Assembly (NCBI RefSeq): GCF_001598255.1
Contig: NZ_BCYP01000033.1
Location: 186,001 to 250,000 of the forward strand
Reading direction: 5' to 3'
Length of the DNA: 64,000 nucleotides
Source: Mitsuaria chitosanitabida ATCC BAA-476 = NBRC 102408
Lineage (GTDB): Bacteria > Pseudomonadota > Gammaproteobacteria > Burkholderiales > Burkholderiaceae_C
Both the position numbers and the translations under genes were made by a program. This document shows, in pieces, positions 1-64,000 of the stretch (position 1 is its first letter; each line of letters opens with the position of its first letter). Under the pieces are notes generated by a model. That model was given only the letters and a program-made list of their open reading frames with translations, was not told the DNA's origin and searched no databases.

Positions 1-454
1 GGCCCAGCACGCGCACCAGCATCAGCGCCCACACCAGCTCGGGCACCGAGCGCAGCACCACCAGCACCGTGCGCACGGTCCAGCGCAGCGCGGCCGGCAT
101 CGTGGCCATGCGGCCGGTCAGCGAGGACACCGACAAGCGCGCCGTCGCCAGCAGCGCCAGCGGCACCGCGATGACCCAGGCCATCGCCAGGCCCACCGTG
201 GCCATCGCGACGGTGCGCCAGGTGTCGGCCGCCAGCATCGCGAGGAACTCGGCGTCCACGCGCGGCGTCAGGAACTGCGCGCCGAATCGCCAGGTCGCGC
301 GCAGGCTGCGCTCGTCGAGCAGTTCCCAGGGACGGAACTCGCACCACACCAGCAGCGGCCACATCAGCGCGAGCAGCGCCAGCGTCGTGCCGATGCGGCG
401 GGTCGCCGCGGGATCGCGGCGCCACGGAGCGTCGAGCGCCATCGCCGAGCTCAT
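1..454 (-). CDS. phnE: Phosphonate-type ABC transporter permease PhnE (3' part missing)
   Basis: Inner-membrane permease of a phosphonate/phosphite-type importer. About 151 codons are visible, starting MSSAMALDAPWRRDP, and the gene runs off the left edge. Seen: two hydrophobic segments (around residues 22-37 and 84-105) and a permease-like stretch ending RSVPELVWALMLVRVLG, which resembles the coupling region contacted by the ATPase. The start at 454 lies 4 bp beyond the phnC stop, in the same direction, so phnD-phnC-phnE form an operon. A second ATG at 442 is possible. Substrate (phosphonate, phosphite or other) cannot be decided from this fragment. Confidence 0.85.
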   Translation of the reverse strand, partial: MSSAMALDAPWRRDPAATRRIGTTLALLALMWPLLVWCEFRPWELLDERSLRATWRFGAQFLTPRVDAEFLAMLAADTWRTVAMATVGLAMAWVIAVPLALLATARLSVSSLTGRMATMPAALRWTVRTVLVVLRSVPELVWALMLVRVLG

Positions 455-458
455 CGCC

Positions 459-1280
459 TCACCGTCCCAGCGCCTGCGCGTGATTGCGCGGCAGGCCGGG
501 GTCGGGCTCGACGACGGCGGGCGACTCGTCCTCGTCCAGGCCCGCGTAGAGCTCGGCCAGACGCTGGCCGTCCAGGCCCTGCGGCGGACCGTCGTAGACC
601 AGGCGCCCCTCGCGCAACGCGATGATGCGCGGGAACAGGCCTCGCGCCAGGTCGATCTGGTGCAGGCTGCAGATCAGCGTGCGGTCCTGCGCCCGGGCGG
701 CGTCCTGCAGCACGCCCAACGCGCGCTGGGCGCGCTGCGGATCGAGCGCCGAGAGCGGCTCGTCGACCAGCCACAGCCGCGCCCTGGACACCAGCAAGCG
801 CGCGAGCGCGACCCGCTGGCGCTCACCGCCGGAGAGCTGGTCCACCCGCGACCACAAGCGGTTGCCGAGCTCCAGCCGGTCCAGCGCGTCGAAGGCGAGT
901 CGGGCCTGTTCGGCCGAGGGGCTGAACAGCATGCGCAGGCTCTCGCCGAAGGACGCGCCGGGCAGGCGCCCCGCGAGCACCGCGGTGGCGACGCGCTGAC
1001 GCGGCGGCAAGGGCGGATGCTGCGGGGCGAGCATCAGCTCGCGGCGCAGCCAGTGTCGATCGCGATGCGACAGCGCCCAGGCGTCCTGCCCCACGAGCCG
1101 CAGCGAGCCCGCGGCCGGACGCAGCGCCAGCGCCAGCGCGTGCAGCAGCGAGGTCTTGCCGGCGCCGGACGCGCCGATCAGCGCGACCTGCTCGCCGGTC
1201 TCGATGCTCAGGGAGAGCGGCTGGACGAGGGTCTTGGGACCGGCCTGCAGATGCAGGTCGTCCAACTCCAGGAGAGGCAT
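459..1280 (-). CDS. phnC: Phosphonate-type ABC transporter ATP-binding protein PhnC
   Basis: Cytoplasmic ATPase that powers import together with PhnD and PhnE; 273 aa, the usual PhnC length. Seen: Walker A GASGAGKT at residues 36-43, signature LSGGERQRVALARLL, Walker B LWLVDEPLSALD, and an H-loop region (SLHQIDLA). The gene starts 9 bp after the phnD stop. The C-terminal tail beyond the H-loop is acidic and ends AQALGR. Known: PhnC proteins serve phosphonate, phosphite or phosphate-ester importers. No C-P lyase gene is visible, so the substrate is open. Confidence 0.92.
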   Translation of the reverse strand: MPLLELDDLHLQAGPKTLVQPLSLSIETGEQVALIGASGAGKTSLLHALALALRPAAGSLRLVGQDAWALSHRDRHWLRRELMLAPQHPPLPPRQRVATAVLAGRLPGASFGESLRMLFSPSAEQARLAFDALDRLELGNRLWSRVDQLSGGERQRVALARLLVSRARLWLVDEPLSALDPQRAQRALGVLQDAARAQDRTLICSLHQIDLARGLFPRIIALREGRLVYDGPPQGLDGQRLAELYAGLDEDESPAVVEPDPGLPRNHAQALGR

Positions 1281-1289
1281 GGGGGAGGT

Positions 1290-2180
1290 TTACTTCAGCA
1301 AGCCCGCGTTCTCGGCGGCGGCCTTGATGCCGGTGTAGTTCTCGGGCTTGGTCGGCACGAACTTCGTCGCGCGCTGCAGCTCCAGGATCTCCTTGCCCTC
1401 GGGCGTCGCCGGGCTGAGCTTGAGGAAGGCCGCCTTGAGCTTGGCCTGCAGCGCCGCGGGCATGTCGGCGTGCACGCTCCAGTTGTAGTCGTAGAACGGC
1501 GGCGTCGTGTAGAAGACCTTGACCGCGCTGGTGTCGACCTTCTTGTCGGCGACCAGCTTCTCCCAGACCGAGATGTTGAGCGCGCCCGCGTCGACCTTGC
1601 CCGAGGCCACGGCCGCGACGGTGGCGTCATGGGCGCCGGAGAAGGAGACGCGCTTGAGGTCGGTCTCGGGGTTGATCTTGGCCGCCAGCAGGAAGGAGCG
1701 CGGCATCAGGTGGCCCGAGGTCGACGACGCGGAGCCGAAGCTCAGGGTCTTGCCCTTGAGGTCCTCGAGCTTGGTGATGCCGGAGTGGGCGTCGGTGACG
1801 AAGACGGAGCGGAACTTCTCGTCCTCCTCGCGCTGGACCAGCGGGACGATCTTGCCGCCGGAGCGCACGTTGGCCTGCACGAAGGTGAAGCCGCCGAACC
1901 AGGCCAGGTCGATCTTCTTGTTGACGACGGCCTCGACCGCCGCGGCGTAGTCGGTGACGGGCGTCCACTCGACCTTCACACCGAGTTCCTTCTCCAGGTA
2001 CTTGCCCAGCGGCGCGAACTTGCGGGCGAGTTCGGTCGGCGACTCATCCGGAATCGCCGTCACGCGCAGCACCTGCGGCGCGGTCTGCGCCTGCGCCGCG
2101 CCGCCGAAAGCGGCAGCGACGACGGTGGCGGCGGCGAGGCCCTGCAGCGCACGGCTGACTTGGCGAAGGAGCTTGGACAT
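1290..2180 (-). CDS. phnD: Phosphonate-type ABC transporter periplasmic binding protein PhnD
   Basis: Periplasmic solute-binding protein (296 aa) that delivers substrate to PhnCE. Seen: a Sec signal peptide (MSKLLRQVSR, hydrophobic core, cleavage after a GGAAQAQ-like site), then the PhnD-family opening VLRVTAIPDESPTELARKF and the middle WFGGFTFVQAN. I chose the ATG at 2180 because the signal peptide begins there; the open frame extends upstream to 2300 but that stretch overlaps the tRNA-Sec gene. First gene of the phnDCE operon, beginning 71 bp downstream of selC. Confidence 0.92.
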   Translation of the reverse strand: MSKLLRQVSRALQGLAAATVVAAAFGGAAQAQTAPQVLRVTAIPDESPTELARKFAPLGKYLEKELGVKVEWTPVTDYAAAVEAVVNKKIDLAWFGGFTFVQANVRSGGKIVPLVQREEDEKFRSVFVTDAHSGITKLEDLKGKTLSFGSASSTSGHLMPRSFLLAAKINPETDLKRVSFSGAHDATVAAVASGKVDAGALNISVWEKLVADKKVDTSAVKVFYTTPPFYDYNWSVHADMPAALQAKLKAAFLKLSPATPEGKEILELQRATKFVPTKPENYTGIKAAAENAGLLK

Positions 2181-2251
2181 GGCGAGGTCTCTACGGGTGG
2201 TGAGGAAGGAAGGAATCGCGAGAGGGATCGCGAGAGGAACGGCGAGAAGGA

Positions 2252-2347
2252 TGGCGGAAGGAAATGGGAGTCGAACCCACCCGGCGATGCGTGGCATCAC
2301 CCACCAGATTTGAAGTCTGGCCGACCCACCAGGGTCGTTTTCCTTCC
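2252..2347 (-). tRNA. selC: tRNA-Sec (anticodon UCA)
   Basis: 96-nt selenocysteine tRNA. Seen: an 8-bp acceptor stem GGAAGGAA/TTCCTTCC, discriminator G and encoded CCA; anticodon arm CCAGACTTCAAATCTGG with TCA in the loop; a long variable arm; and T-loop GTTCGACTC. The long acceptor and extra arm are the features that let SelA and SelB recognise this tRNA. Its 5' end is 16 bp after the selB stop, so it may be co-transcribed with selAB and processed out. Confidence 0.97.
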
Positions 2348-2363
2348 TGTGATCGTGGCCTGT

Positions 2364-4796
2364 TCATGCGGCTTGCGAGGCGTGGGCGACATCGCCCGGC
2401 GCGTCTTCGTCGATGAACAGCCGGCAATCGGTCCGGAGCCGATGCGCGTCGCCGACGCGCCTCAGCAGCCCGACCTTGTCGAAGAACTCCAGCACCTGGA
2501 TCGCGCGCTTGCGGCCCAGGCCGCTGCGATCGCGGAAGGCCGCGGCGGTGACGTCGCCATCGCCGCCGATGGCCGACTCGCGCGCGATGCGGGCCAGGTC
2601 CCGGATCGCCGGGGGCGCATAGTACAGGTCCTTCACGACCTGGAACAGCTCGCCGCGCTGCGCGAGTCGCGCCAGCGTCGTGCGCACCAGCGCCTCGGGC
2701 TCCGCGGTCTGCTTGGCGAGATCGCGCGCCCAGGCGCCCTCGAAGCCCGCCGTGTTCAAGGCCGGCGTCATCTTCTGCGCGAGCCGCTCATCGAGTGCCG
2801 ACAGTTGCACGCCGTGCTCGGGCCGATGCGCTGCCGCGCCGGTGATGGCGACCTGCCCCGCCGCCGCCATGCGCTGCACGAGGGCGCGCCAGAGGGGCTC
2901 GGCCATGCGCGGCGCGGCGAGCCGACGCCAGCGCGCCAGATCGGGTCCGAGCTCCTCGGGTTGATCCTGGTGATAGCGCTCCAGGCGCTGCAAGGCGATG
3001 TCCGTCCACTGCGCCGTCTGCGCCGCACCCAGCGCCCACGCCGGACCAGCCGCGCCGGAGACCACGGCGCCGACGATGGGGTCACCCACTGCTTCTCCCG
3101 CCTGTGGGAGCGCGGCAGAGAGCCCGAAGATCCTCACCCCAACCCTCTCCCGCAAGCGGGCGAGGGAGTCGGAAGGCTCGTTGTCCTTAGAAGGCTCGTT
3201 GTCCCCGGAAGGCAAGATGTCTTCGGAAGGCTCTTTGTCTTCGGAAGGCTCTTTGTCTTCGGAAGTCTCGTTGTCTTCGGAAGGCTCTTTGTCTTCGGAA
3301 GTCTCGTTGTCTTCGGAAGGCGAGATGTCCTTGGAGGCGCTCGGTGTGCTTTGGCCCCCTCTCCCGCCAAGCGGGAGAGGGCTGGGGTGAGGGTCTTCCT
3401 CGTGGATCAGCGCCGCTCGCCCCCCCGTCGCCACGCCCTGCCCGGCGGCGAAGCGCGCCAGGTCCACGCCCATCGGCGCCTGGCGCAGCAGGCCGCTCAG
3501 TCGCTCGCTTACCGTCGGCGCGGCGAGCGCCACCAGCTCGCCCAGGCGCAGCGCCGTCCGCCGATACCGAGCCGGCCCCTGCGGATCGAGCACCACGCCT
3601 CCCGCCAGCGCCCGCGTCGCCGACGCGTCGCGGAGCACCACGCGATCACCGGCCCAAGCGCCGACCGGCCGATGCAGCACCAGCTGCACGAAGGCCTCCT
3701 CGCCCGGCGCGACCGCATCGAGCGCCCCGCCGCCGACCGCCCCCAGCACCGCGACCGACCCGGTCACCTGCTCCGCCCCGATGTGCACATGCACCGGCGT
3801 CCCGCTGCGCAGCGGCTTCGTTTCCTCCGCCCAGAGCCGCAAGCGCGCGTCCAGTCGGTCGGTCCACTGCGCGATCTCGGGCGCGGCCAGCCATTGCCCG
3901 CGCGCGACCTCATCCTTGTCGATGCCCACCAGCCCGATGGCCACGCGCTGTCCGGCCGTCGCGCGCTCCGCCGCCGCGTTCTGCGCATGCAGGCTGCGCA
4001 CGCGCCCCCGCCGCGGCGCCTGGCCCGGCGCGGGCGGCAGCAGCAGGAGCTCGTCGCCGATCGCGACCTCGCCCGCATGCGCGGTGCCGGTGCAGACCGT
4101 CCCCACGCCGGCGAGACTGAACACCCGATCCACGGCCAAGCGGAATCCCTGTCCCGCGAGTTCCCGCTTCGGCAGCGCGAGCGACTCGGCGACGAGGTGT
4201 TCGCGCAGCTCGCCCACGCCCTCGCCCGCCGTCGCGGCGACCTCGAAGATCCTCGCATCCGCCAGCGCCGTCCCGGCGAGCAGCGCGCGAATCTCATCGC
4301 GCCGCCGCGCGCGTGTGGCGGTATCGACGCGATCGCACTTCGTCATCGCGACCGTCCCGCGCGCAATCCCCAGCAGCGACAGCAACGCGAGATGCTCGCG
4401 CGTCTGCGGCATCACGCCGTCATCCGCGGCGACGAGCAGCAGCGCGTGGTCGATGCCGGTCGCGCCCGACAGCATGGTGTGCACCAGGCGCTCATGACCC
4501 GGCACATCGACGAAGCCGATGCGCGAAGCACGCGCGCCCGGCGCGGCCCCGTTCGGACTCGCACGCCCAGCCGCAGTCGCAGTCGCAGTCGCGGTCCCAG
4601 TCCCAATCCCAGTCGCTGCCGCAGTCGACGAGGATGCCGCCGCCCCCGACGCCTCGACGTCCAGATAGGCATAGCCCAGCGCGATGCTGATCCCGCGCTG
4701 CTTTTCTTCCGGCAGCCGATCCGTGTCGACGCCCGTCAGCGCCTTGACCAGCGTCGTCTTGCCATGGTCGATGTGACCCGCGGTGCCGACGATCAC
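2364..4796 (-). CDS. selB: Selenocysteine-specific elongation factor SelB, with two low-complexity insertions
   Basis: GTPase that brings Sec-tRNA to UGA codons next to a SECIS hairpin. Seen: GHIDHGKTT at residues 7-15, DVPGHE, TKCD, EF-Tu-like domains 2 and 3, and C-terminal winged helices (ending ..[24 protein letters not shown]) that bind SECIS RNA. At 810 aa it is about 200 residues longer than Escherichia coli SelB (614). One surplus is an Ala/Thr/Gly-rich stretch at residues 46-92 inside the G domain. The other, at residues 469-556, consists of hexapeptide repeats (SEDKEP-like) bracketed by palindromic elements, within the winged-helix region. The start is GTG, overlapping the selA stop (GTGA). 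The frame is intact. Confidence 0.95.
3132..3393 (-). repeat. Composite insertion in selB: two inverted palindromes around nine 18-bp repeats
   Basis: Left palindrome 3132-3168 (outer arm CCTCACCCCAACCCTCTCCCGC) and right palindrome 3355-3393 (its reverse complement GCGGGAGAGGGCTGGGGTGAGG, with one base mismatch) bracket nine perfect-length 18-bp units at 3172-3333, for example GAAGGCTCTTTGTCTTCG. The whole block keeps the selB frame. Confidence 0.95.
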
Positions 4797-6271
4797 GCCA
4801 GCGCCTCCCGCAGCTGCGGCAACTGCGCGATGAACTCCGGCTCCTCGCGCCCCTCATCCAGGCAGCGAAGATCCAGCCACAGCTCATCCGCCTGCACCCG
4901 CGCGATCACCGGGAGCGGCAGCCCCCGCAGGGCCGTGACCAGCTCATCCAACGCGCGCCCCACGCCGCGCTTGCCCGGCAGAACCGGCGTGAGCACCAGC
5001 CCTGCCGAGGGCAGCGTCTCCACCGGCAGCGAGCCCGAGCCGATCTGCCCGCGCATCGCCGCGGCGCGCACCGCGAAGCGCGGCGCCACCGCCGCCGTGA
5101 CCTTCTCGATCAGCCGCTCCCCCTGCGCCTCGATCTGCTCGACCGGCCGCGTGAGCAGCCGCAGCGTCGGCAGATCCGTCGTCAGGCGATCCGGCTGCAG
5201 ATAGAGCCGCAGCGTCGCCTCCAGCGCCGCCATCGGCAGCTTGGACATGCGCAGCGCGCGCTTCATCGGGAACTTGCGGATCTTCTGCACCAGGTCCTTG
5301 CGGCCGACGATCAAGCCCGCCTGCGGTCCGCCCAGCAGCTTGTCGCCGCTGAAGGTCACCACATCGCAGCCGTCGGCGAGCATGCGCTGCGGCAGCGGCT
5401 CGGCGGGCAGGCCCCATTGCGACAGGTCCACCAGCGAGCCGCTGCCCAGGTCCGTCAGCAGCGGCAGCCCCGCCGCATGCGCGATGGGCGCGAGCTCGGC
5501 CTCGCTCACCGACGCGGTGAAGCCCTGGATCGCGTAGTTGCTGGTGTGGACCTTCATCAGCAGCGCGGTGTCCGGGCCGATCGCGGCCTGGTAGTCGCGC
5601 GCATGGGTGCGATTCGTCGTGCCGACCTCGACCAGCCGCGCGCCCGCCGCCGACATCACGTCGGGCATGCGGAAGGCGCCGCCGATCTCGACCAGCTCGC
5701 CGCGCGACAGCACCGCCTCCTTGCCGCCCGCGAGCGCGGCCAGGCTCAGCAGCACGGCCGCCGCGTTGTTGTTCACGACGGTCGCCGCCTCGGCGCCGGT
5801 GATCTCGCGCAGCAGGTCCTCGACCAGGCTGTCGCGGTCGCCGCGCTCCCCGCGCGCGAGGTCGAATTCCAGGTTGTTGGGCGAGCCCATGCAGGCCAGC
5901 ACCTGCTGCAGCGCCTCGTCGGCCAGCAGCGCGCGGCCCAGGTTGGTGTGCAGCACCGTGCCGGTCAGGTTGATCACCCGTCGCATGCGCGGCGCCAGGC
6001 GCCCGGCACAGCGGCGCTCGAGCTCGCTCGGCAGCTCATGGAGGCGCTGAGGCGGCAACGCGCCGGACAGCGCCAGCTGACGCCACTCCTCGAGCAGCCG
6101 ACGCGCCTCGGCCGCGACGAACGCGTGACCGTGCCGCGCCATCAGATGCGTCACCGCGTGATCGCGCAGCAGTCGGTCGACGGAGGGGAGATCCTTGGGG
6201 GCCGCGGACGCCATCGGCGTCACCGGGGAGCCTGCCGTCGGACCATGAACCATGGATGCCTCGGGCTTCAT
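4793..6271 (-). CDS. selA: L-seryl-tRNA(Sec) selenium transferase SelA
   Basis: PLP enzyme that converts seryl-tRNA(Sec) to selenocysteinyl-tRNA(Sec) using selenophosphate. Length 492 aa (E. coli 463). Seen: N-terminal domain with LPSVDRLL, the Fold-type I PLP core, and the motif [12 protein letters not shown] with the PLP lysine at about residue 311. The start ATG at 6271 is 2 bp past the fdhE stop and is preferred over in-frame upstream codons, which lie inside fdhE. The 3' end overlaps selB (GTGA). Operon position after fdhE links selenium insertion to formate dehydrogenase. Confidence 0.95.
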
Positions 6272-6273
6272 GC

Positions 6274-7278
6274 TCACTGACCTCCGGGATCGGGTGGGGG
6301 GTCGGCCTCGCCGAGCACCAGCATCGGGTTGAAGCCGTGGCGCACCACGCCCAGCTCGCCGATCAGCAGATCCAGCGTCAGCGTGGCCAGGTCGTCGGCC
6401 AGAGGCTCGACCTGCAGGTCCTTCTCCATGTGCACCTGCTTGAGGTAGTGCCCGCAGGTTTCGCAGCACTCGGCCTGGACGACCTCGGACTTCCTGTCGT
6501 CCTCGTCGACCAGCGCCTGGAAGCTGATGCCCTTGGTGCCCTGGCAATGCGCGCACTTGATGCGCACGTAGTGCCACTGCGTGCCGCACAGCGAGCAGGC
6601 CAGAAAGCGCAGGCCCGACTGCTCCGCGCCCACGCGCGTGATCGAGGCCACCGGCCGCGAGCCGCAGCAGGGGCAGACCGTCGGGTCGTCGATGAGGCCG
6701 AAGGGCGCGAGGGTCTCGGTATGGTCGCCCCGCTCGAAGCGGGCCTGCAGCTGCTGCACCAGACGGGTCCAGTGCAGCTGCAGCGCGGCCGCGATCAGCG
6801 GCGCGGCGGCGGGGTCCAGACCTGAGGCGCCGCCGGCGAGCAGCGCGCTCGCCTGCTGCTCCAGATAGGCGTCATCGGCCTCGGCGAGTTGCTTTACCAG
6901 TGTCCGCGCCGCCTCGGGAATCGCGCTCCCCGCGAGCGCGCCCAGCAGCGCGCGCAGTTCCTCGCGCCAGACGGGATCGCGTTTGTAGAGCTGCGCATCC
7001 AGCGGGGGCTGTCCGCCCGCCATCGCGGCACCCAGCGCCATCTCGTCGGGCAGCTTCAGCGGACGCGGCTGCTTCAGCCGCTCGTGCTGATGCCGAGCCA
7101 GCTCGGCCACGAAGAGCAGATAGTCCCGCATCGCATGGCCCTCGGCCAGCTGACGCAGGCGCATCGAGCGCTCGATGAAGAGGCCGGGCTCGGGGAGTCG
7201 CAGCGGCGCGGCGCGCGCGCCGGCGTTCACCGCGATCTCCTCCGGGGTCATCAGGCGGATGGTGCTGCTGGCGGTCAT
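6274..7278 (-). CDS. fdhE: Formate dehydrogenase accessory protein FdhE
   Basis: Cytoplasmic rubredoxin-like accessory protein needed for active respiratory formate dehydrogenase; 334 aa (E. coli 309). Seen: four paired-cysteine motifs, [23 protein letters not shown] and CCETCGHY, which match the FdhE metal sites. Start ATG at 7278 overlaps the fdnI stop (ATGA), supporting translational coupling; the open frame upstream of it lies within fdnI. Known: FdhE is thought to bind the catalytic subunit before Tat export. Confidence 0.94.
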
Positions 7279-7898
7279 GCGCGCGGACGTTCCTTCATTT
7301 CCTTGTGCCACAGCGGATGGTGGTGGGCGGCCCAGGTGTCGGTGACCGTACCACGGGTCATCGCCCGGAACGAGCCCTTGACCCAGATCGCCGCATAGAC
7401 ATGGATGATGATGGTCAGGATCAGGATCGCCGCCGACGCCGAGTGCAGCACCACCGCGATGCGCCGCATCAGGATGTTCCCCTCGGGGAACCAGGCGTGC
7501 CAGAACATGAAGCCCGTCACCAGCAGGATCAGCAGCGACACCACCATGACCCAGAACACGATCTTCTGACCGGCGTTGTACTTGTGGGCCGGCTGCACGC
7601 CCTCTTTATGGGCGCCGGAAATCATGCCCGGACTCTGCCGCATCCATGTGGAGTCGACCGAGGTCCACAGGTTGTCGCGCCACATCTTCAGCGCCAGGAA
7701 GAAGAACGCCAGCACCATGCCCAGTCCCATGTAGGGATGCAGGACGCGGGTCCACGGGCCGCCGCCGAACAGGTTGGTCAGGAAGAACAGGCTGGGGTGG
7801 AAGAAGGCCAGGCCCGAGAGCCCGGCGCACAGGAACAGCAGCACGACGATCCAGTGGTTGATCCGCTGGCTGTCGCGATAGCGTTGCAGCAAGGCCAT
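7275..7898 (-). CDS. fdnI: Formate dehydrogenase gamma subunit (cytochrome b556)
   Basis: Membrane cytochrome b subunit (207 aa) that passes electrons from the beta subunit to quinone. Seen: start MALLQRYRDSQRINHWIVVLLF, four hydrophobic segments, and histidines in HWIVV, HPYMGLG, FWHAWF and IIHVYAAIW positioned as in FdnI/FdoI haem ligands. It lies 39 bp after fdnH and overlaps fdhE by 4 bp. Confidence 0.94.
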   Translation of the reverse strand: MALLQRYRDSQRINHWIVVLLFLCAGLSGLAFFHPSLFFLTNLFGGGPWTRVLHPYMGLGMVLAFFFLALKMWRDNLWTSVDSTWMRQSPGMISGAHKEGVQPAHKYNAGQKIVFWVMVVSLLILLVTGFMFWHAWFPEGNILMRRIAVVLHSASAAILILTIIIHVYAAIWVKGSFRAMTRGTVTDTWAAHHHPLWHKEMKERPRA

Positions 7899-7937
7899 GA
7901 TGGTCTCCTGGCTGATGAGCTGTTGACGGTGGGCGGA

Positions 7938-8897
7938 TCAGAGGCCGCCGTCCGGCGGGACCCGGGACGAGGGATCGCGGCCCGCGCGCAGGTCGCGCTC
8001 GCGCTCGTAGGCCAGTTCCTCGTCGGCGTCGGGCTCGTCGTGTCCGGTCTTCTGCGGGCCCACCTTCATGTAATGGAAGAAGCCCGCCACCGCGGCGCCG
8101 ATCATCGCGGCCACCGCCAGCGGCTTGGCCGCGCCCTTCCACAGCGACACCAGCGGACTGATCTGCGGGTCCTTGGGCAGGCCGTGATACAGGCCCGGCT
8201 GGTCCGCGTGCTGCAGCACGTACATCACGTGCGTGCCGCCCACGCCCTGCGGGTCGTAGACGCCGGCGTTCTGATAGCCGCGCTCCTTGAGGTCGACGAG
8301 GCGCTCGGCGGCGTACTCGTGCATGTCCTCTTTCGAGCCGAACTGGATCGCGCCCGTCGGGCAGGCCTTCACGCAGGCCGGCTCCAGGCCGACGCCGACA
8401 CGGTCCGAGCACAGGCTGCACTTGTAGGCCTTGTTGTCGGCCTTCGAAATGCGCGGCACGTCGAAGGGGCAGCCGGTCACGCAGTTGCCGCAGCCGATGC
8501 AGTGCTCGGAGATGAAGTCCACGATGCCGTTCGTGTACTTCACGATCGCCCCCGGCGACGGGCAGCTCTTGAGGCAGCCCGGATCCTCGCAATGCATGCA
8601 GCCGTCCTTGCGGATCAGCCACTCCAGCTTGTTCTCCTGCACCTCGACCTCGGAGTAGCGCATCACGGTCCACGACTGCGGCGACAGGTCGCGCGGGTTG
8701 TCGTAGGTGCCGTGGTTCTCGCCGATGTCGTCGCGCAGGTCGTTCCACTGCATGCAGGCGACCTGACAGGCCTTGCAGCCGATGCACGCCGAGACGTCGA
8801 TCAGCTTGGCCACCTCGGTGACATGCTTGCGCGCGTCCGGGCTGGGCAGCGTGGTCGCGGAGCGCTTGGCGATGTCCAGGGATTGCAATGAAGACAT
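7938..8897 (-). CDS. fdnH: Formate dehydrogenase beta subunit, four [4Fe-4S] ferredoxin
   Basis: Electron-transfer subunit (319 aa) between the Mo/W catalytic subunit and the cytochrome b. Seen: four cysteine clusters, [37 protein letters not shown] and [21 protein letters not shown], then a C-terminal membrane anchor [20 protein letters not shown]. Start ATG at 8897 is 11 bp after the fdnG stop. The N-terminus ([16 protein letters not shown]) has the form typical of the FdnH/FdoH family. Confidence 0.95.
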
Positions 8898-8908
8898 GGC
8901 AGCGCTCC

Positions 8909-11900
8909 TCAGGCTTTCTCGATGTTGACGGTGAAGCTCTTGAACTCCGGCGTCTGCGTGTTGGCGTCGCCCACGAAGGGGGTCAGCGTGTTCACGAGAT
9001 AGCCGGGCTTGGCCACACCGACGAAGCCCCAATGGTTCGGCAGCCCCACGGTGTGCACCCGCTTGCCGCCGACGTCCAGGGACGCCACCCGCTTGGTCAC
9101 CACCGCCACGGCCTTGATGTAGCCGCGCATGGAGCTGACCTTGACCTGATCGCCGTTGGCGATGCCCTTCTCCTTCGCCAGTTCCTCGCCGATCTCCACG
9201 AACTGCTGCGGCTGGATGATCGCGCTGGTGCGCACGTTCTTGGTCCAGTAATGGAAGTGCTCCGTGAGCCGGTAGCTGGTCGCCACATACGGGAACTTGT
9301 CCGGCGTGCCGAACTGCTCCCGATCGCCCTTGAACGCGCGGCCGGCCGGATTGTTCTTGGCCTTGGCGTTGTTCGGGTGCATGGGATTGGTCGTCAGCGG
9401 CGACTCGAAGGGCTCGTAATGCTCGGGCAGCGGTCCGTCCACCATGCCGCTGGGCGCGAACAGCCGCGCCACGCCCTCGCCCGTCATGATGAAGGGCCGC
9501 ACCGCGTCCTCGTCATTGGGGTTGGCGTCGGGCCGGATGTCCGGCACGTCCGAGCCGCCCCACTTGTCGCCCATCCAGCTGATGAGCCGACGCTTGGGGT
9601 TCCAGGGCTTGCCCGTGGGATCGACCGAGGCGGCGTTGTAGAGGATGCGCCGGTTCGCCGGCCAGGCCCAGGCCCAGTTCAGCGTCTGGCCGATGCCCCA
9701 CGGATCGCTGTTGTCGCGCCGCGCCATCTGGTTGCCCGCCTGCGTCCAGGCGCCGGCGTAGATCCAGCAGCCCGAGCTGGTCGTGCCGTCGTCGCGCAGC
9801 AGGCCGAAGCCGGACAACTGCTCGCCCGCCTTCTGCAGGACCTTGGTCGGGTCCTTGGGGTCGGTCACGTCGGCCAGCGCCTTGCCGTTGTATTCCATCG
9901 CCAGCTCCTCGGCCGAGGGGCTGTTGGGAATCTTGTAGGGCCAGGTCAGGTTGACGATCGGATCGGGGAAGGCGCCGCCGTCCTTCTGGTACATCGCCCG
10001 CAGGCGCAGGAAGATCTCCGCGATGATCTCCGCGTCGCCCTTGGCCTCGCCCGGGGGCTCCGCGCCCTTCCAGTGCCACTGCAGCCAGCGGCCGGAGTTG
10101 GTCAGCGAGCCGTCCTCCTCCGCGAAGCAGGTGCTGGGGAAGCGGAACACCACCGTCTGGATCTCTTCGGACTTGACGTCGTTGTGCTCGCCGTAGTTCT
10201 TCCAGAACTCCGCGGTCTCGGTGTTGAGCGGATCGATGATCGCGAGGAACTTCAGCTTGGACAGGCTCTCGACGATCTTCTTCTTGTTGGGGAAGGACCC
10301 CACCGGGTTGAAGCCCTGGCAGATGTAGCCGTTGATCTTGCCCTGGTGCATCAGCTCGAAGGTCTGCAGGACGTCATAGCCCTTGTCCCACTTGGGCAGG
10401 TAGTGGAAGGCCCAGTCGTTCTCCTTGGTCGCGGCCTTGCCCCACCACGCCTTCTGCTGGCTGACGAAGAACTTGGGATAGTTCTGCCAGAAGCTCATCT
10501 GGTTGGGGCGCAGCGGCTTGGTGGCGCGGGTCTTGTAGTAGGTCTCCAGATCCTGCTCGGAGTCCTTGGCCAGCGACATGTAGCCCGTCAGCGAGGTCGA
10601 CAGCAGCCCCAGGTCGGTCAGGCCCTGGATGTTGCTGTGGCCGCGCAGCGCGTTCATGCCGCCGCCCGGCAGACCGATGTTGCCCAGCAGCAGCTGCACC
10701 AGCGCGCCGGTGCGGATGATCTGCGAGCCCTGGCTGTGCTGCGTCCAGCCCAGCGCGTACATGATGGTCATGACGCGGCCGGGGACCGAGGTGGTGGCGA
10801 TCTGCTTGCACACCTCGAGGAACTTGTCCTTGGGCGTGCCGGTGATCTCGCTGACCTTCTCCGGCGTGTAGCGCGCGTAGTGCTGCTTCATGACGTTGAG
10901 CACGCAGCGCGGGTGCTGCATCGTCATGTCGACACGGGCGAAGCCCTTCTCGTCCATCTCGTAGGCCCAGGACGCGTTGCTGTACGCGCGCTTGGTCTCG
11001 TCGTAGCCGGAGAACAGGCCCTCCTCGAACTTGTAGCCCTCATTGATGATGAAGGGCGCGTTCGTGTAATGCCGGACGTACTCGGTCTGGATCTTGTTGT
11101 TGCTCAGCAGGTAGTTGATGACGCCGCCCAGGAAGGCGATGTCGGACCCCGCCCGCACGGGGGCGTAGTAGTCGCTCATCGCGGCCGAGCGCGTGAAGCG
11201 CGGGTCCACGACGATGAGTCGCGCCTTGTTGTGCTTCTTGGCCTCGATGACCCACTTGAAGCCGCAGGGGTGCGCCTCGGCGGCATTGCCGCCCATGATC
11301 AGGACGAGGTCGGCGTTCTTGATGTCCACCCAGTGGTTGGTCATCGCACCGCGGCCGAACGTCGGGGCCAGACTGGCCACCGTCGGTCCGTGTCAAACGC
11401 GGGCCTGGTTGTCGAACGCGAGCATCCCCGTCGCGCGCATCGCCTTGTGGGTGATGTAGCCCGACTCGTTCGAGGATGCGGAGGCGCAGATCATGCCGCT
11501 GGACAGCCAGCGGTTCACGACCTTGCCGTCGGCGTTGTTGGCGATGAAATTCGCGTCGCGGTCCGCCTTGAGCAGCTTCACGAAGCGGTCCATCGCCTCG
11601 TCCCAGCTCACGCGCTTCCACTCCTTGGCGCCCGCCTCGCGGATCTCGGGGTACTTCAGGCGGTTCTCGCTGTGGACGAAGTCCAGCAGGCCCGCGCCCT
11701 TCGGGCACAGCGTCCCGCGATTGACCGGGTGATCCGGATCGCCCTCGATGTGGATGATGTTCGCGGCGACGTTCTTCGCGCGATCACCCAGCGAATACAT
11801 GATGATCCCGCAGCCCACCGAGCAATAGGGGCAGGTGTTGCGGGTCTCGGTCGCCCGGGCGAGCTTGAACTGGCGGGTCTCGGCCAGTGCAGCGGTTGGA

Positions 11901-11980
11901 GAGAATCCCAACGCGACGAGGCTGGAGCCCATGACGGCCGCCCCGCTCACCCGGAAGAAGTGCCTCCGGTTCATGTCCAT
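8909..11980 (-). CDS. fdnG: Formate dehydrogenase-N/O alpha subunit, selenoprotein with in-frame UGA
   Basis: Catalytic Mo/W-bis-MGD subunit oxidising formate to CO2 at the periplasmic face. The reading frame is interrupted only by TGA at 11393-11395. Read through as selenocysteine it gives 1023 aa with Sec at residue 196, the same position as E. coli FdnG. Seen: Tat signal [15 protein letters not shown]; the [4Fe-4S] motif CPYCSVGCG; ..AFDNQARV[11 protein letters not shown]; and a C-terminal molybdopterin dinucleotide domain ([20 protein letters not shown]). A SECIS-like hairpin follows the UGA. Annotation pipelines may split this gene into 11396-11980 and 8909-11380. First gene of fdnGHI-fdhE-selAB. 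Confidence 0.96.
11357..11395 (-). promoter_or_regulatory. UGA selenocysteine codon and SECIS-like hairpin in fdnG
   Basis: UGA is at 11395-11393 on the minus strand. Just downstream the mRNA folds into an apical stem GGCC-AGUCU-GGCC (11366-11378). The loop keeps the AGUCU of E. coli fdnG (whose apical part is AGCA-AGUCU-UGCU), and the spacing from the UGA matches. The compensatory change of the stem at constant loop is good evidence for a SelB-binding element. Confidence 0.88.
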
Positions 11981-12230
11981 GTCGTGCCTCCTGGGGCGGC
12001 GTCGTTGCCGGCCTGGGGTGAATCACGCGGCCGACACGCGGCCCGCTCGGCTATTTCGACACAAACGATGGGCTTTGTCCAATGCGGAATCACCCCCGGG
12101 ACGCATGGAGAAGACGCCCAACGCACCGGAAACTTTCCGGGCGTGCGCCCGATGGATTTGTGCGCTGCGATCCCCCTCCTTCGGGAGAGGCGCGCTCTTC
12201 ACTGGCGACTCCTCCGTTGCGGCGCAGCAT
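11981..12230. other. Intergenic region upstream of the fdn operon
   Basis: No convincing gene. On the minus strand a TTGGAC (12082-12077) followed 17 bases later by TCGAAA could be a weak sigma-70 promoter for fdnG, but the -10 match is poor. Short open frames on both strands here have no recognisable protein features. Confidence 0.4.
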
Positions 12231-12256
12231 GAAAAATGGCCGCACGCGGCGGCCAC
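12231..12256 (-). terminator. Rho-independent terminator of apbC
   Basis: Minus-strand hairpin GGCCGC..GCGGCC (arms 12249-12254 and 12238-12243) followed by ATTTTT, 21 bp after the apbC stop. Confidence 0.8.
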
Positions 12257-12276
12257 CCGAATGACGAGCGATGGGG

Positions 12277-13371
12277 TCAGGTGTTTTTCGAGATGGTGAT
12301 GGTCGGGAACTTCGACGAGTAGTCTTTCGCCTGCCCGGCCAGCTTCACGGCCACCTTGCGCGCGATGGCCTTGTAGGCCTGCGCATGCGGGCTGTCGGGC
12401 TCGGCGACCACCGTCGGCTTGCCGCTGTCGGCTTGCTCGCGGATCGACAGCGCCAGCGGCAGCGAGCCCAGCAGCTCCTGGCCGTACTGGTCCGCCATGC
12501 GCTGGCCACCGCCGCTGCCGAAGATGTGCTCGGCGTGGCCGCAGTTGCTGCAGACGTGGATGGCCATGTTCTCGACGATGCCCAGGATGGGCACGCCGAC
12601 CTTCTCGAACATCTTCAGGCCCTTCTTCGCATCGATGAGCGCGATGTCCTGCGGCGTCGTCACGATGACGGAGCCGCTCACCGGCACGCGTTGGGACAGC
12701 GTCAGCTGGATGTCGCCGGTGCCCGGGGGCATGTCGATGATCAGATAGTCCAGATCACGCCAGCGCGTCTGACGCAGCAGTTGCTCCAGCGCCTGCGTGG
12801 CCATCGGGCCGCGCCACACCATGGCCTGATCGTCCTCGACCAGGAAGCCGATCGACATCAGCTGCAGGCCGTGCGATTCCAGCGGCTCCATGGTCTGGCC
12901 GTCGGTGCTCTCGGGCCGGCCGTGGATGCCCAGCATCAGCGGGAGGCTGGGGCCGTAGATGTCGGCGTCCAGCAGGCCGACCTTCGCGCCCTCGGCGGAC
13001 AGCGCCAGCGCGAGGTTGGCGGCGGTCGTGCTCTTGCCGACGCCGCCCTTGCCCGAGGCCACGGCGACGATGTTCTTCACGCCGGGCAGCAGTTGCACAC
13101 CGCGTTGGACCGCGTGCGCGATGATCCTGGACGTCAGGCCGACGCTGACATTGCCGACGCCCGGCACCGTGCGCGCCGCGGCGACCAGCGCCGCGCGCAG
13201 GCCGTCGATCTGGCTGGCGGCCGGGTAGCCCAGTTCGATGTCGAAGCTGACCGAGTCACCCTGCACCTTCAGGTTGCGCAACTGCTTCGTGGTGACGAAG
13301 TCGCGGCCGGTATTGGGGTCGACGACCTGTTGCAGCGCCTGCAGCAGCGTGGCTTCTTGAATCTGGGACAT
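12277..13371 (-). CDS. apbC: Iron-sulfur cluster carrier protein ApbC/Mrp
   Basis: P-loop ATPase that carries and transfers Fe-S clusters in the cytoplasm; 364 aa. Seen: N-terminal MIP18/DUF59-like domain (residues 1-85), deviant Walker A SGKGGVGKS at residues 106-114, the Mrp signature DMPPGTGDIQLTL, and a CSNCGH pair (CxxC) that binds the bridging cluster. Start ATG 13371 (MSQIQEATLLQAL). Single gene with its own terminator at 12231-12256. Its position next to an Fe-S-rich dehydrogenase operon may be coincidental. Confidence 0.95.
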   Translation of the reverse strand: MSQIQEATLLQALQQVVDPNTGRDFVTTKQLRNLKVQGDSVSFDIELGYPAASQIDGLRAALVAAARTVPGVGNVSVGLTSRIIAHAVQRGVQLLPGVKNIVAVASGKGGVGKSTTAANLALALSAEGAKVGLLDADIYGPSLPLMLGIHGRPESTDGQTMEPLESHGLQLMSIGFLVEDDQAMVWRGPMATQALEQLLRQTRWRDLDYLIIDMPPGTGDIQLTLSQRVPVSGSVIVTTPQDIALIDAKKGLKMFEKVGVPILGIVENMAIHVCSNCGHAEHIFGSGGGQRMADQYGQELLGSLPLALSIREQADSGKPTVVAEPDSPHAQAYKAIARKVAVKLAGQAKDYSSKFPTITISKNT

Positions 13372-13456
13372 GGGCGGGGAATCGTAGAAACTCGTTCGGG
13401 AGAACGACGCCGCCGGACCGGGGCGTCGCGAATGGCGCGAAGTCTAGCGGGAATGA

Positions 13457-13494
13457 CAAAAGGGGTTGCAACTTGCGCTGCAACCCCTTTTATT
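13457..13494 (-). terminator. Strong terminator after the tRNA-Lys cluster
   Basis: A 13-bp perfect stem AAAAGGGGTTGCA / TGCAACCCCTTTT (13458-13470 with 13479-13491) directly follows the 3' end of the last tRNA-Lys on the minus strand. The T-rich arm on both strands means it could also act in the other direction. Confidence 0.9.
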
Positions 13495-13570
13495 TGGTGG
13501 GCCCTGAAGGATTCGAACCTTCGACCAACGGATTAAGAGTCCGCTGCTCTACCAACTGAGCTAAGAGCCC
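13495..13570 (-). tRNA. tRNA-Lys (anticodon CUU), copy 1
   Basis: 76 nt including encoded CCA. Acceptor GGGCTCT, D-arm AGCTCAGTTGGTAGAGC, anticodon loop CTCTTAA (CTT), T-loop GGTTCGAATCC. Identical to the copy at 13684-13759. Confidence 0.97.
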
Positions 13571-13683
13571 GAAATTCTTTGCTTCCTCAGCGATTCTTTT
13601 GAATCACTGCGAAGACCGCGAGTATGTCAGATATTCAGACCGCTTGCAAGATTCTCAATCGAAAACTTTGCAGAGTGTGCGGT

Positions 13684-13759
13684 TGGTGGGCCCTGAAGGA
13701 TTCGAACCTTCGACCAACGGATTAAGAGTCCGCTGCTCTACCAACTGAGCTAAGAGCCC
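13684..13759 (-). tRNA. tRNA-Lys (anticodon CUU), copy 2
   Basis: 76 nt with encoded CCA, base-for-base identical to copy 1 at 13495-13570. The 113-bp spacer between the two copies shows no promoter or gene that I can recognise. Confidence 0.97.
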
Positions 13760-13783
13760 CCAAGAATATCCAACTGAAGCAAC

Positions 13784-13859
13784 TGGTGGGTCGTGCAGGA
13801 TTCGAACCTGCGACCAACGGATTAAAAGTCCGCTGCTCTACCGACTGAGCTAACGACCC
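13784..13859 (-). tRNA. tRNA-Lys (anticodon UUU)
   Basis: 76 nt with encoded CCA. Acceptor GGGTCGT, anticodon loop CTTTTAA (TTT). The D-arm, anticodon stem and T-loop closely match the CUU isoacceptors, pointing to local duplication. First gene of the array in transcription order. Confidence 0.97.
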
Positions 13860-13946
13860 GAAGCCGTGCTTCAAGCAGTGAAGGCCGGGATGCCCCGACC
13901 TCCGCTGCGTCGCTTCGAGGTGTTTGCCCCTCAGCAGAGCCGCAGA

Positions 13947-14777
13947 TTATAGGACGATTTTTCGCGGGTGCGCAAGTGCTTTCAAATACTTCGTCACCAG
14001 CTCCGCCGCGGCCACCATCCCGAAGCCCGCCGTGACCGCCACGCTCGATCCATAGCCGTGGCAATTCAGGTTGCCGTCGATGTCGCAGGCCTCCGTCCCT
14101 TCGGGGCGGGTGACGGGCTCGCGCGAGAAGACGCAGCGCACGCCCATCTTTCCCTGCTTCGCGCCCGCGTGGAACTTGCGCAGCCGCTGACGCAGGCTGG
14201 CCAGCAGAGGATCGTGCGTGGTCTCGGACAGGTCCAGGATCTCGACGTCCTGCGGGCGACGCTTGCCGCCGGCCGCGCCGATGCAGATCTGGGGAAGCTG
14301 ATGCGCCCTCGCCCACGCGGCGAGCTGCGCCTTGGCGCGGACCTGGTCGCAGGCGTCGACGATGCCGTCCACCTCCACGCCGTTCAGCAGCGCGGGCCAA
14401 TTCGACTCGTCGACGAAGTCCTCGATGGTGAGGACCTCGCAGCCGGGGTGGATGTCGGCGATGCGCTGCTTCAGCGCCTCGGCCTTGGCCATCCCCAGCG
14501 TGCTGCCGAGCGCCTGCACCTGGCGATTGATGTTGGATTCGGCGACGTGGTCGAGATCGACCAGCACCAGCCGGGCGACGCCCATGCGCGCCAGCGCCTC
14601 CACGACCCAGGAGCCCACGCCGCCCAGGCCCACGACGCAGAAACGCGCCGCGCGCAGCCGCGCGTAATCACGGTCGCCGTGCAGGCGGCGCAGACCGCCG
14701 AAGCGGCGCTCCGCGTCGGCGTGCGCGGCGTCAGGATCGAGGGGCCCGTGCCCGGTGTCGAGGGTCAAGATCGTCAC
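13947..14777 (-). CDS. tcdA: tRNA threonylcarbamoyladenosine dehydratase TcdA
   Basis: E1-like ATP-dependent enzyme that cyclises t6A37 of tRNA to ct6A; 276 aa. Seen: nucleotide-binding GLGGVGS at residues 50-56, ..LVLVDLDHVAESNINRQ, VDACDQVRAK, and the C-terminal NCHGYGSSVAVTAGFGM segment typical of TcdA/CsdL. The ThiF/MoeB cysteines that bind zinc are absent, as expected. Follows cpoB by 53 bp in the same direction; a tRNA-modification gene next to tRNA-Lys, whose A37 carries t6A, is suggestive but probably chance. Confidence 0.92.
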   Translation of the reverse strand: MTILTLDTGHGPLDPDAAHADAERRFGGLRRLHGDRDYARLRAARFCVVGLGGVGSWVVEALARMGVARLVLVDLDHVAESNINRQVQALGSTLGMAKAEALKQRIADIHPGCEVLTIEDFVDESNWPALLNGVEVDGIVDACDQVRAKAQLAAWARAHQLPQICIGAAGGKRRPQDVEILDLSETTHDPLLASLRQRLRKFHAGAKQGKMGVRCVFSREPVTRPEGTEACDIDGNLNCHGYGSSVAVTAGFGMVAAAELVTKYLKALAHPRKIVL

Positions 14778-14830
14778 GCGCCAGGGCGCGTCTCATGTCG
14801 AAGCGGAACGGGCCGACAGCGGGGGCGCGC

Positions 14831-15655
14831 TCAGCGCAGGCCGGCCTGGCGTTCCTTGGCGGCCTTGGCCGCCTCGCTGCCGGGATACGCCTTCTGCAGG
14901 TCGTCCAGGGTCTTGCGAGCGGACTTGTTGTCCTTGAGCTCGATCTGGCAGTTGGCGATGGCCAGCAGGCTCTCGGCCGCGCGCGGGTGATCGGGGTTCG
15001 CGGCGACGAAGGCCTTGAACGTGGCGATCGCGCCCTTGTAGTCGCGCTTGCCGTATTGCGCATTGCCCAGCCAGAAGCGGACCGAATCGCCGTAGCCGCT
15101 CGCCGGGAAGCGCGTCAGGAAGGACGAGAACGCCGACACCGCCTCGTTGAAGTCGCCGCGACGGATCTGGCCCATGGCCGCGTCGAACTGGCGCTTCTCT
15201 TCGGGGTCGGCCTGGAATTCCTTGCCGTCCAGGGACACCTTCTGCGGCTCCAGCGGGCGCAGCCGGTTGTCCAGCGTGGCCGACTGGTCGGCCACCTTGC
15301 GTTGGGTGTCGGACAGATCGCGCGCCAGCTGTTCGTTCTGCCCGCGCATCTTGGCGAGCTCCGAACGCAGCGAATCGATCTGTCCGGACAGATCCAGCAG
15401 ACCGCGCCGGGCGGTCTCGAGCTGGCTCTGCAGATCAGCGATGCGAGCACGTTGCGCTTCCTCGCTCTGCGCCTGCTTGCTGCGCAGATCGAGGATGGCC
15501 TTGCGGGCCTCGTCGTCCTCGAAGAGCGCGGCGCGCGCGGGTTGCCCCGCCACGCCCAGAGCGAGCACCACGGTCAGCGCGGCGGCTTGCGCCACGGCGC
15601 CCAGATCGCGGCCGACGGAGAGTCGAGAGAATCGAGAAAGACGCAGCATGCTCAT
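14831..15655 (-). CDS. cpoB: Cell division coordinator CpoB (YbgF)
   Basis: Periplasmic Tol-Pal-associated protein that coordinates peptidoglycan synthesis with outer-membrane constriction; 274 aa. Seen: signal peptide (RDLGAVAQAAALTVVLALGVAGQPARA), an N-terminal coiled coil (residues 45-120, KQAQSEEAQRARIADLQSQL), then TPR repeats (FDAAMGQIRRGDFNEAVSAF, YGKRDYKGAIATF, LLAIANCQIEL). Start at 15655 or ATG 15649. It begins 9 bp after the pal stop, which places it in the tolB-pal-cpoB operon. Confidence 0.93.
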   Translation of the reverse strand: MSMLRLSRFSRLSVGRDLGAVAQAAALTVVLALGVAGQPARAALFEDDEARKAILDLRSKQAQSEEAQRARIADLQSQLETARRGLLDLSGQIDSLRSELAKMRGQNEQLARDLSDTQRKVADQSATLDNRLRPLEPQKVSLDGKEFQADPEEKRQFDAAMGQIRRGDFNEAVSAFSSFLTRFPASGYGDSVRFWLGNAQYGKRDYKGAIATFKAFVAANPDHPRAAESLLAIANCQIELKDNKSARKTLDDLQKAYPGSEAAKAAKERQAGLR

Positions 15656-15664
15656 GTCACCGAT

Positions 15665-16195
15665 TTACTTGTCGCGCAGTTCGACGCGACGGTTCTTGGC
15701 CCAGGCTTCTTCGGTGTGACCCGTGTCAGCCGGACGCTCCTTGCCGAAGCTCACCGGCTCGACCTGGTTGGACGACACGCCCAGCAGCGTCAGCGACTTG
15801 GCCACGGCCTCGGCGCGCTTCTGGCCCAGGGCCAGGTTGTACTCGCGGCCGCCGCGCTCGTCGGCATGGCCTTCCAGCGACAGCTGCAGCGTCTTCTTGT
15901 TGTTCAGACGCTTGGCGTGGTTCTCGATCAGCGAGCGGTAGTCGTCCTTGACCACGAAGCTGTCGAAATCGAAGTACACGACGCGCTGGTTGGACACGGC
16001 GGCGTCCAGCTGGGCGCCGAGGTCCACGGTCTGGACCGGACGCTGCGAACCGGCATTCGGGTCGGCCTTCGGCGGCTCGGCTTGCGCCACGGGGGCCTTC
16101 GTTTCGACCGGAGCCGGCTCATCCAGCTTGGTGGAGCTGCAGGCGGACAGGGCAGCCGCGGCCACCAGGCCGAGCATCAGTTTTTCGAATTTCAT
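15665..16195 (-). CDS. pal: Peptidoglycan-associated lipoprotein Pal
   Basis: Outer-membrane lipoprotein (176 aa) that anchors to peptidoglycan and binds TolB. Seen: lipoprotein signal ending in the lipobox LSAC (residues 16-19), a short linker, and an OmpA-like domain with VVYFDFDSFVVKDDY, LEGHADERGGREYNLALGQKRAEAV and ENHAKRL, including the Asp/Arg residues that bind diaminopimelate. Separated from tolB by 241 bp. Confidence 0.96.
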   Translation of the reverse strand: MKFEKLMLGLVAAAALSACSSTKLDEPAPVETKAPVAQAEPPKADPNAGSQRPVQTVDLGAQLDAAVSNQRVVYFDFDSFVVKDDYRSLIENHAKRLNNKKTLQLSLEGHADERGGREYNLALGQKRAEAVAKSLTLLGVSSNQVEPVSFGKERPADTGHTEEAWAKNRRVELRDK

Positions 16196-16436
16196 GGGCG
16201 TTCGCTCCTATGGGTCAAGGAAAGGCGGGGGGAGAAATGCAGGACCAGCCGGCCAACTGCGCCGCCGGTGAAGCCGCAAAGAAAGCAATTGTGAATCATC
16301 GGCTAACACAAAGGCGAGGCAGACGACACCTCGCGCAAGTCCCTATGCATGGGCGCGCTCGCGGCTCGCACAAGGCGGGCGAAGCGCGACGCCAACGTAG
16401 GCAAAGCGTGTGCCCGCGTGCGGCGCATGCATGGCG
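16196..16436. other. tolB-pal intergenic region
   Basis: 241 bp with no gene or strong hairpin that I can support. A GTTCGCTCCTATGGGTCAAGG stretch precedes pal on the plus strand. The gap is longer than usual between tolB and pal and may hold a separate pal promoter, but no clear -35/-10 pair is visible. Confidence 0.35.
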
Positions 16437-17813
16437 TCAGTTGCCGAACGGGCCCCAGGCCGGTTCGCGGATGTCGGCGACGTTCGGGGTGGCCAGCTTG
16501 GCCTTGACCTTGCCGTCCAGCGTCGAGGTCATCAGCACGTCCCGGCCGCCGGCGCGGGTCGCGTAGACGATCAGCTTGCCGTTGGGCGAGAAGCTCGGGC
16601 TCTCGTCGTCGCTGGTGTCGGTGATCTGCTGCACCTGGCTGCTGCCCAGGTCCATGACGCAGAGCTTGAAGGTGCCGCCGCCCACGCGCGTGATGTAGGC
16701 CATCGTGCGGCCGTCCGGGCTGATGGACGGGCTGATGTTGTAGTTGCCGGCGAAGGTGATGCGCTCGGCGCTGCCGCCGCTGGCCGCCATGCGGTAGATC
16801 TGCGGGGCGCCGCCGCGGTCGCTCACGAAGTAGATCGAGGCGCCGTCGGGCGAGTACACCGGCTCGGTGTCGATCGCCGAGGTCTGCGTCAGGCGCTTCA
16901 CGCCCGAGCCGTCCTTGTTGATCACGAACAGCTGCGAGCCGCCATCGCGCGACAGCGTCATCGCCAGTTGCTGACCGTTCGGGGAGAACGCCGGGGCGCT
17001 GTTGCTGCCGCGGAAGTCCGCGATCTTGCGGCGCTTGCCGGTGCGCAGGTCCTGGATCCAGACCACCGCCTTGCGGGTTTCGAAGGAGACGTAGGCCACT
17101 TCGTTGCCGTCGGGCGACCAGGCGGGCGAGATGATCGCCTCGGGGCTGTTGAGCACGGTCTGCTCGCCCTCGCCGTCCGCGTCGGCGACGCGCAGCGAGT
17201 AGCGGGGGCCGGCCTTGTTCACGTAGACCAGTCGGGTCGCGAAGACGCCGCGGTCGCCGGTGAGCTTCTGGTAGATCGCGTCGGCGATCTTGTGCGCGGC
17301 CAGGCGCAGGTCGGCGGCCACGACCGGGACGCTCTCGCTGCCCAGGTCGCTGCCCTTGACCACGTCCCACAGGCGGTAGCGCACGTCGAAGCGGCCATCG
17401 GCCAGACGCGTGGCCGAGCCCGCGGCCAGCGCGTCGGCGGCGCGGGCGCGCCAGTCGACGAACTGGGGCTGGGAGGTCTCGGTCATGCCGGCCTGCCCGG
17501 GGACGAGGCTGAACTGGCCGCTGCGCTCCAGGTCGGCGCGGATGATCGCGGCCAGCGGTTGGCCGGTCGTGCCTTCGTCCTTGAAATCGCTGATCGCGAT
17601 GGGCACGCGGCTGGCGCCGACACCGGCGATCTCGACGCGGAACTGCGCCCAGGCCGGCGTGCCGGCCATGAGCACGGCACCGAGTCCGGCCGCGCCGCCG
17701 AGCAGCGAGCGGCGCGTCAGTGCGGGCGAGGAGGTGGAGTCTTGGAGAGAGACGGACACGCCGCTGAGGTCAGCGGTCGCGGAACGGGAGATGGCGTTCG
17801 TTTTGGTGCTCAT
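16437..17813 (-). CDS. tolB: Tol-Pal system protein TolB, with a twin-arginine signal
   Basis: Periplasmic beta-propeller (458 aa) that links Pal with TolA. Seen: WD40/PD40-like repeats (IISPAWSPDGNEVAYVSF, APAFSPNGQQLAMTL, TEPVYSPDGASIYFVSDR, SPSISPDGRTMAYIT, ESPSFSPNGKLIVYAT) after the TolB N-terminal domain. The N-terminus is unusual: about 30 polar residues, then TRRSLLGGAAGLGAVLMAGTPAWAQ, a twin-arginine export signal with AxA cleavage. E. coli TolB uses a Sec signal. The gene is not preceded by tolQRA; rng lies upstream. Confidence 0.95.
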   Translation of the reverse strand: MSTKTNAISRSATADLSGVSVSLQDSTSSPALTRRSLLGGAAGLGAVLMAGTPAWAQFRVEIAGVGASRVPIAISDFKDEGTTGQPLAAIIRADLERSGQFSLVPGQAGMTETSQPQFVDWRARAADALAAGSATRLADGRFDVRYRLWDVVKGSDLGSESVPVVAADLRLAAHKIADAIYQKLTGDRGVFATRLVYVNKAGPRYSLRVADADGEGEQTVLNSPEAIISPAWSPDGNEVAYVSFETRKAVVWIQDLRTGKRRKIADFRGSNSAPAFSPNGQQLAMTLSRDGGSQLFVINKDGSGVKRLTQTSAIDTEPVYSPDGASIYFVSDRGGAPQIYRMAASGGSAERITFAGNYNISPSISPDGRTMAYITRVGGGTFKLCVMDLGSSQVQQITDTSDDESPSFSPNGKLIVYATRAGGRDVLMTSTLDGKVKAKLATPNVADIREPAWGPFGN

Positions 17814-17965
17814 CGGCTTGCAGAACGAATGGAGCCCCGATTGTGCCCGAGGCCCGCGTCCGTGTTACAGATCGCTGTGGTTACAAAGGGCAAAGCCCTC
17901 GGCAAGGAACGCTCCCGCACGTCCTGGCACCCCACACCGCCCCGGTGCCCGGGCGAGCGCTTCGC

Positions 17966-19450
17966 TCACATCAGCACGATGTCGTAGTGCTCGGTCTGGT
18001 TCGTCGGCTCGGCGGTCAGCGAGATCGGCTTGCCGATGAAGTCCGAGAGTCCGGCCAGATGCTGGCTCTCCTCGTCGAGCAGCATCTCCACGACGTTGGC
18101 CGCTGCCACGACGCGGAATTCCTTGGGATTGAACTGCCGCGACTCGCGCAGGATCTCCCGCATGATCTCGTAGCAGATGGTCCGCGCCGTCTTGACCTGC
18201 CCGCGGGCGTCGCAGGTCGGGCACGGCTCGCAGAGCATGCGGGACAGCGACTCGCGCGTGCGCTTGCGGGTCAGCTCGACCAGCCCCAGCTGCGTGAAGC
18301 CGCCCACCGTGACCTTGGTGCGGTCGCGGTTGAGCTGCTTGCGGAACTCCTGCAGCACGGCGGTCTTGTGCTCCTCGCGGGTCATGTCGATGAAGTCGAC
18401 GATGATGATCCCGCCCAGGTTGCGCAGCCGCAGCTGGCGCGCGATCGAGCCCGCCGCCTCGAGGTTGGTCTTGAAGATGGTGTCGTCGAAGTTGCGCGCG
18501 CCGACGAAGCCGCCGGTGTTCACGTCGATCGTGGTCATCGCCTCGGTCTGGTCGACGATCAGGTAGCCGCCGGACTTCAGGTCCACGCGCCGCGCCATCG
18601 CCCGGACGATCTCCGCGTCGATGTTGTTGAGGTCGAAGATGGGCCGTTCGCCGCGGTACAGGTCCAGCTTCGCGGTCGCCGCCGGCATGTAGGTCTCGCC
18701 GAAGGCGCGCACCACCTCGTACTGCAACTTGGAGTCGATGCGGATCGAGTTGGTCCGCTCGCTGGCCAGGTCGCGCAGCACGCGCTCGACCAGGCTCAGG
18801 TCCTGGTAGAGCAGGCTGCCGGGGGGCAGCGTCAGCGACTTGTCGCGGATCGAGTTCCAGGTCTTGCGCAGGTAGGCGATGTCGGCGCCCAGCTCGGCGT
18901 CGTCGGCCTCCTCGGCATTGGTCCGCAGGATGAAGCCTCCGGTGTTGCCGTCGTTCACGCCGGCCGAGACCAGCGTCATCATGCGCGCCCGCAGCGCGTC
19001 TCGCGTCTCGGGCGAACCGATCTTCTGAGAGATGCCGATGTGGTTGTCCTGCGGCAGATGCACCAGCAGCCGGCCGGCGATGGAGATCTGCGTGGACAGC
19101 CGCGCGCCCTTGGTGCCGATCGGGTCCTTGATGACCTGCACGGTCAAGGCCTGACCCTCGTAGACCTGGCGCTCGATGGGGATGGCCTGGCCGTTCTCCC
19201 CGTGATGGCCGCGCGGATGCACGCCGTTGAGGTGCAGGTCGGCCACGTGCAGGAAGGCCGCGCGCTCCAGGCCGATGTCGATGAAGGCGGACTGCATGCC
19301 GGGCAGCACCCGCGCCACCTTGCCCAGATAGACGTTGCCGACGAGGCCCCGCTCCAGGGTCCGCTCGACGTGCAGTTCCTGCACGGCGCCGTTCTCGACG
19401 ATGGCCACCCGCGTCTCCTGCGGGGTCCAGTTGATCAGGATGTCTTCCAT
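17966..19450 (-). CDS. rng: Ribonuclease G
   Basis: Endoribonuclease that matures the 16S rRNA 5' end and decays some mRNAs; 494 aa (E. coli 489). Seen: N-terminal S1 domain (GNVYLGKVARVLPGMQSAFIDIGLERAAFLHV), metal-binding IDVNTGGFVG and IIIVDFIDM, and the Zn-link region CEPCPTCDARG. There is no long RNase E-like C-terminal scaffold. I chose ATG 19450 (MEDILINW), which matches the family start; an in-frame TTG five codons upstream is less likely. Confidence 0.95.
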   Translation of the reverse strand: MEDILINWTPQETRVAIVENGAVQELHVERTLERGLVGNVYLGKVARVLPGMQSAFIDIGLERAAFLHVADLHLNGVHPRGHHGENGQAIPIERQVYEGQALTVQVIKDPIGTKGARLSTQISIAGRLLVHLPQDNHIGISQKIGSPETRDALRARMMTLVSAGVNDGNTGGFILRTNAEEADDAELGADIAYLRKTWNSIRDKSLTLPPGSLLYQDLSLVERVLRDLASERTNSIRIDSKLQYEVVRAFGETYMPAATAKLDLYRGERPIFDLNNIDAEIVRAMARRVDLKSGGYLIVDQTEAMTTIDVNTGGFVGARNFDDTIFKTNLEAAGSIARQLRLRNLGGIIIVDFIDMTREEHKTAVLQEFRKQLNRDRTKVTVGGFTQLGLVELTRKRTRESLSRMLCEPCPTCDARGQVKTARTICYEIMREILRESRQFNPKEFRVVAAANVVEMLLDEESQHLAGLSDFIGKPISLTAEPTNQTEHYDIVLM

Positions 19451-19580
19451 GTTCTTGTGCTCCAAGCGCTCTCGTCAGTCTCGTCGGACCTGCGGGCCTC
19501 GTGGCGCTCGAGGTCCACGAGACTGACGGGAACGCTCGGCGGGCCCGCGGCCCGCCTCCCTGTGCCCTGGCGCCCTCGCC

Positions 19581-20255
19581 TCAGACCTCGAAGCCGGCCT
19601 GACGCAGCAGCTCGGCGGTCTCGAACAAGGGCAGGCCCATGATGCCCGAATAACTGCCCTCGATCCGCTCGATCCAGGCGGCGGCCTGGCTTTGTATCGC
19701 ATAGGCCCCCGCCTTGCCCATCGGCTCGCCCGAGTCGACATAGGCCTGGAGCCGCGCCGCGCCGATCTCGGCGAAGCGCACGTGGGACACGTTGACCGCG
19801 GCCAGCACCCGTCCGCCGGGCAGGCCCAGCGCGACCGCCGTCAGCACGCGGTGATCCTGACCGGAGAGGTCGGCCAGCATGGCCGCCGCATGGGCCGCGT
19901 CCTCGGGCTTGCCCAGGATGCGGCCGCCCAGCGCCACCGTCGTGTCGGAGCACAGCACCGGCGCCGGCGGCAGGCCGCGGCGCTCGCGACGCGCCAGCGC
20001 GGCGACGAGCTTGGCCTCGGTGACGCGGCGCACGTAGTCGTCGGGCGACTCGCCGGCGCGCTCCGCCTCCAGCGCCTCCGCGTCCTCGTCGGCGCCGGGC
20101 AGCAGCAGTTCGTGGCGGATGCCGATCTGCGTCAGCAGTTGGCGCCGGCGCGGGCTCTGCGAGGCGAGATAGACGAAGTCGGCGCCCGCCGGCGCATCGG
20201 CGCCGGTGGAGGTGACGGAAGTCGAGGTCGAATCGGAGGGGGCTGCGGCGCTCAT
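19581..20255 (-). CDS. maf: Maf/YhdE-family nucleoside triphosphate pyrophosphatase
   Basis: House-cleaning pyrophosphatase that hydrolyses dTTP/UTP or modified nucleotides. Seen: [10 protein letters not shown] near the N-terminus, [19 protein letters not shown], and [18 protein letters not shown]. With the ATG at 20255 it is 224 aa. An in-frame GTG at 20309 would add 18 residues and overlap the rlmH stop, so the start is uncertain. It sits between rlmH and rng, the gene order seen in many proteobacteria. Confidence 0.92.
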
Positions 20256-20301
20256 GAGGACGGGGACTGGCTGGGGGAAGACGTCGTCCGGAGGCCGGCG
20301 C

Positions 20302-20772
20302 TCATTCACGGTGATAAGGATGGCCTTCCATCACCGACCACGCGCGGTACAGCCCTTCGGCGAGCAGCACCCGCACGAAGGCGTGCGGCAGGGTCAGGTC
20401 GGAGAGCCGCAGCTTCTCGTCGGCGCGCGACTTGATGCTGTCGTCCAGCCCATCGGGCCCGCCGATGAAGATCGCGACATCGCGACCATCGCCGCGCCAG
20501 GCCTCGATGCGCTGCGCGAGCTGCTTGGAGGTGACGCGATCGCCGCGCTCGTCCAGCACCACGCGCCGCGCGCCCTTGGGGCAGGCGGCGTCCAGGCGCT
20601 GGGCCTCGGCGGCCATCAGCTGCTCGGTGGACTTGCCGGTGGTGCGCGGCTCGGCCTTCACCGCCTTGAGCTCCAGCCGCATCTCGGGCGGGAAGCGCTT
20701 GGCGAAATCCTCGTAGGCCTCATCGGCCCAGGCCGGCATCTTCTGGCCGACCGCGCACAACACCAGCCGCAC
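20302..20772 (-). CDS. rlmH: 23S rRNA pseudouridine1915 N3-methyltransferase RlmH
   Basis: SPOUT methyltransferase (156 aa, E. coli 155) acting on the 70S ribosome. Seen: the start [15 protein letters not shown], the SAM-knot motif FIGGPDGL, and the C-terminal [33 protein letters not shown] pattern including the terminal YH region. It follows rsfS by 4 bp, keeping the usual rsfS-rlmH ribosome-linked pair. Confidence 0.97.
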
Positions 20773-20776
20773 GGGA

Positions 20777-21589
20777 TCAGGCCTTGGCCTTGGACTTCGT
20801 GCCGGTCTTGACCGTCGTCTTCTTGGCCGCGGGCTTGGCGACCTTGGCCGCCGGCTTCTTCACCGCGGGCTTGGCCGCGGCGACCTTCGGCGAGACCTTC
20901 TTGGTCGCCGGCTTCTTGCTGCCGACCTTGACGGTCTCCACCGGCGCGGCCTTCACCGCCGGCTTGCGGGCCGACTTGGTGGCGGGCTTGGCGGCCGCGG
21001 ACTTGGTGCCGGTGGCCTTGGTCGCGGGCTTCCTGGCGGCGGGCTTGGCGGCGGCGGCCTTGGCCGGCTTCGCCGCGGCGGACTTGGTGCCCGTCGCGCG
21101 CGTGGGGGCCTTCTTCGAGGCGGAGGCCACGGCCTCGCCGTCGACCGACTTGGCCTTGGCCGGCTTCTTCGCCGCCTTCTTGGCCTTGGGCGCGTCGTCC
21201 TCGTCGTCCATCGGCTCGGAGGCCTTCACCAGGCGGGTCTCGCCGCTGGCGACCTTCATCTTGACCGGCTTGCCGCCCCAGATCTCTTCCAGGTGGTAGT
21301 ACTGGCGGATCGCCGGCTGCATCAGGTGCACCACGGCCGCGCCGCAGTCCACGATGATCCATTCGCCGTTGTCCTCGCCCTCGGTGCGCATCACCTGCAT
21401 GCCGCGCGACTTGACCGTCTCACGGACGCTGGAGGCCAGCGCCTTGGTCTGCCGGTTGCTCGTGCCCGAGGCGATGATCACCCGCTCGAACAATGGGGAC
21501 AGACGCTCGGTGTCGAAGACCACGATGTCCTGGCCCTTCACGTCTTCCAGACCATCGACGATGGCACGTTGCAGTTTCTTGATGTCCAT
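20777..21589 (-). CDS. rsfS: Ribosomal silencing factor RsfS with a long histone-like tail
   Basis: Binds L14 (uL14) and blocks subunit joining during starvation. Seen: a normal RsfS core in residues 1-125 ([57 protein letters not shown]). This is followed by about 145 residues of Ala/Lys/Pro repeats ([21 protein letters not shown]), so the protein is 270 aa against about 105-130 for the family. The tail resembles the C-termini of H1-like bacterial proteins such as AlgP. Its ATG directly abuts the nadD stop. Confidence 0.93.
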
Positions 21590-22219
21590 TCAGCTCTCAC
21601 TGTAGAGACGGTGGCGGGCAATATAACCCGCGACCGCTTCGCCCACCACGGGCCTCGCGTCAGCACCCTCGGCCGCCAGACGGCGGGCCTCGGTGGATGA
21701 CCATTGCAGCACCGGCATGTCCAGCCGGACCAGCCGATGCGGCCGTTCCAGCAGCGCCGCCGGCGCCCTCACCTCGTCCTGCGCGCGGGCCGCGACTGCC
21801 AGCCCCATGCGCTCGACCAGTTCCTCCCAGCCGTGCCAGCTCGTCAAGCCGGCCAACTGGTCCTGTCCCAGCACCAGCCACAGCCTGTCGTCGGGACGCG
21901 CCTGCTGGTACTCGCGCACCGACTCGAGCGTGTAGCTCGGCCCGGCGCGCCTCAATTCGCGATCGTCGAGGACGAAGCGCGCATCGCCGCCCGGCCCCTC
22001 GATCATGAGCCGCACCATCGCGGCCCGATCCTCGCCCGACGCCATGCGGCGTCCGGCCTTCTGCCACGGCTGGCCCGCCACGACCCAGCGCACCTCGTCC
22101 AGCGCCAGCCCCGTCAGCGCCGCATGGGCCAGCGCCAGATGCGCCCGGTGCACGGGATCGAAGGACCCGCCGAACCAGCCGACCTGCCGCGCGGCGGCCT
22201 TGTTGTCGCTCACGCCCAC
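21590..22219 (-). CDS. nadD: Nicotinate-nucleotide adenylyltransferase NadD
   Basis: Makes deamido-NAD from NaMN and ATP in NAD biosynthesis; 209 aa. Seen: GWFGGSFDPVHRAHLALA (the GGxFDPxHxxH nucleotidyltransferase motif), GQPWQKAG, and the C-terminal SSTEARRLAAEG, which corresponds to the ISSTxIR motif. GTG starts at 22219 and 22213 are both possible; no in-frame ATG precedes the motif. Immediately upstream of rsfS. Confidence 0.95.
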   Translation of the reverse strand: MGVSDNKAAARQVGWFGGSFDPVHRAHLALAHAALTGLALDEVRWVVAGQPWQKAGRRMASGEDRAAMVRLMIEGPGGDARFVLDDRELRRAGPSYTLESVREYQQARPDDRLWLVLGQDQLAGLTSWHGWEELVERMGLAVAARAQDEVRAPAALLERPHRLVRLDMPVLQWSSTEARRLAAEGADARPVVGEAVAGYIARHRLYSES

Positions 22220-22226
22220 CCGCGCC

Positions 22227-23162
22227 TCAGAACCAGAGATGGGTGGGCGCCTCGTCCGCCCAGTCCCGCGGGCGGAGGAAGTCGCTGTACAGCTTCGCCT
22301 CGGGCGAGCCCTCCTCCGGATGCCAGTCGTAGCGCCAGTGCGCGACGGGAGGCATCGACATCAGGATCGATTCCGTGCGCCCGCCCGACTGCAGTCCGAA
22401 GAGCGTGCCCCGATCGAAGACCAGGTTGAACTCGACATAGCGTCCGCGCCGGTAGGCCTGGAACTCCCGCTCGCGCTCGCCGTAGGCCAGGCCATGGCGG
22501 CGCTCGACGATGGGCTCGTAGGCCGGCAGGAAGGCGTCGCCCACCGACTGCATCATGCCGAAGGCCGCGTCGAAGCCGCCGTCCGCGTGATCGTCGAAGA
22601 AGATGCCGCCCACGCCGCGCGGCTCGTTGCGGTGCTTCAGGAAGAAGTAGTCGTCGCACCACTGCTTGAAGCGCGGATACAGGTCCGCGCCATGCGGCTC
22701 CAGCGCCGCGCGGCAGGTGCGGTGGAAATGCTGGGCGTCGCGCTCGAAGCCGTAGTACGGGGTCAGGTCCATGCCACCGCCGAACCACACCACCGGCGCC
22801 GCGTCCACCGGGAGCGCCGCGAACATGCGCACGTTCATGTGGACCGTCGGGACGAAGGGGTTGTGCGGGTGCAGGACCAGCGACACGCCCATCGCCTCGA
22901 AGGGGGCGCCCGCGAGCTCGGGCCGGTGGGCCGTCGCCGAGGGCGGCAGCACGCGGCCGCGCACATGCGAGAAATTGACCCCACCGCGCTCGAACAGGCC
23001 GCCGTTCTCGATCAGGCGGACCACGCCGTCGCCCTCGAGGCGGCCACCGGGCTCGCGCTGCCAGGCGTCCATGAGGAAGGGCTGGCCATCCAGCCGTTCC
23101 AGCGTCGTGACGATGCGCTGCTGCAGTCCGAGCAGGTAGTCGCGCACCACTTCCGTATTCAT
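22227..23162 (-). CDS. hemF: Oxygen-dependent coproporphyrinogen III oxidase HemF
   Basis: Haem-pathway enzyme that converts coproporphyrinogen III to protoporphyrinogen IX with O2; 311 aa (E. coli 299). Seen: HMNVR-type segment (TVHMNVRMF), [32 protein letters not shown], and [31 protein letters not shown], all highly conserved in HemF. Start ATG 23162 overlaps the stop of the upstream acyltransferase gene (ATGA). 7 bp separate its stop from nadD. Confidence 0.97.
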
Positions 23163-23932
23163 CTCTGGTCTCCCTCGTCGCGCGCGGATGGTGTCGGGGC
23201 CGGCGCCTGGGCGTCCGGCTTCAACCGGATCAGTCCGGCGTTCTCGGGCCGCTTGCCGCGGCGGCCCTTCAGGATCTCGGCGAAGAGCGCGAAGTCCCGC
23301 TCGGGATCGCCGCTGATCTCGACGAAATCGGTGAACACCACGCGCTTCGTCGCGAAGTCGAACGAGGCCAGGCCCACGGGCACGCCCGCCTGCACGGCCA
23401 CGTGGTACGCGCCGGACTTCCAGTGATCGACATAGCCCCGCGTCCCTTCGGGCGCGACGATCAGCCAGAAGTGCTGGTCGCGCGCCTTGGCCTCGCGCAT
23501 CTGGGCCGCGGTGTCGCCGACCATGCCGTTGGCCGCGCGCCGGTTGATCGCCACGCCGCCGATGGCACGCATCCAGTGGCCGAAGACCGGCAGCCGGAAC
23601 AGGCTGTCCTTGGCCCAGAACTTGAGCTGGAAGCCCAGGCTCCATTTGGCCAGAACGCCGATCGGGAAGTCCCAGTTCGAGGTGTGCGGATAGACCAGCA
23701 CCACCCCCTGCCGCGCGGGCAAGCCCTGGCACACGACGCGCCACCCGAACAGGCGCAGCACCGCCGTGGCGAGCGCGCTGCCGTTCAGGAAGGGCGTCAG
23801 CGGGCCGGTCCAGCGGCGCGGGCCGCGGGCGCTCGCCAGCGCGCCAGCACCGGCGTCCGGCACCGCGCCGGGCGCGGCCGAAGCCGGGCTCGTCGCGGAG
23901 GCCGGAGAAAGGGGCGGTGGGTCGAAGCTCAA
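23159..23932 (-). CDS. PlsC-like lysophospholipid acyltransferase family protein
   Basis: Probable inner-membrane-associated acyltransferase transferring an acyl chain to a lysophospholipid-type acceptor. Seen: H(X4)D as HTSNWD, PEGTRG, an arginine-rich [12 protein letters not shown], and [10 protein letters not shown]. There is no ATG ahead of the first conserved block. The frame opens after purD, and the start is probably TTG at 23932 ([10 protein letters not shown]; 257 aa) or GTG at 23863. The N-terminal 40 residues are low-complexity Pro/Ala. Overlaps hemF by 4 bp. Close in type to cytoplasmic-facing acyltransferases annotated near hemF in related bacteria. Confidence 0.85.
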
Positions 23933-24003
23933 GATCGGGGTGGGGCGTTCTCGTTCGGAGCGAGGCTGGGGTCGGGTCCTGTCGCGCGGGTCCGGTCGTC
24001 GGC

Positions 24004-25284
24004 TCAGCGCTTGATGGCGCGGTAGCCGATGTCGTGGCGGAACTGCTTGCCGTCGAACTGGATGGAGGTCAGCGCCTGGTAGGCGTGCTGCTGGGCATGG
24101 CGCACGGCCTCGCCCAGCGCGGTCACGCACAGCACGCGACCGCCGCTGGTGACCAGCTGGTCGTCCTGCAGCGTGGTGCCGGCGTGGAAGACCATCGCCT
24201 CTTCCGAGTCCTCGGGCAGTCCGGTGATGACGTCGCCCTTGCGCGGCGACAGCGGATAGCCGCTGGCGGCCATCACCACGCCCAAGGCGGCGCGACGATC
24301 CCATTGCAGCTCGGCCTGGTCCAGCGTCCCGTCGGTCGCGTGCATCAGCACCTCGAACAGGTCGCTCTTCAGGCGCATCATGATCGGCTGCGTCTCGGGA
24401 TCGCCCATGCGGGTGTTGAACTCGATCGTGCGGGGCTGGCCCTGCGCGTCGATCATCAGGCCGGCGTACAGGAAGCCGGTGAAGGGGACGCCATCGCGGG
24501 CCATGCCCTGGATGGTCGGCATGATGATCTCGTGCATCACCTTGGCATGCACGTTGGGCGTCACCACCGGCGCGGGGGAGTAGGCGCCCATGCCGCCCGT
24601 GTTGGGGCCCTGGTCGCCATCCTGCAGACGCTTGTGGTCCTGGCTGGTCGCCAGCGGCAGCACGTTGCGGCCGTCGCACAGCACGATGAAGCTGGCTTCC
24701 TCGCCCTCGAGGAACTGCTCGATGACGACGCGCGCGCCGCCTTCGTTGTGGACCACGCCCAGCTTGTTGTCGGCCAGGATCCAGTCGATGGCCTCGTGCG
24801 CCTCGGCCAGCGTCATCGCGACGACGACGCCCTTGCCCGCCGCCAGGCCGTCGGCCTTGATGACGATGGGCGCGCCCTGCGCGTCGACATACGCGTGCGC
24901 CTGCGCCGCGTCGGCGAAGGTCTCGTAGGCCGCCGTCGGGATGTTGTGGCGCTTCATGAACTCCTTGGCGAAGGCCTTGGAGCTCTCCAGCTGCGCGGCC
25001 GCCTTGGTGGGGCCGAAGATGCGCAGGCCGCGGGCGCGGAACTCGTCGACCACGCCGGCGGCGAGAAACGCCTCGGGGCCGACCACCGTCAGCGCGATCT
25101 TCTGTTCCTGCGCGAAGTCGGCCAGCGCCTTCACGTCGGTGATGGGGACGTTCTTGAGCTTGCTGTCGCGCGCGGTGCCGCCGTTGCCGGGGGCCACGAA
25201 GACCTGACTGACGCGCTCGCCCTGCGCCAGCCGCCAGGCCAGCGCGTGCTCACGGCCGCCGTTGCCGAGGACCAGGACCTTCAT
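24004..25284 (-). CDS. purD: Phosphoribosylamine-glycine ligase PurD
   Basis: GAR synthetase, second step of purine synthesis; 426 aa. Seen: start [22 protein letters not shown]-grasp elements ([42 protein letters not shown]), and [16 protein letters not shown] with metal-binding residues. Its ATG overlaps the YebC-family stop (ATGA). Confidence 0.97.
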
Positions 25285-26006
25285 TCGGAAATGCTCGCGT
25301 TGTGATAGACCTCCTGGACGTCGTCCAGGTCCTCGATGATGTCCAGCAGCTTCTGCATGCGGGCGGCGTCGTCGCCGGTCAGGTCGATGGTGTTCTCGGC
25401 CCGCATCGTGACCTCGGCGATCTCGGCCTTCAGGCCGGCCGCTTCCAGCGCGTTCTTGACGGCTTCGAAATCACCCGGGGCGGTCAGCACCTCGATCGCG
25501 CCGTCGTCGTCCGTGACCACGTCCTCGGCGCCGGCTTCCAGCGCCACTTCCATGACCTTGTCCTCGGACGTGCCGGGAGCGAAGACCAGTTGGCCGCAGT
25601 GCTTGAACTGGAACGCCACCGATCCTTCCGTGCCCAGGTTGCCGCCGTACTTGCTGAAGGCGTGACGCACTTCGGCCACGGTGCGGACCCGGTTGTCGGT
25701 CATGCAGTCCACGATGACGGCCGCGCCGCCGATGCCGTAGCCCTCGTAGCGGATTTCCTCGTACGTGACGCCGTCCAGGTTGCCGGTGGCCTTGTCGACG
25801 TTGCGCTTGATGTTGTCGGCCGGCATGTTGGCCGCCTTGGCCTTCTCGATCGCCAGACGCAGGCGGGGGTTCATCGCGATGTCGGCGCCGCCGGCGCGGG
25901 CGGACACGATGATTTCACGCGTCAGACGGGTCCAGACCTTGCCACGCTTCTCGTCCTGACGGCCCTTGCGGTGCTGGATGTTGGCCCATTTGGAATGCCC
26001 TGCCAT
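25281..26006 (-). CDS. yebC: YebC/PmpR-family DNA-binding regulatory protein
   Basis: TACO1/YebC-family protein (241 aa); family members act as transcription regulators or assist ribosomes at proline stretches. Seen: [23 protein letters not shown] start, [53 protein letters not shown], and [15 protein letters not shown] 26006 is preceded by AGGAG. A 10-bp GC hairpin lies in its leader, just upstream of the ribosome-binding site. Divergent from the HerA-like gene at 26110. Confidence 0.95.
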
Positions 26007-26027
26007 GTCCTGGTTCTCCTGTGACAA

Positions 26028-26051
26028 CGGCCCGGAGAAAACTCCGGGCCG
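26028..26051 (-). promoter_or_regulatory. Perfect hairpin in the yebC leader
   Basis: 10-bp stem CGGCCCGGAG / CTCCGGGCCG with a 4-nt loop (TTTT on the minus strand), ending 22 nt upstream of the yebC ATG and about 7 nt from AGGAG. No T-tract follows on either strand, so a terminator is unlikely; an mRNA leader structure or operator is possible. Confidence 0.6.
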
Positions 26052-26109
26052 GTGCTGTGGTTGCTTCGTTAGACTGCGATTTTAGCTTTTTGCCTCTGGA
26101 GAATTCCGC

Positions 26110-27729
26110 ATGGCCGACCCGATCCTGCTGGCCCGCCACGGCGACATCGAATGCGCGCTGCTCCCCGCGTTGGCGAACCGCCACGGTCTGATCACCGGCG
26201 CGACCGGCACGGGCAAGACGATCAGCCTGCAGAAACTGGCCGAATCCTTCAGCCAGATGGGCGTTCCGGTCTTCATGGCGGACGTCAAGGGCGACCTGAC
26301 CGGCATCTCCCAGGCGGGCCATCCGTCGACCAAGCTGCTGGCCGTGCTGCAGGAGCGCGGCATCGAGCCCCCGCTGTCCCAGGCCTGCCCCACCACGCTG
26401 TGGGACGTCTTCGGCGAGCAGGGCCACCCCGTACGCGCCACGGTGTCCGACATGGGCCCGCTGCTGCTGACGCGGATGTTGGCGCTGAACGAGACCCAGG
26501 CCGGCGTGCTTCAGATGGTCTTCAAGATCGCCGATGACCAGGGCCTGGCCTTGCTGGACCTGAAGGATCTGCGGGCGATGCTCGCCCACGTCGGCGAGAA
26601 CGCCAGCCAGTACACGACGCAGTACGGCAACGTCTCGGCGGCCAGCGTGGGCGCGATCCAGCGCGGCCTGCTCCAGATCGAGGCGCAAGGCGGGGACAAG
26701 TTCTTCGGCGAGCCGATGCTGGACATCCACGATTTCATGCAGACGGCCGACGGCCTGGGCGTGATCAACATCCTGGCGGCCGACAAGCTGATGGCGGCCC
26801 CGCGGCTGTACGCGACCTTCCTTCTGTGGATGCTGTCGGAGCTGTTCGAGACGCTCCCCGAGGTCGGCGACCTGGACAAGCCCAAGCTGGTGTTCTTCTT
26901 CGACGAGGCCCATCTGCTGTTCAAGGACGCCCCCGCCGCCCTGGTCGAGCGCATCGAACTGGTGGTGCGGCTGGTCCGGTCCAAGGGCGTGGGCGTGTAT
27001 TTCGTGACGCAGAACCCGCTGGACATCCCGGACACGGTGCTGGGCCAGCTCGGCAACCGGGTGCAGCACGCGCTGCGCGCCTTCACCCCTCGTGACCAGA
27101 AGGCGGTCAAGGCGGCGGCGGACACCATGCGGCCCAAGGCCGGGCTGGACATCGCGATGGCCATCACCGAGCTGGGCGTCGGCGAGGCGCTGGTCAGCCT
27201 GCTCGACGACAAGGGCCGGCCCTGCATCACCGAGCGCGTCTTCGTCCTGCCCCCGGGCAGCCAGATCGGCCCGATCACGCCGGAGCAGCGCCAGGCGCTG
27301 ATCCAGGGGTCGCTGGTGGCGGGCGTCTATGAGAAGCAGGTCGATCGCGAGTCGGCCTACGAGCGCCTCACCGGCCGCGCCGCGGCGACGCCGGCGGCGG
27401 CGGGTCGGGCGGACGGCGCGGCGCCGGCACCCCAGGGCGGGTCCGGCGGCTCGGGTGGTTCCATGGCCGACGAGGGCAACGCGGTCTTCCGCGGTCGCGC
27501 CGGCTCGACCCCGGCGGCGCCCGCGCCCCAGGCGCCGAGCGGCGGCGGGATGCTGGACGGTCTGAAGGATGTGCTCTTCGGTTCGACCGGCCCGCGCGGC
27601 GGCCGCCATGAAGGCCTGGCGGAGACGGCGGCCAAGTCGGCGCTGCGCTCGATCGGGTCCTCGGTCGGCCGCGAGATCGTCCGCGGCGTGCTTGGCGGCC
27701 TGCTGGGCGGAGGATCGAAGCGGCGCTGA
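26110..27729 (+). CDS. HerA-like ATPase, YjgR/DUF853 family
   Basis: Hexameric-helicase-type P-loop ATPase of unproven role; 539 aa. Seen: Walker A GATGTGKT (residues 33-40), [13 protein letters not shown], Walker [13 protein letters not shown], and an arginine-finger-like [26 protein letters not shown] low-complexity Ala/Pro/Gly linker (residues 425-480) and a glycine-rich C-terminus ([18 protein letters not shown]) follow. ATG 26110 is preceded by GGAGAAT. Not near a NurA nuclease gene, so the DNA-repair partner typical of archaeal HerA is missing. Confidence 0.9.
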
Positions 27730-27922
27730 AGCCGGGCGGGAGGTCTCCCGGGCACCGATCCGGCCGCGGACGGGCCCCGGCCCGCGCCAGCGGCGCCGCC
27801 GTTCGCGCCGGACGCCGACCGCTGGCGCCGCATCCCTGCGCTTCGTCGCAGGGCGATGGGCGGCCCGCCGCCGGTCCCCGACAGTCGCGCCATCCCCACC
27901 GCGACCTTCATCGGAGACCGCC

Positions 27923-28447
27923 ATGCAACACGCCCCCTCCCTCCTCGACATCCTGGCCCACATCCCCCTGTTCGTCTGGGGCATCCTGGCCGCCATCGTC
28001 GCCATGGGCGTCCGGATGTCGCGCCCGATGACGATGGCCCCCAAGCGGGTGGTGGTCGTGCCGCTGATCTGGCTGGCCTTCGGCATCTGGGGGGTGAACA
28101 GCACCTCGGGACTGTTCAGCGTCGCCGGACTGGCCTGGGCCGTCGGCATCGCCACCGGCATCACCGTGATCCGCGGCATCGGCTGGCCCGGCCAGGTGAG
28201 CTTCGACGCCGCCACCGACCGCTTCCACGTGGGCGGCAGCTGGTTCCCGCTGGTCGTGATGCTGAGCATCTTCGTGATGAAGGCCTATGTCGGCATCACC
28301 CTGGCCGTGCATCCGGACGTCGCGCATCAGATCGGCTTCATCGTCGTCACCAGCGCCGCCTTCGGCCTGCTCAGCGGCTGCTTCCTCGGTCGCTCGATCA
28401 ACATCCTGAGCGCGCGTCCGCGTGGCGTGGCGGCGGTGGCGGTCTGA
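27923..28447 (+). CDS. Small multi-pass membrane protein (DUF6622-like)
   Basis: 174 aa, predicted integral membrane protein with about five hydrophobic segments (IPLFVWGILAAIVAMGV, VVVVPLIWLAFGIWGV, LFSVAGLAWAVGIATGITV, WFPLVVMLSIFVMKAYVGI, GFIVVTSAAFGLLSGCFLG). Its layout resembles DUF6622 proteins of Burkholderiales; no function is known to me. ATG 27923 follows GGAGACCGCC. Its stop is directly followed by a palindromic repeat patch. Confidence 0.75.
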   Translation: MQHAPSLLDILAHIPLFVWGILAAIVAMGVRMSRPMTMAPKRVVVVPLIWLAFGIWGVNSTSGLFSVAGLAWAVGIATGITVIRGIGWPGQVSFDAATDRFHVGGSWFPLVVMLSIFVMKAYVGITLAVHPDVAHQIGFIVVTSAAFGLLSGCFLGRSINILSARPRGVAAVAV

Positions 28448-28448
28448 A

Positions 28449-28690
28449 GACCCTCACCCCTGCCCTCTCCCGCAAGCGGGAGAGGGGGTAACACCGCACG
28501 GGCGTCATCGTGGCCCACACGCTGAGCGCCCCGGCGGCCCCTCTCCCGCTGCGCGGGAGAGGGGGCAAGACCAAGCGCTGCGCAGCCAGCCTCCACCTCG
28601 CGCCGTAAGACCAAGCGCTGAGCAGCCAGCCTCGACCTCGCGCCGAATGGCCCCTCTCCCGCTGCGCGGGAGAGGGGTTGGGGTGAGGGC
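28449..28690. repeat. Patch of three GC-rich palindromes and a 40-bp tandem duplication
   Basis: Copies of the CCCTCTCCCGC..GCGGGAGAGGG element lie at 28451-28488, 28538-28565 and 28651-28688; the first and last carry the outer CCTCACCCC / GGGGTGAGG arms in inverted orientation. Between the last two, a 40-bp unit (AAGACCAAGCGCTG...) is repeated at 28567-28606 and 28607-28646 with few differences. No gene. Confidence 0.9.
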
Positions 28691-28736
28691 CGTTGAAGTC
28701 AGCGAGCCCCACCCAGCCCCCTCTCGGAAGTCAGCG

Positions 28737-29933
28737 ATGATCGCCACCACCTTGCCCCCGAGCCTGCCTCCCGCTCCACCCATGCCCCCGATGCACACCG
28801 TCGCCAAGCCGCTGACCGCCCGCTGGCTGCTCAAGCAGCTGACGATCGTCGTCTCCATCGCGGTGGCCATCTCGCTGGTGCTGGTCGCGGTGTTCCGCCA
28901 GCCGCCGGGGCTGACCCTGATCTACTGCTCCTTCATCTCGCTGGGCTGCACCTTCTGCATCAACGTGCTGCGCTACGGTCTGGCCTGGATCCGCCGCGCC
29001 GTGCTCAGCCGCCTCGGCCGCGTCCCGCGCCAGCCCCAGGACTGGACCGGATGGCCGGGCTGGCCGCTGATGGTCCTGTCGCTGCTGCTGGGCACGCCCG
29101 CCGGCTACATCTTCGGCGTCGAGATGGGCAACCTGGTCACCGGCCTGCAGGAGCGCAATCTGACCTCCGTCCCCTGGCGCAGCGCGGTGGCCGTGCTGGT
29201 GGTGTCGCTGGTGCCGGGCTTCATCGCGACGGTCTTCCTGCTCTCCCGTCACCGCCTGGCCGACGCCGAAGCCCACGCCGAAACCCTGCGCCGCCAGGCC
29301 GCCGAGACCCAGCTGCGGCTGCTCGAATCGCAGCTCGAGCCGCACATGCTGTTCAACACGCTGGCCAACCTGCGGGTGCTGATCGGCATGGATCCGGCAC
29401 GCGCGCAGGCCATGCTCGACCACCTGATCGCCTTCCTGCGCGCCACGCTGTCGGCCTCGCGCGCCGAGCGCCACACGCTCAAGGACGAGTTCGCCCGGAT
29501 CCAGGATTACCTGGCCCTGATGCAGGTCCGCATGGGGTCGCGGCTGCGCTTCGAGTTCGAGCTGCCGGCCGCGCTGGAGTCGCTCAGCGTGCCGCCGCTG
29601 CTGCTGCAGCCGCTGGTGGAGAACGCGATCAAGCACGGCCTGGAACCGCATGTCGGCGGCGGCACGCTGACCGTGCGCGCCGGCCGCGACGGCGACTGCC
29701 TGCTGCTGGACGTCGAGGACGACGGCGCGGGCTTCGATCCGGCGGCGCGTCCCGCGCCGGGTGGCGGCTTCGGCACGACGCAGGTTCGCGAGCGCCTGGC
29801 CGTCGCCTGCGGCGGTGGGGCCGGACTCGAGGTCCGGCGCCGCGACGGCGGCGGCACGCTGGCCCGCATCCGCATGCCGTTCCCGGGGGACGTCGACGCA
29901 ACCGCCACGGTGGCCGCCGCCGGCGCCGCCTGA
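28737..29933 (+). CDS. LytS/YpdA-type sensor histidine kinase
   Basis: Membrane sensor kinase, 398 aa, of the HisKA-like 'His_kinase' family paired with LytTR regulators. Seen: four membrane segments (residues 30-52, 59-78, 108-130, 148-170), then LLESQLEPHMLFNTLANL with phospho-acceptor His at about 203, PPLLLQPLVENAIKHGLEP, and an ATPase G-box (GGGFGTTQVRERL). ATG 28737. The partner regulator begins 62 bp downstream. Known relatives sense peptides, pyruvate or membrane state; the signal here is unknown. Confidence 0.9.
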   Translation: MIATTLPPSLPPAPPMPPMHTVAKPLTARWLLKQLTIVVSIAVAISLVLVAVFRQPPGLTLIYCSFISLGCTFCINVLRYGLAWIRRAVLSRLGRVPRQPQDWTGWPGWPLMVLSLLLGTPAGYIFGVEMGNLVTGLQERNLTSVPWRSAVAVLVVSLVPGFIATVFLLSRHRLADAEAHAETLRRQAAETQLRLLESQLEPHMLFNTLANLRVLIGMDPARAQAMLDHLIAFLRATLSASRAERHTLKDEFARIQDYLALMQVRMGSRLRFEFELPAALESLSVPPLLLQPLVENAIKHGLEPHVGGGTLTVRAGRDGDCLLLDVEDDGAGFDPAARPAPGGGFGTTQVRERLAVACGGGAGLEVRRRDGGGTLARIRMPFPGDVDATATVAAAGAA

Positions 29934-29995
29934 CCCTGGCCGACTGTCTTGCCCCGACATCGACACCCAAATCCCTCTCATCCGGAACCGAGCCC

Positions 29996-30880
29996 ATGCC
30001 CACCGCCCTGATCGCCGAAGACGAAGAACTGCTGGCCGCGCATCTGCGGCAGGAACTCAAGGCGCTGTGGCCCGCGCTGGAGGTGGTCGGGATGGCCACG
30101 CACGGCGAGGAGGCGGTGACGCTGGCGCTGCGCCACCGGCCCGAGGTGTGCTTCTTCGACATCCGCATGCCGGGCATGACCGGCCTGGAGGCGGCTGCGC
30201 AGCTCGCCGACGAGTGGCCGGACGGGACGCCCTTCCCGCTGCTGGTCTTCGTGACCGCCTACGACCAGTTCGCGCTCCAGGCCTTCGAGCGGGCGGCCGT
30301 GGATTACGTGCTCAAGCCGGTGCAGCGCGAGCGGCTCGCGCAGACCGTGGGCCGGCTGCAGGCGGCGCTCGCGCAGCGACAGGCGCCACCGGCGGCGCTG
30401 GAGTCGGCGATCGAGCAACTGCGCGGACTGCTGGGCGTCGGCGCGACGCCGTCCGTCGGTGCCTCGGGCGGCGCCTCGGCGGGCATGACGCCGAGCACGT
30501 CGGCGACCGGCGCGGTCGCGGGCGGCGCTTCGAACGCGTCGTCGGGCTCGACGACGCCGCTGCGTCACCTGCAGGTCGGCGTCGGCGACGCCATCGTGAT
30601 GGTGCCGCTGGACGAGGTGGTCTATCTGGAAGCCGCGGACAAGTACGTCCGCGTGCTGACCGCCGATCAGGAGTACCTGGTGCGGATCTCGCTGCGCGAA
30701 CTGCTCCCGCAGCTCGACGCACAGCGCTTCTGGCAAGTCCACCGCGGCCACATCGTGCATGTCGACGCGATCGATCGCGTCCACCGCGACGAGGCCGGCA
30801 AGCTCACCCTGCGGCTGCGCCGCCGGCCGGAGAAGCTGGCGGTGAGCCGGATGTACGGGCATCTGTTCAGGGCGATGTGA
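29996..30880 (+). CDS. LytTR-family response regulator
   Basis: DNA-binding regulator (294 aa) for the kinase upstream. Seen: receiver domain with EDEE, phosphorylated Asp at residue 55 (CFFDIRMPG), TAYDQFALQAF and VDYVLKPV; a Gly/Ser/Thr/Ala-rich linker (residues 140-190); then a LytTR domain (IVMVPLDEVVYLEAADKYVRVLT, FWQVHRGHIVHVDAID). The linker is longer than usual for this class. No conserved target operon is obvious here. Confidence 0.92.
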   Translation: MPTALIAEDEELLAAHLRQELKALWPALEVVGMATHGEEAVTLALRHRPEVCFFDIRMPGMTGLEAAAQLADEWPDGTPFPLLVFVTAYDQFALQAFERAAVDYVLKPVQRERLAQTVGRLQAALAQRQAPPAALESAIEQLRGLLGVGATPSVGASGGASAGMTPSTSATGAVAGGASNASSGSTTPLRHLQVGVGDAIVMVPLDEVVYLEAADKYVRVLTADQEYLVRISLRELLPQLDAQRFWQVHRGHIVHVDAIDRVHRDEAGKLTLRLRRRPEKLAVSRMYGHLFRAM

Positions 30881-30898
30881 GCGCGGCCTAGGCCCATG

Positions 30899-33800
30899 TC
30901 AGATGGCGAAGGTGCTGCCGTCCCAACTCACCCTGATCGAGGTCGAGCCGCCGAGCGGCGTCAGGTTGAGGGTGAGCGCTTCGGCTGCTGGCCCGCCCCA
31001 CAGAGCGAGTAGCAGGTCCCCGTTCGTCTCGACGCTCTTGCTGTAGCGGAACGTGGCGCCCGACGCCGCGCGAATCGAGGCAACGACCGCCGACAGGTCC
31101 AGTACATCCCCTTCGGCGAAGTTGTAGTCGAGGACAAGATCGGTTCTGGAGGTCTTGGGCTGTGCCGCGTCCCAGCGGAAGGTATCCGCACCCGCGCCGC
31201 CAGACAGCACGTTGAAGTCGTCGCGCCCGGCGAGCAGGACATCCGCGGCGCTCGTTCCGTTCTGGACACGGGGCATCGCCCATACCCAGTCGTTGTTGCC
31301 GGTGGGGGACCGCAGACTGATCCACGAAATGGGATCCAGCAGACCATCGACCTTCACCGGCACTCCCACCGCATTGCCGGCCTGATCGACGGCGTACAAG
31401 GAGAACAACTGGCGGTAGGTGAACTGCGCCGCGTTGCCATCGTCACCGAAGTCCCGCACGCCCAGCGCCTCCGCCGCGATGCCGAAGGTGCCAGCTGTCG
31501 CAAGCAGTCGCTCCGTGCCCCAGACATCGCTCTGATCGAAGTGACCCGGATCGATCGGATGACCTCCCTTGGCCTGGAGCACGAACTGCACGGCCTCGTT
31601 CGTTGTCACTTCAAGCGCGCCGCCCTTCTTCAGACGGGCACTCACGGTCGGAGCCGAGGTGTCGTAATCGAAGCTCAGGCTCTGATCGCTGCTCACGTTG
31701 CCGGCCTTGTCGATCTGCCGCACTCGCAGTTCATGTCGACCGTCGTGGGTCAGGGTCGACGCCTTGAAGCTCGACCCGGAGCCCTCTTGCCAATCCTGCC
31801 CGCCGTTGACGCTGTAGTACCAGCGACTGCCGGACTCCAGACCCAGCTCGATTCGTCCATCGGCATTCAGCGCGCCCGCCAGACGGAATTGACCGACGTC
31901 CGACGTCGCGTCGCCAGGCCGGAGCGCGTAGTAGGCGCTGAACGGCGTGGCCGTCTGCAGCGTCGGCGCCGCGACCACCGTGTCGACAGTGAAACGCAGC
32001 TCCTGCGTCGAACTCGTGTTCCCCGCCGCGTCGACCTGCCGCACCCAGACGACCTTCGCCCCATCGCCGCTGAACTCCGACGCGGGGATCTCCACGCCAC
32101 TGCCCGTGCGCCAGGCCAGTTGGTCACGGCTGAACTGCCAGGTGGCCCCGGCCTCCAGCCCGCCGATGCTGACGCCGGCCTTCGAGGTGATGCCGTCGGT
32201 GGCGCTCGCGCCGGTGTCATCGGCCAGCGAGGCGGTCGGAGCGGCCGCGACGCGATCCAGCGTGAAGCTCAACGAACCGGTACCGACATTGCCCGCGATG
32301 TCGGCCTGGCGAACCTCGACGGTGTAGCTGCCATCGGTGCCGAACTCGGTCGCGGCGATGCGATTGCCACTGCCGGTCTTCCAGGCGCCGGTCCCGATGC
32401 GGTACTCCCAAGCTCGCCCCGTCTCGAGACCGCCGACGGCGATGGCTGCATCGCGGGTGATTCGATCGCCATCCACGCCCGTATCGCTCACCAAGGCCGC
32501 GCTGACCGCGGCCGCCTGCCGGTCCAGCGTGAAGTCCAGCGACGCTGAACTCACGTTGCCGGCGATGTCGGTCTGTCGCACGTCCACGGTGTAGCGCCCG
32601 TCCGCGGCGAACTCGGTCGCCGCGATGCGGTTGCCACTGCCGGCCTTCCACGCGCCGCCGCCGATCCGGTACTCCCAGACCGCGCCGGCTTCAAGGGCGC
32701 CGACGGCGATCGTCGCGTCTCGGGTGACCCGGTCCCCGGCGACGCCGGTGTCATCCGCCAGCGCGAGAGTCGGCGATGCGACGCTCCGATCGACGACGTA
32801 GGCCAGGTCGCTGATGGTGACGTTGCCGGCGACGTCGGTGTGCCGGATCTCCATGCGATGCGGGCCCTCGCCGCCCGCGGCCGTGGACGCGACACGGTCA
32901 CCGCTGCCGGCCTGCCAGCCGCCCCCGTCGAGGCGGTAGTCCCAACGTCCGCCCGGCTCGAGACCTCCCACGATCAAGGTGCCGTCGCGCGTGACCCGAT
33001 CGCCGGCCACACCCGTGTCGTCCGCCAGCGCCACGGTCGGCGCCGTGGCCACGCGGTCGAGCTGGAACTCGAACACCGTCGTGGCCTGGTTCCCCACCGC
33101 ATCGGTATGCCGGACCTCCGCGCGCTGCCAGCCGTCCGGCGCGGACGAGAACTCGCTGCCGGCGATGCGGTCCCCGCTGCCCGCCTTCCACTCGCCGCCG
33201 TTGACACGGAACTCCCATCGGCCGCCGCGCTCGATGGCGCCCACGCTCAAGCTGCCATCGCGCGAGATGCCGTCGCCAGCCAGGCCGCTGTCGTCGACCA
33301 GGCCCACCGTCGGTGCCGCCGCCTGACGTTGCAGCTGGAAGACGAGACTGCCGAAGGCCTCGTTCCCGGCGGCATCGATCTGCTGGATGCGGACCGTCTG
33401 CGCGCCATCGGCCATGCCGTCGAACGCCGATCGGTCGATGCGATCACCATGCCCCCGCTGCCATTCGCCGCCGTTGATCTGGAAGTTCCAGATGGCGCCG
33501 GACTCCAGACCGCCGACGATCACGGTCGGGTCGTGGGTCCGACCGTCGTCCGCCACACCGGAGTCCACCGCCAAGCTGGCCGTCGGCGCGGCAACGCGGG
33601 TATCCAGCGTGAAGACCAGCGTCGCGCTCCCCCGATTGCCCGCGCCGTCGACGTGGCGGAGCTCGACCCGGCGCTCACCCGCCTGCGAACCGAACTCCGA
33701 GGCCGCGATCGTGTCACCGGTCCCGGCCACCCACGGGCCGCCGTCGAGCCGGTACTCCCAGAGCAGGCCCGCTTCCAGTCCGCCGATCTTCACCGTCGCG

Positions 33801-35032
33801 TCCCGCGTGATCCCGTCCGCGCTGGACAGCCCGGTGTCGTTCGCCAAGGTGAGGGTCACCTCCGCCGCCCGGGTGTCCAGCACGACGCGCAGGCTGCCGA
33901 TCGGACCCTCATTGCCCGCGGCATCCGTCTGCCTGACCTGCACCTCCTTCGCGCCATCGCCGCCCAGTTGCGCGGACTCGATCGTCGTGCCCGTCCCGTT
34001 CCACCAGCTCACGCCGCCATCGACGCTGTACTGCCAGCGCGCGTCCGCCTCCAGACCGTCGACGCGGAGGGTGCCGCTGCTGCTCCAGCTGTCGGCGGAG
34101 GACGTGCCGGTATCCGCCACCAGCGACAGCGCCGGCCCCACCGGCGCGATGGTGTCCATGTCGAACTGCAGCTGCCCCGCGGCGCTGCGTCCGCCTTGTT
34201 CGTTGACCTGCGCCACCAGCAAGGTCTTGCTGCCGTCGGAGCCCAGGGCCGTTGGGATCAGCGCGGTGCCACTGCCCGCTTGCCAGGTCTTGCCACCATC
34301 GAGCGAATACTCCCAGCGTGCGCCCGTCTCCAGCGCGGCGACGCGGATCTCGCCCGCGGCGCCGAGCAGCCCGTCACGCGACGCCCCGGGCGCATGGAGG
34401 GTGAGCTGTGGCGTGGCCGGCGTCGGCACGGCCGGATCCGGCTTCGGTTCAGGCTTCGGTTCAGGGTCGGGATTGGGGTTGGGGTTGGGGTTGGGGTTGG
34501 GGTTGGGGTTGGGATTCGGTTCCGGCTTGGGATCCGGCTTGGGTTCGGGTTTGGACTCGGGCACGGGGTCAGGTGTCGACTCGGTTCCTGGCTTGGGTTC
34601 GGGATCGGGCTTCGGATCGCCCTGCGGCTTCGTGTCGCTCCCCGATGCGCTCATGACCGCCGCGGCCGACCCCGCGGTCAGCGCGGCGCCCAGCAACCAG
34701 GTCGCCATCGCGGCGACGGACTTCTCGGTCGAAGTCTCGTCCTTGCCATTCGACCCGGGGAGGGGTTCCGTCGACTCGCCACCGCCGACCACGGCCGGCC
34801 CGGGCGCCGAGGCGGGATCGGTCGCCGACGCCTCCGGCGGCGTGACGATGGCTTCGGCCTGCTCCGGCGTCTGTACGGTCTCGTCGTCAGTCGGGTGCGC
34901 CGCGTCGTGCTCGTTCTTGCGCCGACGCTCGACGTCCGGCGCGACGTCCGGCGCGACACCATCCGCGTCAGGCACGCCGGAACGAGCGGGTTGGTCGGGG
35001 GAAGGCATGAGGCCGTGTCGGGAGAACTGCAT
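30899..35032 (-). CDS. Large Ig-like repeat surface protein with type I secretion C-terminus
   Basis: Predicted adhesin or biofilm-type protein, 1377 aa. Seen: an acidic N-terminus with a hydrophobic stretch (MATWLLGAALTAGSAAAVMSA, near residue 109); a Pro/Lys/Glu spacer of PDPEPKP and PNPN repeats (about 135-205); about ten Ig-like repeats of 83-87 aa with the pattern DDTGVAGDRVTRD..VGGLE.G..WEYR.DGG.W..GSG; and a C-terminal unit with DVLLAGRDDFNVLSGGAGADTFRWD and DLVLDYNFAEGDVLDLS, typical of type I secretion targets. No secretion ATPase of that type is adjacent. The repeats have many near-identical DNA segments and may be misassembled. Confidence 0.87.
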   Translation of the reverse strand: MQFSRHGLMPSPDQPARSGVPDADGVAPDVAPDVERRRKNEHDAAHPTDDETVQTPEQAEAIVTPPEASATDPASAPGPAVVGGGESTEPLPGSNGKDETSTEKSVAAMATWLLGAALTAGSAAAVMSASGSDTKPQGDPKPDPEPKPGTESTPDPVPESKPEPKPDPKPEPNPNPNPNPNPNPNPNPDPEPKPEPKPDPAVPTPATPQLTLHAPGASRDGLLGAAGEIRVAALETGARWEYSLDGGKTWQAGSGTALIPTALGSDGSKTLLVAQVNEQGGRSAAGQLQFDMDTIAPVGPALSLVADTGTSSADSWSSSGTLRVDGLEADARWQYSVDGGVSWWNGTGTTIESAQLGGDGAKEVQVRQTDAAGNEGPIGSLRVVLDTRAAEVTLTLANDTGLSSADGITRDATVKIGGLEAGLLWEYRLDGGPWVAGTGDTIAASEFGSQAGERRVELRHVDGAGNRGSATLVFTLDTRVAAPTASLAVDSGVADDGRTHDPTVIVGGLESGAIWNFQINGGEWQRGHGDRIDRSAFDGMADGAQTVRIQQIDAAGNEAFGSLVFQLQRQAAAPTVGLVDDSGLAGDGISRDGSLSVGAIERGGRWEFRVNGGEWKAGSGDRIAGSEFSSAPDGWQRAEVRHTDAVGNQATTVFEFQLDRVATAPTVALADDTGVAGDRVTRDGTLIVGGLEPGGRWDYRLDGGGWQAGSGDRVASTAAGGEGPHRMEIRHTDVAGNVTISDLAYVVDRSVASPTLALADDTGVAGDRVTRDATIAVGALEAGAVWEYRIGGGAWKAGSGNRIAATEFAADGRYTVDVRQTDIAGNVSSASLDFTLDRQAAAVSAALVSDTGVDGDRITRDAAIAVGGLETGRAWEYRIGTGAWKTGSGNRIAATEFGTDGSYTVEVRQADIAGNVGTGSLSFTLDRVAAAPTASLADDTGASATDGITSKAGVSIGGLEAGATWQFSRDQLAWRTGSGVEIPASEFSGDGAKVVWVRQVDAAGNTSSTQELRFTVDTVVAAPTLQTATPFSAYYALRPGDATSDVGQFRLAGALNADGRIELGLESGSRWYYSVNGGQDWQEGSGSSFKASTLTHDGRHELRVRQIDKAGNVSSDQSLSFDYDTSAPTVSARLKKGGALEVTTNEAVQFVLQAKGGHPIDPGHFDQSDVWGTERLLATAGTFGIAAEALGVRDFGDDGNAAQFTYRQLFSLYAVDQAGNAVGVPVKVDGLLDPISWISLRSPTGNNDWVWAMPRVQNGTSAADVLLAGRDDFNVLSGGAGADTFRWDAAQPKTSRTDLVLDYNFAEGDVLDLSAVVASIRAASGATFRYSKSVETNGDLLLALWGGPAAEALTLNLTPLGGSTSIRVSWDGSTFAI
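34475..34513 (+). repeat. GGGGTT tandem hexamer (telomere-like, G-quadruplex-prone)
   Basis: Six consecutive GGGGTT units plus GGG on the plus strand, opposite the coding strand of the adhesin gene, where they encode the Pro-Asn spacer. Flanked by related GGTTCGGGT-type units up to about 34620. Confidence 0.95.
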
Positions 35033-35215
35033 GACGGAGATTCACTGTGGTCAATGGAAAGCTGGCAGTATCAAAAGCACGCCTCCGCGCGGCCATCACC
35101 CATCACGGCCATCCCGGCCGACGCGACTCAACTTTTCGAAGCAGACGATCCCTAAAACGTCAGGGGCTCCCTGCCCACGTAGAATCTCCGGCCTCTCTCG
35201 AGACTCCCTAAATCG

Positions 35216-37048
<1,833 letters not shown>

Positions 37049-37137
37049 GCGTCGACACATGAGCGTTGGCCGGTGATCGCCGGCCGATGAACGCCGGTTG
37101 ACGGCCGTCGGCCAAGGACCGTCGACCAGCGAATCAA

Positions 37138-37162
37138 GGGGCGCCTCGGGCGCCCCTTCTTC
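37138..37162 (+). terminator. Rho-independent terminator of glnS
   Basis: Stem GGGGCGCC / GGCGCCCC (37138-37145, 37149-37156) with a 3-nt loop, followed by TTCTTC, 90 bp after the glnS stop. Confidence 0.75.
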
Positions 37163-37177
37163 ATGGCGTCGTCCGGA

Positions 37178-39208
37178 TCAGATCGGCAACCCCACGCCTT
37201 GCTGCAGGAGCGCGGCATGGGGCAGGTCCAGGTGCGGCGCGTTCAGCACCAGGGGCTTGGTGAAGGTCAGCCAGCCGCTGACGCCGCGATTGCCCGCCAG
37301 GTCCCATTGGCCGACCTCGACGGTGCGGGCACTGTCGCTCCGGGAGAACTGCGTGTCGTCGATCAGCCCGCCAGGACCGATGGCCGTCCAGGACTCCGTG
37401 GGGCCCAGCCGGTAGGCCCCGCGCACGGCGTCGGCGGCGAGCGTGACCTGGATGGTCGCGTCCGCGGTGATCCCGTCGGTCTTGTCGACGCCCGTGTCGT
37501 TGCGCAGCTTCACCGTGGCCGGCGTCGTCGGACCGACGCGGTCGAGCGTCAGGTCCAGGGCCGGACCTACGGGCCCCGCGTTGCCCGCCGCATCCTCGCG
37601 ACGGACCAGCACCTGCCAGGCGCCATCGGTCCTCAGCAACTGCTGGAAGAACTCACCGCTGGACTCGCCTGGCAGCGGCGCCGTCCAGCTCGCGCCCTGG
37701 TCGACGCTCACCGCCCACAGGTCACCCGCCTGCAGACCGATGACGGACAGCAAGGGATCGTTGGTGATGCCGTCCGTGTCGTCGGCGCCGGTGTCGTTCT
37801 CCAGCGCGAGGCTCAGCGCGTCCAGCGGCGGCGTCATGTCGGTCTGGAAGTCGAGCGTGCCGAGGGTCGTGTTGCCCACCGCGTCGCGGACCTCCACGCG
37901 CACCGTGTGCGTGCCGTCCGGCAGTGCCATCCGCTGGCCCTGCGCGTCGATGGCGTCGAAGCGATCGCCGACGCCGTCCTGCCAGTCCCCGCCATCGACA
38001 CTGAAACGCCAGCGGCCTCCGGGCTCCAGGCCGCCGACGGTGAAACCCCAGTCGTGGGTCAGTTGATCCCCCGCGATGCCGGTGTCCTGGGTCAGGCGCA
38101 CCGAGGGCAGCTGCGGCGCCGTGGTGTCGAGGGTGAACTTCAGCGCCGCGATCTCCCCGGGCGTGCCGGCCTGGTCGACCTGACGCACCTGCAGATGCTT
38201 GTCGCCGTCCTCGCCAAAGACGCTGGCGGGCAGGCGGTCGCCACGCCCGCGGACCCAGCTCGCGCCGTCGTCCAGGCTGTACCACCAGGAGGCGCCCGGC
38301 GCGATGCCGCTGACCGCCACCGTCGCGTCCCGGGTCAGGACGCGGCCATCGTCCGGCGCGATCACGGCGGCCATCAGCGACACGCGCGGCGATCCCGCGG
38401 CCTCACCGTCGAGCCCCCCCGGCGGTCCCGCGTCCGGCCCTGACCCATCGGCGGGCGGGCGCGATCCGCCGGATCCGCCTCCGCTGGCGGCAGGGGCATC
38501 GCCCGACCCGCTCGATCCGTGCGAGCCGCTCGATCCCGTCGTGCCGCCCGAGGCGCCCGACTGATGGTCGCCGCCTGTGCCTGTGCCTGTGCCGGTACCA
38601 GTGCCAGTACCGGTGCCGGTACCGATGCCGGTGCCGGTGCCGGTGCCGGTGCCGACTACGCTCCCTGCGCCGGCCCCGCCGCCAGCGCTGCCGCTCGTGC
38701 CTTCGCCCGAGTCACCGGGCCGGGCGCCCTGCCCGCCTTCGGCGCCGGGCTGCGGCCCGCTGCCACCGGATGCGCCGGGATCGACAGGCGTCGGGGACGG
38801 ACGCGGATCCGTCCCGACACCGAGGGCGCCGCTTCGGGCACCGCCGCCGCCGCCCGCGAGCAGCAGCCCGAGGGCCGCTGCTCCGCCCAGCGCCGCGCCC
38901 ACCCATCCACCGCCGGGCGTCGCAGGGGCCGACGCCGTGGCGGCTGGATCGTCGAAGGCTTCCGCGTCGACCGCCGGGCTCGTACCGCCGAGGGCATCTT
39001 CAAGGGTGACCGCGTCCGGCAGGCCGGCCCCTTCGCGCGGCAGGTCTTGCATCGCATCAGGCAGCGCATCAGGCACCGCATCAGGGCCCGCGAGAAGCAT
39101 CGCCTCGGGCATCGCCGCCGCGACGCCATCGCGCAGCGGCACCGTCCTTGCGTTCATCGCCGCCGCGCGGATCGCGCGGGGGGCCATCGGGAATCGGGAA
39201 CCAGCCAT
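37178..39208 (-). CDS. Ig-like repeat protein, no visible secretion domain
   Basis: 676 aa, paralogous in its repeats to the protein at 30899-35032. Seen: N-terminus MAGSRFPMAPRAI, hydrophobic stretch VGAALGGAAALGLLLAGGGGG (about residue 103), a long Gly/Ser/Thr linker with (GT)n runs, then four Ig-like repeats (TRDATVAVSGIAPGASWWYSLDDG, VRLTQDTGIAGDQLTHD, LENDTGADDTDGITND, LRNDTGVDKTDGITAD). It ends LLQQGVGLPI without the GGAGADTF-type tail of its paralogue, so it may be truncated or exported differently. ATG 39208 has GGAG 9 nt upstream. Divergent from the exporter operon. Confidence 0.82.
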   Translation of the reverse strand: MAGSRFPMAPRAIRAAAMNARTVPLRDGVAAAMPEAMLLAGPDAVPDALPDAMQDLPREGAGLPDAVTLEDALGGTSPAVDAEAFDDPAATASAPATPGGGWVGAALGGAAALGLLLAGGGGGARSGALGVGTDPRPSPTPVDPGASGGSGPQPGAEGGQGARPGDSGEGTSGSAGGGAGAGSVVGTGTGTGTGIGTGTGTGTGTGTGTGTGGDHQSGASGGTTGSSGSHGSSGSGDAPAASGGGSGGSRPPADGSGPDAGPPGGLDGEAAGSPRVSLMAAVIAPDDGRVLTRDATVAVSGIAPGASWWYSLDDGASWVRGRGDRLPASVFGEDGDKHLQVRQVDQAGTPGEIAALKFTLDTTAPQLPSVRLTQDTGIAGDQLTHDWGFTVGGLEPGGRWRFSVDGGDWQDGVGDRFDAIDAQGQRMALPDGTHTVRVEVRDAVGNTTLGTLDFQTDMTPPLDALSLALENDTGADDTDGITNDPLLSVIGLQAGDLWAVSVDQGASWTAPLPGESSGEFFQQLLRTDGAWQVLVRREDAAGNAGPVGPALDLTLDRVGPTTPATVKLRNDTGVDKTDGITADATIQVTLAADAVRGAYRLGPTESWTAIGPGGLIDDTQFSRSDSARTVEVGQWDLAGNRGVSGWLTFTKPLVLNAPHLDLPHAALLQQGVGLPI
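38577..38655 (-). repeat. Hexanucleotide microsatellite in the linker of the Ig-like protein
   Basis: Plus-strand units CCTGTG, CCGGTA, CCAGTG and CCGGTG repeat in register (about 13 units), encoding a Gly-Thr run. Six-base units keep the frame, so length change alters the linker rather than breaking the gene. Confidence 0.85.
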
Positions 39209-39343
39209 GTCGAGAACTCCAGTTGAAGCTGAGGGGGGAGAAAACCGAGCGGCCAGTGTTCCGCCGACCGCTTGGCGGCGCATCTGCCTCGACCAGTAGC
39301 GAAGCGCGATCGACACACGGGTTCCAGTGGGGGACCGACTTGT

Positions 39344-39425
39344 CCACGGAGATCCGTGGGGCGTCCGCGTTCGTCCGCGCTTGTCCGGGGCTGTCCGCGT
39401 CTGTCCGACCGACTGTCCGCGGACA
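39344..39425 (+). promoter_or_regulatory. Candidate upstream activator sites: two palindromes and TGTCCGCG repeats
   Basis: CCACGGA-GA-TCCGTGG at 39344-39359 and the perfect 12-bp palindrome TGTCCGCGGACA at 39414-39425 lie about 70-150 bp upstream of the sigma-54 promoter. Between them GTCCGCG or TGTCCG recurs at least five times. Location and symmetry fit binding sites for the NtrC-type regulator encoded at the end of the operon, but this is inference. Confidence 0.5.
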
Positions 39426-39449
39426 CTCGTCCGCGCCACCAACCTTCAA

Positions 39450-39475
39450 TCAAGCCATTGATTTCAAAAGGAAAT
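39450..39475. repeat. Inverted repeat GATTTC-AAAAG-GAAATC, also found near 58450
   Basis: The stretch AAGCCATTGATTTCAAAAGG, continuing GAAATCC, closely matches AAGCCGTTGATCTCAAAGGA, continuing GATCC, at 58449-58473. Both copies preserve the inverted repeat with compensating changes (T/C with A/G). Confidence 0.6.
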
Positions 39476-39491
39476 CCCCTCCTCCACGGGC

Positions 39492-39507
39492 TGGCACGGC
39501 GCTTGCG
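39492..39507 (+). promoter_or_regulatory. Sigma-54 (RpoN) promoter of the exporter operon
   Basis: TGGCACGGCGCTTGCG matches TGGCACG-N4-TTGCW at every position but the last, with GG and GC at the required 10-base spacing. The ATG of the adaptor gene lies 43 bp after the -12 GC, leaving room for a leader of about 30 nt. Confidence 0.82.
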
Positions 39508-39549
39508 ATCCTGGAAGCCGACGCCACTCCGACCACCCACGGACACCTC

Positions 39550-40818
39550 ATGATTCGCGACACCTCCGGCCAGGACCGCCCGCTCGAACGCTCGCATGGA
39601 CGCCGCCGCCTGTGGCTGGCGCTGGCCGGCGCCGGGCTGCTGGTCGCCGCCTTCGCCGCCGCGCCCGCCGTGCAGCGGATGATGGGCAGCGGCAACTCCG
39701 TCAGCCTGTCGCGCCTGGGCGTCGCCGCCGTCGAGATCGGCCCGCTGGTGCGCGATGTCGCCGGCGAGGGCAAGGTCGTCGCCGCGATGAGCCCCACCGT
39801 CTACGCGCTGCACGGCGGCAACCTCGTGCTGCGCGTCAAGGCCGGCGACAAGGTCACCAAGAACCAGCTGCTGGGCGAGATCGACAGCCCCGACCTGCGC
39901 GCCAAGCTCGCCCAGGAACGCAGCAACGCCGACGCGCTGCGCACCGAAGCCCTGCGCGCCGAGGTCGACGGCCGCGAGCAACGCGCCGCCCTGCGCTCCA
40001 CCTACGAGAACGCCGGCATCGACCTGCAGACCGCCCGCAACGACCTGGCCCGCCAGACCAAGGCCTTCGAGGCCGGCGCCGTCGCCGGCATGCAGGTCGA
40101 GAAGGCGCGCGACGCGCTGGAGAAGGCCCGCATCACCGCCGCCCACGCCGAGGCCGGCCTGGGCCTGAAGGACGACAGCCTCAAGTTCGAGCTGCAGGCC
40201 AAGCAGCAGGCGCTGCAGCGTCAGCAACTGCTGGTGCAGGACCTGGAGCGCCAGGTCGCCGAGCTGGAACTGCGCTCGCCGGTGGACGGCCAGGTCGGCC
40301 AGCTGCTGGTGGCCGAGCGCGCCAACGTCGCCGCCGGCGCCGGGCTGCTGACCGTCGTCGACCTGACGGCGCTGGAAGTCCAGATGCAGGTCCCCGAGAG
40401 CTTCGCCCGCGACCTCGCCATCGGCATGCCCGGCGAGATCTCCGGCAACGGCCGCCAGTGGCGCGGCCTGGTGAGCACCGTCTCGCCGGAGGTCGTGAAC
40501 AACGAGGTCGCCGCCCGCATCCGCTTCGACGGCGCCACGCCCGACCAGCTGCGCCAGAACCAGCGCCTGTCCGTGCGCGTGCTGCTGGACAAGCGCGACA
40601 AGGTGCTGACCGTCGCGCGCGGCAGCTTCGTCGAGGAAGGCGGCGGCCGTTTCGCCTACGTCGTCGAGGACGGCCAGGCGGTCAGGCGCCCCATCCGCCT
40701 GGGCGCGCAGAGCCTGTCCAAGGTCGAGGTGCTGGAGGGCCTGAAGCCGGGCGACAAGGTCGTCGTCTCCGGCGGTCAGGCCTTCGACGGCGCCGAGCGC
40801 GTGACGCTCAGCCCGTGA
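39550..40818 (+). CDS. Periplasmic adaptor (HlyD/MacA-type membrane fusion protein)
   Basis: Links the inner-membrane ABC permeases to the outer-membrane channel; 422 aa. Seen: one membrane anchor (LWLALAGAGLLVAAFAAAP), first half-lipoyl segment (LHGGNLVLRVKAGDKVTKNQLLGEIDSPDL), a coiled-coil hairpin (about residues 115-235), second half-lipoyl (LELRSPVDGQVGQLLV), beta-barrel and membrane-proximal domains (..LEGLKPGDKVVVSGGQAFDGAERV). First gene of the sigma-54-driven operon. ATG 39550. Confidence 0.92.
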   Translation: MIRDTSGQDRPLERSHGRRRLWLALAGAGLLVAAFAAAPAVQRMMGSGNSVSLSRLGVAAVEIGPLVRDVAGEGKVVAAMSPTVYALHGGNLVLRVKAGDKVTKNQLLGEIDSPDLRAKLAQERSNADALRTEALRAEVDGREQRAALRSTYENAGIDLQTARNDLARQTKAFEAGAVAGMQVEKARDALEKARITAAHAEAGLGLKDDSLKFELQAKQQALQRQQLLVQDLERQVAELELRSPVDGQVGQLLVAERANVAAGAGLLTVVDLTALEVQMQVPESFARDLAIGMPGEISGNGRQWRGLVSTVSPEVVNNEVAARIRFDGATPDQLRQNQRLSVRVLLDKRDKVLTVARGSFVEEGGGRFAYVVEDGQAVRRPIRLGAQSLSKVEVLEGLKPGDKVVVSGGQAFDGAERVTLSP

Positions 40819-40905
40819 CGCCGCGCCATGGCAAGACCTGACCCTTCCGGATCCACCGACTCCCCCATCCACCCCGTCCCCTCCACCGACGCCGCGAGGA
40901 AACCC

Positions 40906-41628
<723 letters not shown>

Positions 41629-41650
41629 TCGCGCGCCCCACAAGGACATC

Positions 41651-43210
41651 ATGAGAGTGCCCTTCCCTTCCTCGCGATCGGCCGGCGCCGCCCGTCCAGG
41701 CGGCGCCTCGACGGCGGACTCGACCTCGGCGAGCGCGATGCCCGCGGGCGCGCCGTCCGCGTCGCGGCGCCGCTCGCGGCTGCCGTCGCTGTCGCTGATC
41801 GCCGCCGTCGCGCTGGTGTGCGCGGGCTGCTGCTTCCCGGCCGCGGCGCAGGCCGAGGACCTGCTCGAGATCTACGACCTGGCCCGCTCGGCCGATCCCG
41901 TGCTGGCCGGCGCGCGCGCCGTGCGCGGTCAGCAGGGCGAGCTCGCCGTGCAGGCGCGCGCGGCGCTGCTGCCGCAGTGGAGCGCCCAGCTCTCTGAGCT
42001 GCGCAACCAGGACGACGGCACGCGTCAGCACCAGCTCACGCACAGCCTCAGCCAAGTGCTGGTGGACCTGAGCAAGCTGCGCGGCTGGGATGCCGCGCGC
42101 ACGCTGGTCGACGCCGAGGACGCGCGCGTGCGCGCCGCCGAGGCCGATCTCTGCGCCCGCGTCGCGCGCGCCTACTTCGGCGTGCTGACCGCGCAGGCAA
42201 CGCTGCAGACGGCGCAGGCCATCGAGGACGTGTACGGCCAGCAGGTCGCGCAGGCGCAGTCGCGCTTCGAGGCGCAGCTGTCGGCCTCCCTGGACGTCGA
42301 GCAGGCCCGCGCCTACTACGAGCTGGCCCGCGGCAACACCGCGGCCGTCCGCGAGGACCTGGCCGACGCGCGTCAGGCGCTGGCGCAGATCACCGGCCGC
42401 ATGCCGGGCGAGCTCAAGCCCCTCGCGCCCGAGCTGGCCATGCTGATGCCCGATCCCGCCGATCCCGAGGCCTGGGTCACGCAGGCGCTGCGCGACAACC
42501 CCTCGCTGCAGGCCGCGGCGCTGGGCGTGACGGCGAGCGACCAGCGCGTCGCCGCCGCGCGCGCGGCGCACCTGCCGACGCTGAGCCTGGGCCTCGACGG
42601 CCAGCGCTTGGCGGGCAACGCGGTCGCGCCGCAGGACGCGGGCCGCTACAACTCGACCATCGGCCTGAAGCTGACCATCCCGATCTTCGCGGGCGGCGCG
42701 GTCGAGTCGCAGAAGCGCCAGGCCATCTACCAGCGCGAGCAACTGCGCGACGACCTCGAGGGCGCGCGCCGCGCGATGACCCGCGAGACGCAGGCGCAGT
42801 ACCAGTCGGTGCTGTCGGCGCTCAGCCAGATGCGCACGGCCGGCGCCGCGGTGCAGGCGGCGGAGAAGGCCCTGACCTCCACCCGCAGCGGCCTGGACCT
42901 GGGCGCGCGCACGATGACCGACCTGCTGCTGGCCATCCAGACGCAGAGCAATGCCCGCAACGCCTGGGAACAGGCGCGCCACCGCTACGTGCTGTCCAAG
43001 CTGCTGCTGCAGCAGGCCGCCGGCGCGCTGGCCGAGCCGCAACTCGCGGCCGTGAACACGCTGCTGGTGGCGCCGCCCGCCGCGCCGCCGACGGCGCCGC
43101 CGATGTCGTCATCGGCCTCGCTCCCGACGTCCACGTCGGCCTCGACCGCGCCGTCGACGTCGTCCGCGGCCCTGGCCCCTGCCCTCACCACCGCCCGTCT
43201 CGCTCGCTGA
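41651..43210 (+). CDS. TolC-family outer-membrane channel protein
   Basis: 519 aa; trimeric exit duct of the exporter. Seen: a long polar N-terminus, hydrophobic signal (LSLIAAVALVCAGCCFPAAAQA), then the TolC repeat structure (DLLEIYDLARSADPVLAGARAV; VARAYFGVLTAQATLQTAQ; a second copy LGVTASDQRVAAARAAHLPTLSLGL; IGLKLTIPIFAGG). The C-terminus carries an unusual Ala/Pro/Ser/Thr-rich tail of about 50 residues (PTSTSASTAPSTSSAA). The CC in the signal could be a lipobox (VCAG-C), unproven. Confidence 0.92.
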   Translation: MRVPFPSSRSAGAARPGGASTADSTSASAMPAGAPSASRRRSRLPSLSLIAAVALVCAGCCFPAAAQAEDLLEIYDLARSADPVLAGARAVRGQQGELAVQARAALLPQWSAQLSELRNQDDGTRQHQLTHSLSQVLVDLSKLRGWDAARTLVDAEDARVRAAEADLCARVARAYFGVLTAQATLQTAQAIEDVYGQQVAQAQSRFEAQLSASLDVEQARAYYELARGNTAAVREDLADARQALAQITGRMPGELKPLAPELAMLMPDPADPEAWVTQALRDNPSLQAAALGVTASDQRVAAARAAHLPTLSLGLDGQRLAGNAVAPQDAGRYNSTIGLKLTIPIFAGGAVESQKRQAIYQREQLRDDLEGARRAMTRETQAQYQSVLSALSQMRTAGAAVQAAEKALTSTRSGLDLGARTMTDLLLAIQTQSNARNAWEQARHRYVLSKLLLQQAAGALAEPQLAAVNTLLVAPPAAPPTAPPMSSSASLPTSTSASTAPSTSSAALAPALTTARLAR

Positions 43211-43226
43211 GCCCGGAGGACCTGAC

Positions 43227-44540
43227 ATGCTGACCTACTACCTCGAACTGGGCTTCCGGGCCTTCCGCGCGCACCGCGGGCTGACGGTGCTGATGCTGCT
43301 GTCCATCGCGATGGGCGTGGCCGCCTGCATGACGACGCTGACGCTGTTCCACGTCATGTCCGGCGACCCGATCCCGCACAAGAGCGGCCGGCTCTTCAAC
43401 GTGCAGCTGGACGCGGAATCCGCGCGCGAATGGAAGCCGGGCGACGAGCCCGAGCTGCAGCTCACGCGCTTCGACGCCGAGACGCTGCTGCGCGCCAAGC
43501 GCGCCGTGCACCAGGTGGCGATGACGGGCTCCTTCATCGCGGTCGATCCGGCCGGATCGGGCGACGCGGCGCAGCCCCCCTTCTTCACTGGCGCGCGCTA
43601 CGCCTCGGCCGACTTCTTCGCGATGTTCGAGCCCGGCTTCCGCTTCGGCCAGGGCTGGACCGCCGCCGACGACACCTCGGAGGCGCGCGTGGCGGTGATC
43701 TCCAGCGAGCTCAACGACAAGCTCTTCGGCGGCCAGGACAGCCGCGGCAAGACGCTGCGCCTGCGCGACAAGGACTTCACCGTGATCGGCGTGCTCAAGC
43801 CCTGGCGCCCCGCCCCGCACTACTTCGACCTGACGCTTGGCTCCTACGCCAAGGCCGCGGACGTCTACCTGCCGCTGGCGACCTCGCTGGGCCTGCGCTT
43901 CGGCGCCTCCGGCAACATGAACTGCTGGGGCCGGTCGGACGGCCAGGATCCGCGCGCGCTCAACACGCCCTGCGCCTGGCTCCAGTACTGGGTGCAGCTG
44001 GACACGCCGCAGCAGGTGGCGGACTACCGCAACTACCTGGTGCAGTACTCCGAGCAGCAGCGCCAGGCCGGCCGCTTCGAGCGCCCGCCCAACCCCAAGC
44101 TGACCGCGGTCATGGACTGGCTGAGCCTGCGCAAGGTCGTGCCCAGCGACATCAAGCTGCAGGTCTGGCTGGCGTTCGGCTTCCTGGTGGTCTGCCTGAC
44201 CAACACCGTCGGCCTGCTGCTGGCCAAGTGCCTGCGCCGCAGCGGCGAGATCGGCGTGCGGCGCGCGCTGGGCGCGCCGCGCTCGCAGATCTTCCTGCAG
44301 TTCCTGGTGGAGGCCGGCAGCCTGGGCGTGGCCGGCGGCTTGCTGGGGCTGGCGCTGACCTGGGTCGGCCTGTGGGTCGTGCGCCGCAACCCGTCCGACT
44401 ACGCGCAGCTGGCGCAACTGGACTGGACCATGCTGGGCACCACGCTGGGCGTGTCCTTGCTGGCCAGCGTGCTCGCGGGGCTGCTGCCCGCCTGGCGCGC
44501 CTGCCAGATCACGCCCGCCATCCAGCTCAAGACGCAGTGA
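43227..44540 (+). CDS. MacB/FtsX-type ABC permease, first of two
   Basis: 437 aa. Seen: N-terminal membrane helix (LTVLMLLSIAMGVAACMTTLTL), a large periplasmic MacB-core domain, then three helices (VWLAFGFLVVCLTNTVGLLLA; ASLGVAGGLLGLALTWVGLWV; LGVSLLASVLAGLLPAWRA) with the cytoplasmic coupling segment RRSGEIGVRRALGAPRSQIFLQFLVEA. ATG 43227 follows GGAGG. Lacks a fused ATPase, unlike E. coli MacB, so it relies on the separate ATPase at 40906. Confidence 0.92.
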   Translation: MLTYYLELGFRAFRAHRGLTVLMLLSIAMGVAACMTTLTLFHVMSGDPIPHKSGRLFNVQLDAESAREWKPGDEPELQLTRFDAETLLRAKRAVHQVAMTGSFIAVDPAGSGDAAQPPFFTGARYASADFFAMFEPGFRFGQGWTAADDTSEARVAVISSELNDKLFGGQDSRGKTLRLRDKDFTVIGVLKPWRPAPHYFDLTLGSYAKAADVYLPLATSLGLRFGASGNMNCWGRSDGQDPRALNTPCAWLQYWVQLDTPQQVADYRNYLVQYSEQQRQAGRFERPPNPKLTAVMDWLSLRKVVPSDIKLQVWLAFGFLVVCLTNTVGLLLAKCLRRSGEIGVRRALGAPRSQIFLQFLVEAGSLGVAGGLLGLALTWVGLWVVRRNPSDYAQLAQLDWTMLGTTLGVSLLASVLAGLLPAWRACQITPAIQLKTQ

Positions 44541-44556
44541 GCGCAAGGAGACATCG

Positions 44557-45789
44557 ATGGACATCCTCCCTATCCTCTCGACGCTCAAGCGTCACAAGAC
44601 CGCGGCCGGCCTGATCGTGCTGCAGATCGCGCTGACCTGCGCCATCGTCTGCAACGCGCTGTTCCTGATCTTCCAGCGGATCGAGCGCATCAGCGCCGAC
44701 ACCGGCATGGCCGAGTCGGAGCTGATCTCGCTGTCGCTGTCGAGCATGGCCCGGGTCGAGAACCCCGAGCCGCAGACCCAGGCCGACCTGGCCGCGCTGA
44801 TGCAGGTGCCGGGCGTGGCCTCGGCGACGCTGACCAACCAGTACCCGTACGGGCGCAACTCAAACAACTCCGGCGTGCGCATCGAGCCCGGCGAGCAGGC
44901 CCGCAGCCGCGTGGTGGCGGGCCACTACACGGCCGGCCCGGGCCTGATCAAGACCATGGGGCTCAAGCTGATCGAGGGGCGCGACTTCCTGCCCGAGGAG
45001 TTCGTGCCGGGCTCCAGCCTGGACAACAACCCCAACCCGCGCGTGCCGGCGGTGATCATCAACAAGCGCATGGCGGATCGGCTGTGGCCCGGTGAATCGG
45101 CCCTGGGCAAGGGCATCTACGTCTACGGCGACCAGCCGCAACGCGTCGTCGGCGTGCTGGCCGAGCTGCCCTCGCCCAACCCGGGCTCGCAGGACGAGAA
45201 CACGCTGCACACCATGCTGATGCCGGTGCAGCCCAGCTTCCGCGGCGGCACCTTCCTGATCCGCGTCGCGCCGGGCGCGAACACGGAGGGGGTGCTCAAG
45301 GCCGCGGTCGCCAAGCTGCTGGCCAACAGCCCCGGCCTGCGCCGCGTGGCCCGCGACCAGGACACCCTGCTGCAGCTGCGCGAGGGCTACTACCGCCAGG
45401 ACCGCTCCATGGTGCTGCTGCTGGCGGGCGTGTGCGTGGGCCTGCTGATCGTGACGGCCTTCGGCATCGTCGGCTTGGCCAGCTTCTGGGTGCAGCAGCG
45501 CACGCGGATGATCGGCACGCGGCGCGCGCTGGGCGCCACGCGCGGCCAGATCCTGCGCTACTTCCAGACCGAGAACCTGCTGCTGTCCACCGCCGGCATC
45601 GCGCTGGGGATGATCGGCGCGTACGGGATCAGCCTGCTGCTGATGTCGCATTACGAGCTGCCGCGCCTGCCCTTCGTCTACCTGCCGGTGGGCGCCCTCG
45701 TGCTGTGGACGCTGGGCCAGATCGCGGTCTTCGCCCCGGCGCGGCGCGCCGCGGCGCTGCCCCCGGTGGCCGCCCTGCGCGGCGGCTGA
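44557..45789 (+). CDS. MacB/FtsX-type ABC permease, second of two
   Basis: 410 aa, the heterodimer partner of the preceding permease. Seen: N-terminal helix (TAAGLIVLQIALTCAIVCNALFL), periplasmic domain, helices VLLLAGVCVGLLIVTAFGIVGLASF, LLLSTAGIALGMIGAYGISLLLM and FVYLPVGALVLWTLGQIAVFAP, and coupling segment RMIGTRRALGATRGQILRYFQTENL. ATG 44557 follows AAGGAG, 16 bp after the first permease. A pair of unlike half-permeases is typical of Gram-negative peptide or lipid exporters of this family; the cargo is unknown. Confidence 0.92.
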   Translation: MDILPILSTLKRHKTAAGLIVLQIALTCAIVCNALFLIFQRIERISADTGMAESELISLSLSSMARVENPEPQTQADLAALMQVPGVASATLTNQYPYGRNSNNSGVRIEPGEQARSRVVAGHYTAGPGLIKTMGLKLIEGRDFLPEEFVPGSSLDNNPNPRVPAVIINKRMADRLWPGESALGKGIYVYGDQPQRVVGVLAELPSPNPGSQDENTLHTMLMPVQPSFRGGTFLIRVAPGANTEGVLKAAVAKLLANSPGLRRVARDQDTLLQLREGYYRQDRSMVLLLAGVCVGLLIVTAFGIVGLASFWVQQRTRMIGTRRALGATRGQILRYFQTENLLLSTAGIALGMIGAYGISLLLMSHYELPRLPFVYLPVGALVLWTLGQIAVFAPARRAAALPPVAALRGG

Positions 45790-45850
45790 ACCGGCGCGGC
45801 GGATGCCGCGCCTCTCCCTCCGGCGCCCGGTCCGCGCGCATGTCCCGACA

Positions 45851-45870
45851 TGACGCCCGGCCGGGCGTCA
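45851..45870. promoter_or_regulatory. Perfect 20-bp palindrome before the response regulator
   Basis: TGACGCCCGG followed directly by its reverse complement. It sits immediately upstream of an extended -10 and next to a second small inverted repeat ATGTC-CC-GACAT at 45840-45851. It could be an operator or the hairpin of a weak terminator after the permease genes; no T-tract follows. Confidence 0.55.
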
Positions 45871-45876
45871 CGCCCT

Positions 45877-45885
45877 TGCTATGCT
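45877..45885 (+). promoter_or_regulatory. Possible extended -10 promoter for the regulator/kinase pair
   Basis: TTGCTATGCT contains TG-n-TATGCT. A start about 7 bases later would fall within a few bases of the ATG at 45895, giving an almost leaderless transcript. No good -35 is seen. Confidence 0.4.
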
Positions 45886-45894
45886 GCGCTGCCC

Positions 45895-47241
45895 ATGAGA
45901 ACCGTCCTGATCATCGATGACCACGCCGGCGTCGGCGAGGCGCTGTCGCTGCTGCTCTCGCTGCACGACATCGAGCCGCTGGTCGCGGCCTCGCCCGAGG
46001 AAGGCCTGGCGAGGCTGGCCGAGCGCCGCGTGGACCTGGTGATCCAGGACATGAACTTCAGCGCGGACACGACCTCCGGCGCGGAAGGCCGCGCGCTCTT
46101 CCACCAGCTCCGCGGCCGCCACCCCGACCTGCCCATCATCCTGCTCACCGCATGGACGCAGTTGGAGCAGGCCGTGGCGCTGGTCAAGGCCGGCGCGGCC
46201 GACTACCTGGCCAAGCCCTGGGACGACACCAAGCTGCTGGCGACGGTCGAGAACCTGCTGGAGCTGGGCGAGAACAACCGCGAGCTGCGCCAGGCCCGCC
46301 ACGAGCATCGCCAGCGCCGCGACGATCTGCGCCGCCGCTACCGCCTCGACGGTCTGGTCGCCGAGTCCCCCGCCCTGCTGCGCTGCGTGGAGCTGGCCTG
46401 CCAGGTCGCGCGCTCGTCGGCGCCGGTGCTGATCACCGGGCCCAACGGGAGCGGCAAGGAGCGCATCGCGGCCATCGTGCACGAGAACTCCGCCGTCGCC
46501 GACGGCGCCTTCGTCGCGGTCAACTGCGGCGCGTTGCCGGGCGACCTGATCGAGGCCGAGCTCTTCGGCGCCGACAGCGGCGCCTACACCGGCGCGGCGC
46601 GGGCGCGCGAGGGCCGCTTCGAGACGGCCGACGGCGGCACCCTGTTCCTGGACGAGATCGGCAACCTGCCGCTGGCCGGTCAGGTCAAGCTGCTGCGGGT
46701 GCTGGAGACGGGCCGCTTCGAGCGGCTGGGCTCGAGCCGCACGCGGCAGACGACGGTGCGGGTGATCTCCGCGACCAACGCGGACCTGCGCGCCATGGTG
46801 CGCGCCGGGACCTTCCGCGAGGACCTGTACTACCGCCTCAACGTCATCGAGGTGGCGCTGCCCGGACTGGCCGAGCGGCCGCAGGACATCCTGCCGCTGG
46901 CCGAGTTCTTCCTGGCCGGCCGCGCGACGCTGAGCGACGACGCCCGCGAGGCGCTGCTGGCCTATCCCTGGCCCGGCAACGTGCGCGAGCTCAAGAACGC
47001 GATCGAACGCGCCGCGCTGCTCGCGCCGGCGCGCCTGATCAGCGAGGCCGACCTCGCGCTGCCGGCCGCGCACGCGATGCACGGCGGCGCGGGCACGCGC
47101 AACCTGGACGAGCCCAGCCGCGAGGTGGTGCTGGCCGCGCTGGAGGCCGCGTCGGGCGTGGTCAGCCGCGCGGCGCAATCGCTGGGGCTGTCGCGTCAGG
47201 CGCTGTACCGGCGCATGGAACGCTACGGGCTGGACGCCTGA
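45895..47241 (+). CDS. NtrC-family sigma-54-dependent response regulator
   Basis: 448 aa activator. Seen: receiver with LIIDDHAG, phosphorylated Asp at residue 52 (LVIQDMNF), TAWTQ and [12 protein letters not shown]+ domain with Walker A GPNGSGKE, the sigma-54 contact loop GAYTGA (canonical GAFTGA with Phe to Tyr, a tolerated variant), [12 protein letters not shown], and arginine-finger region [21 protein letters not shown]; Fis-type helix-turn-helix ([23 protein letters not shown]). Downstream of the exporter and likely activator of the sigma-54 promoter at 39492. The sensor kinase start overlaps its stop (TGATG). Confidence 0.93.
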
Positions 47242-48623
47242 TGGGCGCGCTGCCGGGGCACGCGGGCTGGCGCCGATCGCTGCGGCTGCGGTTGGCGCTC
47301 TTCCTGGTGGCCGCGGCGGCGCTGGGGCTGCTCATCCATGCCTGGCTGACGGTGTGGCCCATCCCGGCGCTGCTGCAGTCCCTGGGGCTGGCCGCGCCGG
47401 AGCACTGGAGCCTGGCCGCGCTGGCGCTGACCTTCGCGCTGCTGCTGCCGATCGCCTGGGCGCTGGCGAGCGCCCTGCTCGCCCCGCTGATGCGGCTGCT
47501 GCGCGCGCTGGAGAGCACGGTCCTGAGCTATCGCGACGGCGAGTTCGGCAGCGCCATCGTCGGCGAGGCCCCGGGCGGGTTGTCGGAGCTGTCCACCCTG
47601 ATGCGGCTGCACAGCGAGCTGGGCCTGGCCCTGCGCGAGCAGCGCCGTCACCTGGCCCAGCGCGAGCTGCTGCTCGACACCGTGGTGCAGAACACCCCCG
47701 TGGCGCTGGTGCTGACCGACGCGCAGGAGCGCATCGCCTACGCCAACATCGCCGCGCGGCAGCTGATGGACCAGGGCCGCAGCCTGGCCGGCAGATCGCT
47801 CGACGAGGTGCTGCGCGACGCGCCGGACGACCTGCGCCAGGCCTTCGCCGGCGCGCAGGACGGGCTGTTCAGCGTGATGCTGGACGGGCAGGAGGAGCGC
47901 TACCACCTGTCGATGCGGGACTTCCGCCTGCAGGGGCAGCCGCACCGGCTGCGGCTGCTGCGGCGCATGACGCGCGAGCTGTCACGGCAGGAGGTCGCCA
48001 GTTGGAAGCGCGTGATCCGCGTGATCAGCCATGAGCTCAACAACTCGCTGGCGCCGATCTCGTCGCTGGCGCACAGCGGCGCGGAGCTGGCGCGGCGCGG
48101 CCAGCACGAGCGCGTGCCCGGCGTGTTCGCCAGCATCGGCGACCGCGCGCGGCATCTGCATGAGTTCCTGTCGGGGTATGCGCGCTTCGCCAAGCTGCCG
48201 GCCCCGGTGCCGGCGCGCGTCGACTGGCGGCCCTTCGTCGAGACGCTGGGCGCGCACCAGCGCTTCCGGCTGGTGGGCGAGCTGCCGGCCTCGCCCGGGC
48301 AGTTCGACGCGGCGCAGATGGAGCAGGCGCTGATCAACCTGCTGAAGAACGCGCACGAGTCCGGCGGGGCCGAGGAGGACGTGACGCTGACGGTCAGCGC
48401 GCCGCGCGAGGACTGGCGGATCGAGGTCGCCGACCGGGGGCCGGGGATGACCGAGACGCAGCTGTCGCAGGCGCTGCTGCCGTTCTACTCGACCAAGCGC
48501 AGCGGCACCGGCCTGGGCCTGGCGCTGGCGCGCGAGATCGTCGAGAAGCATGGGGGCCGCATCGCGATGGGCAATCGCGAGGGGGGCGGCCTGTGGGTCG
48601 CCATCAGCTGGCCGCGGGGCTGA
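47241..48623 (+). CDS. PAS-containing sensor histidine kinase partner of the NtrC-type regulator
   Basis: 460 aa membrane kinase. Seen: two membrane helices (LRLALFLVAAAALGLLIHAWL; LALTFALLLPIAWALASALLAPL) around a short periplasmic loop, a HAMP-like linker, a PAS domain (VVQNTPVALVLTDAQERIAYANIAARQLM), phospho-acceptor VISHELNNSLAPISSLAHS, and ATPase boxes (ALINLLKNAHESGG, DRGPGM, GTGLGLALAREIVEKHGG). The HELNNSLAPI box is of the NtrB/NtrY-like kind that partners sigma-54 activators. Last gene of the exporter locus. Confidence 0.92.
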   Translation: MGALPGHAGWRRSLRLRLALFLVAAAALGLLIHAWLTVWPIPALLQSLGLAAPEHWSLAALALTFALLLPIAWALASALLAPLMRLLRALESTVLSYRDGEFGSAIVGEAPGGLSELSTLMRLHSELGLALREQRRHLAQRELLLDTVVQNTPVALVLTDAQERIAYANIAARQLMDQGRSLAGRSLDEVLRDAPDDLRQAFAGAQDGLFSVMLDGQEERYHLSMRDFRLQGQPHRLRLLRRMTRELSRQEVASWKRVIRVISHELNNSLAPISSLAHSGAELARRGQHERVPGVFASIGDRARHLHEFLSGYARFAKLPAPVPARVDWRPFVETLGAHQRFRLVGELPASPGQFDAAQMEQALINLLKNAHESGGAEEDVTLTVSAPREDWRIEVADRGPGMTETQLSQALLPFYSTKRSGTGLGLALAREIVEKHGGRIAMGNREGGGLWVAISWPRG

Positions 48624-48638
48624 GCCGCGGCCCGGGCC

Positions 48639-48884
48639 TCACTTGTAGAAGGCCTCGACCTTGCCCTTGAGCTTGATCATCATCGGCTGGCCCTTGCGGT
48701 CCAGCGTGCGGCCGGCCGGCACCTTGATCCAGCCTTCGGAGATGCAGTATTCCTCGACGTCGCGGCGTTCCTTGCCGTTGAAGAGGATGCCGATGTCGTG
48801 CTCGAACACGGCGGCCACGTGATGCGGGCTGCGCGGGTCGACGGACAGGTGGTCGGGGAGTTCGGGGCGGGTGGAGTCGCTCAT
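48639..48884 (-). CDS. DUF3297 family protein
   Basis: 81 aa, function unknown. Seen: SDSTRPELPDHLSVDPRSPHHVAAVFEHDIGILFNGKERRDVEEYCISEGWIKV pattern and a basic end (RKGQPMMIKLKGKVEAFYK), which match DUF3297. ATG 48884 (MSDSTRP) is chosen because conservation begins there; the open frame upstream overlaps the divergent DinB gene. Convergent with the kinase gene, separated by 15 bp. Confidence 0.85.
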   Translation of the reverse strand: MSDSTRPELPDHLSVDPRSPHHVAAVFEHDIGILFNGKERRDVEEYCISEGWIKVPAGRTLDRKGQPMMIKLKGKVEAFYK

Positions 48885-48945
48885 GGACGGGTCACGCTGG
48901 GGTAATTCGGAAAACGCGCATTGTCCCGCACTCGCGCGGCCTAAC

Positions 48946-49566
48946 ATGCGCCGCATGAACGCCATCGCTGATTCAACGGCCGCCGCCGATGCCGCCGCCG
49001 ATTCCTTCGCCCGCGTGCTGGCCGAGCTGAGCGCCGATCCGCTCACCGCGCCCTCGGGTTCCGCCGTCGATCCCGTGACGCTGGAGGCGCTGGCCGCCTT
49101 CCCGCGCCTGCTGGCGGCGCATTTCGCGCTGTTCCCGGTCGACGCCCGTCACTGGGCACCGGCCTCCTGGGACGGCGTGCCCAGCGAGCCGCTGACCGCC
49201 ATCGAGCAGCTGTGCCACGTGCGGGACATCGAGATCGACGGCTATCAGCGGCGCATCCGGCGCACGCTGACCGAGGAGGATCCGCTGCTGGTGTCGCTGG
49301 ACACGGACCAGCTGGCGCGCGACCGCCGCTACGGCGAGGACGATCCCGCGCGCGCGCTGGCCGCCTTCGCGGCCGCGCGGCGCGAGACGCTGGCGATGCT
49401 CGCGACGGTCACGCCGGCGCAGCTCCAGCGCCGGGCGCGCTTCGAGGGCTACGGCCCGCTGACCTTCAAGGCGCTGGTGCACTACCTGTGCAGCCACGAC
49501 CAGCAGCACCTCGCGGGGCTGCAGTGGGTGCTGGGGCGGCACGACGCCGCCGCGATCCCGCGCTGA
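48946..49566 (+). CDS. DinB-superfamily protein
   Basis: 206 aa four-helix-bundle protein of the DinB/YfiT metal-enzyme superfamily; activity unknown, family members include thiol S-transferases and hydrolases. Seen: three candidate metal histidines, in LCHVRDIEIDGY (about residue 91) and in YLCSHDQQHLAGLQWVL near the C-terminus. ATG 48946 or 48955. Divergent from the DUF3297 gene across 61 bp. Confidence 0.85.
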   Translation: MRRMNAIADSTAAADAAADSFARVLAELSADPLTAPSGSAVDPVTLEALAAFPRLLAAHFALFPVDARHWAPASWDGVPSEPLTAIEQLCHVRDIEIDGYQRRIRRTLTEEDPLLVSLDTDQLARDRRYGEDDPARALAAFAAARRETLAMLATVTPAQLQRRARFEGYGPLTFKALVHYLCSHDQQHLAGLQWVLGRHDAAAIPR

Positions 49567-49605
49567 GGAGGCCTGGACCGGGCCTCGACCGCGGGGACGA
49601 GGCGC

Positions 49606-49854
49606 TCACTCGTCGCAGCGCTGGACCACCGGCGTCGCGTACTCGTGGCCGACGACGGCGCGGGCGAACAGGTAGTTCTCCCGCGCGTGATCGCTGAGCT
49701 GATCCAGTGCGACGTGACCGAACTCGTCGCAGGGGAAGGACAGTCCGCGTCCGGGATGGAACAGGGACTCGAAGCGCAGCAGGAAGCGGTCGCGGCACAG
49801 GCTGACGCGCACCGGTGAGGCGCCCTGGAGCGCGCTGAATTGAGAGGGGCTCAT
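49606..49854 (-). CDS. Small conserved-looking hypothetical protein
   Basis: 82 aa, not recognised. Seen: MSPSQFSALQGASPVRVSLCRDRFLLRFESLFHPGRGLSFPCDEFGHVALDQLSD..., soluble, no signal or membrane segment, and a balanced amino-acid mix unlike the Arg/Ala-rich shadow frames around it. The SRFE..FHPGRG..FPCDE block suggests a real fold. GC-rich third positions fit the genome. Its ATG is at 49854. Confidence 0.65.
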   Translation of the reverse strand: MSPSQFSALQGASPVRVSLCRDRFLLRFESLFHPGRGLSFPCDEFGHVALDQLSDHARENYLFARAVVGHEYATPVVQRCDE

Positions 49855-50021
49855 GGAGGGACTCCGCGGGCCCGTGGGGAGGTCGGACCCGATGAATCCA
49901 CCTTAGACCTCGGTCCCCCCCGCCATGCGTGCATACGTCTCGATTTCGCCCGCTGTTTCGACGGATCCCCCTCACCTGCGTCATGGTGCGCGGACGCGAG
50001 GGGGCCTGGCTCGGCCGCCCT

Positions 50022-51080
50022 TCAGGCAGGCGCCCGAACCAGGCGAGCCCGCGCTTCCGGCGTCGCCAGGCACGAGCAGAGCGTTTCGTAACCCGGCGCG
50101 GCGGCGTGGGGCGCGACCAGCCGCGGCATCGCGTGGTTGGCGGGGCACAGCAGGATGGTCTCGCCAGGTCCGACCCGCGACAGGTCCAGGATCGACGACG
50201 AGCGCGTCATCGCGACCACGGGCGCCGCGCGGGCGCGGACGCGGCGGCGCAGCCAAGGCATCAGCGTCTCCTGCGTGGCACGGTCCAGGCCATCCTCGAT
50301 CATGTCGATCACCAGCGACCGTCGGCCACCGGAGGCCTCGAGGGCGATCAGCAGCAGGCGCAGCGCCACGCTGTCCGTCGCGCCCTCCTCCACCAGCCAG
50401 CCCCGATGCGATTGCACCGCCTGGCGCTCCTCGTCGGCGAGGCCCGACCACGCCCGATCCAAGGCGTCGCCCTCGAATCGCTCCGGACCCAGCAGCATCG
50501 CTTCCGGGAGGCGCTGGGCGAGCCGATGCGCCAGCCGCGTCTTGCCGCTGCCCAAGGGCCCCACCAGATACATCAGCTGGCCGATGTCCATCAGCTCGAA
50601 GCGCTCGCCGGCCCAGGGCCATGGGAGATCGAAGGTCACCGTCGCCGCGGCTGTCTCGGCGCCGAGCGCCCGCTGCAGCTCGCCGTCGGGCAGGACGTGA
50701 CCCCGGGCGAGCCTCTCGCGCAAGGCGCGCAGGCGCTCGACCGACGTCCGCAGCCCGTGAAACTCGGTCCCGAGCTCGGCCTCGCGCCGCGCCAGCGCCG
50801 CATCGAGTGCATCGGCATCGCCGGCGATCGCGCGCCCCACCTGCGCCAGGCCCAGGCCGAGCGCGCGCAAGCCGACGATGTCGCGCGCACGGCGCAGGTC
50901 CTCGGGTCCATAGAGTCGATACCCGGCTTGCGATCGCGCCGGGCGCAGCAGGCCATGCGCTTCGTACAACCGCAGCGCCTTGACCGAGACGCCCAGGCGT
51001 CTGGCCGCTCCAGCAGCTCGCAGGAACCCGTCGGGTTCCTTGGATTCGTCGGGCTCGCGGGGATCGTTCGGATGGGACAT
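50022..51080 (-). CDS. MerR-type helix-turn-helix fused to a P-loop NTPase domain
   Basis: 352 aa, fusion of unknown role. Seen: MerR DNA-binding region at residues 20-90 (FLRAAGAARRLGVSVKALRLYEAHGLL..GYRLYGPEDL), coiled coil (95-130), then YLVGPLGSGKTRLA (Walker A, 174-181), Walker B-like SLVIDMIEDGLD (about 255-264) and a sensor-like VVAMTRSS. The P-loop part looks like a small kinase/AAA domain and contains GWLVEEGATDSV. No metal-binding cysteine cluster. ATG 51080 (MSHPNDP). It lies 29 bp downstream of the large regulator gene and may be co-transcribed. Confidence 0.82.
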   Translation of the reverse strand: MSHPNDPREPDESKEPDGFLRAAGAARRLGVSVKALRLYEAHGLLRPARSQAGYRLYGPEDLRRARDIVGLRALGLGLAQVGRAIAGDADALDAALARREAELGTEFHGLRTSVERLRALRERLARGHVLPDGELQRALGAETAAATVTFDLPWPWAGERFELMDIGQLMYLVGPLGSGKTRLAHRLAQRLPEAMLLGPERFEGDALDRAWSGLADEERQAVQSHRGWLVEEGATDSVALRLLLIALEASGGRRSLVIDMIEDGLDRATQETLMPWLRRRVRARAAPVVAMTRSSSILDLSRVGPGETILLCPANHAMPRLVAPHAAAPGYETLCSCLATPEARARLVRAPA

Positions 51081-51109
51081 GGTCGGGAGATTCTCAGTGC
51101 GCGAAGTCC

Positions 51110-53941
51110 TCATGTTCCGGCCGGCCCCTGGGGCCGGGTCAAGCCCGGCGTCAGGCCGAACGCGAGCCGCAGCGCGGCGATCTCGTCCAGGCGGCCGCCC
51201 TCCTCCAGAAGCACCGCGCGCCGCGCCGGGTCGAGGTCGGCCAGGGTCGCGTCGATCACCGCCCGGTCGCGGGCCTCGTTGGGCTGGCGCCGCGCTTGGC
51301 CGTGCTCGCGGAACGCTCGGTCCGAGGCGCCGGCCAGGCGGGCCGCGGTCTCGATCGCGCCTTCGCTCAGATGCAGGCGCCCCAGCGTGTCGAGCGCCGT
51401 CCAGACGCAGGTGTCGAAGAGCAGCGGACCCAGCCGCCGCGCGCATTCGTCGGCGACCTCGCGCGCCCGGGCCGCGTCGCCGCGCTCCAGCAGCGCGCCG
51501 ATCAGGTTGGTCAGCACCACCGCGTTGAGCGCCGTCGGCGCCGCGCGCGCCATCCGGGCCCGCAGGGCCTCGCCCTCGCGGATCGCATCGTCGACCCGGC
51601 CGTCCACGCGCGCGAGGTCGGCCAGGTTGGCCAGGCCGCGATCAATGCCGGTGTCGTGCCCGTCGCGCCGGCTCACCGCCACCGCGGCCTCGAAGGCGCG
51701 GCGCGCGCCGTCCGGATCGCCACCGCTGGTGCTGAGCGTCGCCTCGGTGGACCAGCCGCGCTCCAGCACCGCCGCCGGCCAGTCCGCCTCCTCCAGCGCG
51801 CGCGCCCGGTCCAGGGCCTCGCGCGCCACGTCGCCGTCGACCCGCCAGTTGAAGGCCAGCTCGACCAGCGCCAGATACTCGCCGCGTCGGTCGCCGAGCT
51901 CGCGGTGCAGCGCCGCCGCCCGCGTCGCGGCGTCGCGCGCCGTCGCCGGATGGTCGACCGCGTGCCCGCGCGCCATCGCCTCCCAGAAGCGCGCCCGCAC
52001 CGCCGGCTCCGGATGCTCGTCGACCAGCGCGACCAGCTTCGGCGCGATCGCCCGCGCGCGGTCCTGGGCCTCGCCCAGCACCCAGGCCGGCCAGGACGAC
52101 GCGAACAGCGCCACCGCCTCCATCGGCGCGAGGTCCAGCGCCGTCTCCAGCGCGGGCCACAGGGCGACGAGCTCCGGCTCGTAGCGGGCCCGCCAGGCGG
52201 CCTGCGGCAGGCGCCAGTGCTCGCCGTAGGCCTCGTCGAAGAGCCAGCGCAGGCCGCGGCACCAGCGCGCCCGCATCGCCTCGGTCTCGCCGGCGGCGTC
52301 CATCTGCTCGCGCGCGAAGATCCTCATCGTCTCCAGCAGGCGCAGGCGTCGCGGCGTCACCGGCTCCACGCTGACCAGCGAGCGATCGTCCAGCGCCAGC
52401 ACCGTCTCGATCACGCGGGCCGCCGGCAGCAGGTCGTCGGCCAGCACCAGCGCCGCGCCCTCCAGCGAGAAGCTCGCCGGGAAGACGCCCAGGCGCCGCA
52501 GTACCAGCCGCTCGCGCTCCGACAGCAGGTCGCAGGACCAGGCCAGCGCCGCCGCCAGCGCGTTGCGCCGCGTCGCGCGCTGCGGATCGCCGGGGGCCAG
52601 CAGCGTCAGCCGCTGCGGGAGGCGAGCCTCCAGCCCGTCCAGGCCCAGCGCGTGCACCCGCGCGGCCGCCAGCTGGATCGCGAGCGGATTGCCGTCCAGC
52701 CGGCGGCAGATGCGCTCGGCGGCGGCATCGTCCCAATCGCGTGAGCCGGCGCGCCCGGCGACGGCATCCTCCCAATCGCGTGAACCGGTGCGCCCGGCGA
52801 CGGCATCGCCCCGGTCGCCCAGGCTGGTGTGTTCGGCGGCGCCCTCGTCCCGTGGGCTCAGGCCGGCGCGCTCGGCCAGCAGGCTCATCGCGTCCTCGAC
52901 CGGCAGCGGCGCGAGCCGCATCAGCCGCTCCCCGTCCACGTGCAGCGGCAGCTGGCTCGTGACCAGCACCGTCACGCGCGGCGTCGCCCGCACCAGGGCA
53001 TCGGCGACCGGACCGGTCTCGTCGACGAGGTGCTCGGCGTTGTCCAGCACCAGCAGCAGCGCCGCCGGCGCCAGGCGCGCGATCAGCGCGTCCAGGGTCG
53101 TGCCGTTCCTGGGGGTCGCGGCATCGCCATCGACCTCGCCATTCGCGGCGCTGTGCGTCGCCGGAGGGGCCGCACCCTTCGCCGGGTCCTCGCCCAGGCT
53201 CAGGCCCAGCGTCCGGGCGACTGCCGCGGTCACGTCGCTGCGCGGCGGCAGCGCGGCCAGGTCCACCCACCAGACGCCGTCGGGATGCCGGTCCCGCACC
53301 GCCGTCGCCATGGCCTGCGCCAGTCGCGTCTTGCCGACGCCGGCCTCGCCGCACAGCGTCACCAGCGGCGCCTCGGCGTGCAGGCGGGTGAGCTCGGCCA
53401 GTTCCTCGACGCGACCGATCAGCGGCGGCAGACGCACCGGCAGGTTGCCCGCGCGCACCCCGCCGGGCGCGGCCGGGTCGGCGACCTCCGCCACCGGCAG
53501 CGCGAAGCGATAGCCGCAGCCCGCGATCGTCACGATGGCCCGCGACCCGAGCGCCTTGCGCAGCGCGGCGATCTGCACCGCGAGGTTGTTCTCCTCGACC
53601 ACGACCCCAGGCCAGACACGCCGCATCAGCTCGTCCTTGGACAGCAACCGGCCGCCGTGCGCGACGAGCGCCACCAGCAGCCGGAACGCGCGCGCCGTCA
53701 GCGCGACCGTGGCGCCGTGCCGGAACAGCAGGCGCTCCGCGGGGAGCAGCTTGAACTCGCCGAAGCGGTACTGGACGTCGGGAAGCGGGTCGCCCTCGCG
53801 GAGGGCCGTCGAGGCGCGCGGCGCGTTCCCGGCGTTCCCGGCGTTCCCGGCGCTCCCGCGCGACGCCTCCACGGGCGCTCCGCCGGCGGAGCCGGGGGCG
53901 GACAGACCGCTGGCGCGTGGATCGGGCATGGGCGTGGGCAC
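51110..53941 (-). CDS. Winged-helix regulator with STAND-type ATPase and helical-repeat domain
   Basis: 943 aa signalling regulator. Seen: OmpR-type winged helix at residues 57-150 (FGEFKLLPAERLLFRHGATVALTARAFRLL..SKDELMRRVWPGVVVEENNLAVQIAALRKAL), ATPase with Walker A GEAGVGKT (198-205), Walker B LLLVLDNAEHLVDE and LVTSQLP, then a long helical region with TPR-like segments (ALVELAFNWRVDGDVAREALDRAR). Residues 30-40 are Gly-Asn-Ala repeats. A 39-bp unit is tandemly repeated at about 52723-52830. Divergent from the DUF4242 gene at 54073, its likeliest target. Confidence 0.85.
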   Translation of the reverse strand: MPTPMPDPRASGLSAPGSAGGAPVEASRGSAGNAGNAGNAPRASTALREGDPLPDVQYRFGEFKLLPAERLLFRHGATVALTARAFRLLVALVAHGGRLLSKDELMRRVWPGVVVEENNLAVQIAALRKALGSRAIVTIAGCGYRFALPVAEVADPAAPGGVRAGNLPVRLPPLIGRVEELAELTRLHAEAPLVTLCGEAGVGKTRLAQAMATAVRDRHPDGVWWVDLAALPPRSDVTAAVARTLGLSLGEDPAKGAAPPATHSAANGEVDGDAATPRNGTTLDALIARLAPAALLLVLDNAEHLVDETGPVADALVRATPRVTVLVTSQLPLHVDGERLMRLAPLPVEDAMSLLAERAGLSPRDEGAAEHTSLGDRGDAVAGRTGSRDWEDAVAGRAGSRDWDDAAAERICRRLDGNPLAIQLAAARVHALGLDGLEARLPQRLTLLAPGDPQRATRRNALAAALAWSCDLLSERERLVLRRLGVFPASFSLEGAALVLADDLLPAARVIETVLALDDRSLVSVEPVTPRRLRLLETMRIFAREQMDAAGETEAMRARWCRGLRWLFDEAYGEHWRLPQAAWRARYEPELVALWPALETALDLAPMEAVALFASSWPAWVLGEAQDRARAIAPKLVALVDEHPEPAVRARFWEAMARGHAVDHPATARDAATRAAALHRELGDRRGEYLALVELAFNWRVDGDVAREALDRARALEEADWPAAVLERGWSTEATLSTSGGDPDGARRAFEAAVAVSRRDGHDTGIDRGLANLADLARVDGRVDDAIREGEALRARMARAAPTALNAVVLTNLIGALLERGDAARAREVADECARRLGPLLFDTCVWTALDTLGRLHLSEGAIETAARLAGASDRAFREHGQARRQPNEARDRAVIDATLADLDPARRAVLLEEGGRLDEIAALRLAFGLTPGLTRPQGPAGT
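52723..52830 (-). repeat. In-frame tandem repeat within the STAND-type regulator
   Basis: Units of about 39 bp (plus strand GGCATCcTCCCAATCGCGTGA, then GCCGG..CGCCCGGCGAC) occur about 2.5 times with few changes and encode DAVAGRTGSRDWE / DAVAGRAGSRDWD. The third unit is diverged. Multiple of three, so frame is kept. Confidence 0.8.
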
Positions 53942-54072
53942 GCGGCCCGAGCCGATTTCAGGCCGATTTCATGCGGATTAAAGGACGGCCGCGGGCGCTG
54001 CGGCGAGCATGACGTCAGGCCGGTCCACCACCGCGGACCGGTCCGCGACAACCGATCAACAAGGAGCCGATC

Positions 54073-54351
54073 ATGCCCAAATACGTCATCGAGCGCGACA
54101 TCCCCGGTGCCGGCGCGCTCTCCGCCGCCGACCTGCAAGCGGTGTCGCAGAAGTCCTGCGGCGTGCTGACCGACCTCGGTCCGTCCATCCAGTGGCTGCA
54201 GAGCTACGTCACCGACGACAAGCTCTACTGCGTCTACATCGCCCCCAGCGAGGCGCTGATCCGCGAGCACGCCAGGATCGGCGGCTTCCCGGCGGACCGG
54301 ATCTCCCGCATCCACCGGGTCATCGACCCGACGACCGCCGAGTCGGCCTGA
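54073..54351 (+). CDS. DUF4242 family protein
   Basis: 92 aa small ferredoxin-like-fold protein; a Streptomyces member binds nickel, otherwise function unknown. Seen: MPKYVIERDIPGAGALSAADLQAVSQKSC, IQWLQSYVTDDKLYCVYIAPSEALIREHARIGGFPADRISRIHRVIDPT, which follow DUF4242 well. ATG 54073 is preceded by AAGGAG. Divergent from the winged-helix/ATPase gene across 131 bp, an arrangement that suggests regulation by that protein. Confidence 0.88.
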   Translation: MPKYVIERDIPGAGALSAADLQAVSQKSCGVLTDLGPSIQWLQSYVTDDKLYCVYIAPSEALIREHARIGGFPADRISRIHRVIDPTTAESA

Positions 54352-54432
54352 CCTGTCCGGGCCCGTCCCGGCCCGCCCGCGCGCGAACCCGCCGCGGCGC
54401 GCCGTCTCCCGACGGCCCGCGCGGCCCGGGCC

Positions 54433-54777
54433 TCAGCCGCCCGCCTTCTTCGGCGCGTAGCCCGCCTGCGTCAGCCAGGCCATCACCTTCTCCAGATGAT
54501 CGCCCTGGATCTCGATGGTGCCGTCCTTGACGGTCCCGCCGGTGCCGCAGGCGGCCTTGAGCTTCTTGCCCGTCTCGGTCAGCTCGGCCAGCGTCAGCGG
54601 CAGGCCCAGCACCACCGTCACGCCCTTGCCCTTGCGGCCGGCCGTCTCGCGCCGCACGCGCACCTTGCCGTCGCCCAGCACCGCCGACGCGGCCTGCGCC
54701 GCGCAACGGCAGTCCGCCTGCGCCTGACGGCATTTCGGGCAGGTGCGGCCGCCCTCCGTGGAATAGACCAGTGCCAT
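54433..54777 (-). CDS. SUI1/eIF1-like translation factor (YciH family)
   Basis: 114 aa. Seen: an N-terminal zinc-ribbon-like CPKCRQAQADCRC, a linker, then the SUI1 fold (RRETAGRKGKGVTVVLGLPLTLAELTETGKKLKAACGTGGTVKDGTIEIQGDHLEKVMAWLTQAGY). Known E. coli YciH affects initiation fidelity but is not essential. Follows the S9 peptidase by 5 bp and may be its operon partner. Confidence 0.93.
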   Translation of the reverse strand: MALVYSTEGGRTCPKCRQAQADCRCAAQAASAVLGDGKVRVRRETAGRKGKGVTVVLGLPLTLAELTETGKKLKAACGTGGTVKDGTIEIQGDHLEKVMAWLTQAGYAPKKAGG

Positions 54778-54782
54778 GGCGT

Positions 54783-57110
54783 TCAGGGCCTCAGTTCACG
54801 CGCGAAGAACGCGTCGATGGTGCGATACAGGTGCAGCTTGGCGCCACGGCCGGCGATGCCGTGCGCCTTGCCAGGATAGATCATCAGGTCGAAGGGCTTG
54901 GAGACGTTCTGCAGCGCCTCGGTCATGCGCAGCGTGTGCTCGAACAGCACGTTGTCGTCGGCCGTGCCGTGCACGATCAGCAGCGGCTTCTCCAATTGCG
55001 CCGCGCGCGCCACCAGGTTGGCCTGGCGATAGGCCAGCGTCTGGCCGCCCTTGCCGTCCTGCGGCAGGCCCAGATAGCGCTCGGTGTAGGCGGTGTCGTA
55101 GAGCGTCCAGTCCGTGGGCGGCGCGACGGCGACCGCGGCGGCCAGCGGCGTGTCCGCGTCCAGCATCGCGCGCTCGGCCAGGAAGCCGCCGTAGGACCAG
55201 CCGAAGAAGCCGATGCGCTTGGGATCCACGCCCGCGACCTGCTTGGGCAGCTGACGCACCGCGGCGAAGAGATCGCCCACGTCCACGACGCCGAAGGCCT
55301 CGTGGTGCGCGCGCGTGAAGGCGCGATCGCGGTTCTGCATGCCGCGCGTGTCCAGCGTGAACACGCCATAGCCGCGACGCTGCCAGTAGGCGATCAGCGC
55401 GGTGTCGCGGTTCCAGTTCCAGTTGGTCGTCGACGTGCCCGGGCCGCCGTAGGCCATGGTGATCACGGGGTGCGGACCGGCCTTGCCGTCCAGCGGCGCG
55501 AAGTACAGCGCGTTCAGCGGCGTGCGGCCGTCGGCGGCGGTGATGTCCACCACCTGCGGGGTCGGCAGGATGCGCGCGAGCAGCGCGTCCGGCGCGTCAC
55601 CCGGCAGCGCCACGGGCTGAGCCCCCGCCTTCACCGACTGCAGCGACAGCGCCGGTGGCTCGCCCCAGGCGCCGCGCGTGACCAGCAGCTGGCCGCAGTC
55701 GCCGTCGCCGCGGGCGTCGCGCCATTGGCGCGCCTGGGCGCCGTCGAGCGCGCGGCTGTTGCCGGCCAGGTCGATGGCGAAGAGCTCGCGCGAGCGGCCG
55801 CGATCGCGGGCCGCCGCGTAGACCACGGTCTTGCCGTCGGTGCAGATGCGATGGGCGACCGGCTCCGGCTCGTTCGTCAGCGGGCGGCGCGCGCCGGTGC
55901 GGCGGTCCAGCAGCAGCAGCTGGCGGCGGCCCGAGGCCTCGCTCGACCACAGCAGCGCCGGCTGCCCGGACAGTTGCAGGCCGTCGATCTCCATCAGGTC
56001 GTCATGCACCTCGACCCAGGCGGCATCGCGCTCCTCGGTCACCGTGCGGCCCAGGCCGTTGGCGTACTCGGTCAGGGTCAGCTGGCGCTGGTCGCGCGTC
56101 AAGGTCTGCAGCCAGGGCGTGCCGTCGCCGAACCAGCCGGCGCGCGCGACGTATTCGGCATCGGCGGCCAGCGGCAGCGGCGTCGCGCGGCCGTCGTCGA
56201 CCTGCAGCGTCCAGGCGCTCACGCGGGCGTTCTTCTCGCCGGCCCCCGGATAGCGCTGCTGCGTCATCGTCGTGCGGTCCGAGAAGATCTGCGCGCGCGT
56301 CTTGACCGGGACCTCGCTCTCGTCGACGCGCAGCGCCAGCAGCTGCCGGCCGTCCGGCGACCACCAGTAGCCGCGCTGACGGCTGAGTTCCTCGGCGGCG
56401 ATGAACTCGGCCAGGCCCCAGCTCACGGTGTCGCTCGCGCCCTTGGTCAGCACGCGCGGCGAGCCCGAGGCGTCGAGCGGCTGCACCCACAGCTCGCCGC
56501 CCTTGACGTAGGCGATGCGGCTGCCGTCGGGCGAGCAGCTCGGGTCCTGCTCGGGCACCTGCTCGTCGTTCGTGAGGCGCTGGGCCTTGGGGCCCTGCTC
56601 GGTCAGACGGACCAGGTAGAGATCGCCCGACAGCGGGAACAGCAGCGTCTTGCCGGAGGGACCGCACCACTGATAGCTGGTGATGCCGCCCTGCGAGATG
56701 CGCTTGCGCTCCAGCGCCATGCGCTCGGCCTCGGTCAGCTGCTGGCTGCGGCCGCCCAGCACGTCGGGCGCCGACACCAGCTTGCGTGGCGCGCCGCCGG
56801 CCGCGGGCTGGGCCCACAGCTCGAGCTGATCGCTGTCGGAGGCCGACGGACGGAGGTAGCTGACCCAGGCGCCATCGGGCGAGATCTCCGCCTGGCGGGT
56901 CAAGCGGCCTTGCAGCGGTGGATCGGCGAAGACGCGCTCCAGCGACAGCGGCGTCACGTCGCCGGCGCCCGCGCCATGGGCAGCGGCGGTCGTGGCGACC
57001 AGCGGCGTCGGCTTGGGCGACTTCATGGCCACGGTCGCGGCCATCGGGAACAGCGGGGCCAGCGCGGCGGCGAGGGTCACCAGGCGCGGGGTCAATCGGT
57101 AAGCGGTCAT
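54783..57110 (-). CDS. S9-family prolyl oligopeptidase (dipeptidyl-peptidase IV-like)
   Basis: 775 aa exported serine peptidase. Seen: an N-terminal hydrophobic signal ([20 protein letters not shown]), a beta-propeller half with [22 protein letters not shown] and [23 protein letters not shown]-like blades, and the hydrolase domain with [13 protein letters not shown] (nucleophile Ser), [20 protein letters not shown], and [19 protein letters not shown] (Asp then His near the end, AHGIAGRG). Start ATG 57110 overlaps dusC (ATGA). Confidence 0.93.
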
Positions 57111-58297
57111 GCGGCGATCAGCGTGTCGCTGTCTTGTCGTGAAGGGGCAGGGGCACCGGGCGCGGTCGGGACTGCGCCCCCGGCATCGGCATCGGCATCG
57201 GCGGAAGGATCGGTGTCGAGGTCGCTCTCGCAGGCGTTGAAGGCGTCGACGGGCGCGACATCGGCGTGGTCGGCGTGATCGGCGTGATCCTCGATGTCAT
57301 CGGCCTCGCCGGTGGTCCTTGCGGCGTCGAGTGTCGGATCCAGCGTCTGGCCGAAGAGGGTCATCGCCAGCAGGTCCGGCGCATTGATCGTGCGCACGCG
57401 CTGGTAGGTCTCCTCGGCCTCGGGATAGTGGCGGCGCAGGTAGTGGAGCCATTGCTTGAGCCGGCCGGCCTGGTGCTTGGTCGCGACCTTGCGGCGCACT
57501 TGCGCGAAGAAGCGCTCCATGAGCGGGATCACGTCGCTCCAGGGCAGCGGCGTCGCGCCCTGCCCCGGCACGTCCCGGCCCAGCGCGGCGCGCACCGCGA
57601 GCGCCAGTCCCGGATTCGCGACCATGCCGCGCCCCAGCATCAGCGAGCGGCAGCCCGACTCGCGCAGGCATCGCAGCGCGTCCTCGACGGTCCACACCTC
57701 GCCGTTGGCGACCACCTCGACGCCCACGGCCTCGCGGATCACGGCGATCTGGTCCCAGAAGGCCGGCGGCTTGTAGCCGTCGCGCTTGGTGCGGCCGTGC
57801 ACGACCAGTTCCGACGCGCCCGCGGCCTCGATGGCGCGCGCGCAATCGAGCATGCGCTCGCGGTCCTCGTTGCCCAGCCGCATCTTGGCGGACACCGGTA
57901 CGTGGGCGGGCACCGCGCGGCGCACGGCGCCGACGATCTCGCCGACCAGCTCGGGTTCGTCGAGCAGCACGGCGCCGCCGCGATGGCGGTTCACCGTCTT
58001 GGCCGGGCAGCCGAAATTGAGGTCGATGCCCTCCGGGCCGAGCTCGGCCAGGCGCGCGGCGTTCTCGGCCAGGCACGGTGGGTCCGAGCCCAGCAGCTGC
58101 GCCCGCACCGGCACGCCGGCGTGCGTGCGGCTGCCGTTGAGCAGCTCCGGCACGATGCGTTTGAACACGCGGGCCGGCAGCAGCTGGTCGGTGACGCGGA
58201 TGAACTCGGAGACGCAGCGGTCCACGCCGCCGACACGGGTGAGCGTGTCGCGCAGCATGTGGTCCAGCAGGCCCTCCATGGGCGCCAGAAGAATCAT
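57107..58297 (-). CDS. dusC: tRNA-dihydrouridine synthase DusC
   Basis: FMN enzyme reducing uridine in tRNA, with DusC acting at U16; 396 aa. Seen: start [58 protein letters not shown] with catalytic Cys, [39 protein letters not shown], and [12 protein letters not shown]. The C-terminal 75 residues are an acidic low-complexity tail with [10 protein letters not shown] repeats. Start at 58297 is preferred to upstream frames that read through low-complexity sequence. Confidence 0.94.
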
Positions 58298-58409
58298 CGG
58301 AGGCAAGGTGAGCGAGGGGCGCGTCCCAGGATCGCGGCGCTCGTGGCGCGCGGCCTGTGAACAAGCGGCGGCGGGAAACGCGAGAGCATAGCGGATCGTC
58401 CACACCGAC

Positions 58410-58418
58410 TGTGGATAA
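58410..58418 (+). promoter_or_regulatory. Perfect DnaA-box match
   Basis: TGTGGATAA, exact complement of TTATCCACA, 113 bp upstream of the dusC ATG. Single copy; no second exact box and no AT-rich unwinding region nearby, so not an origin. Confidence 0.6.
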
Positions 58419-58448
58419 GCGCGTGCACAGCCTGCGCAGGAATCGCGC

Positions 58449-58473
58449 AAGCCGTTGATCTCAAAGGAGATCC
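58449..58473. repeat. Inverted repeat GATCTC-AAAG-GAGATC, relative of 39450-39475
   Basis: Shares AAGCC-R-TTGAT-Y-TCAAA and the symmetric GGA-R-ATC arm with the copy upstream of the sigma-54 exporter promoter. No sigma-54 match is near this copy. Confidence 0.6.
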
Positions 58474-58504
58474 TCTACCGTGCTCAAAAAAGTGGCAAGG
58501 TCAT

Positions 58505-58527
58505 GAATCGGGCGCTCAGCGCCCGGG
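58505..58527 (-). terminator. Weak terminator-like hairpin after the YgjP-type gene
   Basis: 7-bp stem CGGGCGC/GCGCCCG with a 3-nt loop, followed on the minus strand by ATTCATGACC rather than a clean T-run. Confidence 0.4.
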
Positions 58528-58548
58528 TTGTTTCGCTGACGCGTCGGA

Positions 58549-59103
58549 TCAGCGGGCGCCTTCAGGCGGGCCGCCGTCGTCGGTGCTCGCGGGGGCGTCG
58601 CCTTCCCGCTTGAGCCGCTTCTCCTCGGCGTCGCGCACGCTGAGCCACAGCCTCAAGTCGAACTCGAGCTGGCCATAGGACGGCTCCATGTGATGGCACA
58701 GCGCATAGAAGGCCTTGTCGTGGTCCATCTCCTTGAGATGCGCGAGCTCATGCACCACGATCATGCGCAGGAAGGCCTCGGGCGCCTCGCGGAACAGCGT
58801 GGCGACGCGGATCTCGCGGCGCGACTTGAGCTTGTTGCCGTGGACCACCGTCTGGCGGGTGTTCGTGCCCAGCGCGTGCTGGATCACCTTGAGCTTGGCG
58901 TCGTAACGGACCAGCGCGAGCGGACCGGCGTTGCGCATGAAGCGCTGCTTGAGCTCCTGGGTGTAGTCGAACAGCGCCTTGTCGCTGCGGACCTCGTGCG
59001 CCTCGGGATACTTGCGCGCGATCAGCGGGCCGAGCTCGCCGTCGTCGAGCAGCCGCTGCGCCTGCTCGATGAGCGCGGGCGAATAGCCCTGGAGATACTT
59101 CAT
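58549..59103 (-). CDS. YgjP/M48-like metal-dependent hydrolase (DUF45)
   Basis: 184 aa cytoplasmic zinc-metallopeptidase-like protein. Seen: HELAHLKEMDHDKAFY, with HExxH and the third ligand His in MDH-D, plus QHALGTNTRQTVVHGNKLKSRREIRVATLFREAPEAFLRMIVVHE. No signal peptide. ATG 59103. An 11-unit octanucleotide repeat lies 33-120 bp upstream of this start and could influence its expression. The C-terminal 20 residues are polar filler. Confidence 0.88.
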   Translation of the reverse strand: MKYLQGYSPALIEQAQRLLDDGELGPLIARKYPEAHEVRSDKALFDYTQELKQRFMRNAGPLALVRYDAKLKVIQHALGTNTRQTVVHGNKLKSRREIRVATLFREAPEAFLRMIVVHELAHLKEMDHDKAFYALCHHMEPSYGQLEFDLRLWLSVRDAEEKRLKREGDAPASTDDGGPPEGAR

Positions 59104-59135
59104 GGGAACAACTTCGACAACAGGGCCCCGATCTC

Positions 59136-59223
59136 CATCAAGACATCAAGACATCAAGACATCGAGACATCGAGACATCGAGACATCGAGACATCGAGAC
59201 ATTGGGACATTGGGACATCAAGA
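59136..59223. repeat. Octanucleotide tandem repeat, 11 units
   Basis: Units in plus orientation: CATCAAGA three times, CATCGAGA five times, CATTGGGA twice, CATCAAGA once. Not in a gene; it lies between the YgjP-type gene start and the palindrome at 59259. Confidence 0.95.
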
Positions 59224-59258
59224 ACGGCCCCTCAACGAGAACGCCTGCGCGGTGGCAG

Positions 59259-59297
59259 CCCCCTCTCCCGCTGCGCGGGAGAGGGCGGGGGTGAGGG
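59259..59297. repeat. GC-rich palindromic element, single copy
   Basis: CCCCCTCTCCCGC-TGC-GCGGGAGAGGGCGGGGGTGAGGG. Lies just after the M3-type peptidase stop on its transcript, where a hairpin could act as an mRNA 3' end. Confidence 0.9.
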
Positions 59298-59309
59298 CCG
59301 TCGCAGCGC

Positions 59310-61226
59310 TCAGCCCGCGGCCATGGCCGGTGCTGGGTAGTGTCGCGCGACCCATCCCTCGAAGCGCGCGAACATCGCGTCCTCGCCGCCGCCCTCGTTG
59401 TCGGCCAGCACCTCGTCCCCATGGACCACCAGCACGCGCGCGTCCAGCGGCAAGCCGTCATCGGTCCGCTCGCCGCGTCGCGCCGACGCCTCCAGCAGAT
59501 CCCGCGCCGCGGCCCAGCACTGCTCGACGGTCTCGTCGCAGGCCTCGGCCAGATATCGCGCGCTGAAGCCCTCGCCCGTGAGGCGACGCAGCGTCGCGTC
59601 GTGATCGATGCTGTTGCCCGGCGCCCAGTAGTGCTCCGCCAGCGCCGGCCCGATGGCGGGGTTGTCGGTGAGGTAGCCATCCCGCCGCAGGAAGAAGGCC
59701 CGCGTCTGATAGACCGCCATGTGCGCCAGCAGGTAGCCCTGGTACGACGCCGCCGACTCCTGATTCAACAGATGCGGGATCGCCAGGAGGGGGCGCGGCG
59801 CGCGGTCCACGCCCAGGATGCGGCGCTCCGTCGCGCGGGCCAGGGCCAGCACCGCCTCGGGCGTGCGCTCGTCGTCGGACATCGCGTACAGCGCGGCCTC
59901 GAAGTAGGGGACCGCCGCGATGGCCCGCTCGTCGAACGCACGCATCGGCTGCGTCGCGGCGATGCGGTCGCGGATCAGCGCATCCGGAATGGCCTCGCCA
60001 TCGACCGTGCGGGCGTAGCGCTTGAGCCAGTCCGCATCGCCCAGCAGGCTGTCGCAGAACATGGACTGCGTCTCCGCATAGGCCATCGAGGTCGGCGCGA
60101 ACTCCTGCGAGAAGCAGGGCGAGTTCTGCGCCACGTTGGCGAAGTGCGCCGCATGGCCACCTTCGTGGAACAGCGTCAGCATCGCGCGCGCGCCGCTGCC
60201 GACCTGATCGGGCTTGGCCTCGGCGGTGAAGTTGATCTCGCCCGGATGCCAGTGGCCGCGCTCGTCGATCCAGGTCGGCAGCGGCCCGTGGCAGAACCCG
60301 TTCTGGTACTTGCCCGGCCGCTGCAGCAGGTCCAGCCGCAGCGTCGCGCCACGGTACTGGATGCCCAGTCGGCGGAAGCTGCTCACCCAGCGGCGCAGCG
60401 CGGGGCCGAAGGGCATGTACGGATCCATGCGCCGCGTCACGTCGCCGGCGCTGTGGAAGCGCAGGTTCCAGGGCTCGAGCGCGTCGGCGCCGTGCGTCGC
60501 GACGAGCGCGTCGTGCGCGCGACGCTGCGCGGCCTCGGTGCGGGCGGTGAAGTCGTCGAGGATGTCGAAGAGCTGCTGCCTGCTCATGCGCTCGTTCTTG
60601 CGCAGCTTCATCTCGAAGTAGTCACTGAAGCCCAGCGCCCGCGCCAGCCGGTTGCGCAGCGCGACGATCTCCAGGAAGCCGTTCTCCAGCACCCAGCGCT
60701 CCAGGTCGTGCAGGGCCTCGTAGGAGCTGCGGCGGCGCGCCTCGTCCGGATTGGTGCCCAGGTTGGTCGACAGCATGGTCAGCGTCGCGGGCTCCCGCTC
60801 GCCGCGATCGTTGATGTGCGTCGGCGCGTAGTCCTTGCGCCTGGCGAAGAGGAGGCGCTCGGCCTCGATCAGATCGGCCATCAGGCGGCGGCCCTCGTCG
60901 CTGTCGATGATGTTGGCCTCGAACACGCCCAGCCAGCCGCGCAGGCCGTGGGTCAGCGCCTCGCGCTCGTTCGATGCCGGCGCGGCCATGACCGCGGCGA
61001 GATGGGCGCGCGTGTCGGCCAGGCGCGCGGGGTCGGAGATGAAGGCCTTGTAGTCGGTCTCGGCGCGGCCGAAGCCCTCGTGGTCCTCGCTCGTGGCCAT
61101 GTAGGTGGCCCAGAACAGGTCCTCCTTGCGCTTGTGGACCGTGACGTAGTCGTGATTCAGCCGGTCGAAGAAGGCCCGCGCGGCGGCGAGCGGGGCGGAT
61201 GCCGCGGAGATCGGTGTCGAAGCCAT
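59310..61226 (-). CDS. M3-family-type zinc metallopeptidase
   Basis: 638 aa oligopeptidase, probably cytoplasmic (no signal). Seen: zinc motif FHEGGHAAHFANV (HExxH with Gly-Gly), TSMAYAETQSMFCDS with the downstream ligand Glu, NERMSRQQLFDILDDFTART, and long helical segments typical of M3/M2-like clan MA(E) peptidases. Start ATG 61226 (MASTPISAASAP). Divergent from the ferredoxin gene across only 25 bp, so their promoters overlap or extend into the neighbouring genes. Confidence 0.85.
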   Translation of the reverse strand: MASTPISAASAPLAAARAFFDRLNHDYVTVHKRKEDLFWATYMATSEDHEGFGRAETDYKAFISDPARLADTRAHLAAVMAAPASNEREALTHGLRGWLGVFEANIIDSDEGRRLMADLIEAERLLFARRKDYAPTHINDRGEREPATLTMLSTNLGTNPDEARRRSSYEALHDLERWVLENGFLEIVALRNRLARALGFSDYFEMKLRKNERMSRQQLFDILDDFTARTEAAQRRAHDALVATHGADALEPWNLRFHSAGDVTRRMDPYMPFGPALRRWVSSFRRLGIQYRGATLRLDLLQRPGKYQNGFCHGPLPTWIDERGHWHPGEINFTAEAKPDQVGSGARAMLTLFHEGGHAAHFANVAQNSPCFSQEFAPTSMAYAETQSMFCDSLLGDADWLKRYARTVDGEAIPDALIRDRIAATQPMRAFDERAIAAVPYFEAALYAMSDDERTPEAVLALARATERRILGVDRAPRPLLAIPHLLNQESAASYQGYLLAHMAVYQTRAFFLRRDGYLTDNPAIGPALAEHYWAPGNSIDHDATLRRLTGEGFSARYLAEACDETVEQCWAAARDLLEASARRGERTDDGLPLDARVLVVHGDEVLADNEGGGEDAMFARFEGWVARHYPAPAMAAG

Positions 61227-61251
61227 CGGGCGAGCTTAGCGCACAGGCATC

Positions 61252-61662
61252 ATGGCGGCCATGCGTGACGACAGCGACCCGCCCTGCCCCAGTTTCATCG
61301 TCGAGCTCCAGCCCCAGGGCTGGCGCTTCGACGCGCCCGTCGACCAGTCGCTGCTGCTGGCCGCGCTGGACCACGGCCTGCGCCTGCCGCACTCCTGCCG
61401 CAACGGCACCTGCCGCGCCTGCATCGCCCGGCTGGTGTCGGGCCGCGTCGAGTACCAGGTCGAGTGGCCGGGGCTGTCCCGCGAGGAGAAGGACGAGGGC
61501 TGGATCCTGCCCTGCGTGGCATGCGCCCGCACCGACCTGGTGCTGGATCAGCCGCAGGCGATCAATCTGTTCGAGGTCCCGGTGCCGCCGGGCGCAGTGG
61601 GGGGTACTGCCGCGCTCCCACCCTCTCCCCTGCCCTCTCCCGCCCCGCGGGAGAGGGAGTAA
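61252..61662 (+). CDS. 2Fe-2S ferredoxin-like protein with a repeat-encoded C-terminus
   Basis: 136 aa electron-transfer protein. Seen: plant-type motif SCRNGTCRAC (CxxxxCxxC) followed by ILPCVACARTDLVLD, giving four cysteine ligands. The core finishes at about residue 120; the last 15 residues (LPPSPLPSPAPRERE) are encoded by a GC-rich palindromic element, which also provides the TAA stop. Start ATG 61252 or 61261. Redox partner unknown. Confidence 0.85.
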   Translation: MAAMRDDSDPPCPSFIVELQPQGWRFDAPVDQSLLLAALDHGLRLPHSCRNGTCRACIARLVSGRVEYQVEWPGLSREEKDEGWILPCVACARTDLVLDQPQAINLFEVPVPPGAVGGTAALPPSPLPSPAPRERE

Positions 61663-61826
61663 TACGGCGCCGCGCGTCGCCCCGAGTCACTCCCTCGCCC
61701 GCTTGCAGGAGAGCGAGTGAACAAGCATCACGCTGGACGGCCCCCTCGCCCGCTTGCGGGAGAGGGAGTGAACAAGCATCGCGCTGGACGGCCCCCTCGC
61801 CCGCTTGCGGGAGAGGGCTGGGGAGA
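61620..61826. repeat. Array of palindromic elements with a 51-bp tandem unit
   Basis: Elements at 61620-61660, 61689-61719, 61741-61770 and 61794-61826. The last three share the spacer GTGAACAAGCATC-R-CGCTGGACGG at a 51-bp period. The first overlaps the ferredoxin 3' end. The remaining sequence to the chemotaxis gene (61827-62056) has no gene; a leader with AAGGAC repeats precedes its ATG. Confidence 0.9.
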
Positions 61827-62056
61827 GGGTCTTCGCGCGCTGGCGCGAGCGTGGGGCGGATGAGTCGCTACGGGTACGCGGTCCCGCCTTCCGCGCCGTA
61901 GTTCACAGCTTCCCCCCTTGTTCCCTCGATCAGGATTAACCCGGAGCAGGCAGCATTCTGTCCGTTCAACAAACATGTCGGGGCCGACCCGTTGACGGGC
62001 CGGCCCGACCTCATGCGAGCTCCCCCGAGGACGAGAAGGACAAGAAGGACGTCGAG

Positions 62057-63607
62057 ATGCTGAATCTGAATCAATGGCGGCTGCGTAGCCGCGTGCTGGC
62101 GGGCTTCGCGCTGGTGATCGTGCTGATGGCGGTGGCCTCGGCGGTGGGCGTGGTCCGCGTGTCGATGCTGCATCAGCGCATCGAGCACCTGGTCGACGTG
62201 GACATGCGCACGCTGGAGCTGTCGCGCCAGTGGGCCGGTCTGACCGAGGGCAACATCCAGCGCCGCATCGTGCAGATGGTGGTCGACGACGAGAACTTCG
62301 TGAAGGCCTTCACCTCGCGCTCCAAGGAGCTGTCGGCCCGCATCGACGCGATCCAGAAGGAGCTCGACGACAGCATCAAGGAGCCCGAGGGCGCCAAGCT
62401 GATCGACGAGATCGGCGCGGCCCGCAAGAAGTACCAGGACGCCCGCGAGATCGTGCTCAAGGCCAAGTCCGCCGGCGAGGACGTCAAGCCGCTGGCCGCC
62501 AAGCAGCTGATACCGGCGATGAACGACTACCTCGCCGCCATCGACCGCTTCGCCGAGCACACCCGCGATCTGCTGCAGACCGCGCGCACCGAGGCGCAGG
62601 CCGAGGCCGAGAGCACCCGCACGCTGGTCATCGGTCTGATGGTCGTGGCCATCGCGCTGGGCGTGGGCATCGCGCTGGTGATCACGCGCTCGGTGACCGA
62701 GCCGCTGTCGCACGCTCAAGCCCTCAGCCAGGCCATCGCCGACGGCGACCTGAGCCGACGCGACTCCGGTGAGGTCGCCGGCACCGGCGGCGACGAGGTC
62801 GCCGCGCTGCGCCGCTCGCTGCGCGAGATGCAGGCCAAGCTGGCGACGACCATCTCGGGCGTGCGCACCGCCGCCGATCAGGTCCGCCACGCGTCGACCG
62901 AGATCGCCACCGGCAACGCCGACCTGTCCAACCGCACCGAGCAGGCCGCGAGCAGCCTGGAGGAAACCGGCGCCGCGATGGCCACGCTGGCCGAGGGCGT
63001 GAAGCTGAACGCCGATTCCGCGCGCGAGGCCGACACGCTGGCGCAGACCGCCTCGCAGGTCGCCGGCCGCGGCGGCGCGATGGTGGATCAGGTGGTCTCG
63101 ACGATGAACGAGATCCAGCAGTCGTCCAACAAGATCGCCGACATCATCGGCGTGATCGACGGCATCGCCTTCCAGACCAACATCCTGGCGCTGAACGCCG
63201 CGGTGGAAGCCGCGCGGGCCGGTGAGCAGGGCCGCGGCTTCGCGGTGGTGGCGGGCGAAGTGCGCTCGCTGGCGCAGCGCAGCGCCGAGGCGGCCAAGGA
63301 GATCAAGACGCTGATTTCGGCCTCGGTCGAGCGCGTGGACGGCGGCTCGCGCCTGGTCGGCGAAACGGGCGCGACGATGCGCGAGATCGTCTCCAGCGTG
63401 GAGCGCGTGACGCGCATCATCGGCGAGATCTCGGCCTCCAGCGCCGCGCAGTCGCTGACGCTGGGCGAGATCGGCCAGGCGGTGCGGCAGCTCGATCAGA
63501 TGACGCAGCAGAACGCGGCGCTGGTCGAGGAATCGGCCGCGGCGGCCGAGTCGCTCAAGGACCAGTCGGCTCAGTTGGTCGACGCGGTGGCGAGCTTCCG
63601 GCTCTGA
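62057..63607 (+). CDS. Methyl-accepting chemotaxis protein
   Basis: 516 aa transmembrane receptor signalling to CheA/CheW. Seen: first membrane helix (LAGFALVIVLMAVASAVGVV), four-helix-bundle periplasmic sensor (about residues 35-185), second helix (TLVIGLMVVAIALGVGIALVI), HAMP domain, and the signalling domain with the conserved hairpin tip (GIAFQTNILALNAAVEAARAGEQGRGFAVVAGEVRSLAQRSA). It ends LVDAVASFRL, so the C-terminal CheR/CheB-docking pentapeptide is absent. Ligand unknown. ATG 62057 follows an AAGGACGTCGAG leader. Confidence 0.95.
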   Translation: MLNLNQWRLRSRVLAGFALVIVLMAVASAVGVVRVSMLHQRIEHLVDVDMRTLELSRQWAGLTEGNIQRRIVQMVVDDENFVKAFTSRSKELSARIDAIQKELDDSIKEPEGAKLIDEIGAARKKYQDAREIVLKAKSAGEDVKPLAAKQLIPAMNDYLAAIDRFAEHTRDLLQTARTEAQAEAESTRTLVIGLMVVAIALGVGIALVITRSVTEPLSHAQALSQAIADGDLSRRDSGEVAGTGGDEVAALRRSLREMQAKLATTISGVRTAADQVRHASTEIATGNADLSNRTEQAASSLEETGAAMATLAEGVKLNADSAREADTLAQTASQVAGRGGAMVDQVVSTMNEIQQSSNKIADIIGVIDGIAFQTNILALNAAVEAARAGEQGRGFAVVAGEVRSLAQRSAEAAKEIKTLISASVERVDGGSRLVGETGATMREIVSSVERVTRIIGEISASSAAQSLTLGEIGQAVRQLDQMTQQNAALVEESAAAAESLKDQSAQLVDAVASFRL

Positions 63608-63770
63608 CCACCGGGGAGGTCGCCCGGCTGCGCAAGCCGGGCACCGCCTCCTCGCAGGCATCGCGAACCCTCGGGGGCACCCCGTTTGCGCGGCCTCCGG
63701 AAGGTGCCCTCCCCCAGCGCGGCCCAGGGCCGCGCTTGTCATTGGGGGACAGGTCTTGCGTGGCCCGGGG
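63608..63770. other. MCP-minE intergenic region with GC hairpin
   Basis: Convergent gap. GCGCGGCCC-A-GGGCCGCGC at about 63717-63736 forms a strong stem followed by TTGTCATT on the plus strand and can act as a terminator between the two genes. Confidence 0.55.
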
Positions 63771-64000
63771 TCAGGCCTTGCGGATCTCCGGCAGCTCGAT
63801 CTTGACCTCGAGCACCTCGAGGTCGTCCTGCCGCTCCATGTGCACCTTGATGTCGTCGGGATTGATCGACACGTACTTGGAGATCACCGCCAGCAGCTCG
63901 CGCTGCAGTTGCGGCAGGTAGTCCGGGCTCGTGCTCCGGCCATTGCGTTCATGGGCGAGGATCAGCTGCAGACGCTCCTTGGCGACGCTCGCGGTGCTTT
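63771..64000 (-). CDS. minE: Cell division topological specificity factor MinE (5' end missing)
   Basis: Stimulates MinD ATPase and drives Min oscillation. About 76 codons are visible, with the N-terminus beyond the right edge. Seen: [69 protein letters not shown], which covers the anti-MinCD helix region and the dimerisation domain. minD and minC would be expected just outside the window, upstream. Confidence 0.97.

Follow-up and report, generated by a model that had tools for sequence, protein, structure and literature searches.

In the genome of Mitsuaria chitosanitabida, the selenocysteine-specific elongation factor SelB carries in frame an insert of 273 nt, in which a dispersed GC-rich palindrome, present twice in inverted orientation, flanks an array of 18-bp tandem repeats. 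We consider it likely that a pair of triplex-motif copies came to lie in a tolerant loop of SelB, that the spacer within this pair was duplicated into the 18-bp array and that the protein tolerates the disordered acidic loop thus produced. The features under discussion are collected in table 1, in positions of the window, the 64,000-nt stretch of DNA that was analyzed.

The host gene encodes an uninterrupted protein of 810 residues, which scores 411.7 bits with the NCBIfam model TIGR00475 (cut-off 242.25) and contains the Pfam domains GTP_EFTU, Beta-barrel_SelB, SelB-wing_2 and SelB-wing_3; this curated equivalog score, together with the domain order, identifies it as SelB. Eight matches to the protein are present in the genome, this ORF being the only one of full length, and the closest named SelB that was found is that of Roseateles caseinilyticus, at 60%. 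SelB has a likely client, given that a tRNA-Sec gene adjoins it and that an in-frame TGA lies in a gene which we take to be formate-dehydrogenase-like.

Table 1. Position, strand and basis of the features in and around selB.
Feature	Position	Strand	Basis
selB, selenocysteine-specific elongation factor, host of the insert	2364..4796	minus	TIGR00475 and Pfam domains
tRNA-Sec, anticodon TCA, adjoining selB	2252..2347	minus	ARAGORN
In-frame TGA, presumed Sec codon, in a presumably formate-dehydrogenase-like gene	11393..11395	minus	Translation with TGA = U
Element inserted in frame (273 nt, 91 codons; residues 467-557)	3126..3398	minus	Arms, alignment, absence in 15 congeners
Arm 1: tag GAAGAt, CCTCACCCC, aa, hairpin CCCTCTCCCGC-aa-GCGGGCGAGGG	3126..3168	plus	Sequence; by-eye comparison with the pattern of PMC4666352
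Arm 2: inverted counterpart of arm 1, first loop of the triplex motif 7 nt long	3357..3398	plus	By-eye comparison
Tandem array, 18-bp unit in 8.5 copies, encoding SEDKEP / SEDNET	3169..3321	minus	TRF score 215, 84% matches
Element spacer running into the array, likely array seed	3167..3190	plus	20/24 identical to L010 spacer
Additional weak hairpin adjoining the element, with no counterpart in the relatives compared	3095..3110	plus	Sequence

The initial annotation had described an open frame with nine 18-bp repeats, flanked by inverted copies of a palindrome that recurs elsewhere, in an insert of about 87 residues at 3132-3393. The flanking palindromes, the open frame and the 18-bp unit all stand, with better bounds at 3126-3398 and a copy number closer to 8.5. 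The inverted arms (3126-3153 and 3371-3398, 28 nt each) are 93% complementary and 217 nt apart. As RNA, the insert folds better than its shuffled versions (z -6.06), with the arms pairing; for the hairpins as DNA, for which energies alone were computed, the values are z -1.58 for arm 1 and z -2.49 for arm 2. No Rfam RNA was matched in 2900-3600 at E ≤1. The block is known from one genome assembly, as assembled sequence rather than at read level.

Beyond selB the palindrome is abundant; the initial annotation had noted copies elsewhere between genes. Its arm core, with up to three mismatches, occurs six times in the window and in none of 100 shuffles, and genome-wide at 213 places versus one for the reversed control. 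Copies are composed of a tag (GAAGAC), CCTCACCCC, two free bases and a hairpin (CCCTCTCCCGC..GCGGGAGAGGG), each base of the tag being found in 79-99% of the 126 outermost copies. Read on the other strand, the palindrome follows the pattern of TM_ECO, a GC-rich intrastrand triplex motif named by Holder et al. (2015; PMC4666352), namely CCCTCNCCC N3-6 GGGNGAGGG N3 GGGNGAGGG with one mismatched stem base allowed. The genome contains 145 exact matches to this pattern versus 0 in the control; the highest count per genome in the cited study is 143, by its own settings. The family can therefore be assigned to TM_ECO on its pattern, even if each arm in the window stands one step off the strict form. 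By eye, arm 1 is a minus-strand copy of the motif whose third (last) stem has one mismatch, which the rule allows, whereas arm 2 strictly misses the pattern because its first loop has 7 nt instead of the published 3-6.

Repeats of the triplex-motif kind are reported from 262 proteobacterial genomes, with no agreed role, and the same study found no stable triplex either in duplex TM or in in vivo footprints (PMC4666352). At an E limit of 10, a 36-base copy of our motif is matched in 5341 of 5426 E. coli genomes, and the five E. coli matches listed show 91.7% identity (E 6e-4). A close motif pattern is matched in 13 of 40 genomes, including seven of the 16 of the genus; in the SelB tree these belong to a single clade with eight members (support 96/96). 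The eighth member, G002, has no motif copies at ≤1 mismatch, and its sequence would be consistent with loss or decay of the family. TM_ECO (or PIT) elements resemble those studied here in forming inverted pairs. They have been linked to local instability (PMC4666352), of which the arrays enriched inside pairs and the differences between species, each represented by one genome, at a second loop of SelB (loop B, see below) may be a sign in our data. The two also differ: in E. coli MG1655 TM_ECO is described as always intergenic and its changes are mostly small intergenic ones and deletions, whereas here one pair lies in frame within a gene and pairs often enclose arrays; tandem arrays between TM_ECO copies are not reported in the parts of the study that were covered (PMC4666352).

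The association of arrays with the element was quantified in 80 loci: the block of the window (L001), 36 loci found by similarity to it (L009-L044), two motif copies of the window (L045 and L046), one locus from the Y1 search (L166) and 40 loci (L167-L206) from the first 100 of the 213 pattern places. Together they contain 86 element groups, 41 of which are inverted pairs. Arrays are present in 22 of the 41 pairs (21/40 minus that of the window), whereas among length-matched control pieces, taken from the same loci with coding DNA included, 93 of 1640 (5.7%) contain one; the outer flanks are the closer control, and arrays occur in 6/81 of those of 200 bp. Arrays cover 45% of the interior bases, 2.3% of the bases outside and 4.9% of those in the near flanks. 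Since loci L009-L044 had been chosen by their similarity to the window block, a separate count was made on contigs C1-C22, which hold pattern-list loci, and gave arrays in 14/31 pairs, or 13/30 (p 3e-9) once a pair lacking an exact core in the pattern list is left out. Among single copies, 36 of the 42 were tested, the others being too near an end: the array lies on the hairpin side in 18/36 and on the outer side in 2/36, with 16 copies discordant towards the inside only and 0 towards the outside only (p 3e-5). At least one of these 'singles' (window 28452) has a variant partner beyond the array. No array was found in 19 of the 41 pairs. In 8 of the 22 array-bearing pairs, and likewise in 4 of the 18 array-bearing singles, the stem of the motif itself is part of the repeated unit; the remaining units differ between places.

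Within the window, an array lies no more than 250 bp from each of the four motif places. The region 59136-59296 has an 8-bp unit repeated 11 times (CATCGAGA) on the hairpin side of the motif copy at 59276; at 28452-28680, a 40-bp unit is present twice between a motif copy and an apparent variant copy with one extra C; and at 61622-61828, a motif pair is accompanied by a 51-bp unit that includes the motif stem and is repeated 2.5 times. Elsewhere in the genome, the arrays of CTCCCTCTCCTTCTT and CTCCCTTTCCCT type at L019 and L184 resemble eroded copies of the motif's C-rich stem.

The same analysis of another species of the genus (G007) covered 40 stretches from the first 100 of 157 places. Arrays are present there in 6/24 pairs, four of them among the six pairs with an interior of at least 60 bp, and four of the six units hold the motif itself (by eye). 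Interiors are short in this genome (median 32 bp; 15-17 or 32 bp in 15 of the 24 pairs), and the 16 singles show no bias of side (two arrays inside, one outside). The association between arrays and element is strong in the source genome (G000) and weaker in G007.

The 18-bp unit itself seems to derive from the element. The 24 bases beside arm 1 share 20 identities with the spacer of another locus, L010, a value reached by 0 of 2000 shuffles, and sister spacers show the trinucleotide TCG (L014) or the tetranucleotide TCGA (L015) at exactly 18-bp spacing. Among the best 12 spacer matches, at least three bases are repeated at distance 18 in L010, L014 and L015 alone, the run of L010 (TCGATG) including bases past the first 24. 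On this sequence resemblance, the SelB array probably descends from the spacer of the element, an origin that the initial annotation had not considered; slippage across short repeats of this kind would have made the 18-bp unit, its six-codon length having arisen by luck. Array periods outside the block of the window are multiples of three in 10 of 21 cases, and the 18-bp unit is therefore no sign of selection. The idea that this unit is a repeat common to other loci was rejected by a genome pattern search, in which all eight matches of a 23-base pattern (≤3 mismatches) lie inside the SelB array and none elsewhere.

To place the insert in time, SelB was aligned from 16 genomes of the genus (one per species, the source genome included), all of which possess it, and from four outsiders. 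The block is absent from the orthologous site in each of the 15 congeners, and in 12 of these the SelB locus contains no motif core at ≤4 mismatches. An insert that had been flagged as unusual for SelB is indeed confined to one species among the 16, and a situation in which all relatives carry it with a fixed repeat number, which would have spoken against a recent mobile origin, does not apply. The SelB tree joins G000 to G002 with modest support (80/94); G002 lacks the block and has 102 nt where G000 has 408 nt. Compared with its counterparts in G002, G010 and G009, the SelB stretch is longer by 306, 276 and 318 nt, respectively, values that exceed the 273-nt block because the weak hairpin, perhaps a decayed further copy of the element, adjoins it. 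Given the empty sites in relatives, we infer that the element was inserted at this site of SelB.

The same palindrome is found in frame at a different site of SelB, a loop of the beta-barrel (loop B), in G004, G007 and G009, which form one clade in the SelB tree (support 100/100); the copy in the SelB of G004 fits the TM pattern with the exception of the last base. Loop B contains 42-bp units in G004 and G007 and two 9-bp arrays in G009 (units by eye), and hence what is apparently one shared insertion holds different arrays. The loop occupied by the window block is also expanded without the motif in G005, G013 and G014, in G013 by (GCGAGT)n, which indicates that this loop is a tolerant place.

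The structure predicted by AlphaFold from 22 sequences (mean pLDDT 77.3; 421 of the 810 residues at 90 or above) bears on the earlier question whether the insert is a surface loop. Residues 466-572, bounded by a helix (457-465) and a strand (575-579), fall under pLDDT 50, as do residues 35-41, 51-88 and 798-810. E. coli SelB (5lzb) aligns up to residue 389 and resumes at its residue 411, the insert falling between. The insert is thus predicted to be a disordered loop in the first winged-helix domain; a known domain was rejected, since residues 466-572 have no Pfam match and the region is predicted to be disordered. The GTPase domain contains a second low-complexity insert, made of 6-bp repeats (window 4527-4655, residues 48-90), which lies between the effector strand and DVPGHE and varies in length across the genus. 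Most likely, SelB tolerates the insert in its winged-helix domain and would work with it. The initial annotation had left room for either tolerance or use of the insert by SelB; use is not supported by the present data, and tolerance appears to be the simpler reading.

The following sequence of events would account for these observations. An inverted pair of copies of the TM_ECO/PIT class, read in a frame that contains no stop, would have come into the first winged-helix domain at a loop that accepts changes in length. The element's own spacer within the pair, to judge from the spacer similarity, would then have been duplicated head to tail into a unit of 18 bp, or six codons, most likely because replication stalled at a hairpin or triplex and the strands then slipped. 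Where an array lies in a gene, it would survive if it preserves the reading frame, and the product would be a disordered acidic loop that SelB tolerates. The association between arrays and element is observed directly, whereas causation by the element is what we infer from it.

Mobility of the element is central to the main alternative, a REPIN-like mobile element in which inverted REP-type sequences are moved by a Y1 (RAYT-type) transposase and the array is incidental. The architecture of inverted tagged hairpins does resemble that of REPINs, and two Y1_Tnp genes score above cut-off, one of them with a single motif copy about 0.4 kb away. In the 3.3-kb loci of these genes, the first is accompanied by the motif at one side and the second at none, so that flanking by the element at both sides was rejected for each. 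REPs and REPINs share with our element the tagged hairpins, the inverted dimers and occasional in-frame sites within genes, REP dimers inside genes being in print (Di Nocera et al. 2013; PMC3733652). They differ in carrying a GTAG or CGTC tag rather than GAAGAC, in spacers that are mostly 20-100 bp and, in the parts of that study covered, in having no general link to arrays (PMC3733652), which here are strongly tied to the interior of the element. An assignment to GTAG/CGTC REPs or REPINs was rejected on the tag and on the lack of RAYT flanking, and we regard a REPIN-like origin as rather unlikely. The mobile origin proposed at the outset was not borne out either, in that no clear target-site duplication was seen by eye in 37 pairs and neither of the Y1 genes is enclosed by copies of the element.

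Selection of the insert, with the acidic repeat loop tuning the activity or contacts of SelB, appears improbable. The SelBs of the clade do carry the motif in frame at two different loops in different species, but the insert is predicted to be disordered, is found in one species and differs in sequence from the inserts of loop B, and its loop varies freely across the genus. Least probable is that ordinary slippage in a length-variable loop made the array first and that palindromes landed around it later, for even if the same loop expands without the motif in G005, G013 and G014, the array starts in the element's spacer (20/24 with L010) and arrays inside the element are common elsewhere in the genome.

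Copies inside other genes were sought by applying a strict GC3 test to the 86 element groups, which was passed by SelB, L179 and L020; L021, L037, L166 and L191 passed a relaxed test only, and a stretch of 467 residues beside the element of L021 has no Pfam match. This test is not specific because the antisense frame of SelB passed it too, and L020 was set aside by eye as it looks like a low-complexity frame; hence the figure of 2/86 groups within genes is a judged one. At L179 (2003-2023), the open frame of a helicase-type gene, with the Pfam domains HA2, OB_NTP_bind and DUF3418, contains one single motif copy, which falls within DUF3418.

Palindromic elements of Rickettsia stand in frame in many proteins, a likeness to the present insert that is one of description. 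They are not known to contain an internal array. These elements are named also by Di Nocera et al. (2013; PMC3733652), in whose work genes for DNA repair are numerous among those with in-frame REPs, and some genes for RNA enzymes are included as well.

Palindromic repeats inside genes are a known phenomenon, to which the insert in SelB adds a new case. What is new, and may surprise the specialist, is the tie of triplex-motif pairs to tandem arrays, with a result that lies inside a translation factor; a limited literature search found no earlier account of such SelB inserts or of arrays between triplex motifs. Tentatively, we suggest that inverted triplex-motif pairs may act as nurseries of minisatellites, in which the spacer becomes an array and, within genes such as that of SelB, may give rise to new protein sequence that keeps the frame. 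The tie between triplex motif and array offers a testable link from DNA structure to the birth of repeats, and the insert in SelB shows a translation factor that has gained about 90 residues with its frame kept.
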